The position numbers and the translations under genes are program-made. 64,000 nt of DNA from assembly GCF_021390495.1 (NCBI RefSeq), contig NZ_JAJEJP010000003.1:1178001-1242000 (forward strand), read 5' to 3'. Positions within the stretch are counted from its first letter, which is position 1, and each line of letters starts with the position of its first letter. The stretch comes from Paraburkholderia sp. ZP32-5 (GTDB taxonomy: Bacteria > Pseudomonadota > Gammaproteobacteria > Burkholderiales > Burkholderiaceae). This document shows, one piece after another, positions 1-64,000 of this stretch. The notes under the pieces were generated by a model. That model searched no databases. It was given only the letters and a program-made list of their open reading frames with translations, and was not told where the DNA came from.

Positions 1-539
1 CGCCAGCCGATATGGGAAATAAGAAGCGGCGTCAGCACGGCAGCCAGAAGCACGCCACATTGCGCGCCGAGGGCGACATAGGAGGATACGCGCGCGCGCA
101 TGTTGGCCGGCCAGGCTTCGGCGGCAAGCGCCATGCCGATACCGAACTCTCCACCCAGACCAATGCCGGAAATGGTTCGATAGGTGAGAAGATCCCAGAA
201 ACCTCGGGCGAATGCGCAAAGGGCCGTGAAGATCGCGAAGACCAGAATCGTCCACGCCAATACACGGACACGCCCGAAATGATCGCTCAATGCACCGAAG
301 ATAAAGCCGCCCAGCACAGTACCGATCAGCGTCCACGTGACGAGCGCGCCACCTTGCGCGCTGGTGAGTCCCAGCGACACCGTGATAACCGGCATCATGA
401 ACCCGAGAATGATCAGATCGAACCCGTCCATCGCGTAACCGATGGCCGAACCGGCGAGGACTTTCCACGCATAGGCACTCACCTGCTCCCGCTCGCCTTC
501 AGGGGTCTGCGCTACCGACGATTCCATATTTGCTTCCAT
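1..539 (-). CDS. MFS transporter, N-terminal part (gene runs off the window)
   Basis: Reading the minus strand from an ATG at 539 gives about 179 codons with no stop before the window edge, so this is only the N-terminal half of the protein. The translation shows a short polar N-terminus, then membrane segments with the major-facilitator pattern: a first helix containing GYAMDGFDLIILGFMMP and a loop-2/3 motif of the type G-x-L-S-D-x-F-G-R. The D-G-x-D motif in helix 1 is typical of the aromatic-acid/sialic-acid/metabolite-H+ symporter branch. A GGGGA stretch lies about 7 bases before the ATG. A second in-frame ATG at 527 is an alternative start. Substrate unknown. Because the 3' half is missing, intactness cannot be judged. 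Confidence 0.85.
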   Translation of the reverse strand, partial: MEANMESSVAQTPEGEREQVSAYAWKVLAGSAIGYAMDGFDLIILGFMMPVITVSLGLTSAQGGALVTWTLIGTVLGGFIFGALSDHFGRVRVLAWTILVFAIFTALCAFARGFWDLLTYRTISGIGLGGEFGIGMALAAEAWPANMRARVSSYVALGAQCGVLLAAVLTPLLISHIGW

Positions 540-967
540 GAGTATCCCCGAGCCATCAGGCTCCGCCGAAGGTCTCATCGACCATCTATTCAATAATCTA
601 TTTTTTTAGAACGCGTGCCCGCGACAAGGCCGTTTACAAGGAGACGACGCGAGCATTACAGCGGCACTTTTTCTACGTACCCAAACCTTCGCAATACAGC
701 CCGCGAGCTCGCCAGGGGCGAGATAAACAGAACGATCCGACAACAAGGAGTGCCGCGATGCCAATGCCCCGCAAAACGGCAGGCCCGCTACCTTCCCCCG
801 AAATCTGGCGGCCCGGCGCAACTGGAATTCCGGTAGCAAACATCACGAGCACTGGTCGAACGCCGTCGCGGAAACGTACCGCGGGCTCGCTGATATCGAC
901 ACGAGCGAGCGGCATTTCCGGCTAGCTACGCGCGGCAAATAACACGGCGCAAGTCTGCTTGCGCGCA

Positions 968-987
968 TAGTCTACATATTTAGACTA
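968..987. promoter_or_regulatory. Operator-like palindrome TAGTCTA-N6-TAGACTA
   Basis: Perfect 7-bp inverted arms separated by six AT-rich bases, in an otherwise GC-rich region. It lies about 430 bases upstream of the MFS gene at the window edge and about 420 bases beyond the lyase stop. The form suits a dimeric regulator, but no regulator gene adjoins it, so the role is guesswork. Confidence 0.35.
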
Positions 988-1366
988 CCGGCAAGTCCCA
1001 GTTCTTGCAAGCCGAAAAAAAATCAATGGATGAGCCGATAGCCGACGTGCTGAATGGCCGTAGAGCGCGCGGATCATGTCGATGGCGGCAGGTCTCCGCG
1101 CGGAGTTCAACGAGTTTGACTGTCTGGAGAAACTGCGGTGATGCGGGCACCGGTTGCCGAGGTGCCTGGTTCTTGGTTCTTCCTGCCGCCAGAATATTTA
1201 CCAGCCTCCGAAAGTGGTCACGTGCCTGTCGAACCTGAGCGGTCCCACAAGCACGTTTTTCAGCAAGCTCTTCCTGGTAGGAATGGGGTCGCTTGGCAGA
1301 TACGCAACGACACGGTTTTCGTTCAGCTTGTGGTCCCCGCGCGACGCAGCCTGTTCGCCCTTCTTC

Positions 1367-1384
1367 GGCGAAGCGTGCTTCGCC
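1367..1384. terminator. Stem-loop after the lyase gene
   Basis: GGCGAAGC/GCTTCGCC, 8-bp arms around two bases, 19 bases past the stop codon of the minus-strand lyase gene. No T-run follows on that strand, so it is not a classical intrinsic terminator. It could stabilise the 3' end of the operon transcript or mark a Rho-dependent end. Confidence 0.35.
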
Positions 1385-1403
1385 TTATAACAGGACGCGG
1401 TCC

Positions 1404-2285
1404 TCACTTCACGTTCAATGCAAACCGCCGCTCCGTCTCCACCGCCTCCGGCAAACCAATAAACCGCTTGAAGTCATCGAACGTCGTCAGCCGATCGGCA
1501 ACCGCCTCCGTCGTACCTTCCCGCATGAAGATATCGAACATCTCCTTGACCGCCTTATGCGCGGCCGTCATCGATTCGATCGGCGCCAGCGCGTACGCGA
1601 AGCCCAACCGATACGCTTCGTCCAGCGACACATAAGGACTCTTGCCGGTACGCGCCATGTTGAAAAGGATCGGCTTGTTCAGGTGCTTGAGCCGCCTCGT
1701 TAATTGCTGCATATGCTCGATACTTTCCGGCGCGTCAGCGTACAGACCGTCCGCGCCCGCCTCGGCGTAGGCTTCGAGCCGATCGCACGCATCGTCGATA
1801 CCGGTGACCGCAATCGCGTCCGTGCGCGCGACGACGAAGAAGTCCGGATCGCGCCTCGCCTCCAGCATCGCTCGCAGCTTCAATTGCATCTCCTCGGTCG
1901 ACACGAGTTGCTTGCCCGCAAAGTGTCCGCATTTTTTCGGCAACGCCTGGTCCTCCAGATGCAACACCGACGCGCCCGCTTCTTCCCATAGCCTGATCGT
2001 GCGCTGCACGTCGAGAATGCCGCCATAGCCGGTATCCGCATCCGCGAAAACCGGAATCGTCGTGACGCGACAAATGCGGCGAATATGGTCGAACATTTCG
2101 GTTTGCGTCAGCACGCCGACATCCGGCTCGCCGGCGACGACCGCCGCCGATGCGAAGCCGCTCACGTAAATCGCCTTTGCGCCGGCATTTTCGGCGAGCT
2201 TGGCGGTCAGCGCGTCATGCGCGCCGAGGCAGACGAACGGCGCGGACTGCTTAAACAGTGCGCGAAAACGGGCTGAGCGGCTCAA
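1404..2285 (-). CDS. Isocitrate lyase/PEP mutase family carbon-carbon lyase
   Basis: A 293-residue member of the isocitrate lyase/phosphoenolpyruvate mutase superfamily, which includes 2-methylisocitrate lyase, 2,3-dimethylmalate lyase and oxaloacetate decarboxylase. Family signatures are clear: DADTGYGG at about residues 82-89 (metal site), ED at 111-112, and KKCGH at 117-121, matching the catalytic K-K/R-C-G-H loop of the true lyases. Length is right for the family. The start is a TTG at 2285 with AAGGAG about 8 bases upstream. It lies 61 bases after the LeuD-like gene and ends the operon, so its substrate is probably a hydroxy-di- or tricarboxylate made by the LeuCD-like enzyme, cleaved to pyruvate or another oxo acid plus a carboxylate. 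Family certain, substrate inferred. Confidence 0.85.
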   Translation of the reverse strand: MSRSARFRALFKQSAPFVCLGAHDALTAKLAENAGAKAIYVSGFASAAVVAGEPDVGVLTQTEMFDHIRRICRVTTIPVFADADTGYGGILDVQRTIRLWEEAGASVLHLEDQALPKKCGHFAGKQLVSTEEMQLKLRAMLEARRDPDFFVVARTDAIAVTGIDDACDRLEAYAEAGADGLYADAPESIEHMQQLTRRLKHLNKPILFNMARTGKSPYVSLDEAYRLGFAYALAPIESMTAAHKAVKEMFDIFMREGTTEAVADRLTTFDDFKRFIGLPEAVETERRFALNVK

Positions 2286-2346
2286 GACAGTTCTCCTTGC
2301 ATGAAGTGGATGCTTCGATTTGCGATCATCAAATCATCGAATCGGC

Positions 2347-2973
2347 TTAGCGCGCGTCCGTCGGCCATGCCCACGGACGCGACTGCCGGTCGGCCGCGCG
2401 GAAGCCGTCGATCTGCTCGCGCAGCCGCAACGTCTGGTCGATCTCGTCGAGGCCTTCGAGCAGCGCGGCCTGTTGCGCGGCATCGAATGCGAACGCAACG
2501 GGTTCGAGCCCCGGCGCGCGGATTTCCAGTTTGCGTAAATCGACCTCGAACGGTGCGCCGCTCTTCGCGGCATCGGCGAGCGTCGCGATACGCGCGGCGT
2601 CGAGCACGATCGGCAGCAGGCCGTTTTGCAGGCAATTGTTGTAGAAAATGTCGCCGAACGAAGGCGCGATTACGCACTCGATACCTTGCTCCTCCAGCGC
2701 CCACACCGCCATCTCACGGGAGCTGCCGCAACCGAAGTTCTGCCCGCCAAGGATGATCCGCGCCTCGCGAAACGCCGGCTGGTTGAGGATGAAGTCGCCG
2801 CGCTCGCCGCTTTCTGGCCCGACGCCCTGATAACGCAGCGTCTCGAACAGCCACGGGCCGAGCTGGCCGCGCTTCAGTTGCGAGATCCGCTCGATGCGGA
2901 TGATCAGGTCGGTGTCGACGTTGTTGCGCAACAGCGGCGCGGCAGCGCCGCGAATCAGCGTGACGGCTTTCAT
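2347..2973 (-). CDS. LeuD-like small subunit of a hydro-lyase (diverged)
   Basis: A 208-residue aconitase-swivel small subunit. Residues N-V-D-T-D near the N-terminus and NFGCGSSRE identify the LeuD/aconitase small-subunit fold. After SSRE the protein reads MAVWAL, whereas 3-isopropylmalate isomerase small subunits normally read HAPWAL (as the second LeuD at 58905-59537 does). The substrate loop after NVDTD is also unlike LeuD (IIRIERISQ instead of the PKQF type). Its ATG at 2973 overlaps the stop of the LeuC-like gene by four bases (ATGA), so the two are translationally coupled. No leuA or leuB is nearby. I infer a catabolic hydratase/isomerase acting on a substituted maleate or malate rather than leucine synthesis. 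Confidence 0.85.
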   Translation of the reverse strand: MKAVTLIRGAAAPLLRNNVDTDLIIRIERISQLKRGQLGPWLFETLRYQGVGPESGERGDFILNQPAFREARIILGGQNFGCGSSREMAVWALEEQGIECVIAPSFGDIFYNNCLQNGLLPIVLDAARIATLADAAKSGAPFEVDLRKLEIRAPGLEPVAFAFDAAQQAALLEGLDEIDQTLRLREQIDGFRAADRQSRPWAWPTDAR

Positions 2974-4430
2974 CGTTGTGCTCCAGGCGTCGATACGATC
3001 GAAGGGGTAGGCGCGACGATGCGCCCAGCGATCGCGCTGGCGGCAGCCACCGCTGGGCTCGCGAGATGAGTACGCGCGCCCGGTCCCTGCCGTCCGATGA
3101 AATTGCGGTTCGACGTCGACACGCAGCGCTCGCCCGGCGCCGCGATGTCGCCGTTGGCGCCGACGCACATCGAGCAACCCGGCTCGCGCCATTCGAATCC
3201 CGCATTGACGAATACCGTATCGAGTCCCTCTTCATGCGCCTCTCGCGCGACCGTCAGCGAGCCCGGCACGACCCACGCCTTCACGTTCGGCGCGACGTGC
3301 GCGCCGTTCACGACCCGGGCCGCCGCGCGCAGATCTTCGATGCGGCTATTCGTGCATGAGCCGATAAATACGCGGTCGATGCTCAGCTCACCGAGATGCT
3401 GGCCAGGCTTCACGCCCATATAGTCGAGCGCGTTACGCCATGCGCCGCGTTTGCCCGCATCCGCGACGCTATCCGGATCGGGCACGCACTGATCGAGCGA
3501 CACGACGTGCTCGGGGCTCGTACCCCACGTCACGTGCACGCCGATCTCGGCGGCGTCGATATCGATCTCGCGATCGAAACGCGCACCGTCGTCGCTCGCG
3601 AGCGCGCGCCAGTCGGCCACGGCCCGATCGAACGCGTCGCCTCGCGGTGTATGCGGGCGGCCATGCAGATAGGCGAACGTCGTGTCGTCGGGGGCAACGA
3701 GGCCGAACTTCGAGCCCATCTCGATCGTCAGGTTGCACAGCGTGAGCCGGCTCTCGATCGACAGCGCGCTCACCGCGTCGCCCGCGTATTCGACCGCGTA
3801 GCCGGTGCCGCCCGCCGCGCCGACCCGGCCGATCAGATACAGGATCATGTCCTTCGCGCCGACACCTTCGCGCAACCTGCCGTTAAAACGCACGCGCATC
3901 GTCTTCGGACGCTTCTGGCGAATCGTCTGCGTCGCGAGCACATGCACCACCTCGGTCGAGCCGATGCCGAACGCGAGCGAACCCATCGCGCCATGCGTAC
4001 AGGTATGGCTATCCGCGCAGACGAGCAGCGTGCCGGGCAGCGACAGGCCCAACTCCGGCCCGATCACGTGCACGATGCCCTGCTGGCCGCGCGCGCCGAT
4101 ATCGAAGATTGGAATCGCGTGATGCGTCATCTGCGCGCGCATCGCGTCGACCATCTCGGTGCTCCAGTCCGCGTCGCCGGCGCGGCGGCCGGGTTGCGTC
4201 GAGATCACATGATCGATGGTCGCGAAGGTCTGGTGCGGGCTGTCGACCGCGAGCGCGCGCTTTTCCATCACGCGCACTGCTTCGACGCCGGTCAGTTCGT
4301 GCAGCAGATGACGGTCGACCTGCAACAGGTCGATGCCGCTCGCCAGATGCGCGATCACGTGGCTGTCCCACAGCTTGTCGAACAGTGTGCGAGGCGTGCT
4401 GCTGGAAGATGGCGAATCGATGGTGTTCAT
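2970..4430 (-). CDS. LeuC-like large subunit of a [4Fe-4S] hydro-lyase
   Basis: A 486-residue aconitase-family large subunit, near the usual LeuC length. The iron-sulfur cysteines are present in FIGSCTNSR and in EPGCSMC, and the ADSHTCTHGA segment matches the family active site. ATG at 4430 is preceded by GGAG at a normal distance; an upstream in-frame ATG at 4469 lacks one. It overlaps the LeuD-like gene by four bases and follows the ABC permease gene by 83 bases. With the lyase downstream it forms a hydratase-lyase pair resembling the dimethylmaleate hydratase plus dimethylmalate lyase pair known from nicotinate fermenters; propionate- or itaconate-type routes use comparable chemistry. Exact substrate unknown. 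Confidence 0.87.
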   Translation of the reverse strand: MNTIDSPSSSSTPRTLFDKLWDSHVIAHLASGIDLLQVDRHLLHELTGVEAVRVMEKRALAVDSPHQTFATIDHVISTQPGRRAGDADWSTEMVDAMRAQMTHHAIPIFDIGARGQQGIVHVIGPELGLSLPGTLLVCADSHTCTHGAMGSLAFGIGSTEVVHVLATQTIRQKRPKTMRVRFNGRLREGVGAKDMILYLIGRVGAAGGTGYAVEYAGDAVSALSIESRLTLCNLTIEMGSKFGLVAPDDTTFAYLHGRPHTPRGDAFDRAVADWRALASDDGARFDREIDIDAAEIGVHVTWGTSPEHVVSLDQCVPDPDSVADAGKRGAWRNALDYMGVKPGQHLGELSIDRVFIGSCTNSRIEDLRAAARVVNGAHVAPNVKAWVVPGSLTVAREAHEEGLDTVFVNAGFEWREPGCSMCVGANGDIAAPGERCVSTSNRNFIGRQGPGARTHLASPAVAAASAIAGRIVAPTPSIVSTPGAQR

Positions 4431-4513
4431 GCGAATCTCCGTGATGGCGCAACGGCATGGCTCATGCATCGACCGCTAGAATCAATCACCAGCATGAGCC
4501 ACCAAACCGATCG

Positions 4514-5290
4514 CTATGCGTCGCGCGCAAGCCGCTTTTGCCAGGCCAGAAACAGCAGATTGACGACCGTCGCGAACACGAACAGCATCAGCGCGAGCGC
4601 CATGATCGTGCTCGTCTCGTTACGGTTCATCGCGATCATCAGCAAACGGCCGATGCCGCTTTGCGACGCGAACATCTCGCCGATCAGCGTGCCGAGCAGC
4701 GTCAGCGAAAAGCCGATGCGAAGCCCCGCAACCACTTCCGGCAGGCACGCGGGCAATAGAATGTGCCGTGCGAATTCCGCCGGCCCGAGCCGATACGTAT
4801 GCGCGGCGCGCGTGTAGATAGGCGGCATGTTGCGCACCGCATTCATCGTGAACAGCGCGATCGGGATGATGCCGTGGATCACGCCAAACACGATCTTGGC
4901 CCACAGTCCGAGACCGCACGCGAGCAGCACCACCGGATAGAGTGTGACCTTCGGAATCGAATAGAAGCCCATCATCAGCGGTTCGGCGACTTCGCCCGCG
5001 AGGCGCCGCGCGCCAAGCAGCAGGCCGCACACGACGCCGCCCACCGCCGAGATCAGGAACGCGGTGCCGAACGCGATCGACGTCACGCGCAGGCTTTCGG
5101 GGAAATCGACATCGCTGACGATGCGCACCGCGCGCAACAATGTGCGCCACGGTGTGGTCACCACGGTCGGCCCGAGCAGTTCGCTGACGATCTGCCACAG
5201 CGCCAGCAGCACGATGACCAGCACGACGCCATCGAGCCAGCGGCGCGCATGGCGCGGCCGCGACGTGTGCGAAACGACGATCGTGCTCAT
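4514..5290 (-). CDS. ABC transporter permease, SsuC/TauC type
   Basis: A 258-residue inner-membrane permease of the binding-protein-dependent family that serves sulfonate, nitrate, taurine and pyrimidine-precursor importers. It has about six hydrophobic segments and the cytoplasmic EAA-like loop (around ARHILLPACLPEVVAGLRIG). ATG at 5290 overlaps the stop of the preceding permease (ATGA), indicating one transcript. It pairs with the permease at 5287-6045, so the importer is probably a heterodimer. The genes around it make carboxylate uptake more likely than sulfonate uptake. Confidence 0.87.
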   Translation of the reverse strand: MSTIVVSHTSRPRHARRWLDGVVLVIVLLALWQIVSELLGPTVVTTPWRTLLRAVRIVSDVDFPESLRVTSIAFGTAFLISAVGGVVCGLLLGARRLAGEVAEPLMMGFYSIPKVTLYPVVLLACGLGLWAKIVFGVIHGIIPIALFTMNAVRNMPPIYTRAAHTYRLGPAEFARHILLPACLPEVVAGLRIGFSLTLLGTLIGEMFASQSGIGRLLMIAMNRNETSTIMALALMLFVFATVVNLLFLAWQKRLARDA

Positions 5291-6045
5291 GCGCCCTCCC
5301 GCCGGATGCGCCGGTACAGACGCGTTTCCGCCGCGCGCAACAGGCCGTTGAGCGTGCCGACGAACACCAGCATCAATAGCATCAGGCCGTACATCGTCGG
5401 ATTGTCGAACGCGTTGTACGCGAACGCGATCTGATAGCCGAAGCCGGAACCCGACAACACGAATTCGCCGGCCACCACCGCGATAAACGCATAGACGACG
5501 GTCAGCTTGATGCCGGTGAACACATACGGCAGGCTCGCCGGCAGCGTGATCAGACCGATCTCCTGCAACGTGCTCATGCGGCACACTCGCGCGGTTCTTA
5601 GCATCACGCGCGGCACGCGTTCGAGCCCGTTCAGCGTATTGACCGCCATCGCCACCACCGCGAAGATGAAGCCGATGCCGACCAGCGGCCAGCGGTTCAG
5701 TCCAAAGATCACGATCAGGATCGGATACAGCACGAACACCGGCACCGCGTAGTACGACAGCAGCAGCGGATCGAGCACGCGGCGCAGACGCGGCAGCCGG
5801 AACAGCACGACGCCGCCGAAGAAGCCGAATACGACCGCGAGCGCCACCGCGAGCAGCGCGCTGCCGAGCGTTTGCAGAATGTCGCTGGTGTACTCACCGG
5901 AGATCAGCAGATTCCACGCGCTCGCCGCCATCGCCGAGGGCGGAATGAACGACACCGGATTGATCCACGCCATGCGCGTAACGATCTCCAGCAGCACGAC
6001 GAAAGCGACGACGATACCGATACGCCAGCGCGCGGCCACGCTCAT
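5287..6045 (-). CDS. ABC transporter permease, SsuC/TauC type
   Basis: A 252-residue permease with a hydrophobic first helix near residues 8-25, a further set of membrane segments and the EAA-type loop (EIGLITLPASLPYVFTGIK). The start chosen is ATG 6045, which overlaps the ATPase stop by four bases; the 48-base in-frame extension upstream lies within the ATPase gene. Partner of the permease at 4514-5290. Same family as sulfonate and nitrate permeases, but the operon carries no sulfur enzyme. Confidence 0.87.
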   Translation of the reverse strand: MSVAARWRIGIVVAFVVLLEIVTRMAWINPVSFIPPSAMAASAWNLLISGEYTSDILQTLGSALLAVALAVVFGFFGGVVLFRLPRLRRVLDPLLLSYYAVPVFVLYPILIVIFGLNRWPLVGIGFIFAVVAMAVNTLNGLERVPRVMLRTARVCRMSTLQEIGLITLPASLPYVFTGIKLTVVYAFIAVVAGEFVLSGSGFGYQIAFAYNAFDNPTMYGLMLLMLVFVGTLNGLLRAAETRLYRRIRREGA

Positions 6046-6905
6046 GTCTGGCTCCCGAGCGCCTTCATCGCCTCGCCGCGCAGCAGGCCCCACACTTGCG
6101 CGGTCAGTTCGCCGAAGCGCGTATCGGTGGCGATCTGACTATCGCGCATGCGCGGCCAGTTCGTCTCGATCGTCGCGATGAAGCGGCCCGGACACGCGGA
6201 CATCACACCGATACGATCCGACAGCAGCACCGCCTCGTCGATCGAGTGGGTGATCAGCATCACGGTCGCGCCGGTGTCGCGCCACAGCTTCAGCGTTTCA
6301 TCGCCCATCAGCAGACGGGTCTGCTGATCGAGCGCGCCAAACGGCTCATCGAGCAGCAACAGGCGCGGGCGCACCACCATCGCGCGCGCGATGCACACGC
6401 GCTGACGCATGCCGCCGGACAGTTGCGCGGGATACGCGTTCGCAAATGCCTTCAGCCCCATGAACGACAGCGCGTGCTCGACCCGTTCGCGCACTTCGCC
6501 GTCCGGGATGCCCGCGCGACGCGCGGCGAACGCGGCATTGTCGAACACGTTGAGCCACGGAAAACTCGCGTCTTCCTGAAACACGACCGCGACACCGTCG
6601 GGCACCTGCCGCCCGACCTCGCGCCCTTCGAATTCGACCTTGCCACCGCTCGCCGGATTGAGTCCGGCCAGCACGTCGAGCAACGTCGACTTGCCGCAAC
6701 CGGACGGTCCGACCACCGAGAAGAACTCACCGGCACGCAACTCGAAACTCAATGGGCCGAGCGCGTGAAACGGCGGCTTGCCGCCGCTGCCCGGATAGAT
6801 GCGCGTGACGTCGGTCAGACGTGCCTCGATGCGCTCGCCGTCGCCGCGCGACGGCTGCCCCGGCACGACCGACATGCGCGCGCCCTTGCTGGCGAATGCG
6901 CTCAT
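6042..6905 (-). CDS. ABC transporter ATP-binding protein, SsuB/TauB type
   Basis: A 287-residue ATPase with Walker A GPSGCGKST, signature LSGGMRQR, Walker B LLLLDEPFGALD and a switch histidine in LITHSIDEA. The N-terminal 35 residues are an extra polar leader before the nucleotide-binding fold. ATG 6905 has GAGG upstream. It sits seven bases after the binding-protein gene and overlaps the permease downstream, so it energises the importer of this operon. Confidence 0.9.
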   Translation of the reverse strand: MSAFASKGARMSVVPGQPSRGDGERIEARLTDVTRIYPGSGGKPPFHALGPLSFELRAGEFFSVVGPSGCGKSTLLDVLAGLNPASGGKVEFEGREVGRQVPDGVAVVFQEDASFPWLNVFDNAAFAARRAGIPDGEVRERVEHALSFMGLKAFANAYPAQLSGGMRQRVCIARAMVVRPRLLLLDEPFGALDQQTRLLMGDETLKLWRDTGATVMLITHSIDEAVLLSDRIGVMSACPGRFIATIETNWPRMRDSQIATDTRFGELTAQVWGLLRGEAMKALGSQT

Positions 6906-6912
6906 CGCGACC

Positions 6913-7914
6913 TCAGCCTTTCGAGCGCAAATCCGCCGGCAGCTGCGACTGGTCGACGATCTTCGACCAGTCGAACGGTCCGGGAGGAATCGCTTTGACG
7001 AGCAGCAGGCCCTTTAGCACTTCGTCCATGCTCGGCATGTCGAAGCTGCCCTCGCTCCAGTACTTCGGATCGGCGTTGAGCACATTGTTGATCGCCGACA
7101 GTGCGATCTTCGGATCCATCTTGTATTGGCGCGCGAGTATCTGCGCGCTTTCTTCGCGATGCGCGGCGATGTACTGCACGGCCTTGCGACGCGCGAGGAT
7201 GATGCCGCGAATCACCTCGGGATGCGCCTTCAGATAATCGGTGCGCACTACGCCGACGGTTTGCGTTTCGTTCGGCACGATATCGCTCGAACGGAACGCA
7301 ATCTTCACGATGTCCTGCTTCTCGCTAAAGGCAGGCTCGGTCATATACGCGACGTCGACCGCGCCCTGCTGCAACGACGTCAGCATGCCGCTCGAACTGC
7401 CTACCGGTTTGCGTTGCACCTGGCCCGTGAGCCCAGCGCGATCGAGTGCAATCGTGCTGATCGTGTCGGTGGTCGACTTCGGGCTGCTGTAGCCGATCGT
7501 CTTGCCCTTCATCTGCTTGATGTTGGTGATCGTGCCGTTCTTCGTCTCGACCCACACGAGATCGGCGAGGCTTTGCACGCCGCCGTGAACGATGGTCAGA
7601 TCGACACCTTGCTTGATTGCGGAAATCGCCGCGGGCAGCGCCACTTCGCCGTACGGAATATCGGAGGCCATCGCGTTGCGCACGGTCGTACCGCCGCCTT
7701 CCGACGTGATGAAGCCGGTGACGTCGACGCCCTGCTCCTTGAAAAAGCCCTTTTCCAGCGCGACCGCGAACGGCACCCCGTACATGCCGTCGCCCCAGTG
7801 CGTAACGGTGAGTGGCGCGGCCTGCGCGGGCTGCACGAACGCAGCGCCGGCAACGGTGGCCGCGAACGCAGCCGTCAGACAGATACTTCGCGCGAATCGA
7901 CGAATCGCCAACAT
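6913..7914 (-). CDS. ABC transporter periplasmic binding protein, NMT1/SsuA type
   Basis: A 333-residue secreted binding protein. The start at ATG 7914 is preceded by GGAG, whereas the upstream ATG at 7929 is not. Residues 1-33 form a signal peptide (positive RRFAR, hydrophobic core, cleavage after AQA). The mature part opens with a beta strand and the segment GVPFAVALEKGFFKEQGVDV, typical of the NMT1/THI5-like fold. First gene of the transport and hydratase operon, lying 220 bases from the GntR gene. Ligand unknown; operon context suggests a small carboxylate. Confidence 0.87.
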   Translation of the reverse strand: MLAIRRFARSICLTAAFAATVAGAAFVQPAQAAPLTVTHWGDGMYGVPFAVALEKGFFKEQGVDVTGFITSEGGGTTVRNAMASDIPYGEVALPAAISAIKQGVDLTIVHGGVQSLADLVWVETKNGTITNIKQMKGKTIGYSSPKSTTDTISTIALDRAGLTGQVQRKPVGSSSGMLTSLQQGAVDVAYMTEPAFSEKQDIVKIAFRSSDIVPNETQTVGVVRTDYLKAHPEVIRGIILARRKAVQYIAAHREESAQILARQYKMDPKIALSAINNVLNADPKYWSEGSFDMPSMDEVLKGLLLVKAIPPGPFDWSKIVDQSQLPADLRSKG

Positions 7915-8031
7915 CGTATGTGTCTCCATCCAGTAGTCACGGTCGAGCCGTTTTGTTGTGGTGTGGCCGCGGCACTTGCGCCGAGTCGGAAACAGCGCCG
8001 CGCGACGCGTTTCCGGTAACGAAACGCGTAA

Positions 8032-8049
8032 ATTAATGTATGCGTTATT
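8032..8049. promoter_or_regulatory. Shared GntR-type operator, copy 1
   Basis: The 18-base element ATTAATGTATGCGTTATT lies about 118 bases upstream of the binding-protein start. It matches 15 of 18 positions of the element at 11091-11108 before the second GntR-FCD gene, including an unbroken GTATGCGTTA core, and is an imperfect palindrome (12 of 18). It is the best candidate binding site for the FCD regulators encoded nearby. Confidence 0.55.
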
Positions 8050-8134
8050 TGCGGCTAAGGAAAGGACAATCGCGTGCAGGTTAACCCGCTCGTCGGGAGG
8101 CGAAGGCGGGAAAGCAGGAAGACGAAACGTTGTT

Positions 8135-9019
8135 TCAGGCCTGCTGGATACCGAACTGCATCAGCACATTGGTTTGATCGCGCCAGCCGCGTTCGCGATG
8201 CGCGCGATACAGGCCGCTTGCGCTCGCCGCATCGCCGCGGCGGATCGCGGCGACGATCGCGAGGTGCTCCTCGATCGATTTGGCCGGCTGCGGGTGCGGC
8301 TTTACGCGCTGCGTCAGACGCCGCACGCGATGCACCTGGTCGCGGCAATTCATCACCAGTTGCATCAGACGCGTGTTGCCACCGAGCGCCACCAGCGTCT
8401 CGTGAAACTCTTCGTCGGCCTGCGCCCACGCCAGCATGTCGCCGCTCGCGAGCGCATCGGTCATGCGCGCGCAGGCGTCGTCGAGAGGCGCGAGGTCGGC
8501 GTCGCGGCGTGCGGCCACGAGGCCCGCCGCGGTCGATTCGAGGCTGATCAGTACGTCATAGATATGGCGAATATCGGAGATCGACACCGGCACGATCCGA
8601 ATGCCGCGGCGCGGCACGATCCGCACGAGCCCTTCGCTTTGCAGCCGCACCGCGGCCTCGCGAATCGGCGTGCGGCTGCAACCGAGCATCAGCGCGAGTT
8701 CCTGTTCGAGCACCTGCGTGCCGGGTGCCAGTTCGCTTTCGATGATCTTGCGCCGCAGCTCGCGGTAGGCGGTGTCGGTCGAGCGGGTGCGGCGCGCGTC
8801 GGCGAGGTTGCGGGTGGTGGGGTTGTTGGTGGCGGTTGGCTCCGGTTCCGGCGTGGAAGGCCGGTGTGGCGCGATGGGCGCCTGCTTTGCGGCCTTCGGC
8901 GCTTTCGCGGCTTTAGGCGCGTTCGCCGTTTTCGCCGCACGCGCGGGTGCGCGGCTCGCGGTGCCGCTTGCTGGTCGTTTCGCGGGCCGGGCCGGCGGTG
9001 TCGCGCGCGACGCACACAT
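8135..9019 (-). CDS. GntR-family regulator, FCD (FadR) subfamily
   Basis: A 294-residue regulator. The first 90 or so residues are a low-complexity tail rich in Ala, Pro, Lys and Thr with repeated APKAAK units, unusual for this family. Then comes a winged helix-turn-helix (AYRELRRKIIESELAPGTQ to RTPIREAAVRLQSEGLV) and a C-terminal FCD ligand domain with the conserved R-x-x-D/E, H and E-E-H residues that often hold a metal and an organic-acid ligand. ATG 9019 has AGAGGA upstream. It lies upstream of the importer-hydratase operon on the same strand and probably represses it, through the palindrome at 8032-8049. Confidence 0.9.
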   Translation of the reverse strand: MCASRATPPARPAKRPASGTASRAPARAAKTANAPKAAKAPKAAKQAPIAPHRPSTPEPEPTATNNPTTRNLADARRTRSTDTAYRELRRKIIESELAPGTQVLEQELALMLGCSRTPIREAAVRLQSEGLVRIVPRRGIRIVPVSISDIRHIYDVLISLESTAAGLVAARRDADLAPLDDACARMTDALASGDMLAWAQADEEFHETLVALGGNTRLMQLVMNCRDQVHRVRRLTQRVKPHPQPAKSIEEHLAIVAAIRRGDAASASGLYRAHRERGWRDQTNVLMQFGIQQA

Positions 9020-9139
9020 GATGTTGTCCTCTTTCGAAGCGCATCGCCACGATGCGCAGTGTGCGGGCAATCTTAGCACCGCGCTCCCCCGTGCAATCGC
9101 TGCGAGTCGCGCATTGCTCATCCCGTGCTCACGCCATCC

Positions 9140-10027
9140 TCACACGCCAGCCAGATGCATAACCAGCGCGCGACACGCGACCGGCAACGCATCGAGCGAA
9201 CGCACGCCGACCAGCAGATCGCGCGCGGCCCACGCGTCGGTCAGCGCGATGATCGCGAGCCCGTCGTTGCCCGCCCGTTGCCTCGCAACCGCTTCCGGCA
9301 TCACGCCGAGCCCGAGACCGGCGGCGATCATCACGCACTGCGCGTCGTAGCCGGTGACCTGAATGCGGATGCGCACCGGCTGACCGTGCTCGTGCGCGGC
9401 GCGCGTCAACTGCTGGCTGATCGCGGTATCGGGCGGCAGCGCAACGAATTCATGTGCAAGCGTGTCGGCGAACGCAAGCGATCCAACCTCGGCGAGCGGA
9501 TGATCCGGCGGCGCGACCAGCACCAGATTATCCTGATGATAAGGAAACGCCTGCACTGCATAGCCATGCGGCACCGCCGTAAAAATGCCGATATCGGCGG
9601 CATTGTCGACGAGCGCGCGGACCACCTGCGTACTCGGCTTCTCCTCAAGCTGGATACGAACCTGCGGATGGCTTGCCGCGAAACCGCGCAGCTCGCGCGG
9701 CAAAAACTGCACGATCGACGAGATGTTCGCGGCGACGCGCACGAGACCGCTGACGCCCTCGGTGTAATCGCGCATCTGCACCGCGATGTCATCGAGTTGA
9801 TGCAGCGCGCGATGCGCGAGCGCCACCAGCCGACGCCCCGCGTCGGTGGGCGCCACGCCCTTGTTCGTGCGATGCAGCAAGCTGACGCCGAGCAGCGTTT
9901 CGATCTCGCTGATGCGCTTGCTGACCGCCGCAGCGGCGATGTGCTCGCGCCCGGCCGCGGCCGCGATCGTGCCGGTCTCGGCGACGGCGACGAAGAGTCG
10001 TAACGACAGAGGATCGAGCGAAGGCAT
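9140..10027 (-). CDS. LysR-family transcriptional regulator
   Basis: A 295-residue LysR regulator with an N-terminal winged helix (LRLFVAVAETGTIAAAAGREHIAAAAVSKRISEIE) and a two-lobed C-terminal effector domain. ATG 10027 gives the usual distance from start to helix-turn-helix; a GTG at 10054 is an alternative, and neither has a strong ribosome site. It lies 120 bases upstream of the GntR gene in the same direction and is divergent from the glutaredoxin-DinB gene, so its target could be either. Effector unknown. Confidence 0.85.
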   Translation of the reverse strand: MPSLDPLSLRLFVAVAETGTIAAAAGREHIAAAAVSKRISEIETLLGVSLLHRTNKGVAPTDAGRRLVALAHRALHQLDDIAVQMRDYTEGVSGLVRVAANISSIVQFLPRELRGFAASHPQVRIQLEEKPSTQVVRALVDNAADIGIFTAVPHGYAVQAFPYHQDNLVLVAPPDHPLAEVGSLAFADTLAHEFVALPPDTAISQQLTRAAHEHGQPVRIRIQVTGYDAQCVMIAAGLGLGVMPEAVARQRAGNDGLAIIALTDAWAARDLLVGVRSLDALPVACRALVMHLAGV

Positions 10028-10214
10028 GACGATGGTCGATGAAGTCGCGGACACCGCAGTGTAGCGAATCGCGCGTGCCGGAATGCACCGTCATCGTGTA
10101 CCGCGATGGCAGCATGACGAAGCACTGCTTTTACGCGGCATGCAACGGGCGGATTATCGTTACGTAATCGCACCTGACGGCATCGAACGGAAAACGGAAA
10201 AGAGGGAGACAGCC

Positions 10215-11012
10215 ATGAATACGCCAACGCAAAAAACTTCCAGCGCGACCACAGGCGCACGGATTCGCGTGTTCTGGCAGCCCGGCTGCTCGTCGTGTCT
10301 GCGCACGAAAGAGTTTCTGACCAAACACGGCATCGCGTACGAATCGATCGACGTGCACAACGATCCAGCAGGCCGTGACGCGCTCTACGAACTCGGTGTG
10401 CGCAGCGTGCCGGTCGTCGCGATCGGCAAGCGCTACACGTTCTGCCAGAGCATCAACGACGTGATCCGTTTTCTCGATCTGAAGACCGATCCGAACCCGC
10501 CGCTGCCGCCCGCCGAACTGGTCGGCAAGCTCGCTCACATCCTCGAGGCGAACGCGCGCTATACGCGTCAGTTCGGCGACGAGTACTTCCGCGTGACGTT
10601 CCGCAACCGCAACCGGACACCCGCCGGCCTCACGTTCCATGTCTTCCGCGTCGCCGAGATGGGGATCGAGGCCGCGCGGCAGATCGACCTGCGCTTCGAA
10701 TCGTTCGATGACCAACCGCCCGCGGAGTGGACGAAAGAAGACATCGCGCGCTGGGGCGAAGGCGTGCGGCAGCGTTTGCTCGACTGGTGGGATAGCGAAT
10801 CGGACCGCTCGCTGTCGTACGACGTGCCCACCTATTACGGGCGTCGCTCGATGCATGAAGTGATGGAGCGCACCGCGTGGCATGCGGCGCAGCACACACG
10901 CCAGGTCGCGTTGATGCTGGAGCGCGAGAACGTCGCCGCGGACCGCCCGCTGACGCCGGAAGACCTCGCCGGTTTGCCGGTGCCGGACGAGGTATGGGAC
11001 GACAACAAGTAG
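10215..11012 (+). CDS. Glutaredoxin-DinB fusion protein
   Basis: A 265-residue cytoplasmic protein with two domains. Residues about 15-90 are a glutaredoxin with the dithiol CSSC at 25-28 and the cis-proline motif S-V-P-V-V. Residues about 105-255 are a DinB-like four-helix bundle ending with an H-x-x-x-H pair (HAAQH, around residues 222-226) that in relatives binds a metal. DinB proteins include thiol-dependent maleylpyruvate isomerases and bacillithiol or mycothiol transferases, so a glutaredoxin fused to it suggests glutathione-linked chemistry. ATG 10215 follows GGGAG. Function unknown; the nearby organic-acid genes make isomerase or detoxification activity plausible. Confidence 0.8.
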   Translation: MNTPTQKTSSATTGARIRVFWQPGCSSCLRTKEFLTKHGIAYESIDVHNDPAGRDALYELGVRSVPVVAIGKRYTFCQSINDVIRFLDLKTDPNPPLPPAELVGKLAHILEANARYTRQFGDEYFRVTFRNRNRTPAGLTFHVFRVAEMGIEAARQIDLRFESFDDQPPAEWTKEDIARWGEGVRQRLLDWWDSESDRSLSYDVPTYYGRRSMHEVMERTAWHAAQHTRQVALMLERENVAADRPLTPEDLAGLPVPDEVWDDNK

Positions 11013-11090
11013 CCCGCCGTAGTCCGCCATAGTTCACGAAACGCGGTCGAATCGGGTATCCACGGCACTTTTTCCTTTCCGGGCGCCGAC

Positions 11091-11108
11091 ATTAGCGTAT
11101 GCGTTAAT
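11091..11108. promoter_or_regulatory. Shared GntR-type operator, copy 2
   Basis: ATTAGCGTATGCGTTAAT, an imperfect palindrome (14 of 18 positions), about 140 bases before the second GntR-FCD gene. It shares the GTATGCGTTA core with 8032-8049. A site before a regulator gene suggests autoregulation, and the match suggests cross-talk between the two FCD regulators. Confidence 0.55.
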
Positions 11109-11248
11109 TCGCTCGGCGCCGCGCTCCCGTATAATCAGCCGAAGCCGTCGCACGTCGTGCGACGGCCCAGTCGGCGTGCCTTCGGCCCCCATGCGGCGTC
11201 GGCGTGGTCCGCCCTTTTCGACGCACGCAGGGTCAGCGCCCGCACAAC

Positions 11249-11947
11249 ATGGCTCACGCTTCGACTGCCGGCACGGCACCGCAACCGCCGCGCGAAACCT
11301 CGACCGACGCGGTCTACCAGCAGATTCGCGCGCGCATCCTGTCCAACGAATTCCGGCCGGGCATGCAGTTGCTCGAACAGGAACTGGTCGCGCTATTCGG
11401 CGTGAGCCGCACGCCGGTGCGCGAGGCATTGGTGCGTTTGCAAAAGGAAAATCTGCTGGTGATCGTGCCGCGGCACGGCATGCGCGTGCGCAGCGTATCG
11501 ATCGCGGACATCGAGGAAGTGCAGCAGGTTCAGGCGAGCCTCGAAGCAACGGCCGCCGAAGCCGTCGCCCGCGCGGGCCTGAAGGCGAAAGACCTGAAAC
11601 CGCTCGACAAAGCCTGCAACGACATGGAACGCGCGTTCGAGCGCGACGACCTCGCCACGTGGGCCGCGGCCGGCGACGCGTTCTACGCGCATCTGTTGAC
11701 GCTCGCGGACAATCCGCGTCTGACGCAGATCGTCGGCGAATGCCGGGATCAGATGCGCCGCGTGCGCGACATGACGTTGCGGCTGATCGACTGGCCCGAT
11801 GCGCAGACGGACGCTCTGCGCGCGATCACCACAGCCGCGCGCGCCAACGATCCGGTCGCGGCAGCCAGCGCCGCGCGTGCCCATCGCACGCGCATCGTGC
11901 AGTGGCAGATCGACGCGTTGCGGCGCCATCGAATTCTCGACATGTAG
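11249..11947 (+). CDS. GntR-family regulator, FCD (FadR) subfamily
   Basis: A 232-residue regulator with a winged helix-turn-helix at about residues 15-85 (the segment FGVSRTPVREALVRLQKENLLVI is diagnostic) and an FCD domain with helices carrying the usual acidic and histidine ligands. It is clearly a paralogue of the regulator at 8135-9019 but lacks the Ala/Lys-rich tail. ATG 11249 is preferred on length; an in-frame GTG at 11204 is possible, and the ribosome site is weak in both cases. No metabolic gene follows in the same direction, so its targets probably include the operon at 1404-7914 and its own promoter. Confidence 0.88.
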   Translation: MAHASTAGTAPQPPRETSTDAVYQQIRARILSNEFRPGMQLLEQELVALFGVSRTPVREALVRLQKENLLVIVPRHGMRVRSVSIADIEEVQQVQASLEATAAEAVARAGLKAKDLKPLDKACNDMERAFERDDLATWAAAGDAFYAHLLTLADNPRLTQIVGECRDQMRRVRDMTLRLIDWPDAQTDALRAITTAARANDPVAAASAARAHRTRIVQWQIDALRRHRILDM

Positions 11948-11987
11948 CGCTATGCCGGCCCACGTGATGCGCCGGCAAATTTACACG

Positions 11988-12890
11988 TCAAACTTGCAAC
12001 ACCAGCCGCGAAAAATCGCAGCACGTGTGGCATAGCCTCGCCACTTCGCCGAGAAAATCGACCTGCTGAGTCGGCAGATACATCGCCGCGTACTGGATCT
12101 TCGGCAATGCCGGCGTCGTGTTGGCCGAACGCAGCGCGCCGTGGTCGATCAGATGCGACAGACAGTCCTTCGGCAGAAAGCTGACGCCTAGCCCCGACAC
12201 GGTCAGCCCGATCTGCGCGAGCAGATTGCTGCACACGACGGTTTTCGGCGTCTCGATGCCATGCGCACGGAACCACTGGCCGTAAGCGATGCCCATGCCG
12301 GAGTCCTTGCCCTGCACGATCAGCGTTTGCTGCGCGATCTCGGTCAGCGCGAACGTGCGTTTAGCCGGCATCACGCCCTCGGCGTACATCCATGCATTTC
12401 TGACCGTCCCCACCGGCAGCGTGAAAAAGCGTGGGTCATGGAACACGTCGGGCACGATGATCAGATCGATCGTGTGATCGGCGAGCCGTTCGTACAGCAT
12501 GTGGCCGAGCCCCACTTCCGGCACGATCTCCAACTGCGGAAAACGCTCGCGCAAACGGTCCACCAGAATAGGCAGCCACGTGAGCGCGGTCAGTTCGGTC
12601 ACGCCGAGCCGCAGCCTGCGGAACATCGCGTCCTTCGCGCCCAGTTGCACCAGCAGGCCGTCGCGCATGTTCAGCAGTTGCCGCGCCGACTGCAGGATCT
12701 CCTCGCCCTTCGGCGTCAGGACCGCGGCGCGCCGAGTGCGATCGAAGATCACCAGATCGAAGCGGCTTTCGAGTTCCTGGATGCGCTTCGAAATCGCCGA
12801 TTGCGTGGTGCTGAGCCGCAACGCGGCCGCATCGAAACTGCCAAGCTCCGCAATCCAGTACAGCGCCTCGATCTGCTTTAGCGTAATCAT
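11988..12890 (-). CDS. LysR-family transcriptional regulator
   Basis: A 300-residue LysR regulator, with the helix-turn-helix at residues 2-62 (MITLKQIEALYWIAELGSF, TTQSAISKRIQELE) and a normal effector domain after it. ATG 12890 is preceded by GGGGGAG. It is divergent from the amino-acid importer operon starting at 13141, with 250 bases between them, and is therefore the likely activator of that operon. The co-inducer would be the imported amino acid or an oxo-acid product, by inference only. Confidence 0.87.
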   Translation of the reverse strand: MITLKQIEALYWIAELGSFDAAALRLSTTQSAISKRIQELESRFDLVIFDRTRRAAVLTPKGEEILQSARQLLNMRDGLLVQLGAKDAMFRRLRLGVTELTALTWLPILVDRLRERFPQLEIVPEVGLGHMLYERLADHTIDLIIVPDVFHDPRFFTLPVGTVRNAWMYAEGVMPAKRTFALTEIAQQTLIVQGKDSGMGIAYGQWFRAHGIETPKTVVCSNLLAQIGLTVSGLGVSFLPKDCLSHLIDHGALRSANTTPALPKIQYAAMYLPTQQVDFLGEVARLCHTCCDFSRLVLQV

Positions 12891-12956
12891 CGCTCCCCCT
12901 CCCCGCTGCCGTATCGGCTCGCTGCCGCCCGATTCGACGGCAATCCGATACATGAA

Positions 12957-13016
12957 AAAAATCGATCCTATCAGAACTAAAAAATTCGCTTTTTTACATG
13001 AATTTGTACCGATAGG
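12957..13016. promoter_or_regulatory. AT-rich divergent promoter region with inverted repeats
   Basis: The stretch between the LysR gene and the amino-acid importer is strikingly AT-rich. It carries AAAAAATTCGCTTTTTT and a wider inverted pair CCTATC...GATAGG about 40 bases apart. This is the expected place for LysR binding sites and promoters of both genes; exact elements cannot be fixed from one sequence. Confidence 0.4.
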
Positions 13017-13140
13017 CTTTCACAAGATGCACGCCGATTTGCCAGCTGATTTGCCAAATGAAGGCCCCTCCAGAGGGAAAACCCCTAGATGTTTCGATCG
13101 TTTTGAAGCAACTTCTCCCGACTGAAAACAACAGGTAACC

Positions 13141-14061
13141 ATGTTCAAGAAAAATGGATTCAAGGCAATTTCCGCGCTGTCGCTGATTTGCGCCGCGTCG
13201 CTGGGTTCGATCGGCCCGGCGCATGCCGAAACCAACGCCGACGGCTTCGTGCTCAATTCGAAAATCTCGAAGGCTGCGCTGAACCCGGCCGCTGTCGCCG
13301 CGCTGCCGAGCGACATCAAGGAAAAAGGCGTGCTGACCATCGGCGGCGAAACCACGCTGCCGCCTTACCTGTATCGCGAGAACGGCGGCATCACCGGTAT
13401 CGAAGCGGATTTCATGCAGGCACTCGGCCAGGCGCTGGGGCTGCATATCAAGGTCATCAATACCGATTTCGGGTCGATGGTGATCGGCCTGACCTCGGGC
13501 CGCCTCGACGTCGCGATGTCCGACTTTTCGGACACGCCCGAGCGCGAAAAGCAGGTGACCTTCGTCGACTACACGAAGACCGGCCAGCAGTTGATCGTGG
13601 CCAAGGGCAATCCGAAGAAGATCCATTCGGTCGCGGATCTGTGCGGCACGATCGCCGGCGGCCCGGTCGGCAGCCTGTCACTCGCGATCGCGCAACGGCA
13701 GTCCGATGCCTGCACGCAGGCCGGTAAACCGGCGGTGACCGTGCAGGGCTATCCGTCGGCCAGCGCATCGGACCTCGCGCTGCGCACTGGTCGTATCGAC
13801 GTGATGGGTATCGACTATGCGATCGCGGCCAATATCGTGAAGACCTCCGGCGACAAGGCCGAGCTGACCGGTGATCTGTTCGAATCCGGACTTCACGGCG
13901 CGGCCGTCAAGTCGAGCAACGCGCAGCTCGCCAAGGCGCTGCAACTCGCGTTCGAGGGCATCTCCAAACAGGGGATCGACAAACAGATCGTCGATTTCTA
14001 TGGCGTGTCGCAAATGCGCGTCGACAGCCCGGCGATCAATGCAATGCAAGCGAAGAACTGA
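13141..14061 (+). CDS. Polar amino-acid ABC transporter binding protein
   Basis: A 306-residue periplasmic protein of the type-3 solute-binding family (glutamine/lysine/arginine/ornithine-type). The signal peptide covers residues 1-29 with cleavage after AHA. The mature protein has the family start (GVLTIGGETTLPPYLYRENG), the segment GIEADFMQALGQALG, and GRLDVAMSDFSDTPEREKQV. AGGTAACC precedes ATG 13141. First gene of a five-gene run (binding protein, permease, ATPase, aminotransferase, aldolase). The last two imply that the imported amino acid is transaminated and then cleaved. Confidence 0.9.
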   Translation: MFKKNGFKAISALSLICAASLGSIGPAHAETNADGFVLNSKISKAALNPAAVAALPSDIKEKGVLTIGGETTLPPYLYRENGGITGIEADFMQALGQALGLHIKVINTDFGSMVIGLTSGRLDVAMSDFSDTPEREKQVTFVDYTKTGQQLIVAKGNPKKIHSVADLCGTIAGGPVGSLSLAIAQRQSDACTQAGKPAVTVQGYPSASASDLALRTGRIDVMGIDYAIAANIVKTSGDKAELTGDLFESGLHGAAVKSSNAQLAKALQLAFEGISKQGIDKQIVDFYGVSQMRVDSPAINAMQAKN

Positions 14062-14202
14062 CGCGAGTCGTCGAATCAACGCTACGGTGTGGCCAGTTGC
14101 GCGCGCCGTAGCGTCGGACACCGTCGGGCACCACTAGCAAGAGCAGTCCGGTCAACGCAATGGCGGTCGCGCCAAACGCTCTGGACGCGAAGGGACACTG
14201 CC

Positions 14203-15105
14203 ATGGAAATGAATGACGCGCGCGGTCATGAACTGCGCATTGTTCGCAGCAAACATCCAGTCCAGCTCGCGATTGGATTCGTGGTACTGGTCTTTCTGCT
14301 GTCGTTTTTATTCCGCCTCGCCGACAACGAGAACATGCAGTGGCCAGTAATAGGCCATTACCTGTTCGATTCGCATGTGCTGTCCGGCGTGCGCGTAACG
14401 CTGGTGGTCACGATCGTCTGCCAGATACTGGCGATCATCATCGGCACCGTGATCGCGATCATGAGGCTGTCGAAAAGCCGCATCTTCGTGACCATCGCGA
14501 ACGGCTATCTGTGGTTCTTCCGCGGCACGCCGCTGCTGGTTCAACTGATCTTCTGGTACAACCTCGCCGCGCTGTTTCCGGTGCTGTTTCTCGGCGTGCC
14601 CTTTACCGGCTTCGGCGTGATGCTGAAGACCAATGCGGTGATCTCGGGCTTCACCGCCGCCGTGGTCGGGTTCTCGCTGCACGACGGCGCCTATATGGCC
14701 GAAATCGTCCGCGCGGGGATCATGTCGGTCGACCCCGGCCAGCGGGAAGCCGCGATCACGACGGGTATGACCGAAAGCCAGGCGATGCGCCGGATCATCC
14801 TGCCGCAGGCGATGCGGGTCATCGTGCCGCCCACCGGCAACCAGGCCATCAATCTGCTGAAAGCAACCGCGCTGGTCGCGTTCATTTCCGGCGGCGATCT
14901 GCTGAGCAACGTGCAGGAAATCTACGCGGTCAATTACGCGGTGATGCCGCTGCTCGTCGTGGCCACGATCTGGTATCTGGTGCTCGTTACGGTCGCAACG
15001 ATCGGCCAATACTATCTGGAACGCTCGATCGGCAAGGGCTATACCCGGAGCAGTAACAAGAAAACCGGCGCGGCGAAGATCAACGTGAATCTGGATGCGG
15101 CATGA
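14203..15105 (+). CDS. Polar amino-acid ABC transporter permease
   Basis: A 300-residue inner-membrane permease of the His/Glu/Gln family. A cytoplasmic N-terminus is followed by a helix at about residues 20-40 and the typical core (VTLVVTIVCQ, WFFRGTPLLVQL, and the EAA loop EAAITTGMTESQAMRRIILPQAMRVIVPP). Only one permease gene is present, so the channel is probably a homodimer. ATG 14203 follows AAGGGA; the stop overlaps the ATPase start (ATGA). The 140-base gap after the binding protein is the only sizeable space before it in this operon. Confidence 0.9.
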   Translation: MEMNDARGHELRIVRSKHPVQLAIGFVVLVFLLSFLFRLADNENMQWPVIGHYLFDSHVLSGVRVTLVVTIVCQILAIIIGTVIAIMRLSKSRIFVTIANGYLWFFRGTPLLVQLIFWYNLAALFPVLFLGVPFTGFGVMLKTNAVISGFTAAVVGFSLHDGAYMAEIVRAGIMSVDPGQREAAITTGMTESQAMRRIILPQAMRVIVPPTGNQAINLLKATALVAFISGGDLLSNVQEIYAVNYAVMPLLVVATIWYLVLVTVATIGQYYLERSIGKGYTRSSNKKTGAAKINVNLDAA

Positions 15106-15941
15106 CAGATCCAGCGCTCGAGCGATATATGGAAAGGTTGAAGAACATGGCCGAATCTGAAGCGCCGGTTGTAGAGATCGTCAACGTCAAGAAGCGATTT
15201 GGCGACAAGGTCGTGCTCAACGGCATCGATCTCGACGTGATGAAGGGCGAGGTGGTGGCCATTCTCGGTCCTTCGGGGTCCGGCAAATCCACACTGCTAC
15301 GTTGCGTGAATCACCTCGAAGAGGTGACGAGCGGGTCGATCAAGGTGTGCGGCAACTACATCGGCTATGAACGCCATGGCGACACGCTGAGGGAAATCTT
15401 CGGCAAGCGCCTCGCCAGACAGCGGCAGAAAGTCGGCATGGTGTTTCAGCACTTCAATCTGTACCCGCACAAGACCGCGCTGGAAAACGTGATCGAAGGT
15501 CCGCTGCACGTTCTCAAAACACCACGCGATCAAGCCATCAACCGCGGGCGCGAATTGCTGCGGCGGGTGGGACTAGCCGATCGCATGGATGCCTATCCGT
15601 CGGAATTGTCCGGTGGTCAGAAGCAGCGCGTCGCGATTGCTCGCACGCTGGCGATGGACCCGGAAGTGATCCTGTTCGATGAACCCACTTCCGCGCTCGA
15701 TCCCGAACTGGTGAACGAAGTGCTGAACGTGATGAAAGAGGTTGCGTCGCTCGGCATCTCGATGCTGGTCGTTACCCACGAAATCGGCTTCGCCCGCGAA
15801 GTATGCAGCCGTGTCGTCTTCATGGCCGACGGCAACATCGTCGAACAGGGCCCCGCGCACGAGGTGATCGACAACCCCAAGGAACAGAGAACCCGTGAAT
15901 TTCTCGGCGTGGTGCCGAGAAAAATGGAGAAAGTCAATTGA
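15102..15941 (+). CDS. Polar amino-acid ABC transporter ATP-binding protein
   Basis: A 279-residue ATPase of the GlnQ/HisP type, with Walker A GPSGSGKST, signature LSGGQKQR, Walker B VILFDEPTSALDPE and the H-loop VVTHEIGFA. The GNYIGYERHGDTLREI insertion before the Q-loop is a small departure from GlnQ. The start overlaps the permease stop by four bases, and the gene ends in TTGA, overlapping the aminotransferase start. It powers uptake through the permease at 14203-15105. Confidence 0.92.
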   Translation: MTDPALERYMERLKNMAESEAPVVEIVNVKKRFGDKVVLNGIDLDVMKGEVVAILGPSGSGKSTLLRCVNHLEEVTSGSIKVCGNYIGYERHGDTLREIFGKRLARQRQKVGMVFQHFNLYPHKTALENVIEGPLHVLKTPRDQAINRGRELLRRVGLADRMDAYPSELSGGQKQRVAIARTLAMDPEVILFDEPTSALDPELVNEVLNVMKEVASLGISMLVVTHEIGFAREVCSRVVFMADGNIVEQGPAHEVIDNPKEQRTREFLGVVPRKMEKVN

Positions 15942-17086
15942 ATCCGCCCTCCCCTTCGATTTCATCCGACGCGGTACTGCGCGTCAGAAGTCAGTCGCTG
16001 CGCAGCAAGAATCTGATCGCGGCCGCCACCGACAAAATTTCGCTAGCGATCGGCGAGCCGGACTTCGATACGCCGCAAGTGGTTATCGATGCGCAGATCC
16101 AGGCGATCAAATCGGGCTATACGCACTATTCGCCGCAGGAAGGCCGCGGCGAACTCGTCAACGCCATCCTGCAGGCGGCGGTCGGCGTAGCAGGCAACGG
16201 CTTTTCGTCGGAGAACATTCTCGTCACTCACGGCGGCTCGGCGGGCCTCACCGCGACCATCCTGGGGCTCATCAATCCCGGCGACGTGGTGCTGCTGGAA
16301 GACCCGACCTACTCGCTCTATCTGGACGGGATCAATCTGGCCGGCGGCAGTGTCAAGCGCTTTGCGAGGAATGAAGCCGGCGAACTCGACTTCAATGCGA
16401 TCGACAACGATGCGAAGGGCGCCAAACTGATCGTGCTGTGCCACCCATCGAATCCGACCGGCGCGATCATCAGCCCGGCCGAATGGGCGTCGTTCGCGGA
16501 CATCGTCAAACGCCATGGGCTGGTCATTCTGTGCGACGAAGCCTACGAAGGACTCACGTACGACAACGCGTTCGTGTCGGCGCTCGACGTACCTGGCCTG
16601 CGCGAGCACCTGATCGTCAGCCGCACATTCTCGAAGAAATACGCGATGACCGGCTGGCGGCTCGGCTACCTCGTCGGCGAATCGCAGTTGATTGCCTCCG
16701 CATCCACCGCGCACCGCACGTTCAACGGCTCGATCAACTCGGCCAATCAGTTCGCCGGCGCGACCGCACTGCTGAAAGCGGGCGACGATGCGGAGAAGAT
16801 GCGGCGCGTGTTCCAGACGCGGCGTGACCTGATGGAATCGTGTCTGCGTGAAATTCCGAACATCCAGTTCCGACGCTCCGACGGCGCGTTCTATTTCTGG
16901 CTGCGGTATCCGGATCACCTCGGCACATCGCTCGACGTCGCCGCGAAGGCCGCGCAAGCGGGCGTGATGGTCAGACGCGGCGAAGAGTTCGGCAGCACCG
17001 GCAAGCACGCGCTGAGGCTGTCGTATGCGACCGACGAGCGTTCGATCAAGGAAGGTGTCGCGCGCCTCGCCCGTCTGCTGGCGTGA
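15938..17086 (+). CDS. Class I/II PLP-dependent aminotransferase
   Basis: A 382-residue fold-type I aminotransferase of the aspartate aminotransferase group. Visible motifs are CHPSNPTG (substrate and PLP contacts), CDEAYEGL (the aspartate that pairs with the PLP nitrogen), and FSKKYAMTGWRLGY, whose first lysine (about K233) forms the Schiff base. The start is a TTG at 15938 overlapping the ATPase stop (TTGA), with GGAG eight bases upstream. Translational coupling to an amino-acid importer and to an RraA-type aldolase suggests that it turns the imported amino acid into a 2-oxo acid for cleavage. Exact substrate unknown. Confidence 0.9.
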   Translation: MNPPSPSISSDAVLRVRSQSLRSKNLIAAATDKISLAIGEPDFDTPQVVIDAQIQAIKSGYTHYSPQEGRGELVNAILQAAVGVAGNGFSSENILVTHGGSAGLTATILGLINPGDVVLLEDPTYSLYLDGINLAGGSVKRFARNEAGELDFNAIDNDAKGAKLIVLCHPSNPTGAIISPAEWASFADIVKRHGLVILCDEAYEGLTYDNAFVSALDVPGLREHLIVSRTFSKKYAMTGWRLGYLVGESQLIASASTAHRTFNGSINSANQFAGATALLKAGDDAEKMRRVFQTRRDLMESCLREIPNIQFRRSDGAFYFWLRYPDHLGTSLDVAAKAAQAGVMVRRGEEFGSTGKHALRLSYATDERSIKEGVARLARLLA

Positions 17087-17181
17087 TGGCCTGATTGCCG
17101 CGACTCATTTTGCTGCGACTCTCCTGCTGCGCTTCATTTCACGGCCCGGATCGTGCCGAGCCCTTTAGAGGAACACCCAAC

Positions 17182-17859
17182 ATGTCGATCGGATTCAAAA
17201 TTTTCGAACGCCAACGCGCGGTCAGCGTGGAAGTGGCGAACCGCTTTGCCCGTGTGCCGGTGGCCTGCATCAGCGATGTGATGTCGCGCATGAGCGCAGG
17301 CGGCGCGCGCTTGCGTCCGATGCATGCCGGCGGCGTGCTGTGCGGCCCCGCATTCACGGTCAAGACGCGGCCCGGCGACAATCTGATGGTGCACAAGGCG
17401 CTGATGCTGGCCCAGCCCGGTGATGTGATCGTGGTCGATGCCGGCGGCGATCTGACCAACGCGATCATCGGCGAGCTGATGCTGTCGTACGCGATGAAGC
17501 GCGGCTTTGCCGGCATGATCATCAACGGCGCGATTCGCGATTCCGACTGGATCAGCAAGCACGACATGCCGGTCTATGCGGCCGGCGTGACCCACCGGGG
17601 CCCGTATAAGGACGGCCCCGGCGAGATCAACGTGCCGGTGGCTTTCGACGGCATGGTGGTCGAGCCCGGCGATCTGATCGTGGGCGACGCGGATGGCTTC
17701 ACCTGCGTGCCCTACGACGAGGTCGAGACGGTCTACGCGATGGCCGCGAAGAAGAGCGCGAACGAGGTCGTGATCCTGGAGAACACACTGTCGGGAAAAT
17801 TCGACGACAAGTCGTGGATCGACGACTCGCTCCGACGTCTCGGTTGCGAGGGCCTGTAG
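17182..17859 (+). CDS. RraA-family protein, probable 4-hydroxy-2-oxo acid aldolase
   Basis: A 225-residue RraA-like protein. The family has RNase-E inhibitors and class II aldolases that cleave 4-hydroxy-4-methyl-2-oxoglutarate (HMG) or 4-carboxy-4-hydroxy-2-oxoadipate to pyruvate products. The sequence shows GGDLTNAIIGELM at about 88-100 and GAIRDSD at about 116-122; R119 and D120 correspond to the Arg and metal-binding Asp of the aldolases. RraA proper is near 160 residues, so the longer form and catabolic operon favour an aldolase. ATG 17182 is preceded by AGAGGAA. The adjacent aminotransferase would supply a 4-hydroxy-2-oxo acid. Confidence 0.85.
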   Translation: MSIGFKIFERQRAVSVEVANRFARVPVACISDVMSRMSAGGARLRPMHAGGVLCGPAFTVKTRPGDNLMVHKALMLAQPGDVIVVDAGGDLTNAIIGELMLSYAMKRGFAGMIINGAIRDSDWISKHDMPVYAAGVTHRGPYKDGPGEINVPVAFDGMVVEPGDLIVGDADGFTCVPYDEVETVYAMAAKKSANEVVILENTLSGKFDDKSWIDDSLRRLGCEGL

Positions 17860-17883
17860 AAGTCCCTCGGCTCACATCAGCTT

Positions 17884-17902
17884 GGCTCGCCTCGCGCGAG
17901 CC
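17884..17902. terminator. Stem-loop between convergent genes
   Basis: GGCTCGC-N5-GCGAGCC (7-bp arms) lies between the aldolase stop and the stop of the AhpD-like gene on the other strand. Such a hairpin between converging genes commonly slows transcription from both sides. There is no strong T-run, so confidence is limited. Confidence 0.35.
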
Positions 17903-18333
17903 TATTGCCGCAAACCGATCGCGAGCCGGTTGAACGCACTCATCAGTGCAATCGCAAAGCACAGGTCGGAAATTTCCGTCTCGCTGAAATGTGCTTTAAG
18001 CGGCTCGAAGTCTTCGTCCGGTGCGTGGGTATGACCCACGTCCACCAGCGACTCCGTCCAGGCCAACGCAACCCGCTCGCGCTCGGTAAAGCGCGAACTC
18101 GCATGCCAGCCGGCCACGCTATCGAGTTTGGCCGTCGGCATGCCGCCTTCACGCAACGACCTCGTATGCATCTCCAGGCAGAACGCGCAGCCGTTGATCT
18201 GCGAAATCCGCAGATAGACGAGCTCGATCAGCTCCTTGCCGAGGCTGCTTTTTTCCAATGCATGCTTGGTGGCGATAAAGCCTTGATAGGCTTCGGCGGA
18301 CAACTTGCTATACGGCAAGCGAAGAGTACTCAT
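17902..18333 (-). CDS. Carboxymuconolactone decarboxylase/AhpD-like protein
   Basis: A 143-residue alkylhydroperoxidase-D-like protein. The hallmark C-x-x-C...H is present as C49, C52 and H56 (GCAFCLEMH), which supports a thiol-peroxidase-type active site. ATG 18333 overlaps the azoreductase stop (ATGA) and has GGAG upstream, so the two are co-translated. The pairing with a flavin reductase and acetyltransferase under a MocR regulator suggests a small redox or detoxification unit. Confidence 0.88.
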   Translation of the reverse strand: MSTLRLPYSKLSAEAYQGFIATKHALEKSSLGKELIELVYLRISQINGCAFCLEMHTRSLREGGMPTAKLDSVAGWHASSRFTERERVALAWTESLVDVGHTHAPDEDFEPLKAHFSETEISDLCFAIALMSAFNRLAIGLRQ

Positions 18334-18938
18334 GCGGATGCTCCGTTCGACGATAAAAGATTGAGAAAGGAATACACATTGCGCCGCGCGTCGGCCCACA
18401 TGTGGTCCGGCGGTTCGCGCCCGGCCAGGTAGTTGAACTGCACGCTGCCGATACCGATCGTGTGCAGCACGTGACGCAGATAAGGCGTGAGGAAATCGGG
18501 TTGCCGCGCGTCATCGCCGGTGCAGGCGCCGCCCGAGCGCACCAGCACCAGCACGGGCTTGTCCTGCAGCAGCCCGACCTTGCCGTCCGGCGTGGAAACG
18601 AAGGTACGGCCGATACGCAGCACGTAATCGATCCACAGCTTCAGCGCGGCGGGCACCGTGAAGTTATGCATCGGCGTGTTGATCAGCACGCCATCGCTAT
18701 GTTCGAGTTCGCCGATCAATTGTTCCGAACCGGCAAACGCGTTGTCGTTCGGCTGGCCGGGCGACGTGATCGCTCGCGCGTAGTGGGTCGAAATCGGTTC
18801 GAGCGTGGGTCCGGACAGGATCCTCGTCGTCACCCGCACACCCTTGGCTTCGAATTCGTCGAGGATCGGACGCAGCATTTGTGCGCCGGCGGAGCGCCCG
18901 GCGTGCGGGCTGCACTCCAGATAAAGCAGTCGTGCCAT
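18330..18938 (-). CDS. FMN-dependent NADH-azoreductase-like flavodoxin-fold protein
   Basis: A 202-residue AzoR-family protein. It begins with a beta strand and S-P-x-x-x-x-S phosphate loop (LECSPHAGRSAG) that binds FMN. It carries TPMHNFTVPAALKLWIDYVLRIGRTF, the motif that contacts FMN and forms the dimer interface of azoreductase/quinone reductases. Likely a two-electron quinone or azo reductase in the cytoplasm. It lies just behind the acetyltransferase gene (stop 18942) and overlaps the AhpD-like gene, forming a three-gene minus-strand operon. Confidence 0.88.
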   Translation of the reverse strand: MARLLYLECSPHAGRSAGAQMLRPILDEFEAKGVRVTTRILSGPTLEPISTHYARAITSPGQPNDNAFAGSEQLIGELEHSDGVLINTPMHNFTVPAALKLWIDYVLRIGRTFVSTPDGKVGLLQDKPVLVLVRSGGACTGDDARQPDFLTPYLRHVLHTIGIGSVQFNYLAGREPPDHMWADARRNVYSFLNLLSSNGASA

Positions 18939-18941
18939 GGT

Positions 18942-19382
18942 TCATTCCACCTGCAATGCCTGGCCGAAGTGCAGCCCGCGGGCCAGCAGCCCCTGCCGGA
19001 AGTAGAAGCGCTGACCCAGCGCGTTCGCGAGCGCAGTGTCGAGCACCAGATACGCGCAGCCGAGGCTCTTCGCTTCGGCGCGCACCGCGTCGATCAGCTT
19101 GGCACCGAGGCCATGACGGCGCGCGTCGCTGCTCGCCACCAGATCATCGATATAAACGAAGCGCCCGTAAATCAGGTTTTCCGTCACACGGTATCCGGCG
19201 AGCGCCACGACCCGGCCGTCCTGCCGCGCGGCCAGCAAACGGTAGCCGTGGGCGGCTTGCCGGCGCACCTGCGCGACGAACGCCGCGGCATCGGTCAGGT
19301 GCGGCCGCAGTTCGCGCATCACATCGAAGCAGGCCAGATGCTGTTCGTCGCTGTCGACGTGTGTCAGTTCAAAGTGGCTCAT
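18942..19382 (-). CDS. GNAT-family N-acetyltransferase
   Basis: A 146-residue acetyltransferase, with the acetyl-CoA signature R-R-x-G-x-G/A as ARRHGLGAKLID after the beta-4 strand FVYIDDLVAS, and a typical C-terminal part (GCAYLVLDTAL, ALGQRFYFRQGL). ATG 19382 follows AAGGA; the longer in-frame stretch upstream overlaps the divergent promoter. It is divergent from the MocR regulator at 19474, 91 bases away, and probably the first gene of the operon that MocR controls. Confidence 0.87.
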   Translation of the reverse strand: MSHFELTHVDSDEQHLACFDVMRELRPHLTDAAAFVAQVRRQAAHGYRLLAARQDGRVVALAGYRVTENLIYGRFVYIDDLVASSDARRHGLGAKLIDAVRAEAKSLGCAYLVLDTALANALGQRFYFRQGLLARGLHFGQALQVE

Positions 19383-19473
19383 CGAATCGGTCCTTGTTTC
19401 AGAACCGTCAATATAGAAAAATGATGCCCTATCCGACAGGTGCAAGAAATGAGCAATTGAATAGGACATCACG

Positions 19474-20919
19474 ATGGACCTGACACTGCTGGAACTCGAC
19501 CGGAAACTCGACCGAAACCGCGCCGAGCCGATCTACCTGCAGTTATACCGGCGCTACCGCGAGGCGATTGCCGCGGGCCGGCTGCAGCCGGGAGACCGCG
19601 TGCCTTCGGTGCGCAGCCTCGCCAGCGAACTCAATCTCGCGCGCGGCACCGTCGAGCTGGCCTATCAGATGCTGACCAGCGAGGGCTATCTGCTCGCGCG
19701 CGGTCCCGCCGGCACCGTGGTATCGCAGGGGCTCGAAAATCTGGGCGGAGCGCGGCCCAAAGCGGCGCGCAAACCGGCCGCCCTGACGCTATCGATGGCG
19801 CCGGGCATGTCGGCCACGCCTCATCCGCTGCAAATGGGCCTGCCGGCACTGGATGCGTTTCCGCACAAGAGCTGGGCGCGCCTCGCCGGCCGTGCCGCGC
19901 GTACGCTCGATACATCCGTGCTCGGCTACCCCGATCCGGCCGGCTACGAACCGCTACGCCGCGAGATCGCTACCTATCTCGGCATCTCGCGCGGCATCGC
20001 CTGTACGGCCGAACAGGTATTCGTCGCGTCGGGTTATCGCGGCGCGCTGCATCTGATCTGCCATGCGCTGCTTCGCCCCGGCGACGCCGGCTGGTTCGAG
20101 GAGCCCGGCTATCCGATCGCGCGGCGCTACCTCGAACACATGGGGATGCGTCTGAAGCCCGTCCCCGTCGACGACGAAGGACTGAACGTCGGCGCCGGCG
20201 TACGGCGCGCGCACGACGCGCGCTTCGCGGTGCTCACACCGACGCATCAGAGCCCGCTCGGTGTCGCGCTGTCGCTGCCGCGACGGCTGGAGCTGCTGCA
20301 ATGGGCGAGCCGCGAGCAGGCGTGGATCGTCGAGGACGACTACGACAGCGAATTCCGCTACCACGGCCGACCGTTGCCGGCGCTGAAAAGCCTCGATCGC
20401 GACGGCCGCGTGCTTTACACCGGCACCTTCAGCAAGGTGCTGTTTCCGGGGCTGCGCCTCGCGTATCTGGTGGTGCCGGAGCGGGAGATCGAGCGCTTTC
20501 AGAGCATCGCGCAACAGCTGGCCGGCGCGTGTCCGATCCTGCAGCAGCGCACCGTCGCCGAATTCATCGCACAGGGGCACTTCGCGCGTCATCTGCGCAA
20601 GATGCGCGCGCTTTACGCGGCGCGGCGCGAATGCCTGGTCGACACGCTCACCGACATGTTCGGTTCGCGTCTGCACGTGCAGCCGCAGGCCGGTGGCATC
20701 CACGTCGCCGCCTATCTGAATGCCGGGCAGGACGACAAGCCGATCGCCGCCGCGGCGAGAGCACGAGGTCTCGCGATCGAGCCGCTGAGTAGCTGGTATA
20801 TGACGAGAACATCGCGCAGCGGACTGCTGATGGGCTTCACCAATGTCGTCGATGCGCGGCATGCACAGAGGCTCGCGAGCACGTTGAAACAGGCATTCGA
20901 TGATGTAGCGGGCGGCTGA
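19474..20919 (+). CDS. MocR/PdxR-type regulator (GntR helix-turn-helix fused to aminotransferase)
   Basis: A 481-residue protein with an N-terminal GntR winged helix (about residues 15-85: PIYLQLYRRYREAIAAGRL, GDRVPSVRSLASELNLARGTV) joined by a linker to a class I aminotransferase-like domain. The PLP lysine is visible in YTGTFSKVLFPGLRL (about K321), with EDDYDSEFRY as in PdxR. Such proteins sense PLP or PLP adducts rather than catalyse transamination. It is divergent from the acetyltransferase operon, so it probably regulates it; no vitamin B6 gene lies close by. Confidence 0.9.
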   Translation: MDLTLLELDRKLDRNRAEPIYLQLYRRYREAIAAGRLQPGDRVPSVRSLASELNLARGTVELAYQMLTSEGYLLARGPAGTVVSQGLENLGGARPKAARKPAALTLSMAPGMSATPHPLQMGLPALDAFPHKSWARLAGRAARTLDTSVLGYPDPAGYEPLRREIATYLGISRGIACTAEQVFVASGYRGALHLICHALLRPGDAGWFEEPGYPIARRYLEHMGMRLKPVPVDDEGLNVGAGVRRAHDARFAVLTPTHQSPLGVALSLPRRLELLQWASREQAWIVEDDYDSEFRYHGRPLPALKSLDRDGRVLYTGTFSKVLFPGLRLAYLVVPEREIERFQSIAQQLAGACPILQQRTVAEFIAQGHFARHLRKMRALYAARRECLVDTLTDMFGSRLHVQPQAGGIHVAAYLNAGQDDKPIAAAARARGLAIEPLSSWYMTRTSRSGLLMGFTNVVDARHAQRLASTLKQAFDDVAGG

Positions 20920-20938
20920 ATGCGTTAAACGCGCGCTT

Positions 20939-21883
20939 CTACTTCTTCTGCGCGGATTTCGCCTTGCGCGCCTGCGTCACGCCATCGGCGAACAACTCGA
21001 TCACGATGCCACGCAGCCAGCGATTCCCTTCGTCCTGATGGACCCGTTCATGCCACAGCAGATGAATCGGCGCGCCCGGCAAAGCCATCGGCAACGCGTG
21101 AACGCTGAGCGAGAACGGCCCGACTAGTTGCAATGCAAGGTGCTCCGGCACGATCGCTATCAGATCGGTGCGTTGCAGGATATAGCCCACGCTCATGAAG
21201 TGCGGCACGGTGAGCCGCACCTGGCGCCGCACACCACGCCGTTTCAGCGCTTCCTCCACCTGACCGTGCCCGGTGCCGGCCGACACCACCACCAGATGCT
21301 CGGCTTCGCGCCAGCCGGCCAGCGTGAGCGGTGCGCCTTCGAGCGGATGCCCGCGTCTGAACACGCACACATAGCGCTGATCGAACAGACGGCGCTGGTA
21401 GAAGCCGCCCTTCAGTTGCGGCAGCAAACCGATCGCCAGATCGACGCGGCCATTGGCCATCTCGCTGCTCAGATCGACGCCGGTGTTGCGCACGGTATTG
21501 AGTGCGACACCCGGCGCTTCGCGCGCGAGCCGTTCGAGCAGCGCGGGCAGAAACACCACTTCGCCGATATCCGTCATACCGATCGTGATCGTGCGCGTTG
21601 CGCGCAGCGGATCGAAGCCGGTCAGCGGATTCAGCGCGCTGTGCAGCGTCGCGAGTGCCTGCGCGACCGGCTCCGCGAGACGCAGCGCAAACGGCGTCGG
21701 CACCACGCCGCCCGGCCCGCGCACGAACAGCGGATCGCCCAGCCGGCGGCGCAGCTTCGCGAGCGCGTTGCTGACGCCGGGCTGGCTCATGTTCATCTGC
21801 TCGGCCACGCTCGCGACGCGCCGCTCCTGCATCAGGCGGTGAAAAAGCAGCAGCAGATTCAGATCGATATCGCCCAGTTCCAT
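20939..21883 (-). CDS. LysR-family regulator, NahR/NodD-like branch
   Basis: A 314-residue LysR regulator whose N-terminus (DIDLNLLLLFHRLMQERRVASVAEQMNMSQPGVSNALAKLRRRLGDPLFVR) matches the NahR/LinR/NodD type. It is divergent from the flavin monooxygenase gene with 143 bases between, the standard arrangement for a regulator of aromatic hydroxylation. Converges on the MocR gene 19 bases away. Confidence 0.88.
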   Translation of the reverse strand: MELGDIDLNLLLLFHRLMQERRVASVAEQMNMSQPGVSNALAKLRRRLGDPLFVRGPGGVVPTPFALRLAEPVAQALATLHSALNPLTGFDPLRATRTITIGMTDIGEVVFLPALLERLAREAPGVALNTVRNTGVDLSSEMANGRVDLAIGLLPQLKGGFYQRRLFDQRYVCVFRRGHPLEGAPLTLAGWREAEHLVVVSAGTGHGQVEEALKRRGVRRQVRLTVPHFMSVGYILQRTDLIAIVPEHLALQLVGPFSLSVHALPMALPGAPIHLLWHERVHQDEGNRWLRGIVIELFADGVTQARKAKSAQKK

Positions 21884-22026
21884 GGCTTGGCCTTCCGAGG
21901 ATCATTCCGCTCAGTGATGAAGCAGATTGCGGCCATTTTATTGTGGAATGAGCTTTCGCTGCCGAGAATATCCCCAAGGCGCGCGTCATCGCGCCGCCTG
22001 TCAATCTGAACATCGGAGACACAGTC

Positions 22027-23241
22027 ATGCAGAGGGATCTGAAAATCGCGATCGTCGGCGCCGGTATCGGCGGCCTCACGCTAGCGCTCGCACTGCGCGA
22101 GCATGGCATCGACGCGCAGCTTTACGAGCAGACCGACGAGTTGCGCGAAGTGGGCGCGGCGGTCGCGCTGTCGGCCAACGCGACGCGCTTCTACGACCGG
22201 ATGGGACTGCGCGCGGCCTTCGAAAAGGTCTGCGCGGAAGTCCCCGGACTGATCTATCGGGACGGCCGCAGCGGCGAGGTGATCGGCCATCATCGTGGCG
22301 CGCCGGATTATCGCGGGCAATTCGGCGGCTCGTACTGGGGCATTCATCGCGCCGATCTGCAGGCGCTGCTGTCGAATGCGGTTGGTCTCGAGCACATCAA
22401 ACTCAGTCATCGGCTCGTCGATCTGACGCAGCATCCGGATCGCGTCGAATTGACGTTCCAGAACGGTCAGCGCGTCGACGCCGACCTGGTGATCGGTGCC
22501 GACGGCGCGCGTTCGATCACGCGCCGCTGGATGCTCGGCTACGACGACGTGCTGTACTCGGGCTGCTCGGGGTTTCGCGGCGTCGTGCCGGCCGAGCGCA
22601 TGAATCTGCTGCCCGATCCCGAAACGATCCAGTTCTGGGTCGGGCCGGGCGGCCATCTGCTGCACTATCCGATCGGCGACAACGGCGATCAGAACTTCCT
22701 GCTCGTCGAGCGTCATCCGTCGCCGTGGCCATCGCGCGACTGGGTGATGCCGTCCACCGAAGGCGAGCAGTTACGTCTGTTCGGCGACTGGCATCCGGCG
22801 GTCGTGCAGATGATCACGGCCGTGCCGATCAGTCAGCGTTGGGGCCTGTTTCACCGCCCGCCTCTGGGCCGCTGGAGCAAGGGCCGCGTGACGCTGATCG
22901 GCGATGCCGCGCATGCGCTCGTGCCGCACCACGGTCAGGGTGCGAATCAGTCGATCGAAGATGCGGTCGTGCTGGCCGACCAACTCGCGAAAGCGGGGCC
23001 GGGCAACTGGCGCGAGGCACAGCAGGGGTACGAACGTCTGCGCCGTGGCCGCACGCGCAAGGTGCAGTACGCGTCGATCTCCACCGCCGACGTGCTGCAT
23101 CTGCCCGATGGTCCGTCGGCAACGGAGCGCAATGCGCGCCTCGGCTCACGCGAGCGGGTTCTGCATCACCTCGACTGGATTCACGATTTCGATGCGCTGA
23201 CGCAGGAGCCGAATGAGCGCCAGGGTGGCACCTGGCTCTGA
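22027..23241 (+). CDS. FAD-dependent aromatic monooxygenase
   Basis: A 404-residue class A flavoprotein hydroxylase. It has GAGIGG at 11-16 (FAD dinucleotide fold), an ADGARS segment around residue 158 (the DG motif for FAD and NADPH) and GDAAHALVPHHGQGANQ near 291 (FAD ribityl site). Relatives include salicylate 1-hydroxylase, 3-hydroxybenzoate 6-hydroxylase and 6-hydroxynicotinate 3-monooxygenase; the sequence alone does not decide between them. The divergent LysR of the NahR type fits a salicylate-like effector. No ring-cleavage gene follows, so products must be handled elsewhere. Confidence 0.9.
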   Translation: MQRDLKIAIVGAGIGGLTLALALREHGIDAQLYEQTDELREVGAAVALSANATRFYDRMGLRAAFEKVCAEVPGLIYRDGRSGEVIGHHRGAPDYRGQFGGSYWGIHRADLQALLSNAVGLEHIKLSHRLVDLTQHPDRVELTFQNGQRVDADLVIGADGARSITRRWMLGYDDVLYSGCSGFRGVVPAERMNLLPDPETIQFWVGPGGHLLHYPIGDNGDQNFLLVERHPSPWPSRDWVMPSTEGEQLRLFGDWHPAVVQMITAVPISQRWGLFHRPPLGRWSKGRVTLIGDAAHALVPHHGQGANQSIEDAVVLADQLAKAGPGNWREAQQGYERLRRGRTRKVQYASISTADVLHLPDGPSATERNARLGSRERVLHHLDWIHDFDALTQEPNERQGGTWL

Positions 23242-23289
23242 GGCAATCGACTATCGGAGTGCCGCGGCTTGATGCGCACGGCCTCCGAT

Positions 23290-25359
23290 TCAGGCCGTGG
23301 TCAGATGTTTGCGCATCAGTTCGCTGAATGCATCGGCTGTCAGCGGCTTGCCAAGCAGGAAGCCTTGCATCTCATCGCATTCCAGCGTCTTCAGTTTGTC
23401 GAATTGCGAGGCCGTTTCGACGCCCTCCGCGACGACATCCATTCCGAGCGAATGCGCGAGCGCGATGATCGCCTGCACGATCGCACCGCCTTCAGGACCT
23501 TCCGCGTCGAGCCCGTTCGTAAAGAAGCGGTCGATTTTCAGCTGCTTCACGCGAAAGCGTTGCAGATACGCGAGGCTCGAATAGCCGGTACCGAAGTCGT
23601 CGATTGAAATTTCGAAACCGCTCGCCTGGAATTCGCGAATCATCTCCGTGGTCTTCGCCGCGTCCTGCATCGCCACCGATTCGGTGATCTCGAACATGAT
23701 CTGGCCGCAGTCCACGCCTTCCTTCTCGACGATTTCGCGAATCTTCGTCGGCAGTTCCGGCTGGTTCATCTGCCGGGGCGACAGGTTGATCGCGACTTTC
23801 ATCGAGGGCAGGCCGGCCGCTTCCCAGCGGCGAATCTGCAGGCAGGTCTCGCGCACGACCCAGTAGCCGATCTGCACGATCTGCCCGGAGCGCTCGGCAA
23901 TCGGCACGAAGTCCAGCGGCGCAAGCGCGCCAATCTCCGGGTGATTCAGACGAATCAGCGCTTCGGCGCCGACGATCTCGCCGCTGCCGCCGTGGAATTT
24001 CGGCTGGAAATGCAGCACGAAATAGCCCTTTCCGATTGCCTCATGCAACGCGCTCTGGATCTTGAGCGTGCGCATCGCGGCTTCATTCATGTGGGCTTCG
24101 AAAAAACGATAGGTGCTGCGGCCACCGCGCTTGGCTTCGTACATCGCCGCATCGGCGTGCTTCAGCAGTTCGTCGACCGAACTGCCGTCCTGCGGATACA
24201 TCGCGATGCCGATACTCGGCATGACCTGCAGTGTCTGGTTCTCGACGTTGATCCCCGAGCGCATCCGTTCGAGCACCGCTTCGGCCAGATCCGCCGCTTC
24301 GTGCGGAGCCGCGAGATTGTCGACGAGCACGACGAACTCGTCGCCGCCGAGCCGCGCGACGGTATCCGAATTGCGCACGCATTGCCGCAAATGTCGCGCG
24401 AACGTCTTCAGCACTTCGTCGCCGAACACATGGCCGAGCGAATCGTTGATCGTCTTGAAGCCGTCGAGATCCATAAACATCAGCGCAAAGCCGCCGCCGT
24501 TGGTCTCCGACAGCTCGATCGCGCGCTCGATGCGCTCGGTCAGCGTCCGACGGTTGGGCAGGTCCGTCAGCAGATCGTAATTCGCAAGCCGCACGATCTG
24601 GCTGTTCAGCGACGACACGGAGCCCGTCAACGCCGTCGCGCGCGCGTCGAAACGCGACAGAATCAGCGTGACCACCATGATCGCGACGGTCAGCAGGATG
24701 ATCGTCGTCGCCAGCCATTGCGAGTCGACACCGCGCGCCGCGCCGCACACCGAGCCGGGCAGAAAGTCCGCGGCGGCCATCCCCGTGTAGTGCATGCCGG
24801 CGATCGCCGCCCCCATCACGCACGCCGCGCCGACGCGTTTGCTGAGCACGCGCTGCTGGCTCGAATCGATCAGCGCATGCGCGATCCACAGCGCCGCCAT
24901 CGAAACCGCAATCGCAATCGCGATCGACGCGACGAAGATGCCGGTCCGATAGTGAATGCCGGGATGCATCTGCATGGCCGCCATGCCGGTGTAGTGCATG
25001 CCCGCGATGCCGAAGCCCATCAGCACGCCGCCGGCGATGAGGCGCGTGATCGACAGCACGGGGCGCGCAACCTGGACGATCGCGAAGTACGACACGATCA
25101 TCGCAATGGCCAGCGAGTATCCGGTTATCGTGAAGTCGTAGCCCACGGGTATCGGCAGCGAAAAGGCCAGCATGCCGATGAAGTGCATCGACCAGATGCC
25201 CGTTCCCATTGCCGCCGCACCGGCTGCCAACCAGAGCTGGCGCGTGCGCGCGGCCGTCATCGTCGAGATACGGGCGGCCAGGTCGAGGGCCGTGTATGAA
25301 GCGAGCGTTGCGACTGCGAGCGAGACGACGACCAGACCCAGGTTGTAAGTACTCTGCAT
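23290..25359 (-). CDS. MHYT-GGDEF-EAL cyclic-di-GMP enzyme
   Basis: A 689-residue membrane protein. The N-terminal third is a seven-helix MHYT sensor with three motif copies (MHFIGM and two MHYTGM), thought to bind a metal and sense a gas or redox state. It is followed by a GGDEF diguanylate cyclase domain with intact GGDEF at about 336-340 and an RxxD inhibitory site (RNSD) five residues before it, then an EAL phosphodiesterase domain with EALIR near 466, DDFGTGYSS and VVAEGVET. Both catalytic motifs look complete, so it may make and break c-di-GMP. Single gene, convergent with the monooxygenase and divergent from the dioxygenase. Confidence 0.92.
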   Translation of the reverse strand: MQSTYNLGLVVVSLAVATLASYTALDLAARISTMTAARTRQLWLAAGAAAMGTGIWSMHFIGMLAFSLPIPVGYDFTITGYSLAIAMIVSYFAIVQVARPVLSITRLIAGGVLMGFGIAGMHYTGMAAMQMHPGIHYRTGIFVASIAIAIAVSMAALWIAHALIDSSQQRVLSKRVGAACVMGAAIAGMHYTGMAAADFLPGSVCGAARGVDSQWLATTIILLTVAIMVVTLILSRFDARATALTGSVSSLNSQIVRLANYDLLTDLPNRRTLTERIERAIELSETNGGGFALMFMDLDGFKTINDSLGHVFGDEVLKTFARHLRQCVRNSDTVARLGGDEFVVLVDNLAAPHEAADLAEAVLERMRSGINVENQTLQVMPSIGIAMYPQDGSSVDELLKHADAAMYEAKRGGRSTYRFFEAHMNEAAMRTLKIQSALHEAIGKGYFVLHFQPKFHGGSGEIVGAEALIRLNHPEIGALAPLDFVPIAERSGQIVQIGYWVVRETCLQIRRWEAAGLPSMKVAINLSPRQMNQPELPTKIREIVEKEGVDCGQIMFEITESVAMQDAAKTTEMIREFQASGFEISIDDFGTGYSSLAYLQRFRVKQLKIDRFFTNGLDAEGPEGGAIVQAIIALAHSLGMDVVAEGVETASQFDKLKTLECDEMQGFLLGKPLTADAFSELMRKHLTTA

Positions 25360-25619
25360 GTAGTTCTTGTGTGAAAGGAATTTCCCCTAGCTGTTATCGG
25401 CCGCCTTTCTGAAATATTTAGGGCGTTGATCGATTCGCGCGCTGCGGCTGCCCGCGCGCTGGCCACTCCCCGCCCGCTCCCTGCCCGATTCCGGCATTCA
25501 CAGCTTTGCTGATTTTCTTAGCTGCATTGATTGGTTGGCTTCATGCACCGGCGAATTTAACTTGAACGTCCGCGGCCCACGAGCCGCGACCGGTCACGTT
25601 TCTTTTCCAGGAGCCTCGC

Positions 25620-26567
25620 ATGAGCGCAGCCGCATTGCAGGAAGTACAGTCGATCGAAGTCAAACCGCTGTCGGCGCATATCGGCGCCGAGATTCACGGC
25701 ATCGATCTGACGCGAAAGCTGGAGCCGAGCCAGGTCGCGCAGATTCGCGCGGCCCTGCTGAAATGGCGCGTGGTGTTTTTCCGCGAGCAGTTTCTGACGC
25801 ATGAGCAGCACATCGCGTTCGCTGCTCAATTCGGCGAACTGACGCTCGGGCATCCGGTATTCGGTCACGTCGACGACCACCCCGAGGTTTACTCGATCTC
25901 GAAGTACCGCAAGGCGACGCGCTTCGAAGGCCAAACGTTATTGCGTCCGTGGACCGGCTGGCATACCGATGTGACCGCCGCGCTCAATCCGCCGTGGGCG
26001 TCGATCCTGCGCGGCGTGACTATTCCGCCATACGGCGGCGACACGCAATGGACCAATCTGGCGATCGCCTACGAAAAGCTGTCGCAACCGCTGCGCGGCT
26101 TCGTCGACGGTTTGCGCGGCATTCACCGCTTTACCCCGCCGGCCGGCGCGACCGGCACCGACGCGTTCGTCAAAGCGGTCGAACAGCGCGTACTCGTCAC
26201 CGAACATCCGCTCGTCAGAGTGCATCCGGAAACCGGCGAACGGGTGCTGTACGTGAGTCCGAGCTTTCTGAAATCGATCGTCGGCGTGACGCCGCGTGAG
26301 AGCCAGGCGCTGCTCGAACTGCTTTGGGAACACGTGACGCGGCCCGAGTTCACCGTGCGCTTCAAGTGGGAGGCCGGCAGTATCGCGTTCTGGGACAACC
26401 GCAGCACCGCGCATCTCGCGCCCACCGACATTTTCGATGTCGACTTCGACCGGCAGCTGTATCGCACGACGCTCGTCGGCGATGTGCCGGTCGGTCCCGA
26501 CGGACGGCAATCGGTCGCGCTCGAAGGATCGCCGGTCGGCGCGGCCGCTGCCATCGCGCTGAACTGA
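25620..26567 (+). CDS. TauD/TfdA-family 2-oxoglutarate-dependent dioxygenase
   Basis: A 315-residue Fe(II)/2-oxoglutarate dioxygenase of the taurine or alkylsulfatase (AtsK) type. The iron triad is seen as H115-x-D117 in GWHTDV and a distal His near 264 in NRSTAHLAP, with an Arg further on (DRQLYRTTL) for 2-oxoglutarate. The protein contains no cysteine and no methionine besides the initiator, a strong sulfur-sparing signature. CCAGGAG precedes ATG 25620. It starts a cluster with a sulfonate-type importer and a flavin monooxygenase. Substrate: a sulfonate or sulfate ester, not resolved. Confidence 0.9.
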   Translation: MSAAALQEVQSIEVKPLSAHIGAEIHGIDLTRKLEPSQVAQIRAALLKWRVVFFREQFLTHEQHIAFAAQFGELTLGHPVFGHVDDHPEVYSISKYRKATRFEGQTLLRPWTGWHTDVTAALNPPWASILRGVTIPPYGGDTQWTNLAIAYEKLSQPLRGFVDGLRGIHRFTPPAGATGTDAFVKAVEQRVLVTEHPLVRVHPETGERVLYVSPSFLKSIVGVTPRESQALLELLWEHVTRPEFTVRFKWEAGSIAFWDNRSTAHLAPTDIFDVDFDRQLYRTTLVGDVPVGPDGRQSVALEGSPVGAAAAIALN

Positions 26568-26791
26568 GCAGCGTCGCTATCGAGCAACCGCCGGCGCACA
26601 ACGCGGCGGTCCCGCGCGCAAATGACAATCGCCGATAACGATCCGACGATTCGTTATTGGAGCGCGCGAGCGCAGCTTCCTATACTCGATTGCACTTGTC
26701 ACCTCGCTGCTGCGAGCATCGGATCCCGAAGCAATCGCGGCCCGATCGCTGTGGCAAGTGCACCGCCCCACTTCGTTTCACCACATCAACC

Positions 26792-27859
26792 ATGCGCTAT
26801 TTCAAGCTACTGAAATCCCTTGCGGTGTTCGCCGCGCTCAGTATCGCCACGCTTCACGCGTATGCCGATAAACCATCCGTCATTCGCATCGGCGTCGCCC
26901 AGCAAGGCGCCGGCGATCCGCCGACGTTCGGCGGCTCGCCGGCCGCGACCGTGCAATTGCAGCAGTTACTCGAAAAAGAGTTCGCGGCGGATGGCATCAA
27001 GGTCGAGTGGCTGTTCTTCAAGGGCGCGGGACCGGCCGTCAACGAAGCAATCGCCGACAAGTCGCTCGACTTCGCGTTTCAAGGCGATCTACCGTCGGTA
27101 CTCGCGCGCGCCAACGGTCTGAAGACACATATCCTGCTTGAATCCGGCGTTCGCGCGGGCATCAAGATCGCCGTGCCGCCGGACTCTGACATCCATGCGA
27201 TCAAGGATCTAAAGAGCCGCCGCGTCGCGATGTTTCGCGGTACCAATCTGCAGCTCGTCGCCGACAACGCACTCGCGGCGAACCAGCTCGACGAACGCGA
27301 ACTGCGTGTGATCAATCTCGATACCGCCAGCGCGCTGGCGGCGCTCGCATCGAAAGGTGTCGACGCATCGGTCAACGATTACCACGTGTACAAGCTGCGC
27401 GACCAGGGGCTCGCCAGAGTCGTCTACGAATCGCAGAGCGACGGCCCGCAATTCACGCGGCAATCGCATCTGCTCGTGCTCGACGATTTCGAACATGCTC
27501 ATCCGGACATCGTGCAGCGCGTCGTCAATGCATTCGTCAAAGGCGCGCAGTGGTCGTCCGATGAAAACAACCGCGATGCGCTGTTCAAGCTGTGGGAAAA
27601 AAGCGGTGTCAGCTACGCGTCGTGGCAAGCCGAATTTGCGCACCAGACATTGAAGGAGCGCAACTCGCCGCTGATCGACCCGTTTATCGTCGCACGCTAC
27701 AAGGCGGTCGCGCAGGATGCGCTGAAACTGAAGCTGATCCGTCAGCCCGTCGACGTCGATACGTGGTTCGAGCCGCGCTATCTCGACAACGCGTTGCACG
27801 CGCAACAGCTCGACCACTACTGGACGCGCTACGACGCGGCCGGCAAGCCGCTCAGCTAA
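26792..27859 (+). CDS. Sulfonate/sulfate-ester ABC transporter binding protein
   Basis: A 355-residue periplasmic protein of the SsuA/AtsR type. Signal peptide residues 1-25 (cleavage after AYA). The mature protein has no cysteine and one methionine, as seen in sulfur-starvation proteins. ATG 26792 is chosen because the signal peptide begins there; the in-frame stretch upstream is not signal-like. It lies 224 bases after the dioxygenase gene and 11 before the permease. Ligand inferred from family and neighbours. Confidence 0.88.
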   Translation: MRYFKLLKSLAVFAALSIATLHAYADKPSVIRIGVAQQGAGDPPTFGGSPAATVQLQQLLEKEFAADGIKVEWLFFKGAGPAVNEAIADKSLDFAFQGDLPSVLARANGLKTHILLESGVRAGIKIAVPPDSDIHAIKDLKSRRVAMFRGTNLQLVADNALAANQLDERELRVINLDTASALAALASKGVDASVNDYHVYKLRDQGLARVVYESQSDGPQFTRQSHLLVLDDFEHAHPDIVQRVVNAFVKGAQWSSDENNRDALFKLWEKSGVSYASWQAEFAHQTLKERNSPLIDPFIVARYKAVAQDALKLKLIRQPVDVDTWFEPRYLDNALHAQQLDHYWTRYDAAGKPLS

Positions 27860-27870
27860 CGGGAGCCGCG

Positions 27871-28713
27871 ATGAGCGATACAGCGATTCCTCTCGCCACG
27901 ACCGCTAATAGCAAGCGAGGCACTCGACGCATTGGTCGCGCGTGGCTGCGCAGCGCCGCGTGGCACGTCGCGCCGTGGCTGTTGCCGGCCGTGCTGCTGG
28001 CGCTGTGGACGATCGGCAGCGAGCGCGGCTGGATTGCGCCACAGATCCTGCCGCCGCCCGCGCGCGTCTACGACACGCTTGTCGAACTCGCGCGCAGCGG
28101 CGACCTCGCGAGTCATACGCTGATCAGCCTGCAACGGGTGCTGGTCGGCTTCGGCATCGGCACGCTGGGCGGCTTCGCGCTCGGCGCGGCACTCGGTCTG
28201 TCGCGAACACTTGAAGCGTACGTGTTGCCGAGTTTCAACGCGGTCGTGCAGATCCCGGTGCTCGGCTGGCTGCCTTTCCTGCTGCTGCTCGTCGGCGTCG
28301 GCGAACCGCTCAAATACATTCTGATCGCGCACGCGGCGCTCGTGCCGGTCACGCTGAGCACGTTGCAGGGCTTCCGTCAGGCCCCCGCTACGCTCGACGA
28401 AGTCGCGCGCGGCTATGGCTATAGCCGCTGGCAGCGCATCGTCCATGTGGTATTGCCCGCCGCGGTGCCGACGCTCGCGACCGGCGTGCGGCTCGCGTTC
28501 ACGAAGGCGTGGCTCGCGCTGGTGGTGGTCGAACTCGTCGCGTCGTCGGAAGGGCTCGGCTATCTGATCGTCAATGGACGGCAACTGTTTCAGCTCGATC
28601 TGGTGATGGCGGCCGTCGTCGTGGTCGGTGCGATCGGTTTCGTCGTCAACCATCTGCTCGATTCGCTCGAAGCGCGTCTGCGGCGCGGCCGGCCGTCCGC
28701 GTTTCGCGAGTGA
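27871..28713 (+). CDS. Sulfonate-type ABC transporter permease 1
   Basis: A 280-residue inner-membrane permease of the SsuC type with about six hydrophobic segments and an EAA-like loop (DEVARGYGYSRWQRIVHVVLP). It has no cysteine and only one internal methionine. ATG 27871 follows GGGAG. It works with the second permease at 28739. Confidence 0.9.
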   Translation: MSDTAIPLATTANSKRGTRRIGRAWLRSAAWHVAPWLLPAVLLALWTIGSERGWIAPQILPPPARVYDTLVELARSGDLASHTLISLQRVLVGFGIGTLGGFALGAALGLSRTLEAYVLPSFNAVVQIPVLGWLPFLLLLVGVGEPLKYILIAHAALVPVTLSTLQGFRQAPATLDEVARGYGYSRWQRIVHVVLPAAVPTLATGVRLAFTKAWLALVVVELVASSEGLGYLIVNGRQLFQLDLVMAAVVVVGAIGFVVNHLLDSLEARLRRGRPSAFRE

Positions 28714-28738
28714 TGCGCGGGCACTGCAAAGGAAACTC

Positions 28739-29614
28739 ATGCGCTTTCTTCCGATCCCCCGTTTGCCAGGTGTGCTGAGCCGTTCGACTCGCAAAGGGCC
28801 GCCGACATGCGATTGCGTGTCGCCACCATCGCGGCAGAGCGGACGCGCGAAGAAAGCCTTCCTCGCATCGCGCGGCCTGGTGTTACCGGTTGTCGCGCTC
28901 GCGCTGTGGTCGGCTGTCACCGCACTGCATGTCGTCAAAAGCGGCCTGCTGGTCAGCCCGCTCGCCGTGCTGCAAACGGGCTGGCAACAAACGATAAGCG
29001 GCGCGTTGGCGCGCGCACTATCCGCTTCGCTAGCGCGGGAAGCAAGCGGCTTCGTGATCGGCACGATAGGCGGTCTGCTGCTTGGCAGCCTGCTCGGCTT
29101 CTCGCGCATCGCGCGGCGGATGGTCGGACCGAGCTTCGATACGTTCAAGCAGATCTCGCTGTTCGCATGGATACCGCTGATCTCGGTGTGGTTCGGACTC
29201 GGCGATGCGGCGAAGGTCGTGTTTCTGTCGCTGGCCGCGCTGCTGCCGGTGACCGCGCATACCTGCGACGGCATCCACACGGTGCCGCGCAGCTATATCG
29301 AAGTGGCCCGCGCGTTTCGCTATTCGCGGCTGCAACTGGTCGCGCATGTGATTCTGCCGGCCGCGTTGCCGTCGATTTTCACGGGCCTCTATCTGGCGCT
29401 GATCTATTCGTGGCTCGCGACGCTCGGCGCCGAATATCTGCTGGTGTCGGGTAGCGGCATCGGCAATCTGCTGATCGACGGCAGCGAGCAGTTCCGTATG
29501 GACCTCGTGTTGTTCGGCATCGTCGTCGTGGGCTTGACCGGCTGGGCGCTCAATGCGCTGGCGCGCCGCGCCGAGCGCGCTCTGTTCGCGCGGCGTCCAT
29601 TCGGCGCGTCGTGA
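28739..29614 (+). CDS. Sulfonate-type ABC transporter permease 2
   Basis: A 291-residue permease of the same family with the loop EVARAFRYSRLQLVAHVILPAAL. The first 45 residues are polar and contain a Cys-x-Cys pair, unlike the rest of the operon, so the true start could be further in; ATG 28739 is preceded by AAAGGAAA, which supports it. Together with permease 1 it would form a heterodimeric channel, reminiscent of the two-domain AtsB of sulfate-ester importers. Confidence 0.85.
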   Translation: MRFLPIPRLPGVLSRSTRKGPPTCDCVSPPSRQSGRAKKAFLASRGLVLPVVALALWSAVTALHVVKSGLLVSPLAVLQTGWQQTISGALARALSASLAREASGFVIGTIGGLLLGSLLGFSRIARRMVGPSFDTFKQISLFAWIPLISVWFGLGDAAKVVFLSLAALLPVTAHTCDGIHTVPRSYIEVARAFRYSRLQLVAHVILPAALPSIFTGLYLALIYSWLATLGAEYLLVSGSGIGNLLIDGSEQFRMDLVLFGIVVVGLTGWALNALARRAERALFARRPFGAS

Positions 29615-29661
29615 TGCCAGCGCCATTACACCCGCTCATTTCTACAGGAAGGACCTTTGTC

Positions 29662-30507
29662 ATGAACGCTGTGGTTTCCGAAACCCTCGACATCCGCCAC
29701 GTGCGCAAGCGCTATCTCCAGCATGGCAAGACGCTCGACGTACTCGACGACATCACGCTGAACGTGCAGCCCGGCGAATTCATCAGCATCCTCGGCGCGA
29801 GCGGCTGCGGCAAGTCGACGTTGCTGCGGCTGATCGCCGGTCTCGATACCGACTACAGCGGCGACATTCGGGTCGCCGGCGAACCGGTGCGCGATACCTC
29901 GTTGCAACGCGGCATCGTGTTTCAGGACCATCGGCTGTTCCCGTGGCTCACCGCTTCGCAGAATATCCTCGCGGCGCTGCGCAATGCACCATTGAGCGCG
30001 AAAGAGAAACGCGATGCAGTCGCGGAACACATCGCGCTGGTCGGCCTGACGGGCTTCGAGAATGCGTATCCGAACCAGTTGTCGGGCGGCATGGCGCAAC
30101 GCGTGGCGATCGCACGCGGCTTGGTCAATCGTCCGCGCGTGCTGTTGCTCGACGAGCCGTTCGGCGCGCTCGACGCGCTGACGCGCGGCCGGCTGCAGAA
30201 CGAATTGCAGCGTATCTGGCAGCAGGAACGTATCACGATGATCCTCGTCACGCACGACGTCGACGAGGCCGTCTATCTCGGCGATCGCGTCGTGACGATG
30301 GCGCCGCGCCCAGGGCGCATCAAACGCATCGTCAATATCGCGTTGCCACGCCCGCGCGATCGCGGCGACGCGCGCTTTATCCGTTTGCGCGACGACATCG
30401 TGGCCGAGTTCGGCGAACCCGGTTCGTCGCCACGCGATAGCGACGGCGGCCTGCCGCACGCGCCGCCCCTTCATCCGCCGATTACCGAATGGCGGCTTGC
30501 GTGGTGA
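29662..30507 (+). CDS. Sulfonate-type ABC transporter ATP-binding protein
   Basis: A 281-residue ATPase with Walker A GASGCGKST, signature LSGGMAQR, Walker B VLLLDEPFGALD and the H-loop LVTHDVDEA. ATG 29662 with AGGAAGGA upstream; an in-frame ATG at 29611 is less well placed. The only cysteine is in the Walker A loop. Energises the importer of the sulfur cluster. Confidence 0.92.
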   Translation: MNAVVSETLDIRHVRKRYLQHGKTLDVLDDITLNVQPGEFISILGASGCGKSTLLRLIAGLDTDYSGDIRVAGEPVRDTSLQRGIVFQDHRLFPWLTASQNILAALRNAPLSAKEKRDAVAEHIALVGLTGFENAYPNQLSGGMAQRVAIARGLVNRPRVLLLDEPFGALDALTRGRLQNELQRIWQQERITMILVTHDVDEAVYLGDRVVTMAPRPGRIKRIVNIALPRPRDRGDARFIRLRDDIVAEFGEPGSSPRDSDGGLPHAPPLHPPITEWRLAW

Positions 30508-30560
30508 CACGCGGAATCCACCTTGAAACCAGCAGCATTGCACGGAACGGACCACCAACG

Positions 30561-31928
30561 ATGAGCAACGGCAAACGGCAAATCAAACTCGGCGCGTTTC
30601 TGATGGAAACCGGCCACCATATCGCCGCATGGCGGCATCCCGACACGCACGCGAGCGGCGGACTCGATTTCCAGCACTACGCGCAACTCGCGCAGATCGC
30701 CGAGCGCGCAAAGTTTGACACGATCTTCTTCGCCGACAGCGTCAGCGTGCGCGATACCCATCTGCCGTCGCTGTCGCGCACCGCGCGCGCGGATCACTTC
30801 GAGCCGCTGACGTTGCTGTCGGCGCTATCGGTGGTGACACGCAACATCGGGTTGATCGCGACGGTGTCGACCACCTTCAACGAGCCCTATAACCTGGCGC
30901 GCAAATTCGCGTCGCTCGATCATCTGAGCGGCGGCCGCTCGGGCTGGAATCTGGTCACGTCGAGCACCGAACTGGAGGCGCTGAATTTCAGCTTCGACCA
31001 GCATCCCGAGCACGGCGAACGGTATGAGCGCGCGAAGGAGTTTCACGACGTGGTCGCGGGCCTGTGGGATAGCTGGGAAGACGACGCGTTCGTTCGCGAC
31101 AAGCAAAGCGGCGTGTATTTCGATCCGGACAAGATGCACGTGCTCGATCATCGCGGCAAGCATTTCAAGGTGCGCGGACCGCTGAACGTCGCGCGCTCGC
31201 CGCAAGGCTCGCCGGTCGTCGTGCAGGCGGGTGCGTCCGAGGCCGGCAAGGAACTCGCCGCGCAGACCGCCGAAGTCGTGTTCGTCGCGCATCAGACGCT
31301 CGACGAAGCGCAGGCGTTCTATCGCGATCTGAAGGGCAGACTCGCGCGTTATGGCCGGCAAGCGGATCATCTGAAGATCATGCCGGGCATCTTTCCGGTG
31401 ATCGGCCGCACCGATGAAGAAGCGCGCGAGAAATTCGCCGCGCTGCAGGAGCTGATTCATCCGACCGTCGGCTTGTCGTTGCTGGCCAATATGTCGGGCG
31501 GCGCCGACCTATCGGCCTATCCGGTCGACGGACCGTTTCCGGAGTTGCCGGAAACCAATGGCGGCAAGAGCCGGCAGCGTCTGCTGCTCGATCTCGCGCG
31601 GCGCGAAAACCTGACCATTCGTGATCTGTATCTGCGGATCGCCGGCGCACGTGGGCATCAACAGGTGATCGGCACGCCGCAGAGCATCGCCGATCAGTTG
31701 CAGCAGTGGTTCGAGGAAGAAGGCGCGGACGGCTTCAATATCATGTCGCCGTGGCTGCCCGGCGGTCTCAGTGAATTCGCCGAACAGGTGGTGCCGGAGT
31801 TGCAGCGGCGCGGACTATTCCGCACCGAATACGAAGGACGCACGCTGCGGGAGAACCTTGGATTGCCGCGGCCGGTGAATCGGCATGTGCTCGCTAGAGA
31901 CGAACGCGCGGCGGTGGCGGCACAGTAG
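30561..31928 (+). CDS. FMN-dependent (luciferase-like) monooxygenase, NtaA/SnaA/DszA type
   Basis: A 455-residue two-component flavin monooxygenase. The N-terminus (LGAFLMETGHHIAAWRHPD) and the segments NEPYNLARKFASLDHLSGGRSGWNLVTS and SPQGSPVVVQAGAS are diagnostic of the nitrilotriacetate/pristinamycin/dibenzothiophene-sulfone group. It needs reduced FMN from a separate reductase, which is not encoded next to it. No cysteine and six methionines including the initiator. Probably desulfonates or oxidises a sulfur compound; it closes the operon starting at 25620. Confidence 0.9.
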   Translation: MSNGKRQIKLGAFLMETGHHIAAWRHPDTHASGGLDFQHYAQLAQIAERAKFDTIFFADSVSVRDTHLPSLSRTARADHFEPLTLLSALSVVTRNIGLIATVSTTFNEPYNLARKFASLDHLSGGRSGWNLVTSSTELEALNFSFDQHPEHGERYERAKEFHDVVAGLWDSWEDDAFVRDKQSGVYFDPDKMHVLDHRGKHFKVRGPLNVARSPQGSPVVVQAGASEAGKELAAQTAEVVFVAHQTLDEAQAFYRDLKGRLARYGRQADHLKIMPGIFPVIGRTDEEAREKFAALQELIHPTVGLSLLANMSGGADLSAYPVDGPFPELPETNGGKSRQRLLLDLARRENLTIRDLYLRIAGARGHQQVIGTPQSIADQLQQWFEEEGADGFNIMSPWLPGGLSEFAEQVVPELQRRGLFRTEYEGRTLRENLGLPRPVNRHVLARDERAAVAAQ

Positions 31929-31995
31929 ATTCCATTCGCGCCATCCAATACGGCAACGCGAATCGAGCGCAAATCAAACGCGAATCAAGCACAAA

Positions 31996-32020
31996 GCGCC
32001 GGAAGCATCGCTCCCGGCGC
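31996..32020. terminator. Stem-loop between convergent genes
   Basis: GCGCCGG and CCGGCGC arms (7 bp) with further AGC/GCT pairing inside, between the monooxygenase stop and the MFS stop. It is well placed to end transcription from both sides. No T-run is obvious. Confidence 0.45.
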
Positions 32021-32045
32021 CAGCAACAAACACCGCTCCGCGAAT

Positions 32046-33392
32046 CTAAGCGCGCGCCGGCAACGGCGCCGGCCTGCGCCGCGTCACCAGCAACAACACC
32101 GCCGTCGCCGAAATAAGCTCGAACCCGCCTGCCACGAAAAAGATCGGCGTGAAATCCCACTGCGCCCTGACCATCGCGCCGCCGATCGCCGGCCCGATCA
32201 TGCCGCCGACCTTCGATGCGCCATGCGCCCACGCCACGCTGGTCGCGCGCATTTCGGCCGGCGATATCGTCGCGCAAAACGCATTCAACGCGCCCCAGCT
32301 GCTGTTGTACAGAAAGCCGAGCGCGGCGAAACCAACGGGCGCCCATTGCGAATACACGTCCATCGTCGCAATGATCCACACGGTCAGCGCGGCGGCCGTC
32401 AGATAGCTCGGCAATACGCGCGCCGCGCCGAAGCGGTCCATCACGAAGCCGCTGCTCGCCGTGCCGATCACGCCGGCAATCGCGCTGACCGCAAGCAGTC
32501 CGGCGATGTGCTCCATCGGCATATGACGGGTCAGGTGCAGCAGCGTCGTGGTCCACGAATTGTTGATGTAGCTGAAGATGCCGGTCGCAAGATACGCGAG
32601 CCACAGCAGCAACGTAATGCCCGCGAGGCCGTTCGCGAACAGCATCAGCGGCGACAGCCGGCGTTTGGATGGCAGCTTGTCGTGCACGACGAAGCGTTGC
32701 CCCGGCACCGCGACGAACGACGGATCGAAGCGGCGCAGCGTCTTGCCGATCTTCGGATCGGTCGGGTTGCGCATCGCGAGGAACTGCAACGACTCGGGCA
32801 GCCACAACCACAGGCAGCCCGCGAGCAGCAACGGCAGCACGCCGCCGACCCAGAACGCCGCCTGCCAGCCGAACGGCAGAATCCACGCCTGCACGCTCGC
32901 GCCGATCAGGTTGCCGCCCGCGTAGCCGCAGAACACCACCGAGACCGCCGCCGACCGATAACGGGCCGGCGCGAACTCGTTGGCCAGCGTGATCGTCGCG
33001 GGAATCACCGCGCTGAAAAAGAGCGCCGCGCTAAAGCGCATCACGTCGAGTTCGAAGACCGTGCGAACCTGCGACGTCGCGATCGTCAGCAACGCGAATA
33101 CCGGCATCGCGACCAGCAGCACGCGGCGTCGCCCGAAGCGGTCGAGCATCGGTCCGGAGATCAGCGTGCCGATAAAAAGCGCCAGTTGCTGAAGCACGAA
33201 TACCTGGGTCAGCGCGGCCGGATGAACGTTCAGTCCGTGCGACAGCGCCGGCAGAATCAGCCCGACCATGAAGATGTCGTAGCCATCCACGACCATCGTC
33301 GCCGCCAGTAACGCGACGATCAGAATATGCAGCCACCGCAGCGGCTGATTGCCGATCAACGTCCCGACGTTGAGGTTCGTCGTTTCGTTCAT
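32046..33392 (-). CDS. MFS transporter, aromatic-acid/H+ symporter type
   Basis: A 448-residue carrier with 12 predicted helices. The helix-1 motif VDGYDIFMVGLILPAL and loop GPMLDRFGRRR mark the AAHS branch, which imports aromatic or other organic acids with protons. ATG 33392 has GGAG upstream. It follows the MmgE/PrpD gene by 153 bases that contain a copy of the CTATGG palindrome (33524-33550), so it has its own regulated promoter in the LysR regulon. Substrate presumably that of the HyuAB pathway. Confidence 0.88.
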   Translation of the reverse strand: MNETTNLNVGTLIGNQPLRWLHILIVALLAATMVVDGYDIFMVGLILPALSHGLNVHPAALTQVFVLQQLALFIGTLISGPMLDRFGRRRVLLVAMPVFALLTIATSQVRTVFELDVMRFSAALFFSAVIPATITLANEFAPARYRSAAVSVVFCGYAGGNLIGASVQAWILPFGWQAAFWVGGVLPLLLAGCLWLWLPESLQFLAMRNPTDPKIGKTLRRFDPSFVAVPGQRFVVHDKLPSKRRLSPLMLFANGLAGITLLLWLAYLATGIFSYINNSWTTTLLHLTRHMPMEHIAGLLAVSAIAGVIGTASSGFVMDRFGAARVLPSYLTAAALTVWIIATMDVYSQWAPVGFAALGFLYNSSWGALNAFCATISPAEMRATSVAWAHGASKVGGMIGPAIGGAMVRAQWDFTPIFFVAGGFELISATAVLLLVTRRRPAPLPARA

Positions 33393-33523
33393 GCTGTCTT
33401 CTCCAATGTCTTTATTTATCGAGGTGTCGGTGCCCGCGATCCGGTCCGCGCGCAACGCAAGCAGCGCGCGCGGACGCGCACACGTTAGCGGAACGGCTCG
33501 GGTCGAAGCAATCAACCATTGCG

Positions 33524-33550
33524 CTATGGCTCTATAGGCCCGACGCTATG
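33524..33550. promoter_or_regulatory. LysR operator copy A (before MFS gene)
   Basis: CTATGGCTCTATAG at 33524-33537, then CTATG at 33546-33550, exactly 22 bases on. The same arrangement occurs at 41134 and 45802. It lies 132 bases upstream of the MFS start, and the second element overlaps the TAG stop codon of the MmgE gene. Confidence 0.7.
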
Positions 33551-34883
33551 ACCCATTCAGATCAGACGAAAAATATGCGCACAGTGCATCCAGTTGCGCG
33601 GGTTCTGTCGCCGATAGCCGGGCCGTTTCGATCAGGTTCATTGCCGGATGCGCGCCGAGCATGCGTGTGGCCTTGTCTGCGATCTCGCTACGGCCGAAGC
33701 GTAGGGACGGATCGCCTGGGCTGTCTTCAACGGTGATCTCGCGCGTGCCGCCGGCCGCGCGCACGCTCACGCGTGCCGGCCACTTGCCGGGGTACAGGCG
33801 GTCGAGCGATGGGTCCGCCGTTACTCGAACACGCGCGGCGAATGCGCGGAGATCGTCGCTCCATCGCAAGTCATCGCGCGTGACGTCATCGAGCGATGCG
33901 GGCTGCAAGGCCGCCAGTGCGAGCTGTCCGCGCGCGCTGACGAGACTGGCGAGCCGCCCAGCCTCCGGTGGCTCGCGATCGAGCATCGCCGCGTAGGCTG
34001 ACGGCACCTGCACGTCGACCGCTTCGACGCTTGCGGGATCGATGCCGTCAGCAAGCAGCACGCGCAGACCGTGAATCGCGGCCAACGCCTGCTTGGCCGC
34101 GCAGTGAGGCTTCACGCTGATTTGCAGCCGCGCCGGAGCATCGCTGTCATTGCGGGCCAAGCGGCTGGCATCCGCGTTCGCGCCGCCGATCTGTGCAAGC
34201 CACGCGTCGCTCAGCAACGCAACATCGCCGTCGATACCGTCGGCCGCCGCCAGCGCCGCAACGCAACCGGCACGCACCGCCTGACCGAACAGCAGCCAGC
34301 GGCCCGGACGATGCCCTGTAGCCCGGCCGATCGGCGGCGGCGTTTGCGCCAGCGCCAATGCGAGCGCATGACGCATCCGCTCAGGCGCGAGACCGAGCAG
34401 CCGGCCCGCCGTCGCGGCCGCGCCGAGCGGCGCGACCATATAGCTCGGCCAGCCGCCGCGCGCGAGCAACGACACGCCGCCGAGCGCGCACGCGACGCGA
34501 ATCGCCACCTCTTCGCCGACGTACAACGCATCCGCGAACAGCGACGGTGCCGCATTACGCGCGAACGACATGCGCAATGCCAACGCTACGGGCAACACGA
34601 TCGCGCTCGGCGTGACCGCGCTCGGGCGATGAATGTCATCGACTTCGGTCAGCCGCATCGTCGCCGCGAGGCTGGCCGCCGCCGCGAGCATGCCGCTGTC
34701 GGTACGGGCGATGAAGCGCCCGATCGCCCGGCCCTCCTTGCTCGCCGCGCCCGCCAGCAACGCGATGACCGAGTCGGCCAGTTGCAGGCCGATCGCATCG
34801 CGATGCGGCTCGCTCGATACCGACGCCGACGCGGCAAAGCTCGCGAGTTCGTCGATCGACGTGGCCACCGGCGCCGTGCTCAT
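33546..34883 (-). CDS. MmgE/PrpD family protein
   Basis: A 445-residue protein of the MmgE/PrpD family, which includes 2-methylcitrate dehydratase, cis-aconitate decarboxylase and iminodisuccinate epimerase. The all-helical N-terminal domain (GLQLADSVIALLAGAAS) and the segment SVKPHCAAKQALAAIHGL with its K-x-x-x-x-x-H context are recognisable. ATG 34883 overlaps the stop of the M24-like gene (ATGA). Last gene of the HyuAB operon. It may isomerise, hydrate or decarboxylate a carboxylate produced by the enzymes upstream; the reaction is not known. Confidence 0.85.
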   Translation of the reverse strand: MSTAPVATSIDELASFAASASVSSEPHRDAIGLQLADSVIALLAGAASKEGRAIGRFIARTDSGMLAAAASLAATMRLTEVDDIHRPSAVTPSAIVLPVALALRMSFARNAAPSLFADALYVGEEVAIRVACALGGVSLLARGGWPSYMVAPLGAAATAGRLLGLAPERMRHALALALAQTPPPIGRATGHRPGRWLLFGQAVRAGCVAALAAADGIDGDVALLSDAWLAQIGGANADASRLARNDSDAPARLQISVKPHCAAKQALAAIHGLRVLLADGIDPASVEAVDVQVPSAYAAMLDREPPEAGRLASLVSARGQLALAALQPASLDDVTRDDLRWSDDLRAFAARVRVTADPSLDRLYPGKWPARVSVRAAGGTREITVEDSPGDPSLRFGRSEIADKATRMLGAHPAMNLIETARLSATEPAQLDALCAYFSSDLNGS

Positions 34884-35986
34884 GACGCGAGCGGCGTGCT
34901 GTGGCCGCCGGCAGCAGCGAGCGCGAGCGGCACGCTGCCGCGCCACGGACCGTCCGCCAACGCGAGTTCGACCGACAGCACCGCGAGCCCGCCCGCGGAC
35001 AATGCCGCGACCGGCGCGCAGTCGTGCGCGGCCACGATCGACAGCGGATACACGCCCGTGCAGGCTTCGAGTGTCCACGCGTTCAACGTGCCGCCGCCAG
35101 GCGCGGACGCGTTAAGCGGCTGTGTCTGCGCGGCCGTTAAAGACGCAGCCGCCTGCCTCAACCATTGTTCGGCGGACTGCCACGATGCCGGCTCGCCATT
35201 CGCCGCGACACAGCGATTCACGCGCACCCAACTGCCTTTGTAGGCAACCGACAGCTCAACCGCGTAACGCTCGCCCAGCGGCGCATCGCCCTCCATACGC
35301 CGCAGCGTCGCATCGCGCGTGAAATCCGCTGCGATGCGCAGCAGCACTTCCTCGGCGCCGGCACGACGTGCCGACACTTCGATCGCCGCCAGCACCTCGG
35401 ACGCGCGGCTCGCGCCAGCCGGGATCGCGCGCAGCGCGGCCTCGCCGATCGCGGTCGCCCGCTTCGCGAGATCGAGTTCGGCGCGATCGGCCGTTTGCCG
35501 CAGTTGCGCGTACAGCGCGCTGGCATCGACGAGACTGTCGGCACCGAGCGCATCGACGAGCGGACCGCCAACGGACCACGGCAACGTATCGAAGCCGATC
35601 ACGCCGATACGCACGCTGTTGCCATCGCTTTTGCCAACATCACCAACGACACGCTCGCTCAGAAACGCCGCCGCTTTCGCGCCAAGCTTCGGCGCCGATA
35701 TCACTTCCGCCAGATGCGACACCTCGCGGATCCACGGATGCACACGCTCGGTCAACGCGGCGAGCAGCGTCGGCGCGCCTTGCGGCAACACCACCGCGAC
35801 CGCCTCGCTCCAGTACGGCACGAAGTGGGTGAGCCACTGCACCGGCGCGGGCTGCGCGAACGACGTATAGGCGACGACCGCATCCAGCCCGGCCGCCTTC
35901 ATCGCATGCTGCAACCGCTCCACGCGGGCCTCCAGTGTTGCTTGCGGGACTTCGTCCCGCGACCAGCTGATCAAACCTCGACGCAT
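34880..35986 (-). CDS. M24-fold protein without metal ligands (copy 1)
   Basis: A 368-residue creatinase/aminopeptidase-P-like protein with a creatinase-type N-terminal domain and a pita-bread C-terminal half. Where active M24 peptidases have two metal-binding aspartates, this protein has Glu (YAVEL) and Arg (WVRVNR), and I see no match to the conserved histidine. It is probably not a metallopeptidase. It overlaps MmgE/PrpD by four bases and begins 26 bases after the second M24 gene, so the two may act together, perhaps as a heteromer. ATG 35986 follows AAGGAG. Confidence 0.8.
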   Translation of the reverse strand: MRRGLISWSRDEVPQATLEARVERLQHAMKAAGLDAVVAYTSFAQPAPVQWLTHFVPYWSEAVAVVLPQGAPTLLAALTERVHPWIREVSHLAEVISAPKLGAKAAAFLSERVVGDVGKSDGNSVRIGVIGFDTLPWSVGGPLVDALGADSLVDASALYAQLRQTADRAELDLAKRATAIGEAALRAIPAGASRASEVLAAIEVSARRAGAEEVLLRIAADFTRDATLRRMEGDAPLGERYAVELSVAYKGSWVRVNRCVAANGEPASWQSAEQWLRQAAASLTAAQTQPLNASAPGGGTLNAWTLEACTGVYPLSIVAAHDCAPVAALSAGGLAVLSVELALADGPWRGSVPLALAAAGGHSTPLAS

Positions 35987-36012
35987 CTTCAACACTCCTT
36001 GGATTGAGGCGC

Positions 36013-37149
36013 TCAGGCCGGCACGCTGATCAGATCGCGCGTGGTGCGCGTCAGGACTTCGCAGCCGCTGGCCGTCACGCGCACCATGTCGCCCAGCACC
36101 ATGTAGCCGACTTCCGGGTGATAGGTGTTCGGATGCACGATCAGCGTCATATCGGGTTCGAGCACGAGTGCGACGTCTTCCAGCACGTGCACGCCGTCGA
36201 CGAACAGACCCACGCCATGCCCGCGCACCCGCGTATAGGCCGAGGTCACGTAGTCACCCAAGCCGTGGCGACGGAACACGTCGTTCTGCGCGCGCGCGAC
36301 GTCGCCATGCGTCGCGCCGGGCTTCACCACCGCGATCCCCGCGGCAAGCGCTTCCTGGTAGACCGCATAGGCGCGCAGTTGCGCGTCGGTCGGCTCGCCG
36401 ACCACCAGCGTCCGGCAGATCTGCGCGTAATAGCCATCGACGCACGGCGTCAGTTCGGTGGTCACCAGATCGCCGGCCTGGATGCGCCGCTCGCCGGGCG
36501 GATGCATGCCGCGCACTTCGCGTCCGCCGGTGCCGAGAATCACGAAGTTTTCGGGGCAACCCTGTGCGCGAAACCATCCCTCGACTTCGCCGATCAGTTC
36601 GTACTCGCTGCAGCCGACCCGCGCCGCGCGCTGGAACACCTCGTAGCCGGCGTCGGCGAGTACGGTGGCACGCGCCACCGCATCGGCTTCCGCCGCGCTC
36701 TTCGTGACCATCAAGCGGTCGAACCAGGCGGTGGCCGCCGAGATACCGTCGCCGAGCGGACCGCGAGCGAGGCGCGTGGGTGCAGCGCCTAGTGCGACCA
36801 TTGCGGCCTTCGTGGCTTTCGCCGAAGACGCGGACGCGGACGTCATCACACCGCGCCGAGCAAGCCATGCTTCGACTTGCGCCAGCGGCTCGGCGGAGCA
36901 CGACACCTGCACCTCCGGCTGCTCGGCGGCAAACCGCGCCGCCTCGGCCGCGCTATCGACGAACAGTTGCGCCGCGCCATCGCGTTCGATACAGGCGATC
37001 GCCTGCCCTTCCATCGGCGTCAGATCGAGCGCATAACGCAGATAGTCGCTGTGCCACACGTCGCCCGGCACCACCAGCACATCGAGCCCCGCATCGGCCA
37101 TCGCGCGACGCAGACGGCCGGAACGTTCCTGATGAAGTTGCGCGCTCAT
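36013..37149 (-). CDS. M24-fold protein, creatinase-like (copy 2)
   Basis: A 378-residue M24-family protein. The C-terminal pita-bread region is clear: ILGTGGREVRGMHPPGER, TTELTPCVDGYYAQICRT and RGHGVGLFVDG. The usual metal ligands are changed: the first Asp is Glu, the second is Gln, the last two Glu positions read H (LIVHPN) and a non-acidic residue; only the His of G-H-G remains. Creatinase is a known metal-free member that hydrolyses a C-N bond, so a creatinase-like amidinohydrolase role is plausible. ATG 37149 overlaps the HyuB stop (ATGA). Confidence 0.82.
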   Translation of the reverse strand: MSAQLHQERSGRLRRAMADAGLDVLVVPGDVWHSDYLRYALDLTPMEGQAIACIERDGAAQLFVDSAAEAARFAAEQPEVQVSCSAEPLAQVEAWLARRGVMTSASASSAKATKAAMVALGAAPTRLARGPLGDGISAATAWFDRLMVTKSAAEADAVARATVLADAGYEVFQRAARVGCSEYELIGEVEGWFRAQGCPENFVILGTGGREVRGMHPPGERRIQAGDLVTTELTPCVDGYYAQICRTLVVGEPTDAQLRAYAVYQEALAAGIAVVKPGATHGDVARAQNDVFRRHGLGDYVTSAYTRVRGHGVGLFVDGVHVLEDVALVLEPDMTLIVHPNTYHPEVGYMVLGDMVRVTASGCEVLTRTTRDLISVPA

Positions 37150-38891
37150 GAAGCCGTCTCCTCTTCGTCGACCTGCACGCCGTAGTCGCGCACCGCACCC
37201 GCCGCGCTGACATAACCCTTTTGCAGATCGTCCTCGACACGTTCGCGCGAACGTTCGCGTGCATCGCCGTAGCCGCCGCCACCGGCAGTCCAGAACGTGA
37301 TCGTGTCGCCTGCCGCAAGCGCGATATTGCTTTCCTTCGTCACCGAGCGCTCGGAGCCGTCGTTGCGGCGGATCGATGCCGCGTTGCTCGCGCCCGGGTT
37401 GCCGCCCTTCGCGCCCCACGGCGGTTCGATGATTCGTTCGAGGTTCACGTTGACGGTGCTCTTTTGCAGCGCCTTGTAGCGCAGCACGACGCCGAGGCCG
37501 CCGCGATGCTCGCCCGCGCCGCCGCTGTCCTCGCGCAGTTGATGGCATTCAACGAGGAACGGGTAGCGGATTTCCTGCAACTCGACCGGCGTGTTGCGCA
37601 CGTCGCCCTGGCAGATCGACACCGAAGCCGATGCGCCGTCCTCTTTCGCGCGACCGCCCCAGCCGCCGCCGAAGATATTCATCAGCACATAGCGCTCGCC
37701 GTTTTCTTCACGCTGGCCGTAGAACGAGCAGCCGCCCATGTCACCCTTGTGCGCGGCCGGCACGAAGTCGGGCAATGCTTGCGACAGCGCGCGCAGCAGC
37801 GTGTCGATCACGGTCGGCAACGCGATACTCCACAAACCGAGTGCTGCCGGCGGACGCGCATTGAGCATCGTGCCTTCCGGCGAGATCAGCGTGAGCGCGC
37901 GGAAGCAGCCCTCGTTGACCGGCGCATGCGGCATCGTGATGCACTTGAACGCGACCCGCGCGGCGGACAAACCACCCGAGTAGCCGGAGTTCAGCGGACC
38001 CGGCACCTGCTCGTTCATGTCGGAATAGTCGATGGTCAGATTCGAGCCTTCGACCTTCACCGTGACCTTCACGCGCAGCGGCACATCGAGCCGGCGCCCG
38101 TCGCTATCGAGCCGCGATTCGGCGGTATACACCCCATCGGGAATGCTCTCGACGACCGCGCGCGCCTCGGCTTCCGCCTGGTCCCACGAGGCCTCGATGC
38201 AATCGCTGACGGTCTGCACCGTATGGCGGCCATACAGTTCGGCCAGACGGCGGCCGCCGAGCTGACACGCCGCGATCTGCGCGCGCAGATCGCCGAGCGA
38301 CGCTTCGGGGAAGCGGATGTTGTCGGAGATCATCTGCCACACGCCTTCGTTGCGCTTGCCGGCGTCGTAGATCTTGATCGAGCGCATCTGGATGCCCTCG
38401 TGGAAGATCTCATAGGTCTGCACGTTACCGAAGCCGGTGCGCAAGCCTCCCACATCGGCCCAGTGCGCGCGGTTGGCCGCGAACGCAACGACCTTGCCTT
38501 CGAAGAAGCACGGCGTGTACACGACGACGTTGTTCAGATGCTGCCCGCACACGCCGGCGTGATTCATGATGATCACGTCGCCCGGTGTGAAGCCGTCGAG
38601 TCCGAAGCGATCGATGCCGTCCTTCACGGCAATGCCCAGGTCCGCGAGAAAGATCGGCAGGCCGCCTTCGTTCTGGCAGATCATCCGCCCTTCGGTATCG
38701 ATGAGGCCGCAACAGAAGTCGCGCACCTCGTAAATCATCATGTTGTACGCGGACTTGCACAGCGCGAGCGCCATTTCTTCCGCGTAGGCGATCAGCGAAT
38801 TGCCGACCACTTCGAGCGTAATCGGGTCCACCGTCGCGCGGCGCGGCACGGCCTTCGCGGCTGCCGCCAGAGAGGTTTGCTGGGTCTTCAT
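37146..38891 (-). CDS. HyuB: hydantoinase/carboxylase beta-type subunit
   Basis: A 581-residue HyuB-family protein (N-methylhydantoinase B, 5-oxoprolinase C-terminal half, acetone carboxylase alpha, caprolactamase beta). Diagnostic parts are DPITLEVVGNSLIAYAEEM, NHAGVCGQHLNNVVVYTP, GGWGGRAKEDGASA and the Gly-rich end WTAGGGGYGD. ATG 38891 overlaps the HyuA stop (ATGA). It supplies the amide-hydrolysing or transfer half of an ATP-dependent ring-opening enzyme. Substrate unknown. Confidence 0.9.
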   Translation of the reverse strand: MKTQQTSLAAAAKAVPRRATVDPITLEVVGNSLIAYAEEMALALCKSAYNMMIYEVRDFCCGLIDTEGRMICQNEGGLPIFLADLGIAVKDGIDRFGLDGFTPGDVIIMNHAGVCGQHLNNVVVYTPCFFEGKVVAFAANRAHWADVGGLRTGFGNVQTYEIFHEGIQMRSIKIYDAGKRNEGVWQMISDNIRFPEASLGDLRAQIAACQLGGRRLAELYGRHTVQTVSDCIEASWDQAEAEARAVVESIPDGVYTAESRLDSDGRRLDVPLRVKVTVKVEGSNLTIDYSDMNEQVPGPLNSGYSGGLSAARVAFKCITMPHAPVNEGCFRALTLISPEGTMLNARPPAALGLWSIALPTVIDTLLRALSQALPDFVPAAHKGDMGGCSFYGQREENGERYVLMNIFGGGWGGRAKEDGASASVSICQGDVRNTPVELQEIRYPFLVECHQLREDSGGAGEHRGGLGVVLRYKALQKSTVNVNLERIIEPPWGAKGGNPGASNAASIRRNDGSERSVTKESNIALAAGDTITFWTAGGGGYGDARERSRERVEDDLQKGYVSAAGAVRDYGVQVDEEETAS

Positions 38892-40954
38892 TGCTGGTTT
38901 CCTTCGGGCAGTTTGATGGACACGACCATGTGTCCGTGTTCGGTGATGCGCACGACGTCGCCGGGGAAAAGCACGGTGGTCGAATGCGGCTCCTCGATCA
39001 CCGCCGGACCTTCCGCCGTAAAGCCGGGCGCAAGTGCCGGGCGCCACAGAATGCGTGCCTTCAGTGGCCGCTCGGGATCGTCGAAAATCACATCGCGCAC
39101 CTGCTCTTCACGCGCTTCCTTCGCTTCGAACGGCGCGCTGATGAAGCTGTCGATCGCATCGCCGCGCGTCACCGTCGCGGTCAGCCGCAGATTGACGACC
39201 TCGATGATTTCGCCCGCCGCCGAGTGGCCGTAGCGCTGGTCGTGCAGTTCGTCGAAGCGCTCGCGCATCGCCGTGTTCGTATGCGACAGCGCATCGGGAC
39301 CGGCGAGCGGCACCGTGATGCTGTGCTCCTGGCCGCGATAGCGCAGGTCCACCGCGAAATCGAATTGCGCGTTGCTTTCGTCGAGTTCGTCTTCGGCGAG
39401 TTGGCGCTTGGCTGCCGTGGTGAGTTCATCGAAGGCCGCGAGCACCGTTTGCTGATCGAGCTTGCCGAGCACACCGACGAGCGTGCGCACCAGGTCCTGG
39501 CGCCACGGCGCGAGCAGCATGCCCATCGCCGAGAAGTTGCCCGGCAGCTTCGGGATCACCAGCGTCGGAATGTAGATTTCCTTGCACAGCGCGGCCGCGT
39601 GCACCGGACCCGCGCCACCGAACGCGATCATCGCGGTATCGCGCGGGTCCACGCCCTTGCGCACCGACACCGCGCGCACCGCGAGCGCCATCGCCGAGTC
39701 GGCAATGCGCACCACGCCCATCGCGGCTTCGTTCACCGACAGATCGAGCCCTTCACCGACGTTCTTCGCCAGCGCCGCTTTCGCGCCTTCGACATCGAGC
39801 GCCATGCCGCCGCCGAGGAAGCGCCCCGGATTCAGACGTCCGAGCACCACATTCGCATCGGTGATCGTCGGCTCGACGCCGCCGCGGCTATAGCACACCG
39901 GACCCGGCGCGGCACCCGCGCTTTGCGGCCCGACATGCAGGCCACCCGCCTTGTCGCGCCACGCGATACTGCCGCCGCCGGTGCCCACCTCGACGATCGA
40001 CACGACCGGCAACTGCATCGGCTGACCCGTTGCATAGCCACCGATGTAGTAGCCGTCCTCGATCGCCGGAATGCCTTCGGTGATCAGCGTGGCCTTCGCG
40101 GTCGTGCCGCCCATGTCGAAGCCGATCGCCTGACGAATGCCCAGCAGCTTCGCAACATGCCCGGCGCCGATCATCCCCGCGACCGGACCGGATTCCATCA
40201 TCGACACCGGTTCGACCGCCGCGTGCGCGAGCGACATGCTGCCGCCGTTCGAACGCATGATCTGGATGCCACCGCGAAAACCGCGCTCGTCCAGGTGCGA
40301 CTTCAGCGTATGCAGATAGCGGCGCACGCGCGGGCCGACATATGCGTTCAGCGCCGTCGTCGACGTGCGTTCGTACTCGCGGAATTCGCGCAGGATTTCA
40401 TGCGACAGCGTGACGAACAGGTCCGGATAGGCGTCGCGCAGAATGCGGCCCGCCGCGAGTTCGTGCTGCGGATTCGCGTAAGCGTGCAGAAAGCAGATCG
40501 CCACGGATTCGATGCCCTGCTCGACCAGTTGCGCGCCGAGTGCGCGCACTGCGTCTTCATCGAGTTGCATCAGCACGTCGCCCTTCGCGTTCAGGCGCTC
40601 GCGCACTTCGAAGCGCAGATGACGCGGGATCAACGGCTGCGGGCGCTGGAAGTGAATGTCGAACGCGTCGGGCCGGTTGCCGCGGCCGATCTCGTAGACA
40701 TCGCGAAAGCCTTCGGTCGTGATCAGCGCGGTGGCCGAGCCCTTGCGTTCGAGCACCGTGTTGATCGCCATCGTCGAGCCGTGCAGGAACTCGTCGAGTT
40801 CGGCCAGCTTCGTGCCGGCCAGCTCCAATGCGGTCGCCACGCCCTGCGTCGGATTGGACGGCGTGGTCAGCGTCTTGGCCAGCAACAGCTCGCCTTCCCG
40901 ATAGCCCACAAGGTCCGTGAATGTCCCGCCTATGTCCACACCAACTTGATTCAT
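38888..40954 (-). CDS. HyuA: hydantoinase/oxoprolinase ATP-using subunit
   Basis: A 688-residue HyuA-family protein with the ASKHA ATPase fold. Phosphate loops are visible as GVDIGGTFTD at the N-terminus and GFDMGGTTAK in the middle, plus the GTGGGS adenosine segment. It activates a cyclic amide or carboxylate with ATP for HyuB. First gene of a five-gene operon (HyuA, HyuB, two M24-like, MmgE/PrpD), with stop/start overlaps at three of the four junctions, divergent from the LysR gene at 41188. The combination with creatinase-like proteins recalls creatinine or hydantoin degradation without matching it. Confidence 0.92.
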   Translation of the reverse strand: MNQVGVDIGGTFTDLVGYREGELLLAKTLTTPSNPTQGVATALELAGTKLAELDEFLHGSTMAINTVLERKGSATALITTEGFRDVYEIGRGNRPDAFDIHFQRPQPLIPRHLRFEVRERLNAKGDVLMQLDEDAVRALGAQLVEQGIESVAICFLHAYANPQHELAAGRILRDAYPDLFVTLSHEILREFREYERTSTTALNAYVGPRVRRYLHTLKSHLDERGFRGGIQIMRSNGGSMSLAHAAVEPVSMMESGPVAGMIGAGHVAKLLGIRQAIGFDMGGTTAKATLITEGIPAIEDGYYIGGYATGQPMQLPVVSIVEVGTGGGSIAWRDKAGGLHVGPQSAGAAPGPVCYSRGGVEPTITDANVVLGRLNPGRFLGGGMALDVEGAKAALAKNVGEGLDLSVNEAAMGVVRIADSAMALAVRAVSVRKGVDPRDTAMIAFGGAGPVHAAALCKEIYIPTLVIPKLPGNFSAMGMLLAPWRQDLVRTLVGVLGKLDQQTVLAAFDELTTAAKRQLAEDELDESNAQFDFAVDLRYRGQEHSITVPLAGPDALSHTNTAMRERFDELHDQRYGHSAAGEIIEVVNLRLTATVTRGDAIDSFISAPFEAKEAREEQVRDVIFDDPERPLKARILWRPALAPGFTAEGPAVIEEPHSTTVLFPGDVVRITEHGHMVVSIKLPEGNQQ

Positions 40955-41133
40955 CGCTTATTCCACATAGTCAGATTGTGATCAGCGGCGCGATGGCTTC
41001 ACGCATCGGCACCGCCCGTACTGCAGAACAGGAATGGCCGACCGTCCAGGGTCTGGTTGTCTCCGTTTCCGTTTTGTCGTTCTGTGAGCAAACATTAAGG
41101 GAGGCCGGCGAAGACCGGCAATCCGCCATCGGG

Positions 41134-41168
41134 CTATGGATCCATAGTAAGATCGCTATGGGTTATAG
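41134..41168. promoter_or_regulatory. LysR operator copy B (HyuA/LysR divergent promoter)
   Basis: A perfect 14-base palindrome CTATGGATCCATAG at 41134-41147, followed 22 bases on by CTATGGGTTATAG (41156-41168). It sits between HyuA and the LysR gene and ends 19 bases before the LysR start, which fits LysR autorepression and activation of HyuA. Confidence 0.75.
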
Positions 41169-41187
41169 GTAGACGGGAGACAGACAG

Positions 41188-42081
41188 ATGTTGCCGGTGA
41201 CATTGCGTGGGCTGCAGGTATTCGTAGCCGTAGTTGATTCAGGCGGCTTCGGCGCAGCGGCGATAGCGCTGAACATTACGCAACCGTCCGTCAGCGTTCA
41301 CATACGCGAGCTGGAAGCCAAGATCGGCGGCCCGCTGTTCGAACGCCGCCCAGGCGTCAGCCCGCAACTCACGTCGGCAGGCCGCGCGTTCTACGCGTAC
41401 GCGCTCGAAACGCTCGAACGCACCACGGCAATCTCCGCGAATCTGAAGAAAAGCAAACGTAAGCTGCGCTTTGCCGCGCAGCGCTTCGTCGCCGATTCGG
41501 TGCTATCGAAATCGCTGGGCGAGTTTTCGCTCGAGTTTCCGCAAATCGAATTGATCGCGCTCGCGGGCACGTTCGAAGAAGTGCATTCGCTGTGCTCGCG
41601 CGGTCAAGTCGATCTGGGCTTTCTGCTCAGCAACGGCAAGGTGCCGGGTTTGCCCGCCGAGCCGTTGGGCCGCTACCGGCTCGCGTTTATCGCGGCACCG
41701 GATCATCCGCTCGCCAAAGAGACCGATATCCCGATCGATACGCTCGCGCAGTACCCGTTCATCATCGCGTATGACACGTCGTACTTCGGCCGCACGATCG
41801 CCGACATGCTGCGCGCCGCGGGTCTCGAAGAACCGGTCGTCGCGTCGCAGGCGCAGGAAATGAGCATGGTGCGCAATATGGTGATCGCCGGTATCGGCAT
41901 CTCATGTTCGCTGCGGCGTTCGGTGCAAAAGGATATTGCCGCGGGCACGATCGTCGAACTCGATGTCGACGTGCCGCCGATGCATCTGACGCTGCATTAC
42001 CTGCGCAACCCGAAATCGAACGTGCCGGAGATTGATCGGCTCGTCGAAATCGTGCGGCACGCGGAGATGGTGCACGGCTGA
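41188..42081 (+). CDS. LysR-family regulator of the Hyu/creatinase-like regulon
   Basis: A 297-residue LysR regulator with the N-terminal helix-turn-helix (LRGLQVFVAVVDSGGFGAAAIALNITQPSVSVHIRELE) and a two-lobed effector domain. It is divergent from HyuA with 233 bases between, and its start is just past the CTATGG palindromes. The same palindromes precede the MFS gene (33392) and the porin-amidohydrolase-MFS operon (45609), so it probably controls three transcripts. Converges on the second MFS gene. Confidence 0.9.
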   Translation: MLPVTLRGLQVFVAVVDSGGFGAAAIALNITQPSVSVHIRELEAKIGGPLFERRPGVSPQLTSAGRAFYAYALETLERTTAISANLKKSKRKLRFAAQRFVADSVLSKSLGEFSLEFPQIELIALAGTFEEVHSLCSRGQVDLGFLLSNGKVPGLPAEPLGRYRLAFIAAPDHPLAKETDIPIDTLAQYPFIIAYDTSYFGRTIADMLRAAGLEEPVVASQAQEMSMVRNMVIAGIGISCSLRRSVQKDIAAGTIVELDVDVPPMHLTLHYLRNPKSNVPEIDRLVEIVRHAEMVHG

Positions 42082-42152
42082 CGCTCTCGCTGTGCGTCAC
42101 ACACGGGCAAGCGGCGTGCGACGTGAAATGAAGTGAAACGAAGTGCGCGGCC

Positions 42153-43523
42153 TCACAGTCCATGCAACGATGGCGCCGCGCGCGCCGCGTTGCGTGACCT
42201 CGCGTGCATCACCCATGCGGCCGCCGCCGAGCCGAGCATCGGCAGCGCGCCGATCGCAAAGAAACTCGCGCTGCTGGCGCCCATCTTCAGCGCGAAGCCG
42301 CCGAGCGTCGGCCCCAGCACCGCGCCGAAGCGGCCCACGCCGATCGCCCAGCCAAGACCCGTCACGCGCATCGCGGTCGGATAGCAGGTTGCCACCAGCA
42401 CATCCGATGCACCGACGCCGCCTATCACGCAGAACCCCGCGACGAAGATCAGCGCCGACAGCAGCGCAACATTGGTGCCGGCAAGACCCAGGCAGACGAT
42501 CGCCGTCGATGCGATCACGAACGTGATGACCAGCACCAGAAACGGCGCGTGCCGGTCGACGAAACGTCCGAGCATCAGATTGCCGCATGCACCGCCGACC
42601 TGATAGCCGATCGTGACGCCCGCCGCGGTTTCGAGCGGCAGCCCGGAATCGTGCAGCATGACCGGCAGCCAGCTACCGAGCAGATTGAGCGCTAGCAACA
42701 CCATGAACGTGATGGTCCACAGCAGCAACGTCATGCGTGTGCGGCCTTCGGTGAATAGCTCGCGAACGATCAGACCGCTCGCCTGTTTCTCGTTGACGAC
42801 GAACGTAGCGCGGGCTTCTACGCCGATCTCAGGTGCAATACGGCGCACACAGCGCGCGAGCCGTTGCGGATGTTTGCCGGTCGCCGCCAGATAGCGCAGC
42901 GACTCCGGCAACAGCAGCGCCAGCAGCACCGCGAGCCCGAGCGGGATCACGCCGCCAATCAGGAACACCACCTGCCAGCCGTGTTCGACGATCAGACGCG
43001 CGACCGCCCAGCCGCCCAGCGCCGCGCCGATCGAGAAGCCGCAGAACATGATCATCGTCGCCGTCACACGCACGCGCGACGGCATGTACTCGCTCGTCAG
43101 CGCAAGCGCATTGGGCATGCCGCCGCCGAGCCCGAAGCCGATCAGAAACCGCAGCGCGGCCAGCTCGCCGACCGACGTGACGCGCATCGTCGCGAGCGAC
43201 AGCAGACCGAAAGCCGCGCAACTGAAGATCATCACCGGCCGCCGGCCGAACCGGTCGGCGAGCGGGCCGACGATCATCGAGCCGAGCATCAGGCCGATCT
43301 GGCCGCTGACGAAGGCCGGCGTCATCGCCGCGCGATCGATGCCCCACGCCTTGATTAGCGCGGGCGCGACATAGCCGATCGCCATCGTGTCGAAGCCGTC
43401 CACCAGCAACGCGGCCGCGCACAGCAGCGCGACGAAGATCTGGAAGCGGCCCAGCTTGCGCTCGTCGATCAGCGCTTCGAGATCGATCGGGTGGCGATCC
43501 GGCGTGACGATCGTGGCGATCAT
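42153..43523 (-). CDS. MFS transporter, aromatic-acid/H+ symporter type
   Basis: A 456-residue AAHS-type carrier with VDGFDTMAIGYVAPALI in helix 1 and GPLADRFGRRP in the first cytoplasmic loop. ATG 43523 lies eight bases after the amidohydrolase stop with GAGG upstream; the long in-frame extension before it is inside the amidohydrolase gene. Last gene of the porin-amidohydrolase-MFS operon. Second such carrier in the LysR regulon. Confidence 0.88.
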   Translation of the reverse strand: MIATIVTPDRHPIDLEALIDERKLGRFQIFVALLCAAALLVDGFDTMAIGYVAPALIKAWGIDRAAMTPAFVSGQIGLMLGSMIVGPLADRFGRRPVMIFSCAAFGLLSLATMRVTSVGELAALRFLIGFGLGGGMPNALALTSEYMPSRVRVTATMIMFCGFSIGAALGGWAVARLIVEHGWQVVFLIGGVIPLGLAVLLALLLPESLRYLAATGKHPQRLARCVRRIAPEIGVEARATFVVNEKQASGLIVRELFTEGRTRMTLLLWTITFMVLLALNLLGSWLPVMLHDSGLPLETAAGVTIGYQVGGACGNLMLGRFVDRHAPFLVLVITFVIASTAIVCLGLAGTNVALLSALIFVAGFCVIGGVGASDVLVATCYPTAMRVTGLGWAIGVGRFGAVLGPTLGGFALKMGASSASFFAIGALPMLGSAAAAWVMHARSRNAARAAPSLHGL

Positions 43524-43531
43524 GGCGATCC

Positions 43532-44530
43532 TCAGACGGCGTCGGGCAAACCGAACAGGCGCCGCGCGTTGCCGTAGAAGATGCTGTGCTGATCTTCTTT
43601 CGACACGCCGACTTCCTCGAACAGCTGCAACGCGGTGGCCGGATCCCAGCACGGATAGTCGCTGCCGTACATCACGTGATCGGCGCCGTAAAACTCGATC
43701 GCGTAACGGATGCCCATTTCGTGCGGCGACACCGTATCGGTGTACATGCGCTTGATATAGGTGCTCGGCGGCTTCGGCAATTTCGCTTTCTTCGCGTTCT
43801 TGTCCATGCGGCCGGCCTGATACGGCAACGCGCCGCCGGTGTGCGACATGATGATCTTCAGATCCGGATGGCGCTCCATGATCCCCGACAGCACCAGCCG
43901 GCACGCGGACACGCTGACGTCGATCACGCGCCCGAGGCTCAGATACAGCGCGCCGTCATAGCCGTCGAGAATCTCCGGGAAGATCGAATCGGTCGGATGC
44001 AGAAACAGCGGCACGCCGAGCTTTTCGATGTGCGCGTAGAACGGTTCAAGCCTTTCCGCATCGATGCGGTCGAGCGAGCCGACGCTGCCAGGCAGATTCA
44101 CGCCGACCAGACCGAGCTTGCCGATCGCATGATCGACGACTTCGATTGCCACCTGAGTGTCGCGCAGCGGCACCGCGGCGGTGGCCCACAGCCGGCCCGG
44201 ATAGCGGCGTTGCGCGCCGGCCATTTCCTCGTTCCACTGCATCGCCGCTTCACGCCCTTCTTCGACCGGCAGATCCGAGAAATGCAGCGAGAACGGTCCG
44301 ATCGAAGCGATCACGTCGACCTCGTAGCCGAGCCCGTCCATGTGCGCCATCTGCTTGTCGAGATCGAACCATTCCTCTCCCAGATTGAAACGCGCGACAC
44401 CGCCCTCCTGGCGCCAGTACGTATAACCATTCTTGCCGTTGCTCTCAGCACGCGGATAGCCTTCGCGCTTGCACAGCGCCTCGAAGATCGAACGCGGCCA
44501 CCAGTGGAAATGAGAGTCGAGAATACGCAT
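43532..44530 (-). CDS. Amidohydrolase-2 family metal hydrolase/decarboxylase
   Basis: A 332-residue TIM-barrel protein of the amidohydrolase-2 (ACMSD-like) family. Metal ligands: H7-x-H9 in DSHFHWW, a His in LFLHPTD, a His in MSHTGG and an Asp in YGSDYP, giving the usual set for a single zinc or manganese. Family members decarboxylate or hydrolyse aromatic or cyclic acids. ATG 44530 has GGAG upstream. It lies 65 bases after the porin gene and eight bases before the MFS gene. Confidence 0.87.
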   Translation of the reverse strand: MRILDSHFHWWPRSIFEALCKREGYPRAESNGKNGYTYWRQEGGVARFNLGEEWFDLDKQMAHMDGLGYEVDVIASIGPFSLHFSDLPVEEGREAAMQWNEEMAGAQRRYPGRLWATAAVPLRDTQVAIEVVDHAIGKLGLVGVNLPGSVGSLDRIDAERLEPFYAHIEKLGVPLFLHPTDSIFPEILDGYDGALYLSLGRVIDVSVSACRLVLSGIMERHPDLKIIMSHTGGALPYQAGRMDKNAKKAKLPKPPSTYIKRMYTDTVSPHEMGIRYAIEFYGADHVMYGSDYPCWDPATALQLFEEVGVSKEDQHSIFYGNARRLFGLPDAV

Positions 44531-44595
44531 GATCTTTACTCCGTCAGGTCGCGCCCACGATGGTCGCGACATTAAATAACCGTCCTTACTTGCTG

Positions 44596-45609
44596 TCAGA
44601 ACCGCTTGCTGATGCCGGCGCCGACACCGAACTGATTGCTCTGCCTGTTGACGATCGAGGTACCGGTAAAGCGGGTATTGTCGACTTCCGCGAACAGCAG
44701 TGTCTCTTTCGACAGTGCGTAAGTGATACCCGACATCAGCAGCGTCTTCGAGCCTTTCTTGCCGCCCTGATCATAATCGGTTCGGTAGAGTGCGTTAGTC
44801 AGGTTGAACGCGGGGGTGAACGCGTAGGTCATACCGATCCACAGATCGCGCGACAGCAGTTCCGCCGGGTGCGCGTCCTGCCAGTCGCCGATATAGCCGC
44901 CTGTCACACGCAGCGAGCCGAGGTGATAGTCGGCGCCGGCACTCACCTGATGGCGGTTCAGTCCCGGGCCGCCGAAATCGTCCCACTGCGTATAGGCCCC
45001 GCCGAAGCGCACGCCGCCGATCCGGTAAGTCGCGCCGGCCGCTACCGCGGTGCCGGTCTTGATGCTGCCGGGCACGCCGCCCGGCACATATTCGGCGCGC
45101 GCGGTCAGGCCGCCGAACTGGCCGGTGTACTGGATATCGTTGTCGAAGCGATCCGACGAGGTGCCTGCGATATCTTTCGACAGCGGCGTGATGCTCAGAT
45201 AGCAGAAATTGAACGGGTCGAAACTCGACACCGTGCGCGCGCTGACCGAGAACTGCCGGCCGATGTTCACATCGCCCCAGGGGCCGCTCAGGCCGACGGT
45301 TGCTTCACGCGTGAAGATCGAGCCAGGCGTGCCGAGCGCGCCGGTGCCGCTATCGAACGCCCCTTCCAGTTTGAAGTGCGCTTTGAGCCCACCGCCAAGA
45401 TCTTCGACGCCGGTGAAGCCGAAGCGATTCGACTGGTACAGGCCCTTACCTCCTGTAAGCACTTGTCCGTCGCCGGCGGCGTCCGCGTGCGTAAGGTAAC
45501 GCAAGCTGCCGTCAATGGAACCGTAAAGCGTGACCGACGCCTGAGCGCAGGCCACGCCAGGCGCGACGGCTAATAGCGTTAGCGTCGCGACATGGATCGA
45601 GAGGCGCAC
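44596..45609 (-). CDS. Gram-negative trimeric porin
   Basis: A 337-residue outer-membrane porin of the Burkholderia/Neisseria type. A signal peptide ends at AQA, followed by SVTLYGSIDGSL, the typical first strand; the C-terminus ends in Phe (GAGISKRF) as outer-membrane proteins do. The start is a GTG at 45609 with GGAG eight bases before it; an upstream ATG at 45654 would lengthen the leader. First gene of an operon with the amidohydrolase and MFS carrier, preceded by the CTATGG operator, so it probably admits the pathway substrate. Confidence 0.88.
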   Translation of the reverse strand: MRLSIHVATLTLLAVAPGVACAQASVTLYGSIDGSLRYLTHADAAGDGQVLTGGKGLYQSNRFGFTGVEDLGGGLKAHFKLEGAFDSGTGALGTPGSIFTREATVGLSGPWGDVNIGRQFSVSARTVSSFDPFNFCYLSITPLSKDIAGTSSDRFDNDIQYTGQFGGLTARAEYVPGGVPGSIKTGTAVAAGATYRIGGVRFGGAYTQWDDFGGPGLNRHQVSAGADYHLGSLRVTGGYIGDWQDAHPAELLSRDLWIGMTYAFTPAFNLTNALYRTDYDQGGKKGSKTLLMSGITYALSKETLLFAEVDNTRFTGTSIVNRQSNQFGVGAGISKRF

Positions 45610-45801
45610 TTCTTGTCTCCGTTCGTTATGTATCGTGTCCGTGACCACTTGCATGACGGCGCACCTCTGCGGGGGCCTCGTCATGCGCGGATTGGCGCGG
45701 CTCGCGGCGACGCCGGTTGAAGCCGTGTGTCGCGAGTCGCGTGTGTCGTTGCTGTGAAGGAATGTAGCGATCGACAGACGCTCAAACAATTGCCGACGGG
45801 G

Positions 45802-45828
45802 CTATGGGTTCATAGGACCGAGGCTATG
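45802..45828. promoter_or_regulatory. LysR operator copy C (before porin operon)
   Basis: CTATGGGTTCATAG at 45802-45815 and CTATG at 45824-45828, again 22 bases apart and in the same orientation relative to its minus-strand target as copies A and B. Confidence 0.7.
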
Positions 45829-45926
45829 AGTCGACACGCCAAATGTATGGAGATTGATCGTGTGCGTATGGCTGGATCGGCGTCGCGCTGAGTGCGGCTA
45901 TGCCGCTATGCCGCTTGCCATCGCAA

Positions 45927-45961
45927 GAAAAAGCGCCCCATTAGCAAGCTATACGGGGCGC
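45927..45961 (-). terminator. Intrinsic terminator of the aco-lipA operon
   Basis: GCGCCCC (45933-45939) and GGGGCGC (45955-45961) form a 7-bp GC stem with a 15-base loop, followed on the minus strand by TTTTTCTTG. It lies about 40 bases past the lipA stop and insulates the porin promoter. Confidence 0.8.
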
Positions 45962-46001
45962 CGGCAAAGAAAAGGACCACTAGCGTGTTCTCAACGCGAT
46001 C

Positions 46002-46994
46002 TCAACGCGTCCGCACCACCTGATCCGCGTGATACGACGAACGCACGAGCGGCCCCGCTACCACATCGATGAAGCCCATTTTCAGGCCCTCGTCGCGCAG
46101 CAGGTCGAACGTCGCGGGTGGCATATACCGGCGCACTGGCATGTGATAGCGCGACGGCGCGAGGTACTGGCCGATCGTCAGCACATCGACGTCGTGCGCG
46201 CGCAGGTCTCGCATCGTCGCGAGCAGTTCGTCGTCGGTTTCGCCGAGGCCGACCATCAGTCCTGATTTGGTCAGCAACGTTGCGTTCAATTGCTTTACGC
46301 GCGCGAGCAGTGAGAGCGAGCCGTCGTAGTCCGCGCCGGCGCGCGCCGCCCTGTACAACGACGGCACCGTTTCGAGGTTATGGTTGAACACGTCAGGCCA
46401 TGCAACGGACAGTGCCTCCAGCGCCCGCTCGATTCGCCCGCGAAAATCCGGCGTCAAAATCTCGACACGAATGCCCGGCACGCGCTCGCGCACGAGCGCA
46501 ATACATCGCGCGAAGTGCGCGGCGCCACCATCACGCAGATCGTCGCGATCCACCGACGTCACCACGACGTAGCGCAGCCCGAGTGCCGCAACCGCATCGG
46601 CAAGGCGCGCCGGCTCATCGTCGTCGAGTGCTTGCGGCCGGCCGTGCGCGACGTCGCAGAACGCACAGCGCCGCGTGCAGATCCCTCCCATGATCATGAA
46701 CGTCGCGGTGCGCTGCGCGAAACACTCGCCGATGTTCGGACACATCGCCTCCTCGCAGACCGAATGCAGCTTGTGCTCGCGCAGAATCGCCGCCATGCCC
46801 GCGACGGTCTCGCTCATCATCGGCCGCGCATGCAGCCAGCGCGGCTTGGGCAACACGCTCGCGTGGTCGGCCGGCACGATCTTCACCGGAATGCGCGCGA
46901 GCTTGTCGCGGTTGCGCTTGCCGCGCTGGCCAAGCGCGGTGACGCTGTCGGTATCGGGTGCAGTATCGGGTGCGGTATCAAGCACGGTGTCCAT
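46002..46994 (-). CDS. lipA: Lipoyl synthase, operon-borne copy
   Basis: A 330-residue radical-SAM lipoyl synthase. The auxiliary cluster cysteines lie in [12 protein letters not shown] and the radical-SAM cysteines in CTRRCAFC, with the C-terminal RSSYHADQV also conserved. It inserts sulfur into octanoyl groups to give lipoyl on the AcoC lysine. The first 18 residues carry a short repeat ([11 protein letters not shown]), which looks like slippage and is not part of the enzyme fold. It follows acoC by five bases and ends the operon. A housekeeping lipA is expected elsewhere, so this one seems dedicated to acetoin dehydrogenase. Confidence 0.93.
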
Positions 46995-46999
46995 CGCGG

Positions 47000-48109
47000 C
47001 TATCCGAAGAACGCGTTGAGCAGCCGGTTCACTTCCGATGCAGCCTCCATCTGCACCATGTGCCCTTTGCCGTCGATCACATGTACCCGTACTTGCGCCG
47101 GCAATCCTTGCGCGTGCGCGGCCGGAATGATCTGATCCTGCGCGCCCCAGATCACCAGCGTGCGCGGCGCGAGCGTATCGAGCCGGTCGCGATAGACGCG
47201 TCGCTGCACGCCGCCTTCGAACGCGGACGCCGCAATCTTGCGCAACGCGTCGTTCACGCCTTCGAGCCGCTTGTACTTGACGATGTCTTCGATCAGTTGC
47301 CGCGTGACCAGCGAACCGTCGGCGAACAGCTTCAGCAGATGCGGTTTCATCGTGTTGCGGCTGCTGCCCTCGACAAAGCCCTCGATGTACTCGCGGTTGA
47401 TCTCGTCGCCGAGTCCCGCGCCCGCGATCAACGCAAGCGACGCGACACGTTCCGGTGCCTTCGCGGCCACCGTCATCGCCACCGCGCTGCCCATCGAATG
47501 GCCGACGAGATGCGCGCGCTCGATACCCCGATCATCGAGAAACGCAATCACGCTGTCGGCCAGTTCATCGATGCTGCCGGTATCGACTGCCTTGCCCGAC
47601 TCGCCATGTCCCGGCAGATCGAGCGCCCACACCGCGCGATGTGCGGCGAGGTCCGCGTGATTGAACAGCCAGTTGTTCAGATCGCCGCCGAAGCCGTGGA
47701 TCAGCACCGCGGGCGTGCCGCCGTCGCCGATCTTCAGGTAGCGCATCGTGCGGCCGCCAATCTGTATTTTTTCCGGCTGCGGTCCCGCGTCCGCAGTATC
47801 GGCGGTGGCCGGCACGAAGTCACGCTGGAACGCTTCGACCGCCGTGTCGATGTCGGCGTCCGATGTCGCTTCGTCGGCCACCACGCCGAGCAGCGCGCCG
47901 ATCGGCAACGTGTCGCCCTGCTGCGCGATCTGCCTGCGCAGCACGCCGTCGAACGCACATTCGACACCCGACGAAATCTTGTCGGTTTCGACATCGAGCA
48001 CTTCGTCGCCCTTCGCGACCTTTGCGCCGACTTCCTTCAGCCAGCCGTTGACCTGCCCCTGCTCCATCGACAGCCCCCACTTGGGCATCGTGATCATGTG
48101 AATCGGCAT
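47000..48109 (-). CDS. acoC: Acetoin dehydrogenase E2 component
   Basis: A 369-residue protein with an N-terminal lipoyl domain (residues 1-80, lipoyl lysine K44 in VETDKISSG) and a C-terminal alpha/beta-hydrolase domain with the nucleophile elbow GHSMGSA near residue 205, the AcoC form known in Pseudomonas and Ralstonia rather than a classical acyltransferase. It transfers the acetyl group from acetoin cleavage to CoA. GGAG precedes ATG 48109; acoB ends three bases before. Confidence 0.93.
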
Positions 48110-48112
48110 TGC

Positions 48113-49117
48113 TCAGCTCCTTACTTTCCGCACGGCCACGGCGATGTTTTCCGCCGACGGGATATACAGATCTTCGAGCACGCCCGCGAAAGGCGCGGGC
48201 GTATGCGGCGCGGTCACGAGTTCGATCGGCGCCTTCAGCGAATGGAACGCTCGCTGCGCGACCAGCGCGGCGATATCCGTCGCGATCGAGCAGCGCGGAT
48301 TCGCCTCGTCGACCACGACGACGCGGCCGGTACGCTCGGCACTTTCGAGGATCGTGTCTTCATCGAGTGGGGACGTCGTGCGCAAATCGATCACGTCGAC
48401 CTGGATGCCTTCTTTTGCGAGTTTGTCCGCTGCATCCATCGCGTGATGCACCATGCGGCCATACGTGACGATCGTTGCGTCGTCGCCTTCGCGCACCACG
48501 TTCGCTTCGCCGAACGGAATCGCGTACGACTCTTCCGGCACATCGCCCTCGCGGCCATACAGCAGCTTGTGCTCGCAGAAGATCACCGGATCGTTGTCGC
48601 GAATCGCCTGGATCAATAGGCCCTTCGCGTCGTACGGCGTCGATGGGCACACCACTTTCAGGCCGGGTATATGCGTGAACAACGACGTGAGCATCTGCGA
48701 ATGCTGCGCGGCCGCGCGCAAGCCGGCTCCCTGCATCGTGCGAATCACCACCGGCGTGACCGCCTTGCCGCCGAACATATAGCGAAACTTCGCAGCCTGA
48801 TTGAAGATCTGGTCGAAGCACACGCCCATGAAGTCGATGAACATCAGCTCGGCCACCGGACGCAACCCGCACGCGGCTGCACCGACCGCCGCGCCGATAA
48901 AGCCGCCTTCGGACAGCGGCGTATCGAGCACGCGGCCCGGATACTTGTGATAAAGCCCTTTCGTCACGCCGAGCACACCGCCCCATGCATCCTGTTCGCC
49001 GGGGGCGCCTGCGCCGCCCGCGTTGTCCTCACCCATCACGATGACGCTTTCGTCGCGCGCCATCTCCTGGCTCAGCGCTTCGTTGATCGCCTGGGAAAAC
49101 GTAATCTTCCGTGCCAT
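48113..49117 (-). CDS. acoB: Acetoin dehydrogenase E1 beta subunit
   Basis: A 334-residue transketolase-like E1 beta with ITFSQAINEALSQEM at the start, MGEDNAG and GLRPVAELMFIDF typical of AcoB and PDH E1 beta. ATG 49117 with GGAG upstream is preferred to the longer frame that begins at 49213 in the acoA gene. It forms a thiamine-diphosphate heterotetramer with AcoA. Confidence 0.93.
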   Translation of the reverse strand: MARKITFSQAINEALSQEMARDESVIVMGEDNAGGAGAPGEQDAWGGVLGVTKGLYHKYPGRVLDTPLSEGGFIGAAVGAAACGLRPVAELMFIDFMGVCFDQIFNQAAKFRYMFGGKAVTPVVIRTMQGAGLRAAAQHSQMLTSLFTHIPGLKVVCPSTPYDAKGLLIQAIRDNDPVIFCEHKLLYGREGDVPEESYAIPFGEANVVREGDDATIVTYGRMVHHAMDAADKLAKEGIQVDVIDLRTTSPLDEDTILESAERTGRVVVVDEANPRCSIATDIAALVAQRAFHSLKAPIELVTAPHTPAPFAGVLEDLYIPSAENIAVAVRKVRS

Positions 49118-49169
49118 GACTGTCTCCGATCTTATGAAAAGTTGAAGATTGAATGGTTCGCTGTGCGCG

Positions 49170-50153
49170 TTACGGATAGGACACGTAGACATCGGTGAGC
49201 AGATCGTCGGCACCCGGCAACGGTGCGGCCTTCGCGTCCGTCACAGCGGTGTCGATCAACTGCTTCACCTCGGCGTCGATGCCGCGCAGCTCGTCGGTCT
49301 TGAGCATTTCGGCGCGCACCACGCGCTCTTCGAAGCGCTTCAGGCAATCCTTCTCATCGCGCAGCTTCTGCACTTCGCCGGGCGCACGATAGGTTTGCGC
49401 ATCGCCTTCGAAGTGGCCGAAATAGCGCGACAGTTTCACTTCGACGAGCGTCGGTCCGCCGCCGTTGCGCGCACGCTCGATCGCCGCGCCGAGCGCTTCA
49501 TGCACCGCGAAGAAATCGAAACCGTCGACGATCACGCCGGGCATGCCAAAGCCGCTTGCGCGGTCGGCGATGTTGTCGGACGCGACCGACCACGTCGACG
49601 ACGTCGCCTCCGCATAGCCGTTGTTCTCCGCGACGAAAATCGCCGGCAGGCGCCACACGGAAGCGAGATTCATCGATTCGAAGATCACGCCCTGATTCGA
49701 TGCGCCATCGCCGAAGAAGCACACGCCCACCCCGCCGGTCTTCTTCAGCTTCGCGGCAAGCGCCGCGCCGCACACGAGCGGACCGCCGGCACCGACGATG
49801 CCGTTCGCGCCAAGCATCCCTTTCGACAGATCGGCGATATGCATCGAGCCGCCTTTGCCGCGGCATACGCCGGTGCTGCGGCCGTAGATCTCGGCCATCA
49901 TGCCGTGCACGTCGACGCCTTTCGCAATGCAGTGACCATGACCGCGGTGCGTGGTCGCGACGTAATCGGCGTCGTTCAGATGCAGCATCGTGCCGACCGC
50001 GGAGGCTTCCTCGCCGGCATACAGATGCACGAAGCCCGGTATGTCGCCGGTAGCGAATTCGACATGCAGACGCTCTTCGAACTCGCGAATCGTGCGCATC
50101 TTGCGATACGCCTCCAGCAGCTTGTCCTTGCTCAACTGGGTCGAAACAGACAT
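49170..50153 (-). CDS. acoA: Acetoin dehydrogenase E1 alpha subunit
   Basis: A 327-residue E1 alpha. The thiamine-diphosphate motif GDGASNQG...ENNGYA and the HRGHGH segment are present. AGGAG before ATG 50153. With AcoB it cleaves acetoin to acetaldehyde and a hydroxyethyl group passed to AcoC. It follows acoX with an 80-base gap. Confidence 0.94.
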   Translation of the reverse strand: MSVSTQLSKDKLLEAYRKMRTIREFEERLHVEFATGDIPGFVHLYAGEEASAVGTMLHLNDADYVATTHRGHGHCIAKGVDVHGMMAEIYGRSTGVCRGKGGSMHIADLSKGMLGANGIVGAGGPLVCGAALAAKLKKTGGVGVCFFGDGASNQGVIFESMNLASVWRLPAIFVAENNGYAEATSSTWSVASDNIADRASGFGMPGVIVDGFDFFAVHEALGAAIERARNGGGPTLVEVKLSRYFGHFEGDAQTYRAPGEVQKLRDEKDCLKRFEERVVRAEMLKTDELRGIDAEVKQLIDTAVTDAKAAPLPGADDLLTDVYVSYP

Positions 50154-50233
50154 GGTGTGTCTCCTAGATTGATCTCAATGGTCACTGCGACTTCAGCACG
50201 CGTTACTTCAGGTGTCGGCTCCTCCTGCATGAA

Positions 50234-51289
50234 TTACGTTCGGTGCGCGGCCACTTCGCGCATCAACTGCCGCGACGCGCAATAACGCAGCGTGCGGCTG
50301 ACATCGACGGTGAACGGCCCCGCCCAGTCGAGCGCGATCTCGTAGCGGTCGTCGCGCTCCAGTTCGATCTCGCGCTCGCCGTCGAACGCGAGCGTGCCGT
50401 GTTCGGTATTGAGCGGTGTCCAGCAACCGGCTTCGAAACGCTCGCAGGTGCGCATCGTCACCTTATCGACACGGCCCGGCGCCAGCGGCGCGAAGATCGG
50501 CACACCGGATTCGCCGGCGCGCGCAAACGTCAGATGCAGCCCATACGGCGCGCTGCGTTCGACCGGAGCCCACGCGCCGCCGATCGACGACAAGCCGATG
50601 CCGTCCGGCGCCGCAAAAGTCAGAAACAACGCTTCGATATCCGCGGGCTCGGAGACCGCCCGCGCGCCGACGAAGCGCTGCCGGCTCACGCACACGTCGA
50701 CCAGCGCGATTTCTTCGCGCCCCTTGTTCGGACCTGCAACACAACGAACCACCAGACGCTTGTTGCGCGTCAACGCGACATCGGGCGGCACGAGCTTCGA
50801 CGCGGCAAGCGCGCCCGCGAGGCCCGCGACCGTCGCTTCGCGCAAGTCGGGAAACGCGTTGTTGGTGCCGGTCGATAGCGTCAGCAGCGGCACGTCACCG
50901 CAATGCGCGGCGACCGCGCGATGCGTGCCGTCGCCGCCGAGCACCGCGATCAGATCGACGCCCAGCTCGACCATTCGCGCGACGCCCGCATGGGTATCCG
51001 TCACGCTGTCGGTGATCGGCAGATCGAGGAAATCGACCTGCGGCCATCGCTGCGGCTCGGCCACCGCCGCATGGGTTTCGAGCGAGCGCAGCACGAGGGC
51101 GGCGACACCGGTTTTATCGCGCAACGTCAGCACGCGTTCGACGCCGAACATGCCGAGGCCCGCGAGCAGGCGCACGACCATGTTCGCTTTCTCCGAAGTC
51201 GGAAACACCGATGCATGCGTGGTCAGGCGTCGAATATCGCGGCCCGACGCAGGGTTCGCGATCACGCCGACGGTGATGGGCGATAACAC
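50234..51289 (-). CDS. acoX: AcoX, NAD-kinase-like protein
   Basis: A 351-residue protein of the ATP-NAD kinase/AcoX family with the GGDGT motif (VLGGDGTHRAV) and GVIANPASG at the start. Its role in acetoin catabolism is not established in the literature I know. The GTG at 51289 is preferred because AGGAG lies about nine bases upstream; an ATG at 51394 sits close to the predicted transcription start and has no ribosome site. First gene of the aco operon. Confidence 0.88.
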   Translation of the reverse strand: MLSPITVGVIANPASGRDIRRLTTHASVFPTSEKANMVVRLLAGLGMFGVERVLTLRDKTGVAALVLRSLETHAAVAEPQRWPQVDFLDLPITDSVTDTHAGVARMVELGVDLIAVLGGDGTHRAVAAHCGDVPLLTLSTGTNNAFPDLREATVAGLAGALAASKLVPPDVALTRNKRLVVRCVAGPNKGREEIALVDVCVSRQRFVGARAVSEPADIEALFLTFAAPDGIGLSSIGGAWAPVERSAPYGLHLTFARAGESGVPIFAPLAPGRVDKVTMRTCERFEAGCWTPLNTEHGTLAFDGEREIELERDDRYEIALDWAGPFTVDVSRTLRYCASRQLMREVAAHRT

Positions 51290-51417
51290 TGGCTTGTCTC
51301 CTGTCGGGCCGAGGGCGCGCTTGAGTGCGTGGCCGAGGTCCGATGCATGTGAATAGGGTTCGCGAGCGGCGAAGCGAGTGGTGGTGATGCGCATTTGCTT
51401 CGCTCTGCCAGCCATAC

Positions 51418-51433
51418 TGCAAAGGTCGGGCCA
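51418..51433 (-). promoter_or_regulatory. Sigma-54 (-24/-12) promoter of the aco operon
   Basis: Minus-strand TGGCCCGACCTTTGCA matches the TGGCACG-N4-TTGCA consensus at all fixed positions but one (C for A). It would start transcription about 118 bases before the acoX GTG. A sigma-54-dependent AcoR is encoded divergently, which fits. Confidence 0.8.
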
Positions 51434-51655
51434 AGTGCCCGCGTGCCGCGCGTATTCTTCGCAGACGCCGCACTCAAAGGCTCGACGCGTATTTGCGCGC
51501 ATCGCGAGCGCTTTCCTCAGACGAGTGCCGTGTCGTTCAATCTGTATCACGAGCACTTGCCGCGACATCGCTAAAGCGGTGCCGCGCATAGCAGCGAGCC
51601 ACACAGCCTTGCCAGGCATGGCTGAGCGCAATGAGACCGGTGTGTCGCCCACACC

Positions 51656-51671
51656 TGAGACATTCGTCTCA
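51656..51671. promoter_or_regulatory. Candidate AcoR site 1 (TGAGAC-N4-GTCTCA)
   Basis: Perfect 6-bp inverted arms about 220 bases upstream of the sigma-54 promoter, a usual distance for an enhancer. Additional GAGACC and GTCTCAC words flank it. Confidence 0.5.
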
Positions 51672-51690
51672 CCCGTCTCACGTGCTGCAT

Positions 51691-51705
51691 CGCAATGTGA
51701 TTGCG
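51691..51705. promoter_or_regulatory. Candidate AcoR site 2 (CGCAAT-N3-ATTGCG)
   Basis: Second perfect inverted repeat, 35 bases (centre to centre) from site 1 and 64 bases before the acoR start. It may serve the aco enhancer or acoR autoregulation. Confidence 0.45.
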
Positions 51706-51768
51706 CGAGACGGATGTGCTACAAGACAGGAACCCGCCCTACTCGATGTCGCGCGTCCGGAGCCGGCC

Positions 51769-53742
51769 ATGCCTTATGTTTCTCAAACGCAGCACATCGA
51801 TCGCGTACGCGCGGCTATCGAAGGACGCCTGCCCGCCCCCGCCAATTCGACGCGTCTCGTATCGTCATGGCAGCGCTCATATGAGCGGTATCAACTCGAT
51901 CCCGGTTCGGTGATCGGTCCACGCGTTTTGTCGTCCGCCGAGCTGCGCGAGGTGCAGGGCAAGGAAGAAGCGTTTCTGCGCGCATCGGGTCAATGTCTGA
52001 CGCGGCTGCACGAGATGATTCGCGTCGCCGACTATTGCGTGATGCTGTCCGACGCGCACGGCGTGACGATCGACTACCGGATCGATCGTGAACGGCGCAA
52101 CGATTTCAAACACGCGGGGCTGTATATCGGTTCGTGCTGGTCCGAGCGCGAGGAAGGCACCTGCGGCATCGCGAATGTGCTCACCGATCTCGCGCCGATC
52201 GTCGTGCACAAGACCGATCACTTTCGCGCCGCGTTTACGACGCTTACATGCAGCGCGTCGCCGATCTTCGCGCCGACCGGCGAACTGATCGGCGTGCTCG
52301 ACGCATCCGCGATCCGCTCGCCCGACAACCGCGACAGCCAGGGCCTCGTGTTTCAACTGGTGCGGCAAAGCGCGAGTCTGATCGAAGACGGCTACTTCCT
52401 GAATCAAACGGCGCAGCACTGGATCCTGTTCGGCCATCAAAGCCGCCATTTCGTCGAGGCACAGCCCGAAGTGCTGATCGCCTTCGATGAATGCGGCAAC
52501 ATCGCCGCCGCGAACCGCAAGGCACACGAGAGCATCGCGGGCCTCGACGGTCCGCGCCATATCGACGAACTGTTCGACACCGCGGACGTCCGTCTGCACG
52601 ACGTCGCGCGCACCGACATGATCGTCGCGCTACGGCTGCGCGCGACCGGCGCGATGCTGTACGCGCGTATTCGCGCGCCGATGAAGCGCTCGACTCGTTC
52701 GGCCGTTGCGACGAAGCAAGGCGAGCTGCGCGCGGACAGCAGCCTTGGCACGATGAGCCGCTTCCTGCACAGCCAGGATCAACGGATTGCGCACAACGCG
52801 GACGTCGCGTTGCGCATCGCCGGCAAGCGGCTGCCGATTCTGCTGCTCGGTGAAACCGGTGTCGGCAAGGAGGTGTTCGCGCGCGCGGTGCACGACTCGG
52901 GGTCGCGACGTACGCGGCCGTTCGTCGCCGTCAATTGCGGCGCGATTCCGGAGCCGCTGATCGAGAGCGAACTGTTCGGTTATGCGCCGGGTGCGTTCAC
53001 CGGCGCGCGCAGCCGCGGCGCGCGCGGCAAGATCGCGCTCGCGCATAGCGGCACGCTGTTTCTCGATGAAATCGGCGATATGCCGCTCGGTCTGCAAACC
53101 CGTTTGCTACGCGTGCTCGCCGAAGGCGAAGTGATGCCGCTCGGTGGTGATACGCCGGTGCGCGTGGATATCGACATCATCTGCGCGACGCATCGCGATC
53201 TCACGCGGATGGTCGAAGCAGGCTCGTTCCGCGAGGATCTTTACTACCGTCTGAGTGGCGCGACGCTGCGGATACCGCCGCTGCGCGAGCGCGCCGATAT
53301 CCGCGATGTGATCGATGCGGTGTTCAACGAGGAAGCGCAGGCCGCGGGTCATGTGCTGATGCTCGATCCGCAATTGACAGACCGTCTTGCCGCGTTCGCG
53401 TGGCCCGGCAATATCCGGCAGTTGCGCAATGTGCTGCGCTATGCGTGCGCGGTCTGCGATTCGGCGCGCGTCGAGTTGCGGCACGTGTCGCCGGATTTCG
53501 CCGCGCAACTGGCGCCTGATGATCAGCTAGGGATCGGCGCGCCGCTCGCTTCCGCCATTAGCGCGGAGCGCTCCATGCAACCCGCCAGCGCGGACGACGA
53601 ACGCGCACGGATCATCGCCGCACTCACCCACTGCCGTTGGCGGCCCAACGCGGCCGCGCAAGCGCTGGGTATATCGCGCGCGACGCTCTATCGGCGCATC
53701 GCACGATTGGGCATCGTCGGGCCGCATCGCAGCTCAAGCTAA
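51769..53742 (+). CDS. acoR: Sigma-54-dependent acetoin catabolism activator
   Basis: A 657-residue enhancer-binding protein. N-terminal GAF-like sensor (about residues 60-215) and a PAS-like part, then the AAA+ domain with Walker A GETGVGKE, GAFTGA (sigma-54 contact, FGYAPGAFTGA) and Walker B TLFLDEIGDM, and a C-terminal Fis-type helix-turn-helix (RPNAAAQALGISRATLYRRI). ATG 51769 has GGAG upstream; the longer frame begins in the palindrome region. Divergent from acoX; acetoin or acetaldehyde is the expected inducer. Confidence 0.93.
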   Translation: MPYVSQTQHIDRVRAAIEGRLPAPANSTRLVSSWQRSYERYQLDPGSVIGPRVLSSAELREVQGKEEAFLRASGQCLTRLHEMIRVADYCVMLSDAHGVTIDYRIDRERRNDFKHAGLYIGSCWSEREEGTCGIANVLTDLAPIVVHKTDHFRAAFTTLTCSASPIFAPTGELIGVLDASAIRSPDNRDSQGLVFQLVRQSASLIEDGYFLNQTAQHWILFGHQSRHFVEAQPEVLIAFDECGNIAAANRKAHESIAGLDGPRHIDELFDTADVRLHDVARTDMIVALRLRATGAMLYARIRAPMKRSTRSAVATKQGELRADSSLGTMSRFLHSQDQRIAHNADVALRIAGKRLPILLLGETGVGKEVFARAVHDSGSRRTRPFVAVNCGAIPEPLIESELFGYAPGAFTGARSRGARGKIALAHSGTLFLDEIGDMPLGLQTRLLRVLAEGEVMPLGGDTPVRVDIDIICATHRDLTRMVEAGSFREDLYYRLSGATLRIPPLRERADIRDVIDAVFNEEAQAAGHVLMLDPQLTDRLAAFAWPGNIRQLRNVLRYACAVCDSARVELRHVSPDFAAQLAPDDQLGIGAPLASAISAERSMQPASADDERARIIAALTHCRWRPNAAAQALGISRATLYRRIARLGIVGPHRSSS

Positions 53743-53755
53743 CGCGGCCTTATCC

Positions 53756-54463
53756 TCAATCATCCGCCAGAAAATTCGGATGACTCGCGCGAATCTGATC
53801 GACCTGGCTCAGCGTCCCCGACAGATGCTCGCGTAGCGCCGCCTGCGCGGCTTTCGCATCGCCCTTTTCGATCGCATCGACGATCGCGGTGTGATCGCGC
53901 ACGACCGCGAGCGTCTTGCCCTCCACCGGCAGATTCAGACGGCGCAGCCGGTCGATATGGCCGCTCAGTCTGCGCACGAGATCCCACAGTTGCGGCACGC
54001 CGGCCGCCTCGTACATCTGCCGATGAAAGGTCTGGTCGAGCAGCGCGAACTGCTCGTAGTTCTTCAGATCGAGCAGTTGCGTCTGCCCGGCGATGGTCGC
54101 GCGCAATTGCGCGATCAACACCGCGTCGCGTTGCTCCGCGAGCGCGCGCACCACTTCGAGTTCGATCGAGCGGCGCAGGAAATGCGCCTGCAACGCGGAC
54201 GTCACGTTGATCTGGCTGACGACCGTCGCGTGCTGCGGATAGATATCGACGAGACCTTCTTCGCCGAGCTTCATCAGCGCGTCGCGCACCGGCGTCTGGC
54301 TCAAGCCGTACTGGTTCGCCAGTTCGATGCGCGACAGCACGGTGCCCGGTGTCAGTTCGAGCGACAGGATCATTTCGCGCAGCCGCTCGAAGATTTGCGG
54401 CGCGGCGTGGCGGGAGCGGTCGATCCGGTGGACCACCGCCGACCGGGAATGGTGGTTTTTCAT
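53756..54463 (-). CDS. GntR-family regulator, FCD subfamily
   Basis: A 235-residue regulator with a winged helix (APQIFERLREMILSLELTPGT, YGLSQTPVRDALMKLGEEGLV) and an FCD domain with the R-x-x-x-E and D-x-x-x-H metal positions (LRRSIELE, DQTFHRQMYE). It is divergent from the glucarate-dehydratase gene, 210 bases away, where a perfect palindrome lies; it most likely represses that operon. ATG 54463 lacks a good ribosome site. Converges with acoR (13 bases). Confidence 0.87.
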   Translation of the reverse strand: MKNHHSRSAVVHRIDRSRHAAPQIFERLREMILSLELTPGTVLSRIELANQYGLSQTPVRDALMKLGEEGLVDIYPQHATVVSQINVTSALQAHFLRRSIELEVVRALAEQRDAVLIAQLRATIAGQTQLLDLKNYEQFALLDQTFHRQMYEAAGVPQLWDLVRRLSGHIDRLRRLNLPVEGKTLAVVRDHTAIVDAIEKGDAKAAQAALREHLSGTLSQVDQIRASHPNFLADD

Positions 54464-54606
54464 GACTTGAACTGAAGCGTGGACGCGGTCGGAACGGCTC
54501 GCGCCGCCCGCTGAAACACTAGCACTATAGCCGACGCGAGCCGCTTCCAGCGGGCCTGACAGCGGATTTTCGCCGGATCGGCGCATCAGTATTTACCCCA
54601 CTGACG

Positions 54607-54622
54607 CACTAATACATTAGTG
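54607..54622. promoter_or_regulatory. Operator CACTAAT-N2-ATTAGTG
   Basis: Perfect 7-bp arms between the GntR gene and the glucarate-dehydratase-like gene, 51 bases before the latter's start. A looser relative, CACTAGCACTATAG, is at 54518-54531. The form fits an FCD-GntR dimer site. Confidence 0.7.
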
Positions 54623-54673
54623 CTTTACCATCCGTTCCATCACATTCCCCACCTCCGACTGCCGATTGCCACC

Positions 54674-55948
54674 ATGACTCGCGACATCACCATCACCCAG
54701 CTGCGAATTACGCCGATCGCCTTTCGCGACGGCCCGTTGCTGAACGCCGCCGGGATCCACGAACCGTGGGCGCTGCGCGCGATCCTCGAACTGGAGACGA
54801 GCGACGGCCGCGTCGGCATCTCCGAGACTTACGGCGACGAGCCGATGCTGCACGTGCTCGATCAGGCGAAAGAACTCGTGGTCGGTCTGTCGCCGTTCGA
54901 TCTGAACCGGATGGAAGAGCGTGTGCGCGCGACGATCAAGGCCGCGCCCGGCGCGGTCGAATTCGAACTCGCGCCCGGCTCGCACTCGGCGAAGAACGCG
55001 CCGAAGGTCATCAGCGCGCTGGAAGTCGCGATGCTCGATCTGCAAGGGCAGATCGTCGGCGCACCGATCGTCGATCTGCTCGGCGGCAAGGTGCGCGACG
55101 CAGTGCCCTACAGCGCCTATCTGTTCTTCAAGTACGCAGAGCACGTCGACAAACCGTATGCGCCCGACGCATGGGGCGAAGGTCTGAGCCCCGAGCAGAT
55201 CGTCGCGCAGGCGCGCCGCATGATCGAGCTGTACGGTTTCCAGAGCATCAAGCTCAAAGGCGGCGTGTTCGAACCCGCGCATGAAATCGCCTGCATGCGC
55301 GCGCTGCACGACGCATTCCCCGGCATGCCGCTGCGTCTCGATCCGAACGCGAACTGGACGCTCGAAACCAGCATCGCGGCCGCTCCGCAACTCGACGAAC
55401 TGCTCGAGTACTACGAGGACCCATGCCCGGGACTCGAAGGCATGGCCGAACTGGCGAAGCACACGCGCCTGCCGCTCGCGACCAACATGGTGATCACGAC
55501 GATGGACGACTTCCGTCGCGGCGCCGAAATGGGCTCGGTCAAGGTGCTGCTGTCGGACCATCACTACTGGGGCGGCCTGCGCGCGACGCAGACACTCGCG
55601 CGCATGTGCAAGCTGTGGGACCTCGGCATGTCGATGCACTCGAACTCGCACCTCGGCATCAGCCTGCTGGCGATGACGCATGTCGCGGCGAGCATCCCGA
55701 ACCTGACCTACGCGTGCGATACGCACTACCCGTGGCAGGAAGAAGAAGTGATCAAGGGCGGACGCGTGAAGTTCGACAACGGTTCGGTACGCGTGCCGAC
55801 CACGCCGGGCCTCGGCGTCGAACTCGATCGCGAGCGGCTCGCCGAACTGCACGCGCAGTACCTGTCGTGCGGCGTGCGCAATCGCGACGACCTGAAGCAG
55901 ATGCAAAAGTACGACCCGAGCTTCAGCGGCAAGAACCCGCGCTTCTGA
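54674..55948 (+). CDS. Glucarate dehydratase family enzyme (enolase superfamily)
   Basis: A 424-residue mandelate racemase/enolase-superfamily acid-sugar dehydratase of the GudD type. Visible catalytic parts are SIKLKGG (Lys-x-Lys base, around 193-195), LDPNAN and YEDP (metal ligands), and SMHSNSHLGIS (the His base). GudD is about 446 residues. ATG 54674 is chosen because a start at 54620 would lie within the operator. It dehydrates D-glucarate or a related aldarate to a keto-deoxy acid. The MFS genes that follow fit aldarate uptake; no downstream aldolase gene is in the window. Confidence 0.9.
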   Translation: MTRDITITQLRITPIAFRDGPLLNAAGIHEPWALRAILELETSDGRVGISETYGDEPMLHVLDQAKELVVGLSPFDLNRMEERVRATIKAAPGAVEFELAPGSHSAKNAPKVISALEVAMLDLQGQIVGAPIVDLLGGKVRDAVPYSAYLFFKYAEHVDKPYAPDAWGEGLSPEQIVAQARRMIELYGFQSIKLKGGVFEPAHEIACMRALHDAFPGMPLRLDPNANWTLETSIAAAPQLDELLEYYEDPCPGLEGMAELAKHTRLPLATNMVITTMDDFRRGAEMGSVKVLLSDHHYWGGLRATQTLARMCKLWDLGMSMHSNSHLGISLLAMTHVAASIPNLTYACDTHYPWQEEEVIKGGRVKFDNGSVRVPTTPGLGVELDRERLAELHAQYLSCGVRNRDDLKQMQKYDPSFSGKNPRF

Positions 55949-56002
55949 TTCGCACTTTGATCCGCGCTTTCTAGTTTGCATTTCCGGGCCGCGCCGCTGA
56001 CC
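54674..56002 (+). pseudogene. placeholder-free note: see CDS entry 54674-55948
   Basis: This entry only marks that no separate gene lies between the stop at 55948 and 56070; the stretch holds the leader of the following MFS gene. No broken gene was seen here. Confidence 0.05.
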
Positions 56003-56070
56003 AGCGCGCGCGGCCTGCTCGAACATCCGGCATGCGAGATACAACTCGGAGCCATGAAGGAGACAACCCG

Positions 56071-57399
56071 ATGACTACCCCCATTGCGGACACGGCCCGG
56101 CCGGACCGCGCCGGCGTGCTGGCGAGCGCGGTGCGCAAAATCAAGTGGCGCGTGCTGCCTCTGTTCGTCGTGATGTTCATCGTCAACTACATCGACCGCG
56201 TGAACATCGGCTTCGTGCGTCAGCATCTGAGCGCCGATCTGGGTATCGGCGCGGCTGCCTATGGTCTCGGCGCGGGGCTCTTCTTCGTCAGCTATGCGAT
56301 TTTCGAAGTGCCGTCGAACATCCTGCTGCAGCGCTTCGGCGCGAAGGTATGGTTGACGCGCATCATGCTCACGTGGGGTCTCGCCGCGGTCGGCATGGCG
56401 TTCGTGCGTGGCGAGACGTCGTTCTATGTGATGCGGCTCGTGCTCGGCGCGGCCGAGGCGGGCTTCTTTCCCGGCGTCATCTACTACTTCACGCAATGGC
56501 TGCCCAGTAACGAACGCGGCAAGGCGATGGCGATCTTCCTGAGCGGCTCGGCGCTCGCTTCGGTGCTGTCCGGGCCGATCTCCGGCGGCCTGATGCTGAT
56601 CGAAGGCGGCGGCATGCGCGGCTGGCAGTGGATGTTCGTGATCGAAGGCATGTTCTCGGTGGTGCTGGCCGGCTTCATCTGGCTGTGGCTCGATTCGAAG
56701 CCGCGCGACGCGAAGTGGTTGAGCCGCGCCGAACAGGACGCGGTGGTCGGCGAGATCGAAGAGGAACAGCGCCAACGTTCGGCGTCGCATGCGATCAAGC
56801 CGTCGCTATTGACGCTGCTGCGCGACCCGCAAATCCTGATCTTCTGCCTGATCTACTTCGCGGTATCGCTGACGATCTACGGCGCGACCTTCTGGCTGCC
56901 GAGCATCATCCGCAAGATGGGCCACTTCAACGACCTGCAGGTCGGCCTGTTCAATTCGATTCCGTGGCTGATCTCGATCGCCGCGATGTACTTCTTCGCG
57001 ATGCTGGCCGCGCGCTTCAAGTTTCAGCAGGCGTGGGTTGCGTGCGTGCTGCTGATCGCCGCGCTCGGCATGTACGCGGCCGGCCAGGGCGGCCCGGTCT
57101 TCTCGTTCATCGCGATCTGCTTTGCGGCGATCGGCTTCAAGGCCGCGTCGTCGCTGTTCTGGCCGATTCCGCAGGGCTATCTCGACGCGCGGATTTCGGC
57201 GGCGGTGCTCGCGCTGATCAATTCGATCGGCAACCTCGGCGGCTTCGTCGCGCCGGCGGCGTTCGGCCTGCTCGAACAGAAGACCGGCTCGATCGAAGGC
57301 GGGCTTACCGGGCTCGCGGTGATGTCGGTGGTCGCCGCCGGCGTCGTGTTCTTTTCGCGGATGAGCCCGCGCGAAGGCATCCCGGCGTCCGCGCATTAA
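56071..57399 (+). CDS. MFS transporter, anion:cation symporter (galactonate/glucarate/tartrate type)
   Basis: A 442-residue 12-helix carrier of the ACS family. FIVNYIDRVNIGFV in helix 1 and FEVPSNILLQRFGAK are diagnostic. AAGGAG precedes ATG 56071. It lies directly after the glucarate-dehydratase gene in the same direction, so it probably imports the aldarate. Confidence 0.9.
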   Translation: MTTPIADTARPDRAGVLASAVRKIKWRVLPLFVVMFIVNYIDRVNIGFVRQHLSADLGIGAAAYGLGAGLFFVSYAIFEVPSNILLQRFGAKVWLTRIMLTWGLAAVGMAFVRGETSFYVMRLVLGAAEAGFFPGVIYYFTQWLPSNERGKAMAIFLSGSALASVLSGPISGGLMLIEGGGMRGWQWMFVIEGMFSVVLAGFIWLWLDSKPRDAKWLSRAEQDAVVGEIEEEQRQRSASHAIKPSLLTLLRDPQILIFCLIYFAVSLTIYGATFWLPSIIRKMGHFNDLQVGLFNSIPWLISIAAMYFFAMLAARFKFQQAWVACVLLIAALGMYAAGQGGPVFSFIAICFAAIGFKAASSLFWPIPQGYLDARISAAVLALINSIGNLGGFVAPAAFGLLEQKTGSIEGGLTGLAVMSVVAAGVVFFSRMSPREGIPASAH

Positions 57400-57474
57400 G
57401 CGATGTATTAAGCGATGCATCAAGGCACGCACGGGTCCACGTACACCCATTCCTAAAACTTTCCGGAGACACGG

Positions 57475-58767
57475 ATGAAAATAATCGAGGCCAATACGGC
57501 GTCCGCCGCCGGCACCGTCGTTGGACGATACCGATGGACGATCTGCGCGATGATCTTCTTCGCGACGACGATCAACTACATGGATCGTCAGATGCTCGGC
57601 CTGCTCGCGCCGCTGCTGCAGAAGGACATCGGCTGGAATCAGGTGCAGTATGCGCAGACCGTGATGGTGTTCACGGTCACCTACGCGGTGGGTCTCGCGA
57701 TCTTCGGCCGCATCGCCGATCGCGTCAGCACGAAAGTGGTGTACGGCAGCGCGATGGCGATGTGGAGTCTCGCCGCGATGCTGCACGCGGTAGCGGCCAC
57801 CGTGCCCGGTTTCGCGGCCGTGCGCGGCCTGCTCGGCTTCGGCGAGGCAGCGAACTTTCCGGTCGCGATCCGCACGACGGCTACGTGGTTTCCGAAGAAG
57901 GAACGCGCATTGGCGACGGGCCTGTGGAACATGGGCGCGACGATCGGCGGAATCGTCGCACCGGCCTTCGTGCCGATCGCCGCGTTGATGTGGGGCTGGC
58001 GCGCGACCTTCATCGCCGGCGGCGCGACGGGTTTCATCTGGCTCGCGATCTGGCTGCTGATCTATCGGCCGCCCGCGCAGCATCCGTCGGTATCGAAGGA
58101 AGAATTCGACTACATCAATTCGGATCGCGATGAAATCGTCGAGCAACGCGCGAGCTGGCTGTCGGTGCTCAAATACCGCGAAACGTGGGCGTTTATCGTC
58201 GGCAAGCTGATGACCGATCCGGTCTGGTGGTTCTATCTGTTCTGGCTGCCGAAATGGCTCAACGAGTCGCGCCATATCGACATCGGCAATATGGGTCTAC
58301 CGCTGATCGCAATCTACACGATGGCATCGATCGGCAGCGTCGCGGGCGGATGGCTGTCGTCGCGGCTGATGGCGCGCACCAACCGGCCCAATTTCGCGCG
58401 CAAGGTCGCGATGGGGATCTGCGCAGTGTGCGTGCTGCCGATTGCGACGCTGTCCTACTTCCAGAGCCTGTGGTTTGCGGTTTTCGCGGTCGGTCTCGCG
58501 GCCGCCGCGCACCAGGGATGGTCGGCGAATCTGGTCACCACGGTCGGCGACGTGTTTCCGCGCCGGCTGGTCGGCACGGTGGTCGGCATCGGCGGCGTCG
58601 CGGGGATGATCGGCTCGTTCTTCTACTCGGGCGTGATCGGCGAGACGCTGCAGCGCACCGGGCAGTACTGGGCGTTGTTTGCGGTCGGCGCGCTCGCGTA
58701 TCTGGTGGCGCTCGGCATCATTCATCTGCTGATGCCGCGGATGACGCCGGTGAAGTTGCGGGACTGA
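57475..58767 (+). CDS. MFS transporter, hexuronate (ExuT-like) type
   Basis: A 430-residue carrier with TTINYMDRQMLGLLAP in helix 1, and FGEAANFPVAIRTTATWFPKKERALATG, the ExuT/hexuronate signature. It follows the previous MFS gene by 75 bases and has TCCGGAGA near its start. Two sugar-acid carriers in series suggest that the operon serves both uronic and aldaric acids. Confidence 0.88.
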   Translation: MKIIEANTASAAGTVVGRYRWTICAMIFFATTINYMDRQMLGLLAPLLQKDIGWNQVQYAQTVMVFTVTYAVGLAIFGRIADRVSTKVVYGSAMAMWSLAAMLHAVAATVPGFAAVRGLLGFGEAANFPVAIRTTATWFPKKERALATGLWNMGATIGGIVAPAFVPIAALMWGWRATFIAGGATGFIWLAIWLLIYRPPAQHPSVSKEEFDYINSDRDEIVEQRASWLSVLKYRETWAFIVGKLMTDPVWWFYLFWLPKWLNESRHIDIGNMGLPLIAIYTMASIGSVAGGWLSSRLMARTNRPNFARKVAMGICAVCVLPIATLSYFQSLWFAVFAVGLAAAAHQGWSANLVTTVGDVFPRRLVGTVVGIGGVAGMIGSFFYSGVIGETLQRTGQYWALFAVGALAYLVALGIIHLLMPRMTPVKLRD

Positions 58768-58804
58768 GGTTCGGTTTCGATGGCGAGCCAGCAGGCGGGA
58801 GCGC

Positions 58805-58843
58805 TGCTGGTTTGCCTGAGGGCTTGCTGGTTTGCTGGTTTGC
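58805..58843. repeat. Short tandem repeat TGCTGGTT
   Basis: Three copies of TGCTGGTTTGC (58805, 58825, 58833) between convergent genes, the last two overlapping in an 8-base period; a GCTAATTT pair follows. Probably replication slippage in spare DNA. Confidence 0.7.
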
Positions 58844-58904
58844 CCGCTAATTTACGTGCTAATTTGCGAGCCCCAACGCGGTCACGCGTTTACCGCTCTC
58901 CGCA

Positions 58905-59537
58905 TTAAAGCCACGGCGAACGCGCGAAATGCTTCGCTTCGAAAGCGCGAATCTCGTCGGCAAAGCCGAGCGTCGCGCCGGTTTCATCGAGTCCTTCGAG
59001 CAGCAGCGTTTTCGATGCCGCCTCGATGTCGAACGCCCAGCGTTCGTCGTTCGGACCCACCACCACCTGCGCACTCAGATCGACCAACAGCCGATAGCCG
59101 GGCGACGCTTTCACCGCGTCCATCAAAGCGCTGATCGTGGCGGTGTCGAGCCGCACCGGCAGCAAGCCGTTCTTGCAGCAGTTGTTAAAGAAGATATCCG
59201 CGAAACTCTCCGCGATCAGCACGCGAAAGCCGTATTGATGCAGCGCCCACGGCGCATGCTCGCGCGAACTGCCGCAGCCGAAATTGCGCCGCGTCAGCAG
59301 CACCGAAGCGCCCGCATAGCGCGGCTGATTCATCACGAAGTCCGGCTCCGGCGTGCGCTCGCTGGCCGGCTTGCCGTAATAGCCGGCATCGCGATGCCGC
59401 CATTCGTCGAACAGGTATGGACCGAAGCCGGTTCGCGCGATCGACTTCATGAACTGCTTGGGCATGATCGCATCGGTGTCGATGTTGTCGCGATCGAGCG
59501 GCACGACGAGCCCCGTATGGCAGACGAGCGGTTCCAT
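58905..59537 (-). CDS. leuD: 3-isopropylmalate dehydratase small-subunit-like protein
   Basis: A 210-residue LeuD with canonical motifs: [22 protein letters not shown], and [15 protein letters not shown]. It differs from the diverged copy at 2347-2973, which lost the H-A-P. ATG 59537 has GGAG and overlaps the LeuC stop by one base. No leuB or leuA nearby, and the partner genes are a carrier and a porin, so its use in leucine synthesis is doubtful; it may be a spare isomerase or act on a related malate. Confidence 0.87.
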
Positions 59538-60964
59538 CAACGGTCTCCGGCAAGATCAAGCAATTCGCGCACATCGACGAAGCGTCCCTTGAGCGCGGCG
59601 GCCGCCGCCATCGCCGGGCTCACGAGGTGCGAGCGGCCGCCCGCGCCCTGCCGCCCTTCGAAATTGCGGTTGGAGGTAGACGCGACACGCTCGCCGGCTT
59701 CGAGCCGATCGGCGTTCATCGCGAGACACATCGAGCAGCCGGGCTCGCGCCATTCGAAACCGGCGGCGATAAAGATCCGGTGCAGCCCTTGCGCTTCCGC
59801 ATCGCGTTTGACCTGCTGCGAGCCCGGCACCGCGAGCGCGAGTCGCACGTTCGGCGCGATTCGCCCGCCCGCCGCGCTCAGCACGCGAGCCGCGACCTGA
59901 AGGTCTTCGAGCCGGCCATTCGTGCAGGAACCGATGAACACTTTGTCGATGGTGATCGTATCGATGCGCGTGCCCGCGTCGAGGCCCATATAGTCGAGCG
60001 CGCGCGTCCATGCGGCGCGCCGGCCCGCATCGGTAGCGTCGGCGGGATCGGGCACGCGAGCATCGATGCCCGCGACCATCTCCGGCGACGTGCCCCACGT
60101 GACTTGCGGCACCAGCGTCGACACATCGAGCACATGCTTGGCGTCGAATTGCGCGTCGTCGTCCGAATGCAATTCGCGCCATGCACGCAGCGCGTGGTCC
60201 CATGCTTCACCGCGCGGCGCGTTCGCGCGCGTGCGGCAATAGTCGAGCGTGGTGTCATCCACCGCGATAAGCCCGGCGCGCGCGCCCGCTTCGATCGACA
60301 TATTGCACAGCGTCATGCGTCCTTCCATCGACAATGCTCGCACCACCGGCCCGGCGAATTCGATTGCATGCCCGGTGGCACCGGCCGTGCCGAGCATGCC
60401 GATCACCGCGAGCGCGACATCCTTCGCCGAACACGCCGCCGGCAACACACCGTCGATCGTCACGCGCATCGTGCGGCTGCGTCGCGTGACGAGCGTTTGC
60501 GTCGCCAGCACATGCTCGATCTCCGACGTGCCGATGCCAAACGCCAGCGCGCCAAGCGCGCCGTGCGTACTCGTATGCGAGTCACCGCAGACGATCGTCA
60601 TGCCCGGCAGCGTATTGCCCAGCTCCGGCGCGACGACATGAACGATGCCCTGGTTCGTATCGCTCATGCCGTGGTGCAGGATATCGTTGCGCTCGCAGTT
60701 GTCCTGCAACGCGTCGACCTGAATGCGTGAAATCGGATCGGCGACGCCCAGATCGCGATTCGTGGTCGGTACGTTGTGATCGGCCACCGCGAGGTTCGCG
60801 CGCGCACGCCACACCGGCCGCGACTCCTGGCGCAGCGATTCGAATGCCTGCGGGCTCGTCACTTCATTCAGCAGATGGCGGTCGATATAAAGCAGCGTCG
60901 TGCCATCCGCGTTGGTGCGCACGGTATGGGCGTCGAAGATCTTGTCGTAGAGGGTTTGGCTCAT
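59537..60964 (-). CDS. leuC: 3-isopropylmalate dehydratase large-subunit-like protein
   Basis: A 475-residue LeuC with a typical N-terminus ([38 protein letters not shown]), the DHNVPT segment and the iron-sulfur cysteines in FIGSCTNGR and EPGCSMC. It is close to the standard biosynthetic form. It follows the MFS gene by 134 bases that contain a long hairpin. Its role depends on the MFS and porin in front. Confidence 0.87.
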
Positions 60965-61005
60965 CGATGGGAGACTACGGAGCGGGGATTGACAGCGAGG
61001 GATCA

Positions 61006-61043
61006 CACCACGGCGCCGCGCGTCTTGGCACGGCGCCGTGGTG
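61006..61043. repeat. Long inverted repeat between MFS and LeuC genes
   Basis: CACCACGGCGCCG (61006-61018) and CGGCGCCGTGGTG (61031-61043): 13-bp perfect arms and a 12-base loop. A very stable hairpin, 42 bases before the leuC start on the same transcript. Could be a terminator/attenuator or a processing site; no T-run. Confidence 0.75.
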
Positions 61044-61098
61044 GTATGGCAAAGCGGCGGGATAACGAAGCGCGCGGCGGCGCTCGTTAAGCCGCGCG

Positions 61099-62475
61099 TT
61101 ATACCGATTCAGCGGCGGCTTGCGCGGCCGCGTCAGCGGCGGCGCGCCGTTCGCCGAAGCGCGTGCGATACAGCAGCGCGAGGATCGTCGAGGACACCGC
61201 GGCAATCAGGAACAGCAGCGACGCCGCGTAGAACAGTTGCGTGATCGGCAGATGCATCGCCAGCAGCAGGCCGCCGATCACCGGCCCCGACACCGAGCCT
61301 ATCTTGCCCACCGAGATCGCACTGCCGACCCCCGCCGAGCGGAACGACGTCGGATAGATCATGCCGGCCACCGCATACAGCCCGTATTGCGCGCCCACCA
61401 CGCAAAAGCCGGTGGCAAACACGGCGAGCATCAACCAGCCTTGCGACGAACCATGACCAAGCGATGCAACGACCGGCAGACCGATCACGGGCAGCGAGAT
61501 GATCGCGGCAACACCATGGCGATCGACGAAGCGGCACAGAATCAGCCCGCCGAGCACACCGCCCACCGAGAACATCATCGTGATCAGGCTCGCGCCGCGC
61601 GGATCGATACCCATGCCTTCCATCAGGATCGGCAGCCAGTTCTGCAGGAAATACAGTGCCATCGAGTTCACGATGAACACGATCCACAGCAGCGGCGTAA
61701 TCGCGGCGAGGCCATCGGAGAAGATCAGCTTCAGCACGAAGCGCTTTTTCTCGCGCACTTCGCCGGGCACGAACTGCGCGTCGGCCGGAATGCTCAGTTC
61801 GGGACGCAGGCGCGCGATCAGATTGCGCAGCATCTGCGGATTACGCTGCCGGATCACCAGCAGCTTCGCGGATTCAGGCAGCGTGAAGATCACCAGCAGC
61901 CCGATCAGCAGCGAACCGGCACCGCCCACCGCGAACATGATCGACCAGCCGTAGCGATGAATCAGCGCCGACGAAACCAGTCCGCCCGAACCGGCGCCGA
62001 TCGAAAAGCCCGAGAACATCAGCGTGACCCATGTCGCGCGCAGGCGCTTGGGTGCATATTCGGCCACCAGCGCGACCGCGTTCGGCACCACGCCGCCCAT
62101 GCCGATACCGGCCAGAAAACGCAGCAGCATCAGTTGCTGCAGCGAACTCGCCCACACCGACGCATAGGTCAGCGCGCCGAAGAAAAGACTGCCGATGACG
62201 ATCGCCTTCTTGCGGCCGAGCCGGTCGCCGAGATAGCCGAAGATAAACGAGCCGATCAGCGTGCCGAACAGGCCCGCGCCGAACACAGGCCCGAAGCCCC
62301 CGCGCGCGACGTGCCATTCCTTGATGAGGGCGGGCGCCGCGAACGACACGGCCGTCTGATCGTAGCCATCCATCAACATGATCAGGAAACACCAGAACAG
62401 AAGACCGACGGCGAAGCGTCCTATCTTCTGTTCTTCCACCAGTGTCGCGATGTTCAAAGTCCGGTCTGCTTGCAT
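61099..62475 (-). CDS. MFS transporter, aromatic-acid/H+ symporter type
   Basis: A 458-residue AAHS-type carrier: [19 protein letters not shown] in helix 1, [12 protein letters not shown] in loop 2/3 and a polar Ala-rich tail. ATG 62475. Lies between the porin and leuCD genes on the same strand; it probably imports the carboxylate the LeuCD pair acts on. Confidence 0.88.
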
Positions 62476-62678
62476 GTATGTCCCATTTACCCCGTGCGGA
62501 TGGACGCGCCGCCCGGCGCGCCCGCTTGCACTGTTACTGCTGCCTCTCCGTCATGGCGGCGCCATGGCCGGAGCCCCAATATAAGAGGCGTCCCCGAACG
62601 GCTCAATCAAAAAGTAGCGATCAAGGTATCGAAATAAGTGAACAATCCGCACGGTGTCCGATCGCGGCCGTCGCCGCG

Positions 62679-63770
62679 TCAGAACATATGATTAATACCA
62701 ACGCGCGCGACCGTCTGATTGCTGCTCGTCGACGGCTGGTAGCCGAACTGCGCGGCGCGCGCGCCCGGGCCAGTCGCGCGTTGCAGACCGGCGCCGATAT
62801 ACACCTGCGTGCTCTTCGACAGGTAGTCGGTCAGAAATGCGTTGTACTGGTTGACCGTCAGCCCCTGAAACAGCGAGTGATTCATCGACAGCCCGAGGAT
62901 GTAGAAGCCGTTGCCGCGGCTCAGATCGATGTTCACGCCGGCCTGATAGTTGTTCAGCGTGGTCGAACCTTTGGCGTCCTCGAGTTTCACGCCCGTGTAC
63001 GTGACGTGCGGCGTGAAATAGCCGATCTTCATCGATGCGCCCGCGGCCAGCGTGCTGTAACGGCTTGCATTGAACATCACGCCCGATTTCAACGACTGGC
63101 CGAGCAGCGACGTCAGGCCGAACGTACCGAAGATATCGGCGGTGCGGTCGTGCGACATCGTGTACGCGACACCGACCTGCGCGCCGTAGTTCTCGTATTG
63201 CGCGCCGATGCTGTACTGGCGCCCCGAGCTGAAGTCGCCCGCCTGGTTGCCGAACGCGTTCATTGCGCCCGCCTGGAAGCCGTGATAGTTGATCGTCTCG
63301 TACTTGACGGAGTTGTTCAGTGCGCGCGTATTCGCGAGGCCGTCGAGGTTGCCCGGCGTGTAGAACGACGAGATGCCCGGCACCGCATTGTTCAGTCGCC
63401 CGACGTACTGATAGATGTAGTCGTTGATGTTACCGAGACTCAGCGTGCCCCAGCGGTCGTTCGAGAGGCCCACGTACGCATCGCGATTGAAGAAGCTGGT
63501 CGGATTGATCAGTGCGCCGGTGCTGGTCACGAAGCCCGATTCGAGCCGCGCGAACGCCTTGTTGCCGCCGCCCAGATCCTCCGTGACCAGAAGACCCCAA
63601 CGGTCCGGCTGGCGCTTGCCGGACGCTTGCTGAAACAGGTGCTTGCCCTGCGAGTTCGACACGAAATCGACGCCGACGTCGATGCTGCCGTACAGGGACA
63701 CGGACGACTGCGCCCACGCGGGGCCAGCCAGAAGCGCGGCGCAGCCGCCGACGAGCAGACAATTTCTCAA
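62679..63770 (-). CDS. Gram-negative trimeric porin
   Basis: A 363-residue outer-membrane porin. Reading from a TTG at 63770, which has GGAG seven bases before it, gives a clean signal peptide (RNCLLVGGCAALLAGPAWA) followed by QSSVSLYGSIDVG, and the last residue is Phe (GINHMF). The longer GTG frame from 63830 would add a polar leader and seems wrong. Its neighbours are an MFS carrier and leuCD. Confidence 0.87.
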   Translation of the reverse strand: MRNCLLVGGCAALLAGPAWAQSSVSLYGSIDVGVDFVSNSQGKHLFQQASGKRQPDRWGLLVTEDLGGGNKAFARLESGFVTSTGALINPTSFFNRDAYVGLSNDRWGTLSLGNINDYIYQYVGRLNNAVPGISSFYTPGNLDGLANTRALNNSVKYETINYHGFQAGAMNAFGNQAGDFSSGRQYSIGAQYENYGAQVGVAYTMSHDRTADIFGTFGLTSLLGQSLKSGVMFNASRYSTLAAGASMKIGYFTPHVTYTGVKLEDAKGSTTLNNYQAGVNIDLSRGNGFYILGLSMNHSLFQGLTVNQYNAFLTDYLSKSTQVYIGAGLQRATGPGARAAQFGYQPSTSSNQTVARVGINHMF

Positions 63771-64000
63771 CCCAAGTCTCCAATGATTTTTATCGTGAAC
63801 CGGCCCGCTTTCCGTGCCGGCGCCGCGCACCGCGCAGTCCTGCGAACCGCCACCCGGCGACCCTCTGCTCGATGCGGGACCGAGTTTAACCAGTTCAATT
63901 CGCGTTTTGAATCACGAGTTATTTATCAATCAATAGAACATCCTGAAGACTCACCCAGGGAATGATTAGGGTATTCACTAGTTAATTCCAGAAAGGTGAT
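63771..64000. promoter_or_regulatory. AT-rich upstream region of the porin
   Basis: The last 230 bases are rich in A and T compared with the rest (e.g. around 63900-63930) and probably hold the porin promoter. No clear -35/-10 pair can be fixed with confidence. Confidence 0.4.

Follow-up and report, generated by a model that had tools for sequence, protein, structure and literature searches.

Upstream of three gene sets in the soil bacterium Paraburkholderia sp. ZP32-5 stand three copies of one composite DNA site, and we put at about 85% the probability that these are the operators of the LysR-type regulator encoded alongside, which would bind each copy as a tetramer, use its outer dyad as the primary site and activate all three units. 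The DNA analysed (here called the window) is a 64,000-nucleotide stretch, C3:1178001-1242000 of a four-contig, 9.09-Mb genome, with 63.9% G+C in the window. The operator set is real, conserved and selective, and the comparisons lend good support to a reading in which it reflects ordinary LysR control of an uncharacterised hydantoinase/caprolactamase-like pathway. A preliminary description of this DNA had proposed three transcripts under one regulator, and the idea gains from what we found: the operator is conserved before orthologous units, it tracks the LysR clade in the genomes searched, and a paralog of the regulator with 59% identity has a copy of its own.

In the region from 32046 to 45828, three units lie on the minus strand and a LysR gene on the plus strand (Table 1). 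The first unit runs hyuA-hyuB-M24-creatinase_N-prpD from 40954 down to 33546, the second is the gene for MFS carrier A (33392 to 32046) and the third is porin-amidohydrolase-MFS C (45609 to 42153); spacing and strand suggest that each gene set forms one transcript. Three of the open reading frames probably or possibly extend beyond the genes that they contain. The PrpD-like protein probably begins at an internal start close to where the preceding gene ends, and MFS carrier C proper probably starts near 43514, while the match of relatives to the Amidohydro_2 frame begins at about residue 13, near which its true start may lie.

Table 1. Genes, operators and predicted promoters of the locus (window positions).
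Feature	Position	Strand	Remarks
MFS carrier A	32046..33392	-	related to aromatic acid/H+ symport subfamily, below cut-off (250 vs 419 bits)
Predicted promoter A	33483..33511	-	TTGCTT (33506-33511), 17 bp, CTAACG (33483-33488); from 10-site alignment
Operator A	33524..33550	-	CATAGCGTCGGGCCTATAGAGCCATAG, read to target; upstream of MFS A; Ax-1724 counterpart L022:2402-2428
MmgE/PrpD-family protein (ORF)	33546..35078	-	
Creatinase_N-only protein	34880..35986	-	368 aa, as in P0102
M24-fold protein	36013..37149	-	start taken as ATG at 37149
HyuB-like (hydantoinase B) ORF	37146..39047	-	caprolactamase beta, 308 bits vs 1000 needed
HyuA-like (hydantoinase/oxoprolinase A)	38888..40954	-	best NCBIfam match caprolactamase alpha, 502 bits vs 1000 needed
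Predicted promoter B	41093..41121	-	TTGCCG (41116-41121), 17 bp, TTAATG (41093-41098)
Operator B	41134..41160	-	CATAGCGATCTTACTATGGATCCATAG; between divergent HyuA operon and LysR; counterparts L022:9947-9973 (Ax-1724), L027:205-231 (G003), L021:10316-10342 (paralog cluster)
LysR-type regulator	41188..42081	+	297 aa; HTH_1 and LysR_substrate; proposed to act at operators A, B and C
MFS carrier C (ORF)	42153..43904	-	aromatic acid/H+ symport subfamily, 338 vs 419 bits
Amidohydro_2 protein (ORF)	43532..44572	-	among solved relatives, nearest to decarboxylases (gamma-resorcylate, ACMSD)
Gram-negative porin (Porin_4)	44596..45609	-	start taken as GTG 45609 after GGAGACAAG
Predicted promoter C	45761..45789	-	TTGTTT (45784-45789), 17 bp, TACATT (45761-45766)
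Operator C	45802..45828	-	CATAGCCTCGGTCCTATGAACCCATAG; upstream of porin-amidohydrolase-MFS; Ax-1724 counterpart L022:14772-14798

The palindrome CTATGG-N2-YNATAG occurs in the window at exactly the three places where it had been reported, 33524, 41134 (where it matches on both strands) and 45802, with a mean of 0.00 in 100 shuffles of the window, and in every copy a second CTATG begins exactly 22 bases after the first base. All three copies lie upstream of minus-strand units, as had been claimed; in copy A, the distal half-site shares bases with the stop codon of the PrpD-like gene. The start of the LysR gene (41188) is 19 bases past copy B, as the preliminary description had it, only if the copy is extended to the ATAG at 41165-41168, and 27 bases separate the CTATG ending at 41160 from the start codon. 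The composite of palindrome and second CTATG, with 16 specified bases, has at up to three mismatches a sole extra match in the window, which is copy C read in reverse, and none of 100 shuffles reached 4 matches (largest, 1). A matrix built from eight sites revealed no further operators in the window, the next score (19.7) being copy B on the other strand, and one built from only the paralog and G003 sites ranked B first, C second and A only fourth.

A genome-wide search for the motif with its 22-bp spacing, which had been suggested as a check, returned three exact copies in 9.09 Mb, where base composition predicts about 0.002. A single copy had one mismatch, no match had two, and 15 had three. 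The three-mismatch matches, one of which is copy C in reverse reading, are background, since a reversed-pattern control at up to three mismatches gave 31 + 33 = 64 matches. The palindrome CTATG-N4-CATAG alone is found in perfect form at one further place in the genome (C1:2902546), which is not among the composite matches. This short list of predicted targets, comprising three units and that of the paralog in a 9-Mb genome, was obtained together with the regulator and its DNA code from sequence alone.

The closest LysR paralog (L021:9393-10286; C3:564399-565283), 59% identical, has the one-mismatch copy (C3:565316-565342) 29 bp before its start, in a cluster of one operator and hyuA-hyuB-M24-creatinase_N-prpD. 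The other own-genome LysR matches listed at E<=1e-10, from 150 of 237 candidates scored, are 24-32% identical. The two LysR paralogs might recognise a common operator code and regulate each other's pathway as well as their own, as the paralog operator differs at only 1 of the 16 specified bases and the HTH helices differ little (QPSVSVH against QPAVSVH), but their targets could be kept apart by the divergent spacers and by the single base that differs in the distal half-site, and we lean against such cross-regulation.

The operators are retained in Burkholderia sp. Ax-1724, which has the same gene order, a LysR 93% identical to that of the window and all three operators in place. Between the two genomes, each of the pairs A, B and C keeps 14 of 14 half-site bases. 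Of the 13 bases in the spacers, 8, 12 and 10 are kept; of the 30 bases in each flank, 19, 21 and 10 upstream and 23, 23 and 21 downstream. By these counts half-sites and flanks differ clearly at C and modestly at A and B, which leaves the agreement between A, B, C, the G003 operator and that of the paralog as the stronger evidence. The congeneric genome G003 encodes a LysR with 66% identity and a single operator before hyuA, hyuB, M24, creatinase_N, prpD, MFS A and porin on a single strand. No operator was seen there between prpD and MFS A, nor a further one at up to three mismatches in stretches L026/L027; the amidohydrolase is absent from G003, and its porin has no match to the window porin at E<=1e-15. 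With one operator for one long unit in G003 and three for three in the window lineage, a similar job seems to be done by two arrangements. Beyond the genus, two Neorhizobium galegae strains have a hyuA-hyuB-M24-creatinase_N-prpD-like order and an amidohydrolase at 62%, and for a third strain the comparison covered the LysR region.

Read towards their targets, the sites share the layout CATAG-N8-CTAT-N5-CATAG-N12-TTG(-35)-N17-(-10). In an alignment of 10 sites, of which two from G018 were selected by pattern and the orthologs are not independent, the first CATAG is present in 8 (CATAA in the other two) and both CTAT and the last CATAG in all 10. TTG follows exactly 12 bp on in 7 of the 8 sites found without a TTG condition and 11 bp on in the paralog. 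Across the 10 sites, the mean information per column is 1.03 bits in the operator, 0.64 in the next 12 bp, 0.97 in the -35 hexamer, 0.50 in the -10 hexamer and 0.31 in the upstream 60 bp. If the aligned -35 and -10 elements are the promoters, the half-sites would lie at about -74 to -70, -61 to -57 and -52 to -48; the outer dyad CATAG-N8-CTATG would then have its centre at -65.5, and the 14-bp palindrome at -54.5.

This register speaks against the earlier parse into a full site and a partial activation site. A LysR activation site is promoter-proximal, and the lone CTATG is the promoter-distal half-site in all three units; the partial site is for this reason not the activation site, and the lone CTATG appears instead to be the far half of a primary dyad CATAG-N8-CTATG. 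Neither dyad has T-N11-A at its conserved positions, the outer one giving T-N12-A and the inner one T-N10-A. In three Neorhizobium galegae strains, where the LysR is 39% identical, only ATAG-N8-CTAT is left, 11 bp before the LysR start codon and in two spacer versions among the three strains, which tips the balance slightly towards the outer dyad as the core. In the Neorhizobium stretch L030 nothing matches the operator pattern, and the matrix scores this place there at only 6.7 and does not rank it first, while in L031 the matrix puts it outside the best six. In what PMC4834489 sets out on LysR sites, the primary site is near -65 and secondary contacts extend beyond the -35 box, across DNA of lower conservation.

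The inner palindrome CTATG-N4-CATAG could instead be the primary LysR site, centred near -54.5, with the distal CATAG as an accessory half-site. In copy B its dyad is perfect (CTATGGATCCATAG), and 6 of the 8 sites found without a TTG condition have it whole (both A sites read CTATA in the shared half), but it would place the centre 11 bp nearer the promoter than the usual position described in PMC4834489, the partial site is promoter-distal in all three units, and it is the other spacing that Neorhizobium retains; we judge it unlikely.

Taking the outer dyad as primary, we hypothesize that a LysR tetramer uses the CATAG/CTATG half-sites, with one dimer on CATAG-N8-CTATG near -65.5 of each target promoter. 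The CATAG 22 bp on (-52 to -48) would start the contact of the second dimer, and from there this contact would cover a weakly conserved stretch as far as the -35 box, 12 bp further downstream. Together with an inducer, probably a pathway intermediate, the LysR would activate hyuA-hyuB-M24-creatinase_N-prpD, MFS A and porin-amidohydrolase-MFS C, and at B the site 27 bp before lysR probably provides autoregulation.

Elements of this predicted arrangement are familiar from catabolic LysR activators such as ThnR, which, in the account given in PMC4834489, combine a divergent regulator gene, a dyad near -65, contact to the -35 box and several targets; the strict T-N11-A of that type is absent here, the CATAG/CTATG half-sites are spaced N8 and then N4, and there is a third strong half-site. 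A second likeness is to the OxyR array, for which the portion of PMC5002191 on its operators places inverted repeats ATAG-n7-CTAT at -66, -44 and -35, with 22 bp between the first and the second. The half-site letters, the alternating orientation, the 22-bp period and the place relative to the start (here a predicted one) are alike, and the period fits a two-turn spacing from one dimer to the next, in which the site of the second dimer would begin at the third half-site, CATAG. In contrast to the OxyR array as described in PMC5002191, the gaps between ATAG/CTAT cores are 8 and 6 rather than 7. The window sites have three half-sites in place of the four ATAG half-sites with 7-bp gaps of an OxyR-type operator, and by eye no fourth half-site is recognisable at the place expected from OxyR. 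The targets here are catabolic, and among solved relatives of the LysR, OxyR (59.8 bits) scores below the best (74.4 bits).

Across 144 congeneric genomes, a longer pattern (CATAG-N8-CTAT-N5-CATAG-N12-TTG, 17 bases, up to one mismatch) gave 9 matches in 4 genomes, and its reversed control none; in a sample of 398 family genomes that includes 60 of the genus, the own genome alone matched. Seven of the matches (own genome, Ax-1724/G103 and G003) are not blind, because eight earlier sites shaped the pattern, whereas the two in G018 are, and the paralog site falls outside the nine because it has two mismatches to the long pattern. LysR orthologs were found in 3 of the 144 genus genomes (E<=1e-70), in 1 of the 398 family genomes (E<=1e-60) and, at E<=1e-45, among 399 order genomes in the own genome alone; a contig search added one close relative and a 35% partial match in Luteibacter. 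All three genus genomes with an ortholog have the operator and are among the four that match, a nesting with a probability of 8e-6 by chance if descent is ignored, and this co-occurrence is not independent evidence because the operators are linked to the locus by descent.

The fourth genome, G018, has no LysR ortholog (best match, 29%). Its two operator-like matches stand back to back with starts 77 bp apart, one before an amidohydrolase (85%) split between two frames and followed by MFS C (68%), the other, without TTG, before enoyl-CoA hydratase and CoA-transferase genes. About 12 kb away is a C-terminal fragment of MFS A (62%), the sole piece of that gene in the stretches fetched. We read G018 as a decayed copy of the locus, and an assembly error may also account for the split amidohydrolase. 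Operator-like sites in a genome without the ortholog would also be expected if the sites answered to some other regulator of this pathway and the adjacent LysR were incidental, which we consider very improbable: G018 looks like a remnant, the half-site letters and the -65 placement are LysR-like, and the LysR genes of the paralog cluster and G003 (59-66%) each have a site at their own divergent promoter. Divergence from a target operon with a site in between, a LysR-type trait, is seen at operator B of the window and in L022, L021 and L026/L027. That the repeats are recent duplicates or chance can be dismissed, as nothing was found in favour, similarity is concentrated in the half-sites and TTG with 0.31 bits per column in the 60 bp upstream, only 0.002 exact copies are expected, and the whole-genome and 144-genome counts reject chance repeats.

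The genes themselves fit uptake and amide hydrolysis, and the substrate would be a cyclic amide or hydantoin-like acid; the "complete uptake and degradation system" of the preliminary description holds to that extent, but "complete" overstates it, the M24 protein being without the usual metal ligands. HyuA scores 502 bits to caprolactamase alpha and 474 bits to N-methylhydantoinase 7hk5, a likeness to the HyuA-HyuB enzymes caprolactamase and N-methylhydantoinase. HyuA and HyuB are nevertheless far below the membership cut-off of caprolactamase CapAB (NF050156/NF050157; 502 and 308 bits against 1000), and M24, Creatinase_N and PrpD-like proteins are encoded alongside. The MFS carriers A and C likewise fall short of the aromatic acid/H+ symport family TIGR00895 (249.6 and 338.5 against 418.55 bits). 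Aligned with 3q6d, the M24 protein has E,Q,H,H,G at the five metal positions of prolidase, a set seen in 5 of 5 aligned sequences. These residues do not match the D, D, H, E and E that bind metal in M24 metallopeptidases, which makes the protein unlikely to be one. Creatinase, which is also metal-free, is among its solved relatives. The Creatinase_N-only protein, with at least 120 relatives, one of them a Polaromonas protein at 52%, is perhaps a second pita-bread-like partner. Among the papers listed, our literature search found nothing on this gene cluster, with one paper serving as a parallel: in the portion of PMC6733357 on opine-lactam catabolism, pTiEU6 has hydantoinase A/B genes with a LysR and a proposed opening of the lactam ring. 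LysR and transport genes are nearby in both, a likeness drawn from gene descriptions, with the function there only proposed (PMC6733357). Through the regulator and its operators, both the inducer and the substrate of this uncharacterised pathway of the hydantoinase type come within reach.

A wider proposal, which we advance only tentatively, is that a LysR clade for which our search found no description reads a three-half-site code, CATAG-N8-CTATG-N4-CATAG, at a fixed 12 bp to the -35 box, that its regulons grow by copying of this module, and that the pathway pairs HyuAB with an M24 protein lacking metal ligands and a Creatinase_N-only partner. It draws on the one operator and one long unit of G003 beside three and three in the window lineage, and on the 22-bp direct period without T-N11-A. 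The locus would then exemplify how one operon may turn into a three-unit regulon.

The regulator has both LysR domains above the Pfam cut-offs (HTH_1, 67.7 against 26.6 bits; LysR_substrate, 119.9 against 28), and among 25 of the 51 NCBIfam LysR subfamilies listed it reached no cut-off (best, YeiE, 124 against 480). At E<=1e-60 it has 101 relatives, five of which were taken into the HTH alignment; Ramlibacter proteins with 61% and 55% identity are among its relatives. The HTH residues QP-VS are common to 10 of 10 LysRs of the clade and also occur in three unrelated LysRs, so that only the H that follows is distinctive.

The predicted leader of hyuA is about 130 nt long and shares sequence blocks with that of Burkholderia sp. 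Ax-1724, among them GGAGACAAC, downstream of which there is no obvious start codon. This could be a leader element. In the porin leader of Ax-1724 a 12-bp unit is present in 11 copies, with 99% matches, possibly as an expression-tuning repeat; the corresponding place in the window holds approximately one copy.

Features of the window and of related loci
Feature	Location	Strand or context
hyuA leader (predicted)	window 40955-41086	
M24-fold protein	window 36013-37149	
12-bp repeat array, Ax-1724	L022:14599-14730	between inferred promoter C and porin start
Asp/Glu/hydantoin racemase	within L027:12305-17290	opposite to G003 operon
Two polysaccharide deacetylase-type proteins	within L027:12305-17290	opposite to G003 operon
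Second MmgE/PrpD protein	within L027:12305-17290	opposite to G003 operon
FAD aromatic-ring hydroxylase	L021:18040-19785	after paralog cluster
Operator-like sites, G018	L041:15653-15679; L042:115-141	back to back

The genes adjoining the operon of the congeneric genome G003 hint at hydantoin or ureide chemistry. In G018, another congeneric genome, in which no LysR ortholog was found, the pattern starts of two operator-like sites lie 77 bp apart, next to an amidohydrolase split across frames; together these are perhaps an orphaned remnant. An aromatic-ring hydroxylase follows the paralog cluster of the window's own genome. The M24-fold protein of the window has lost its canonical metal ligands, a loss seen in each of the five aligned sequences.
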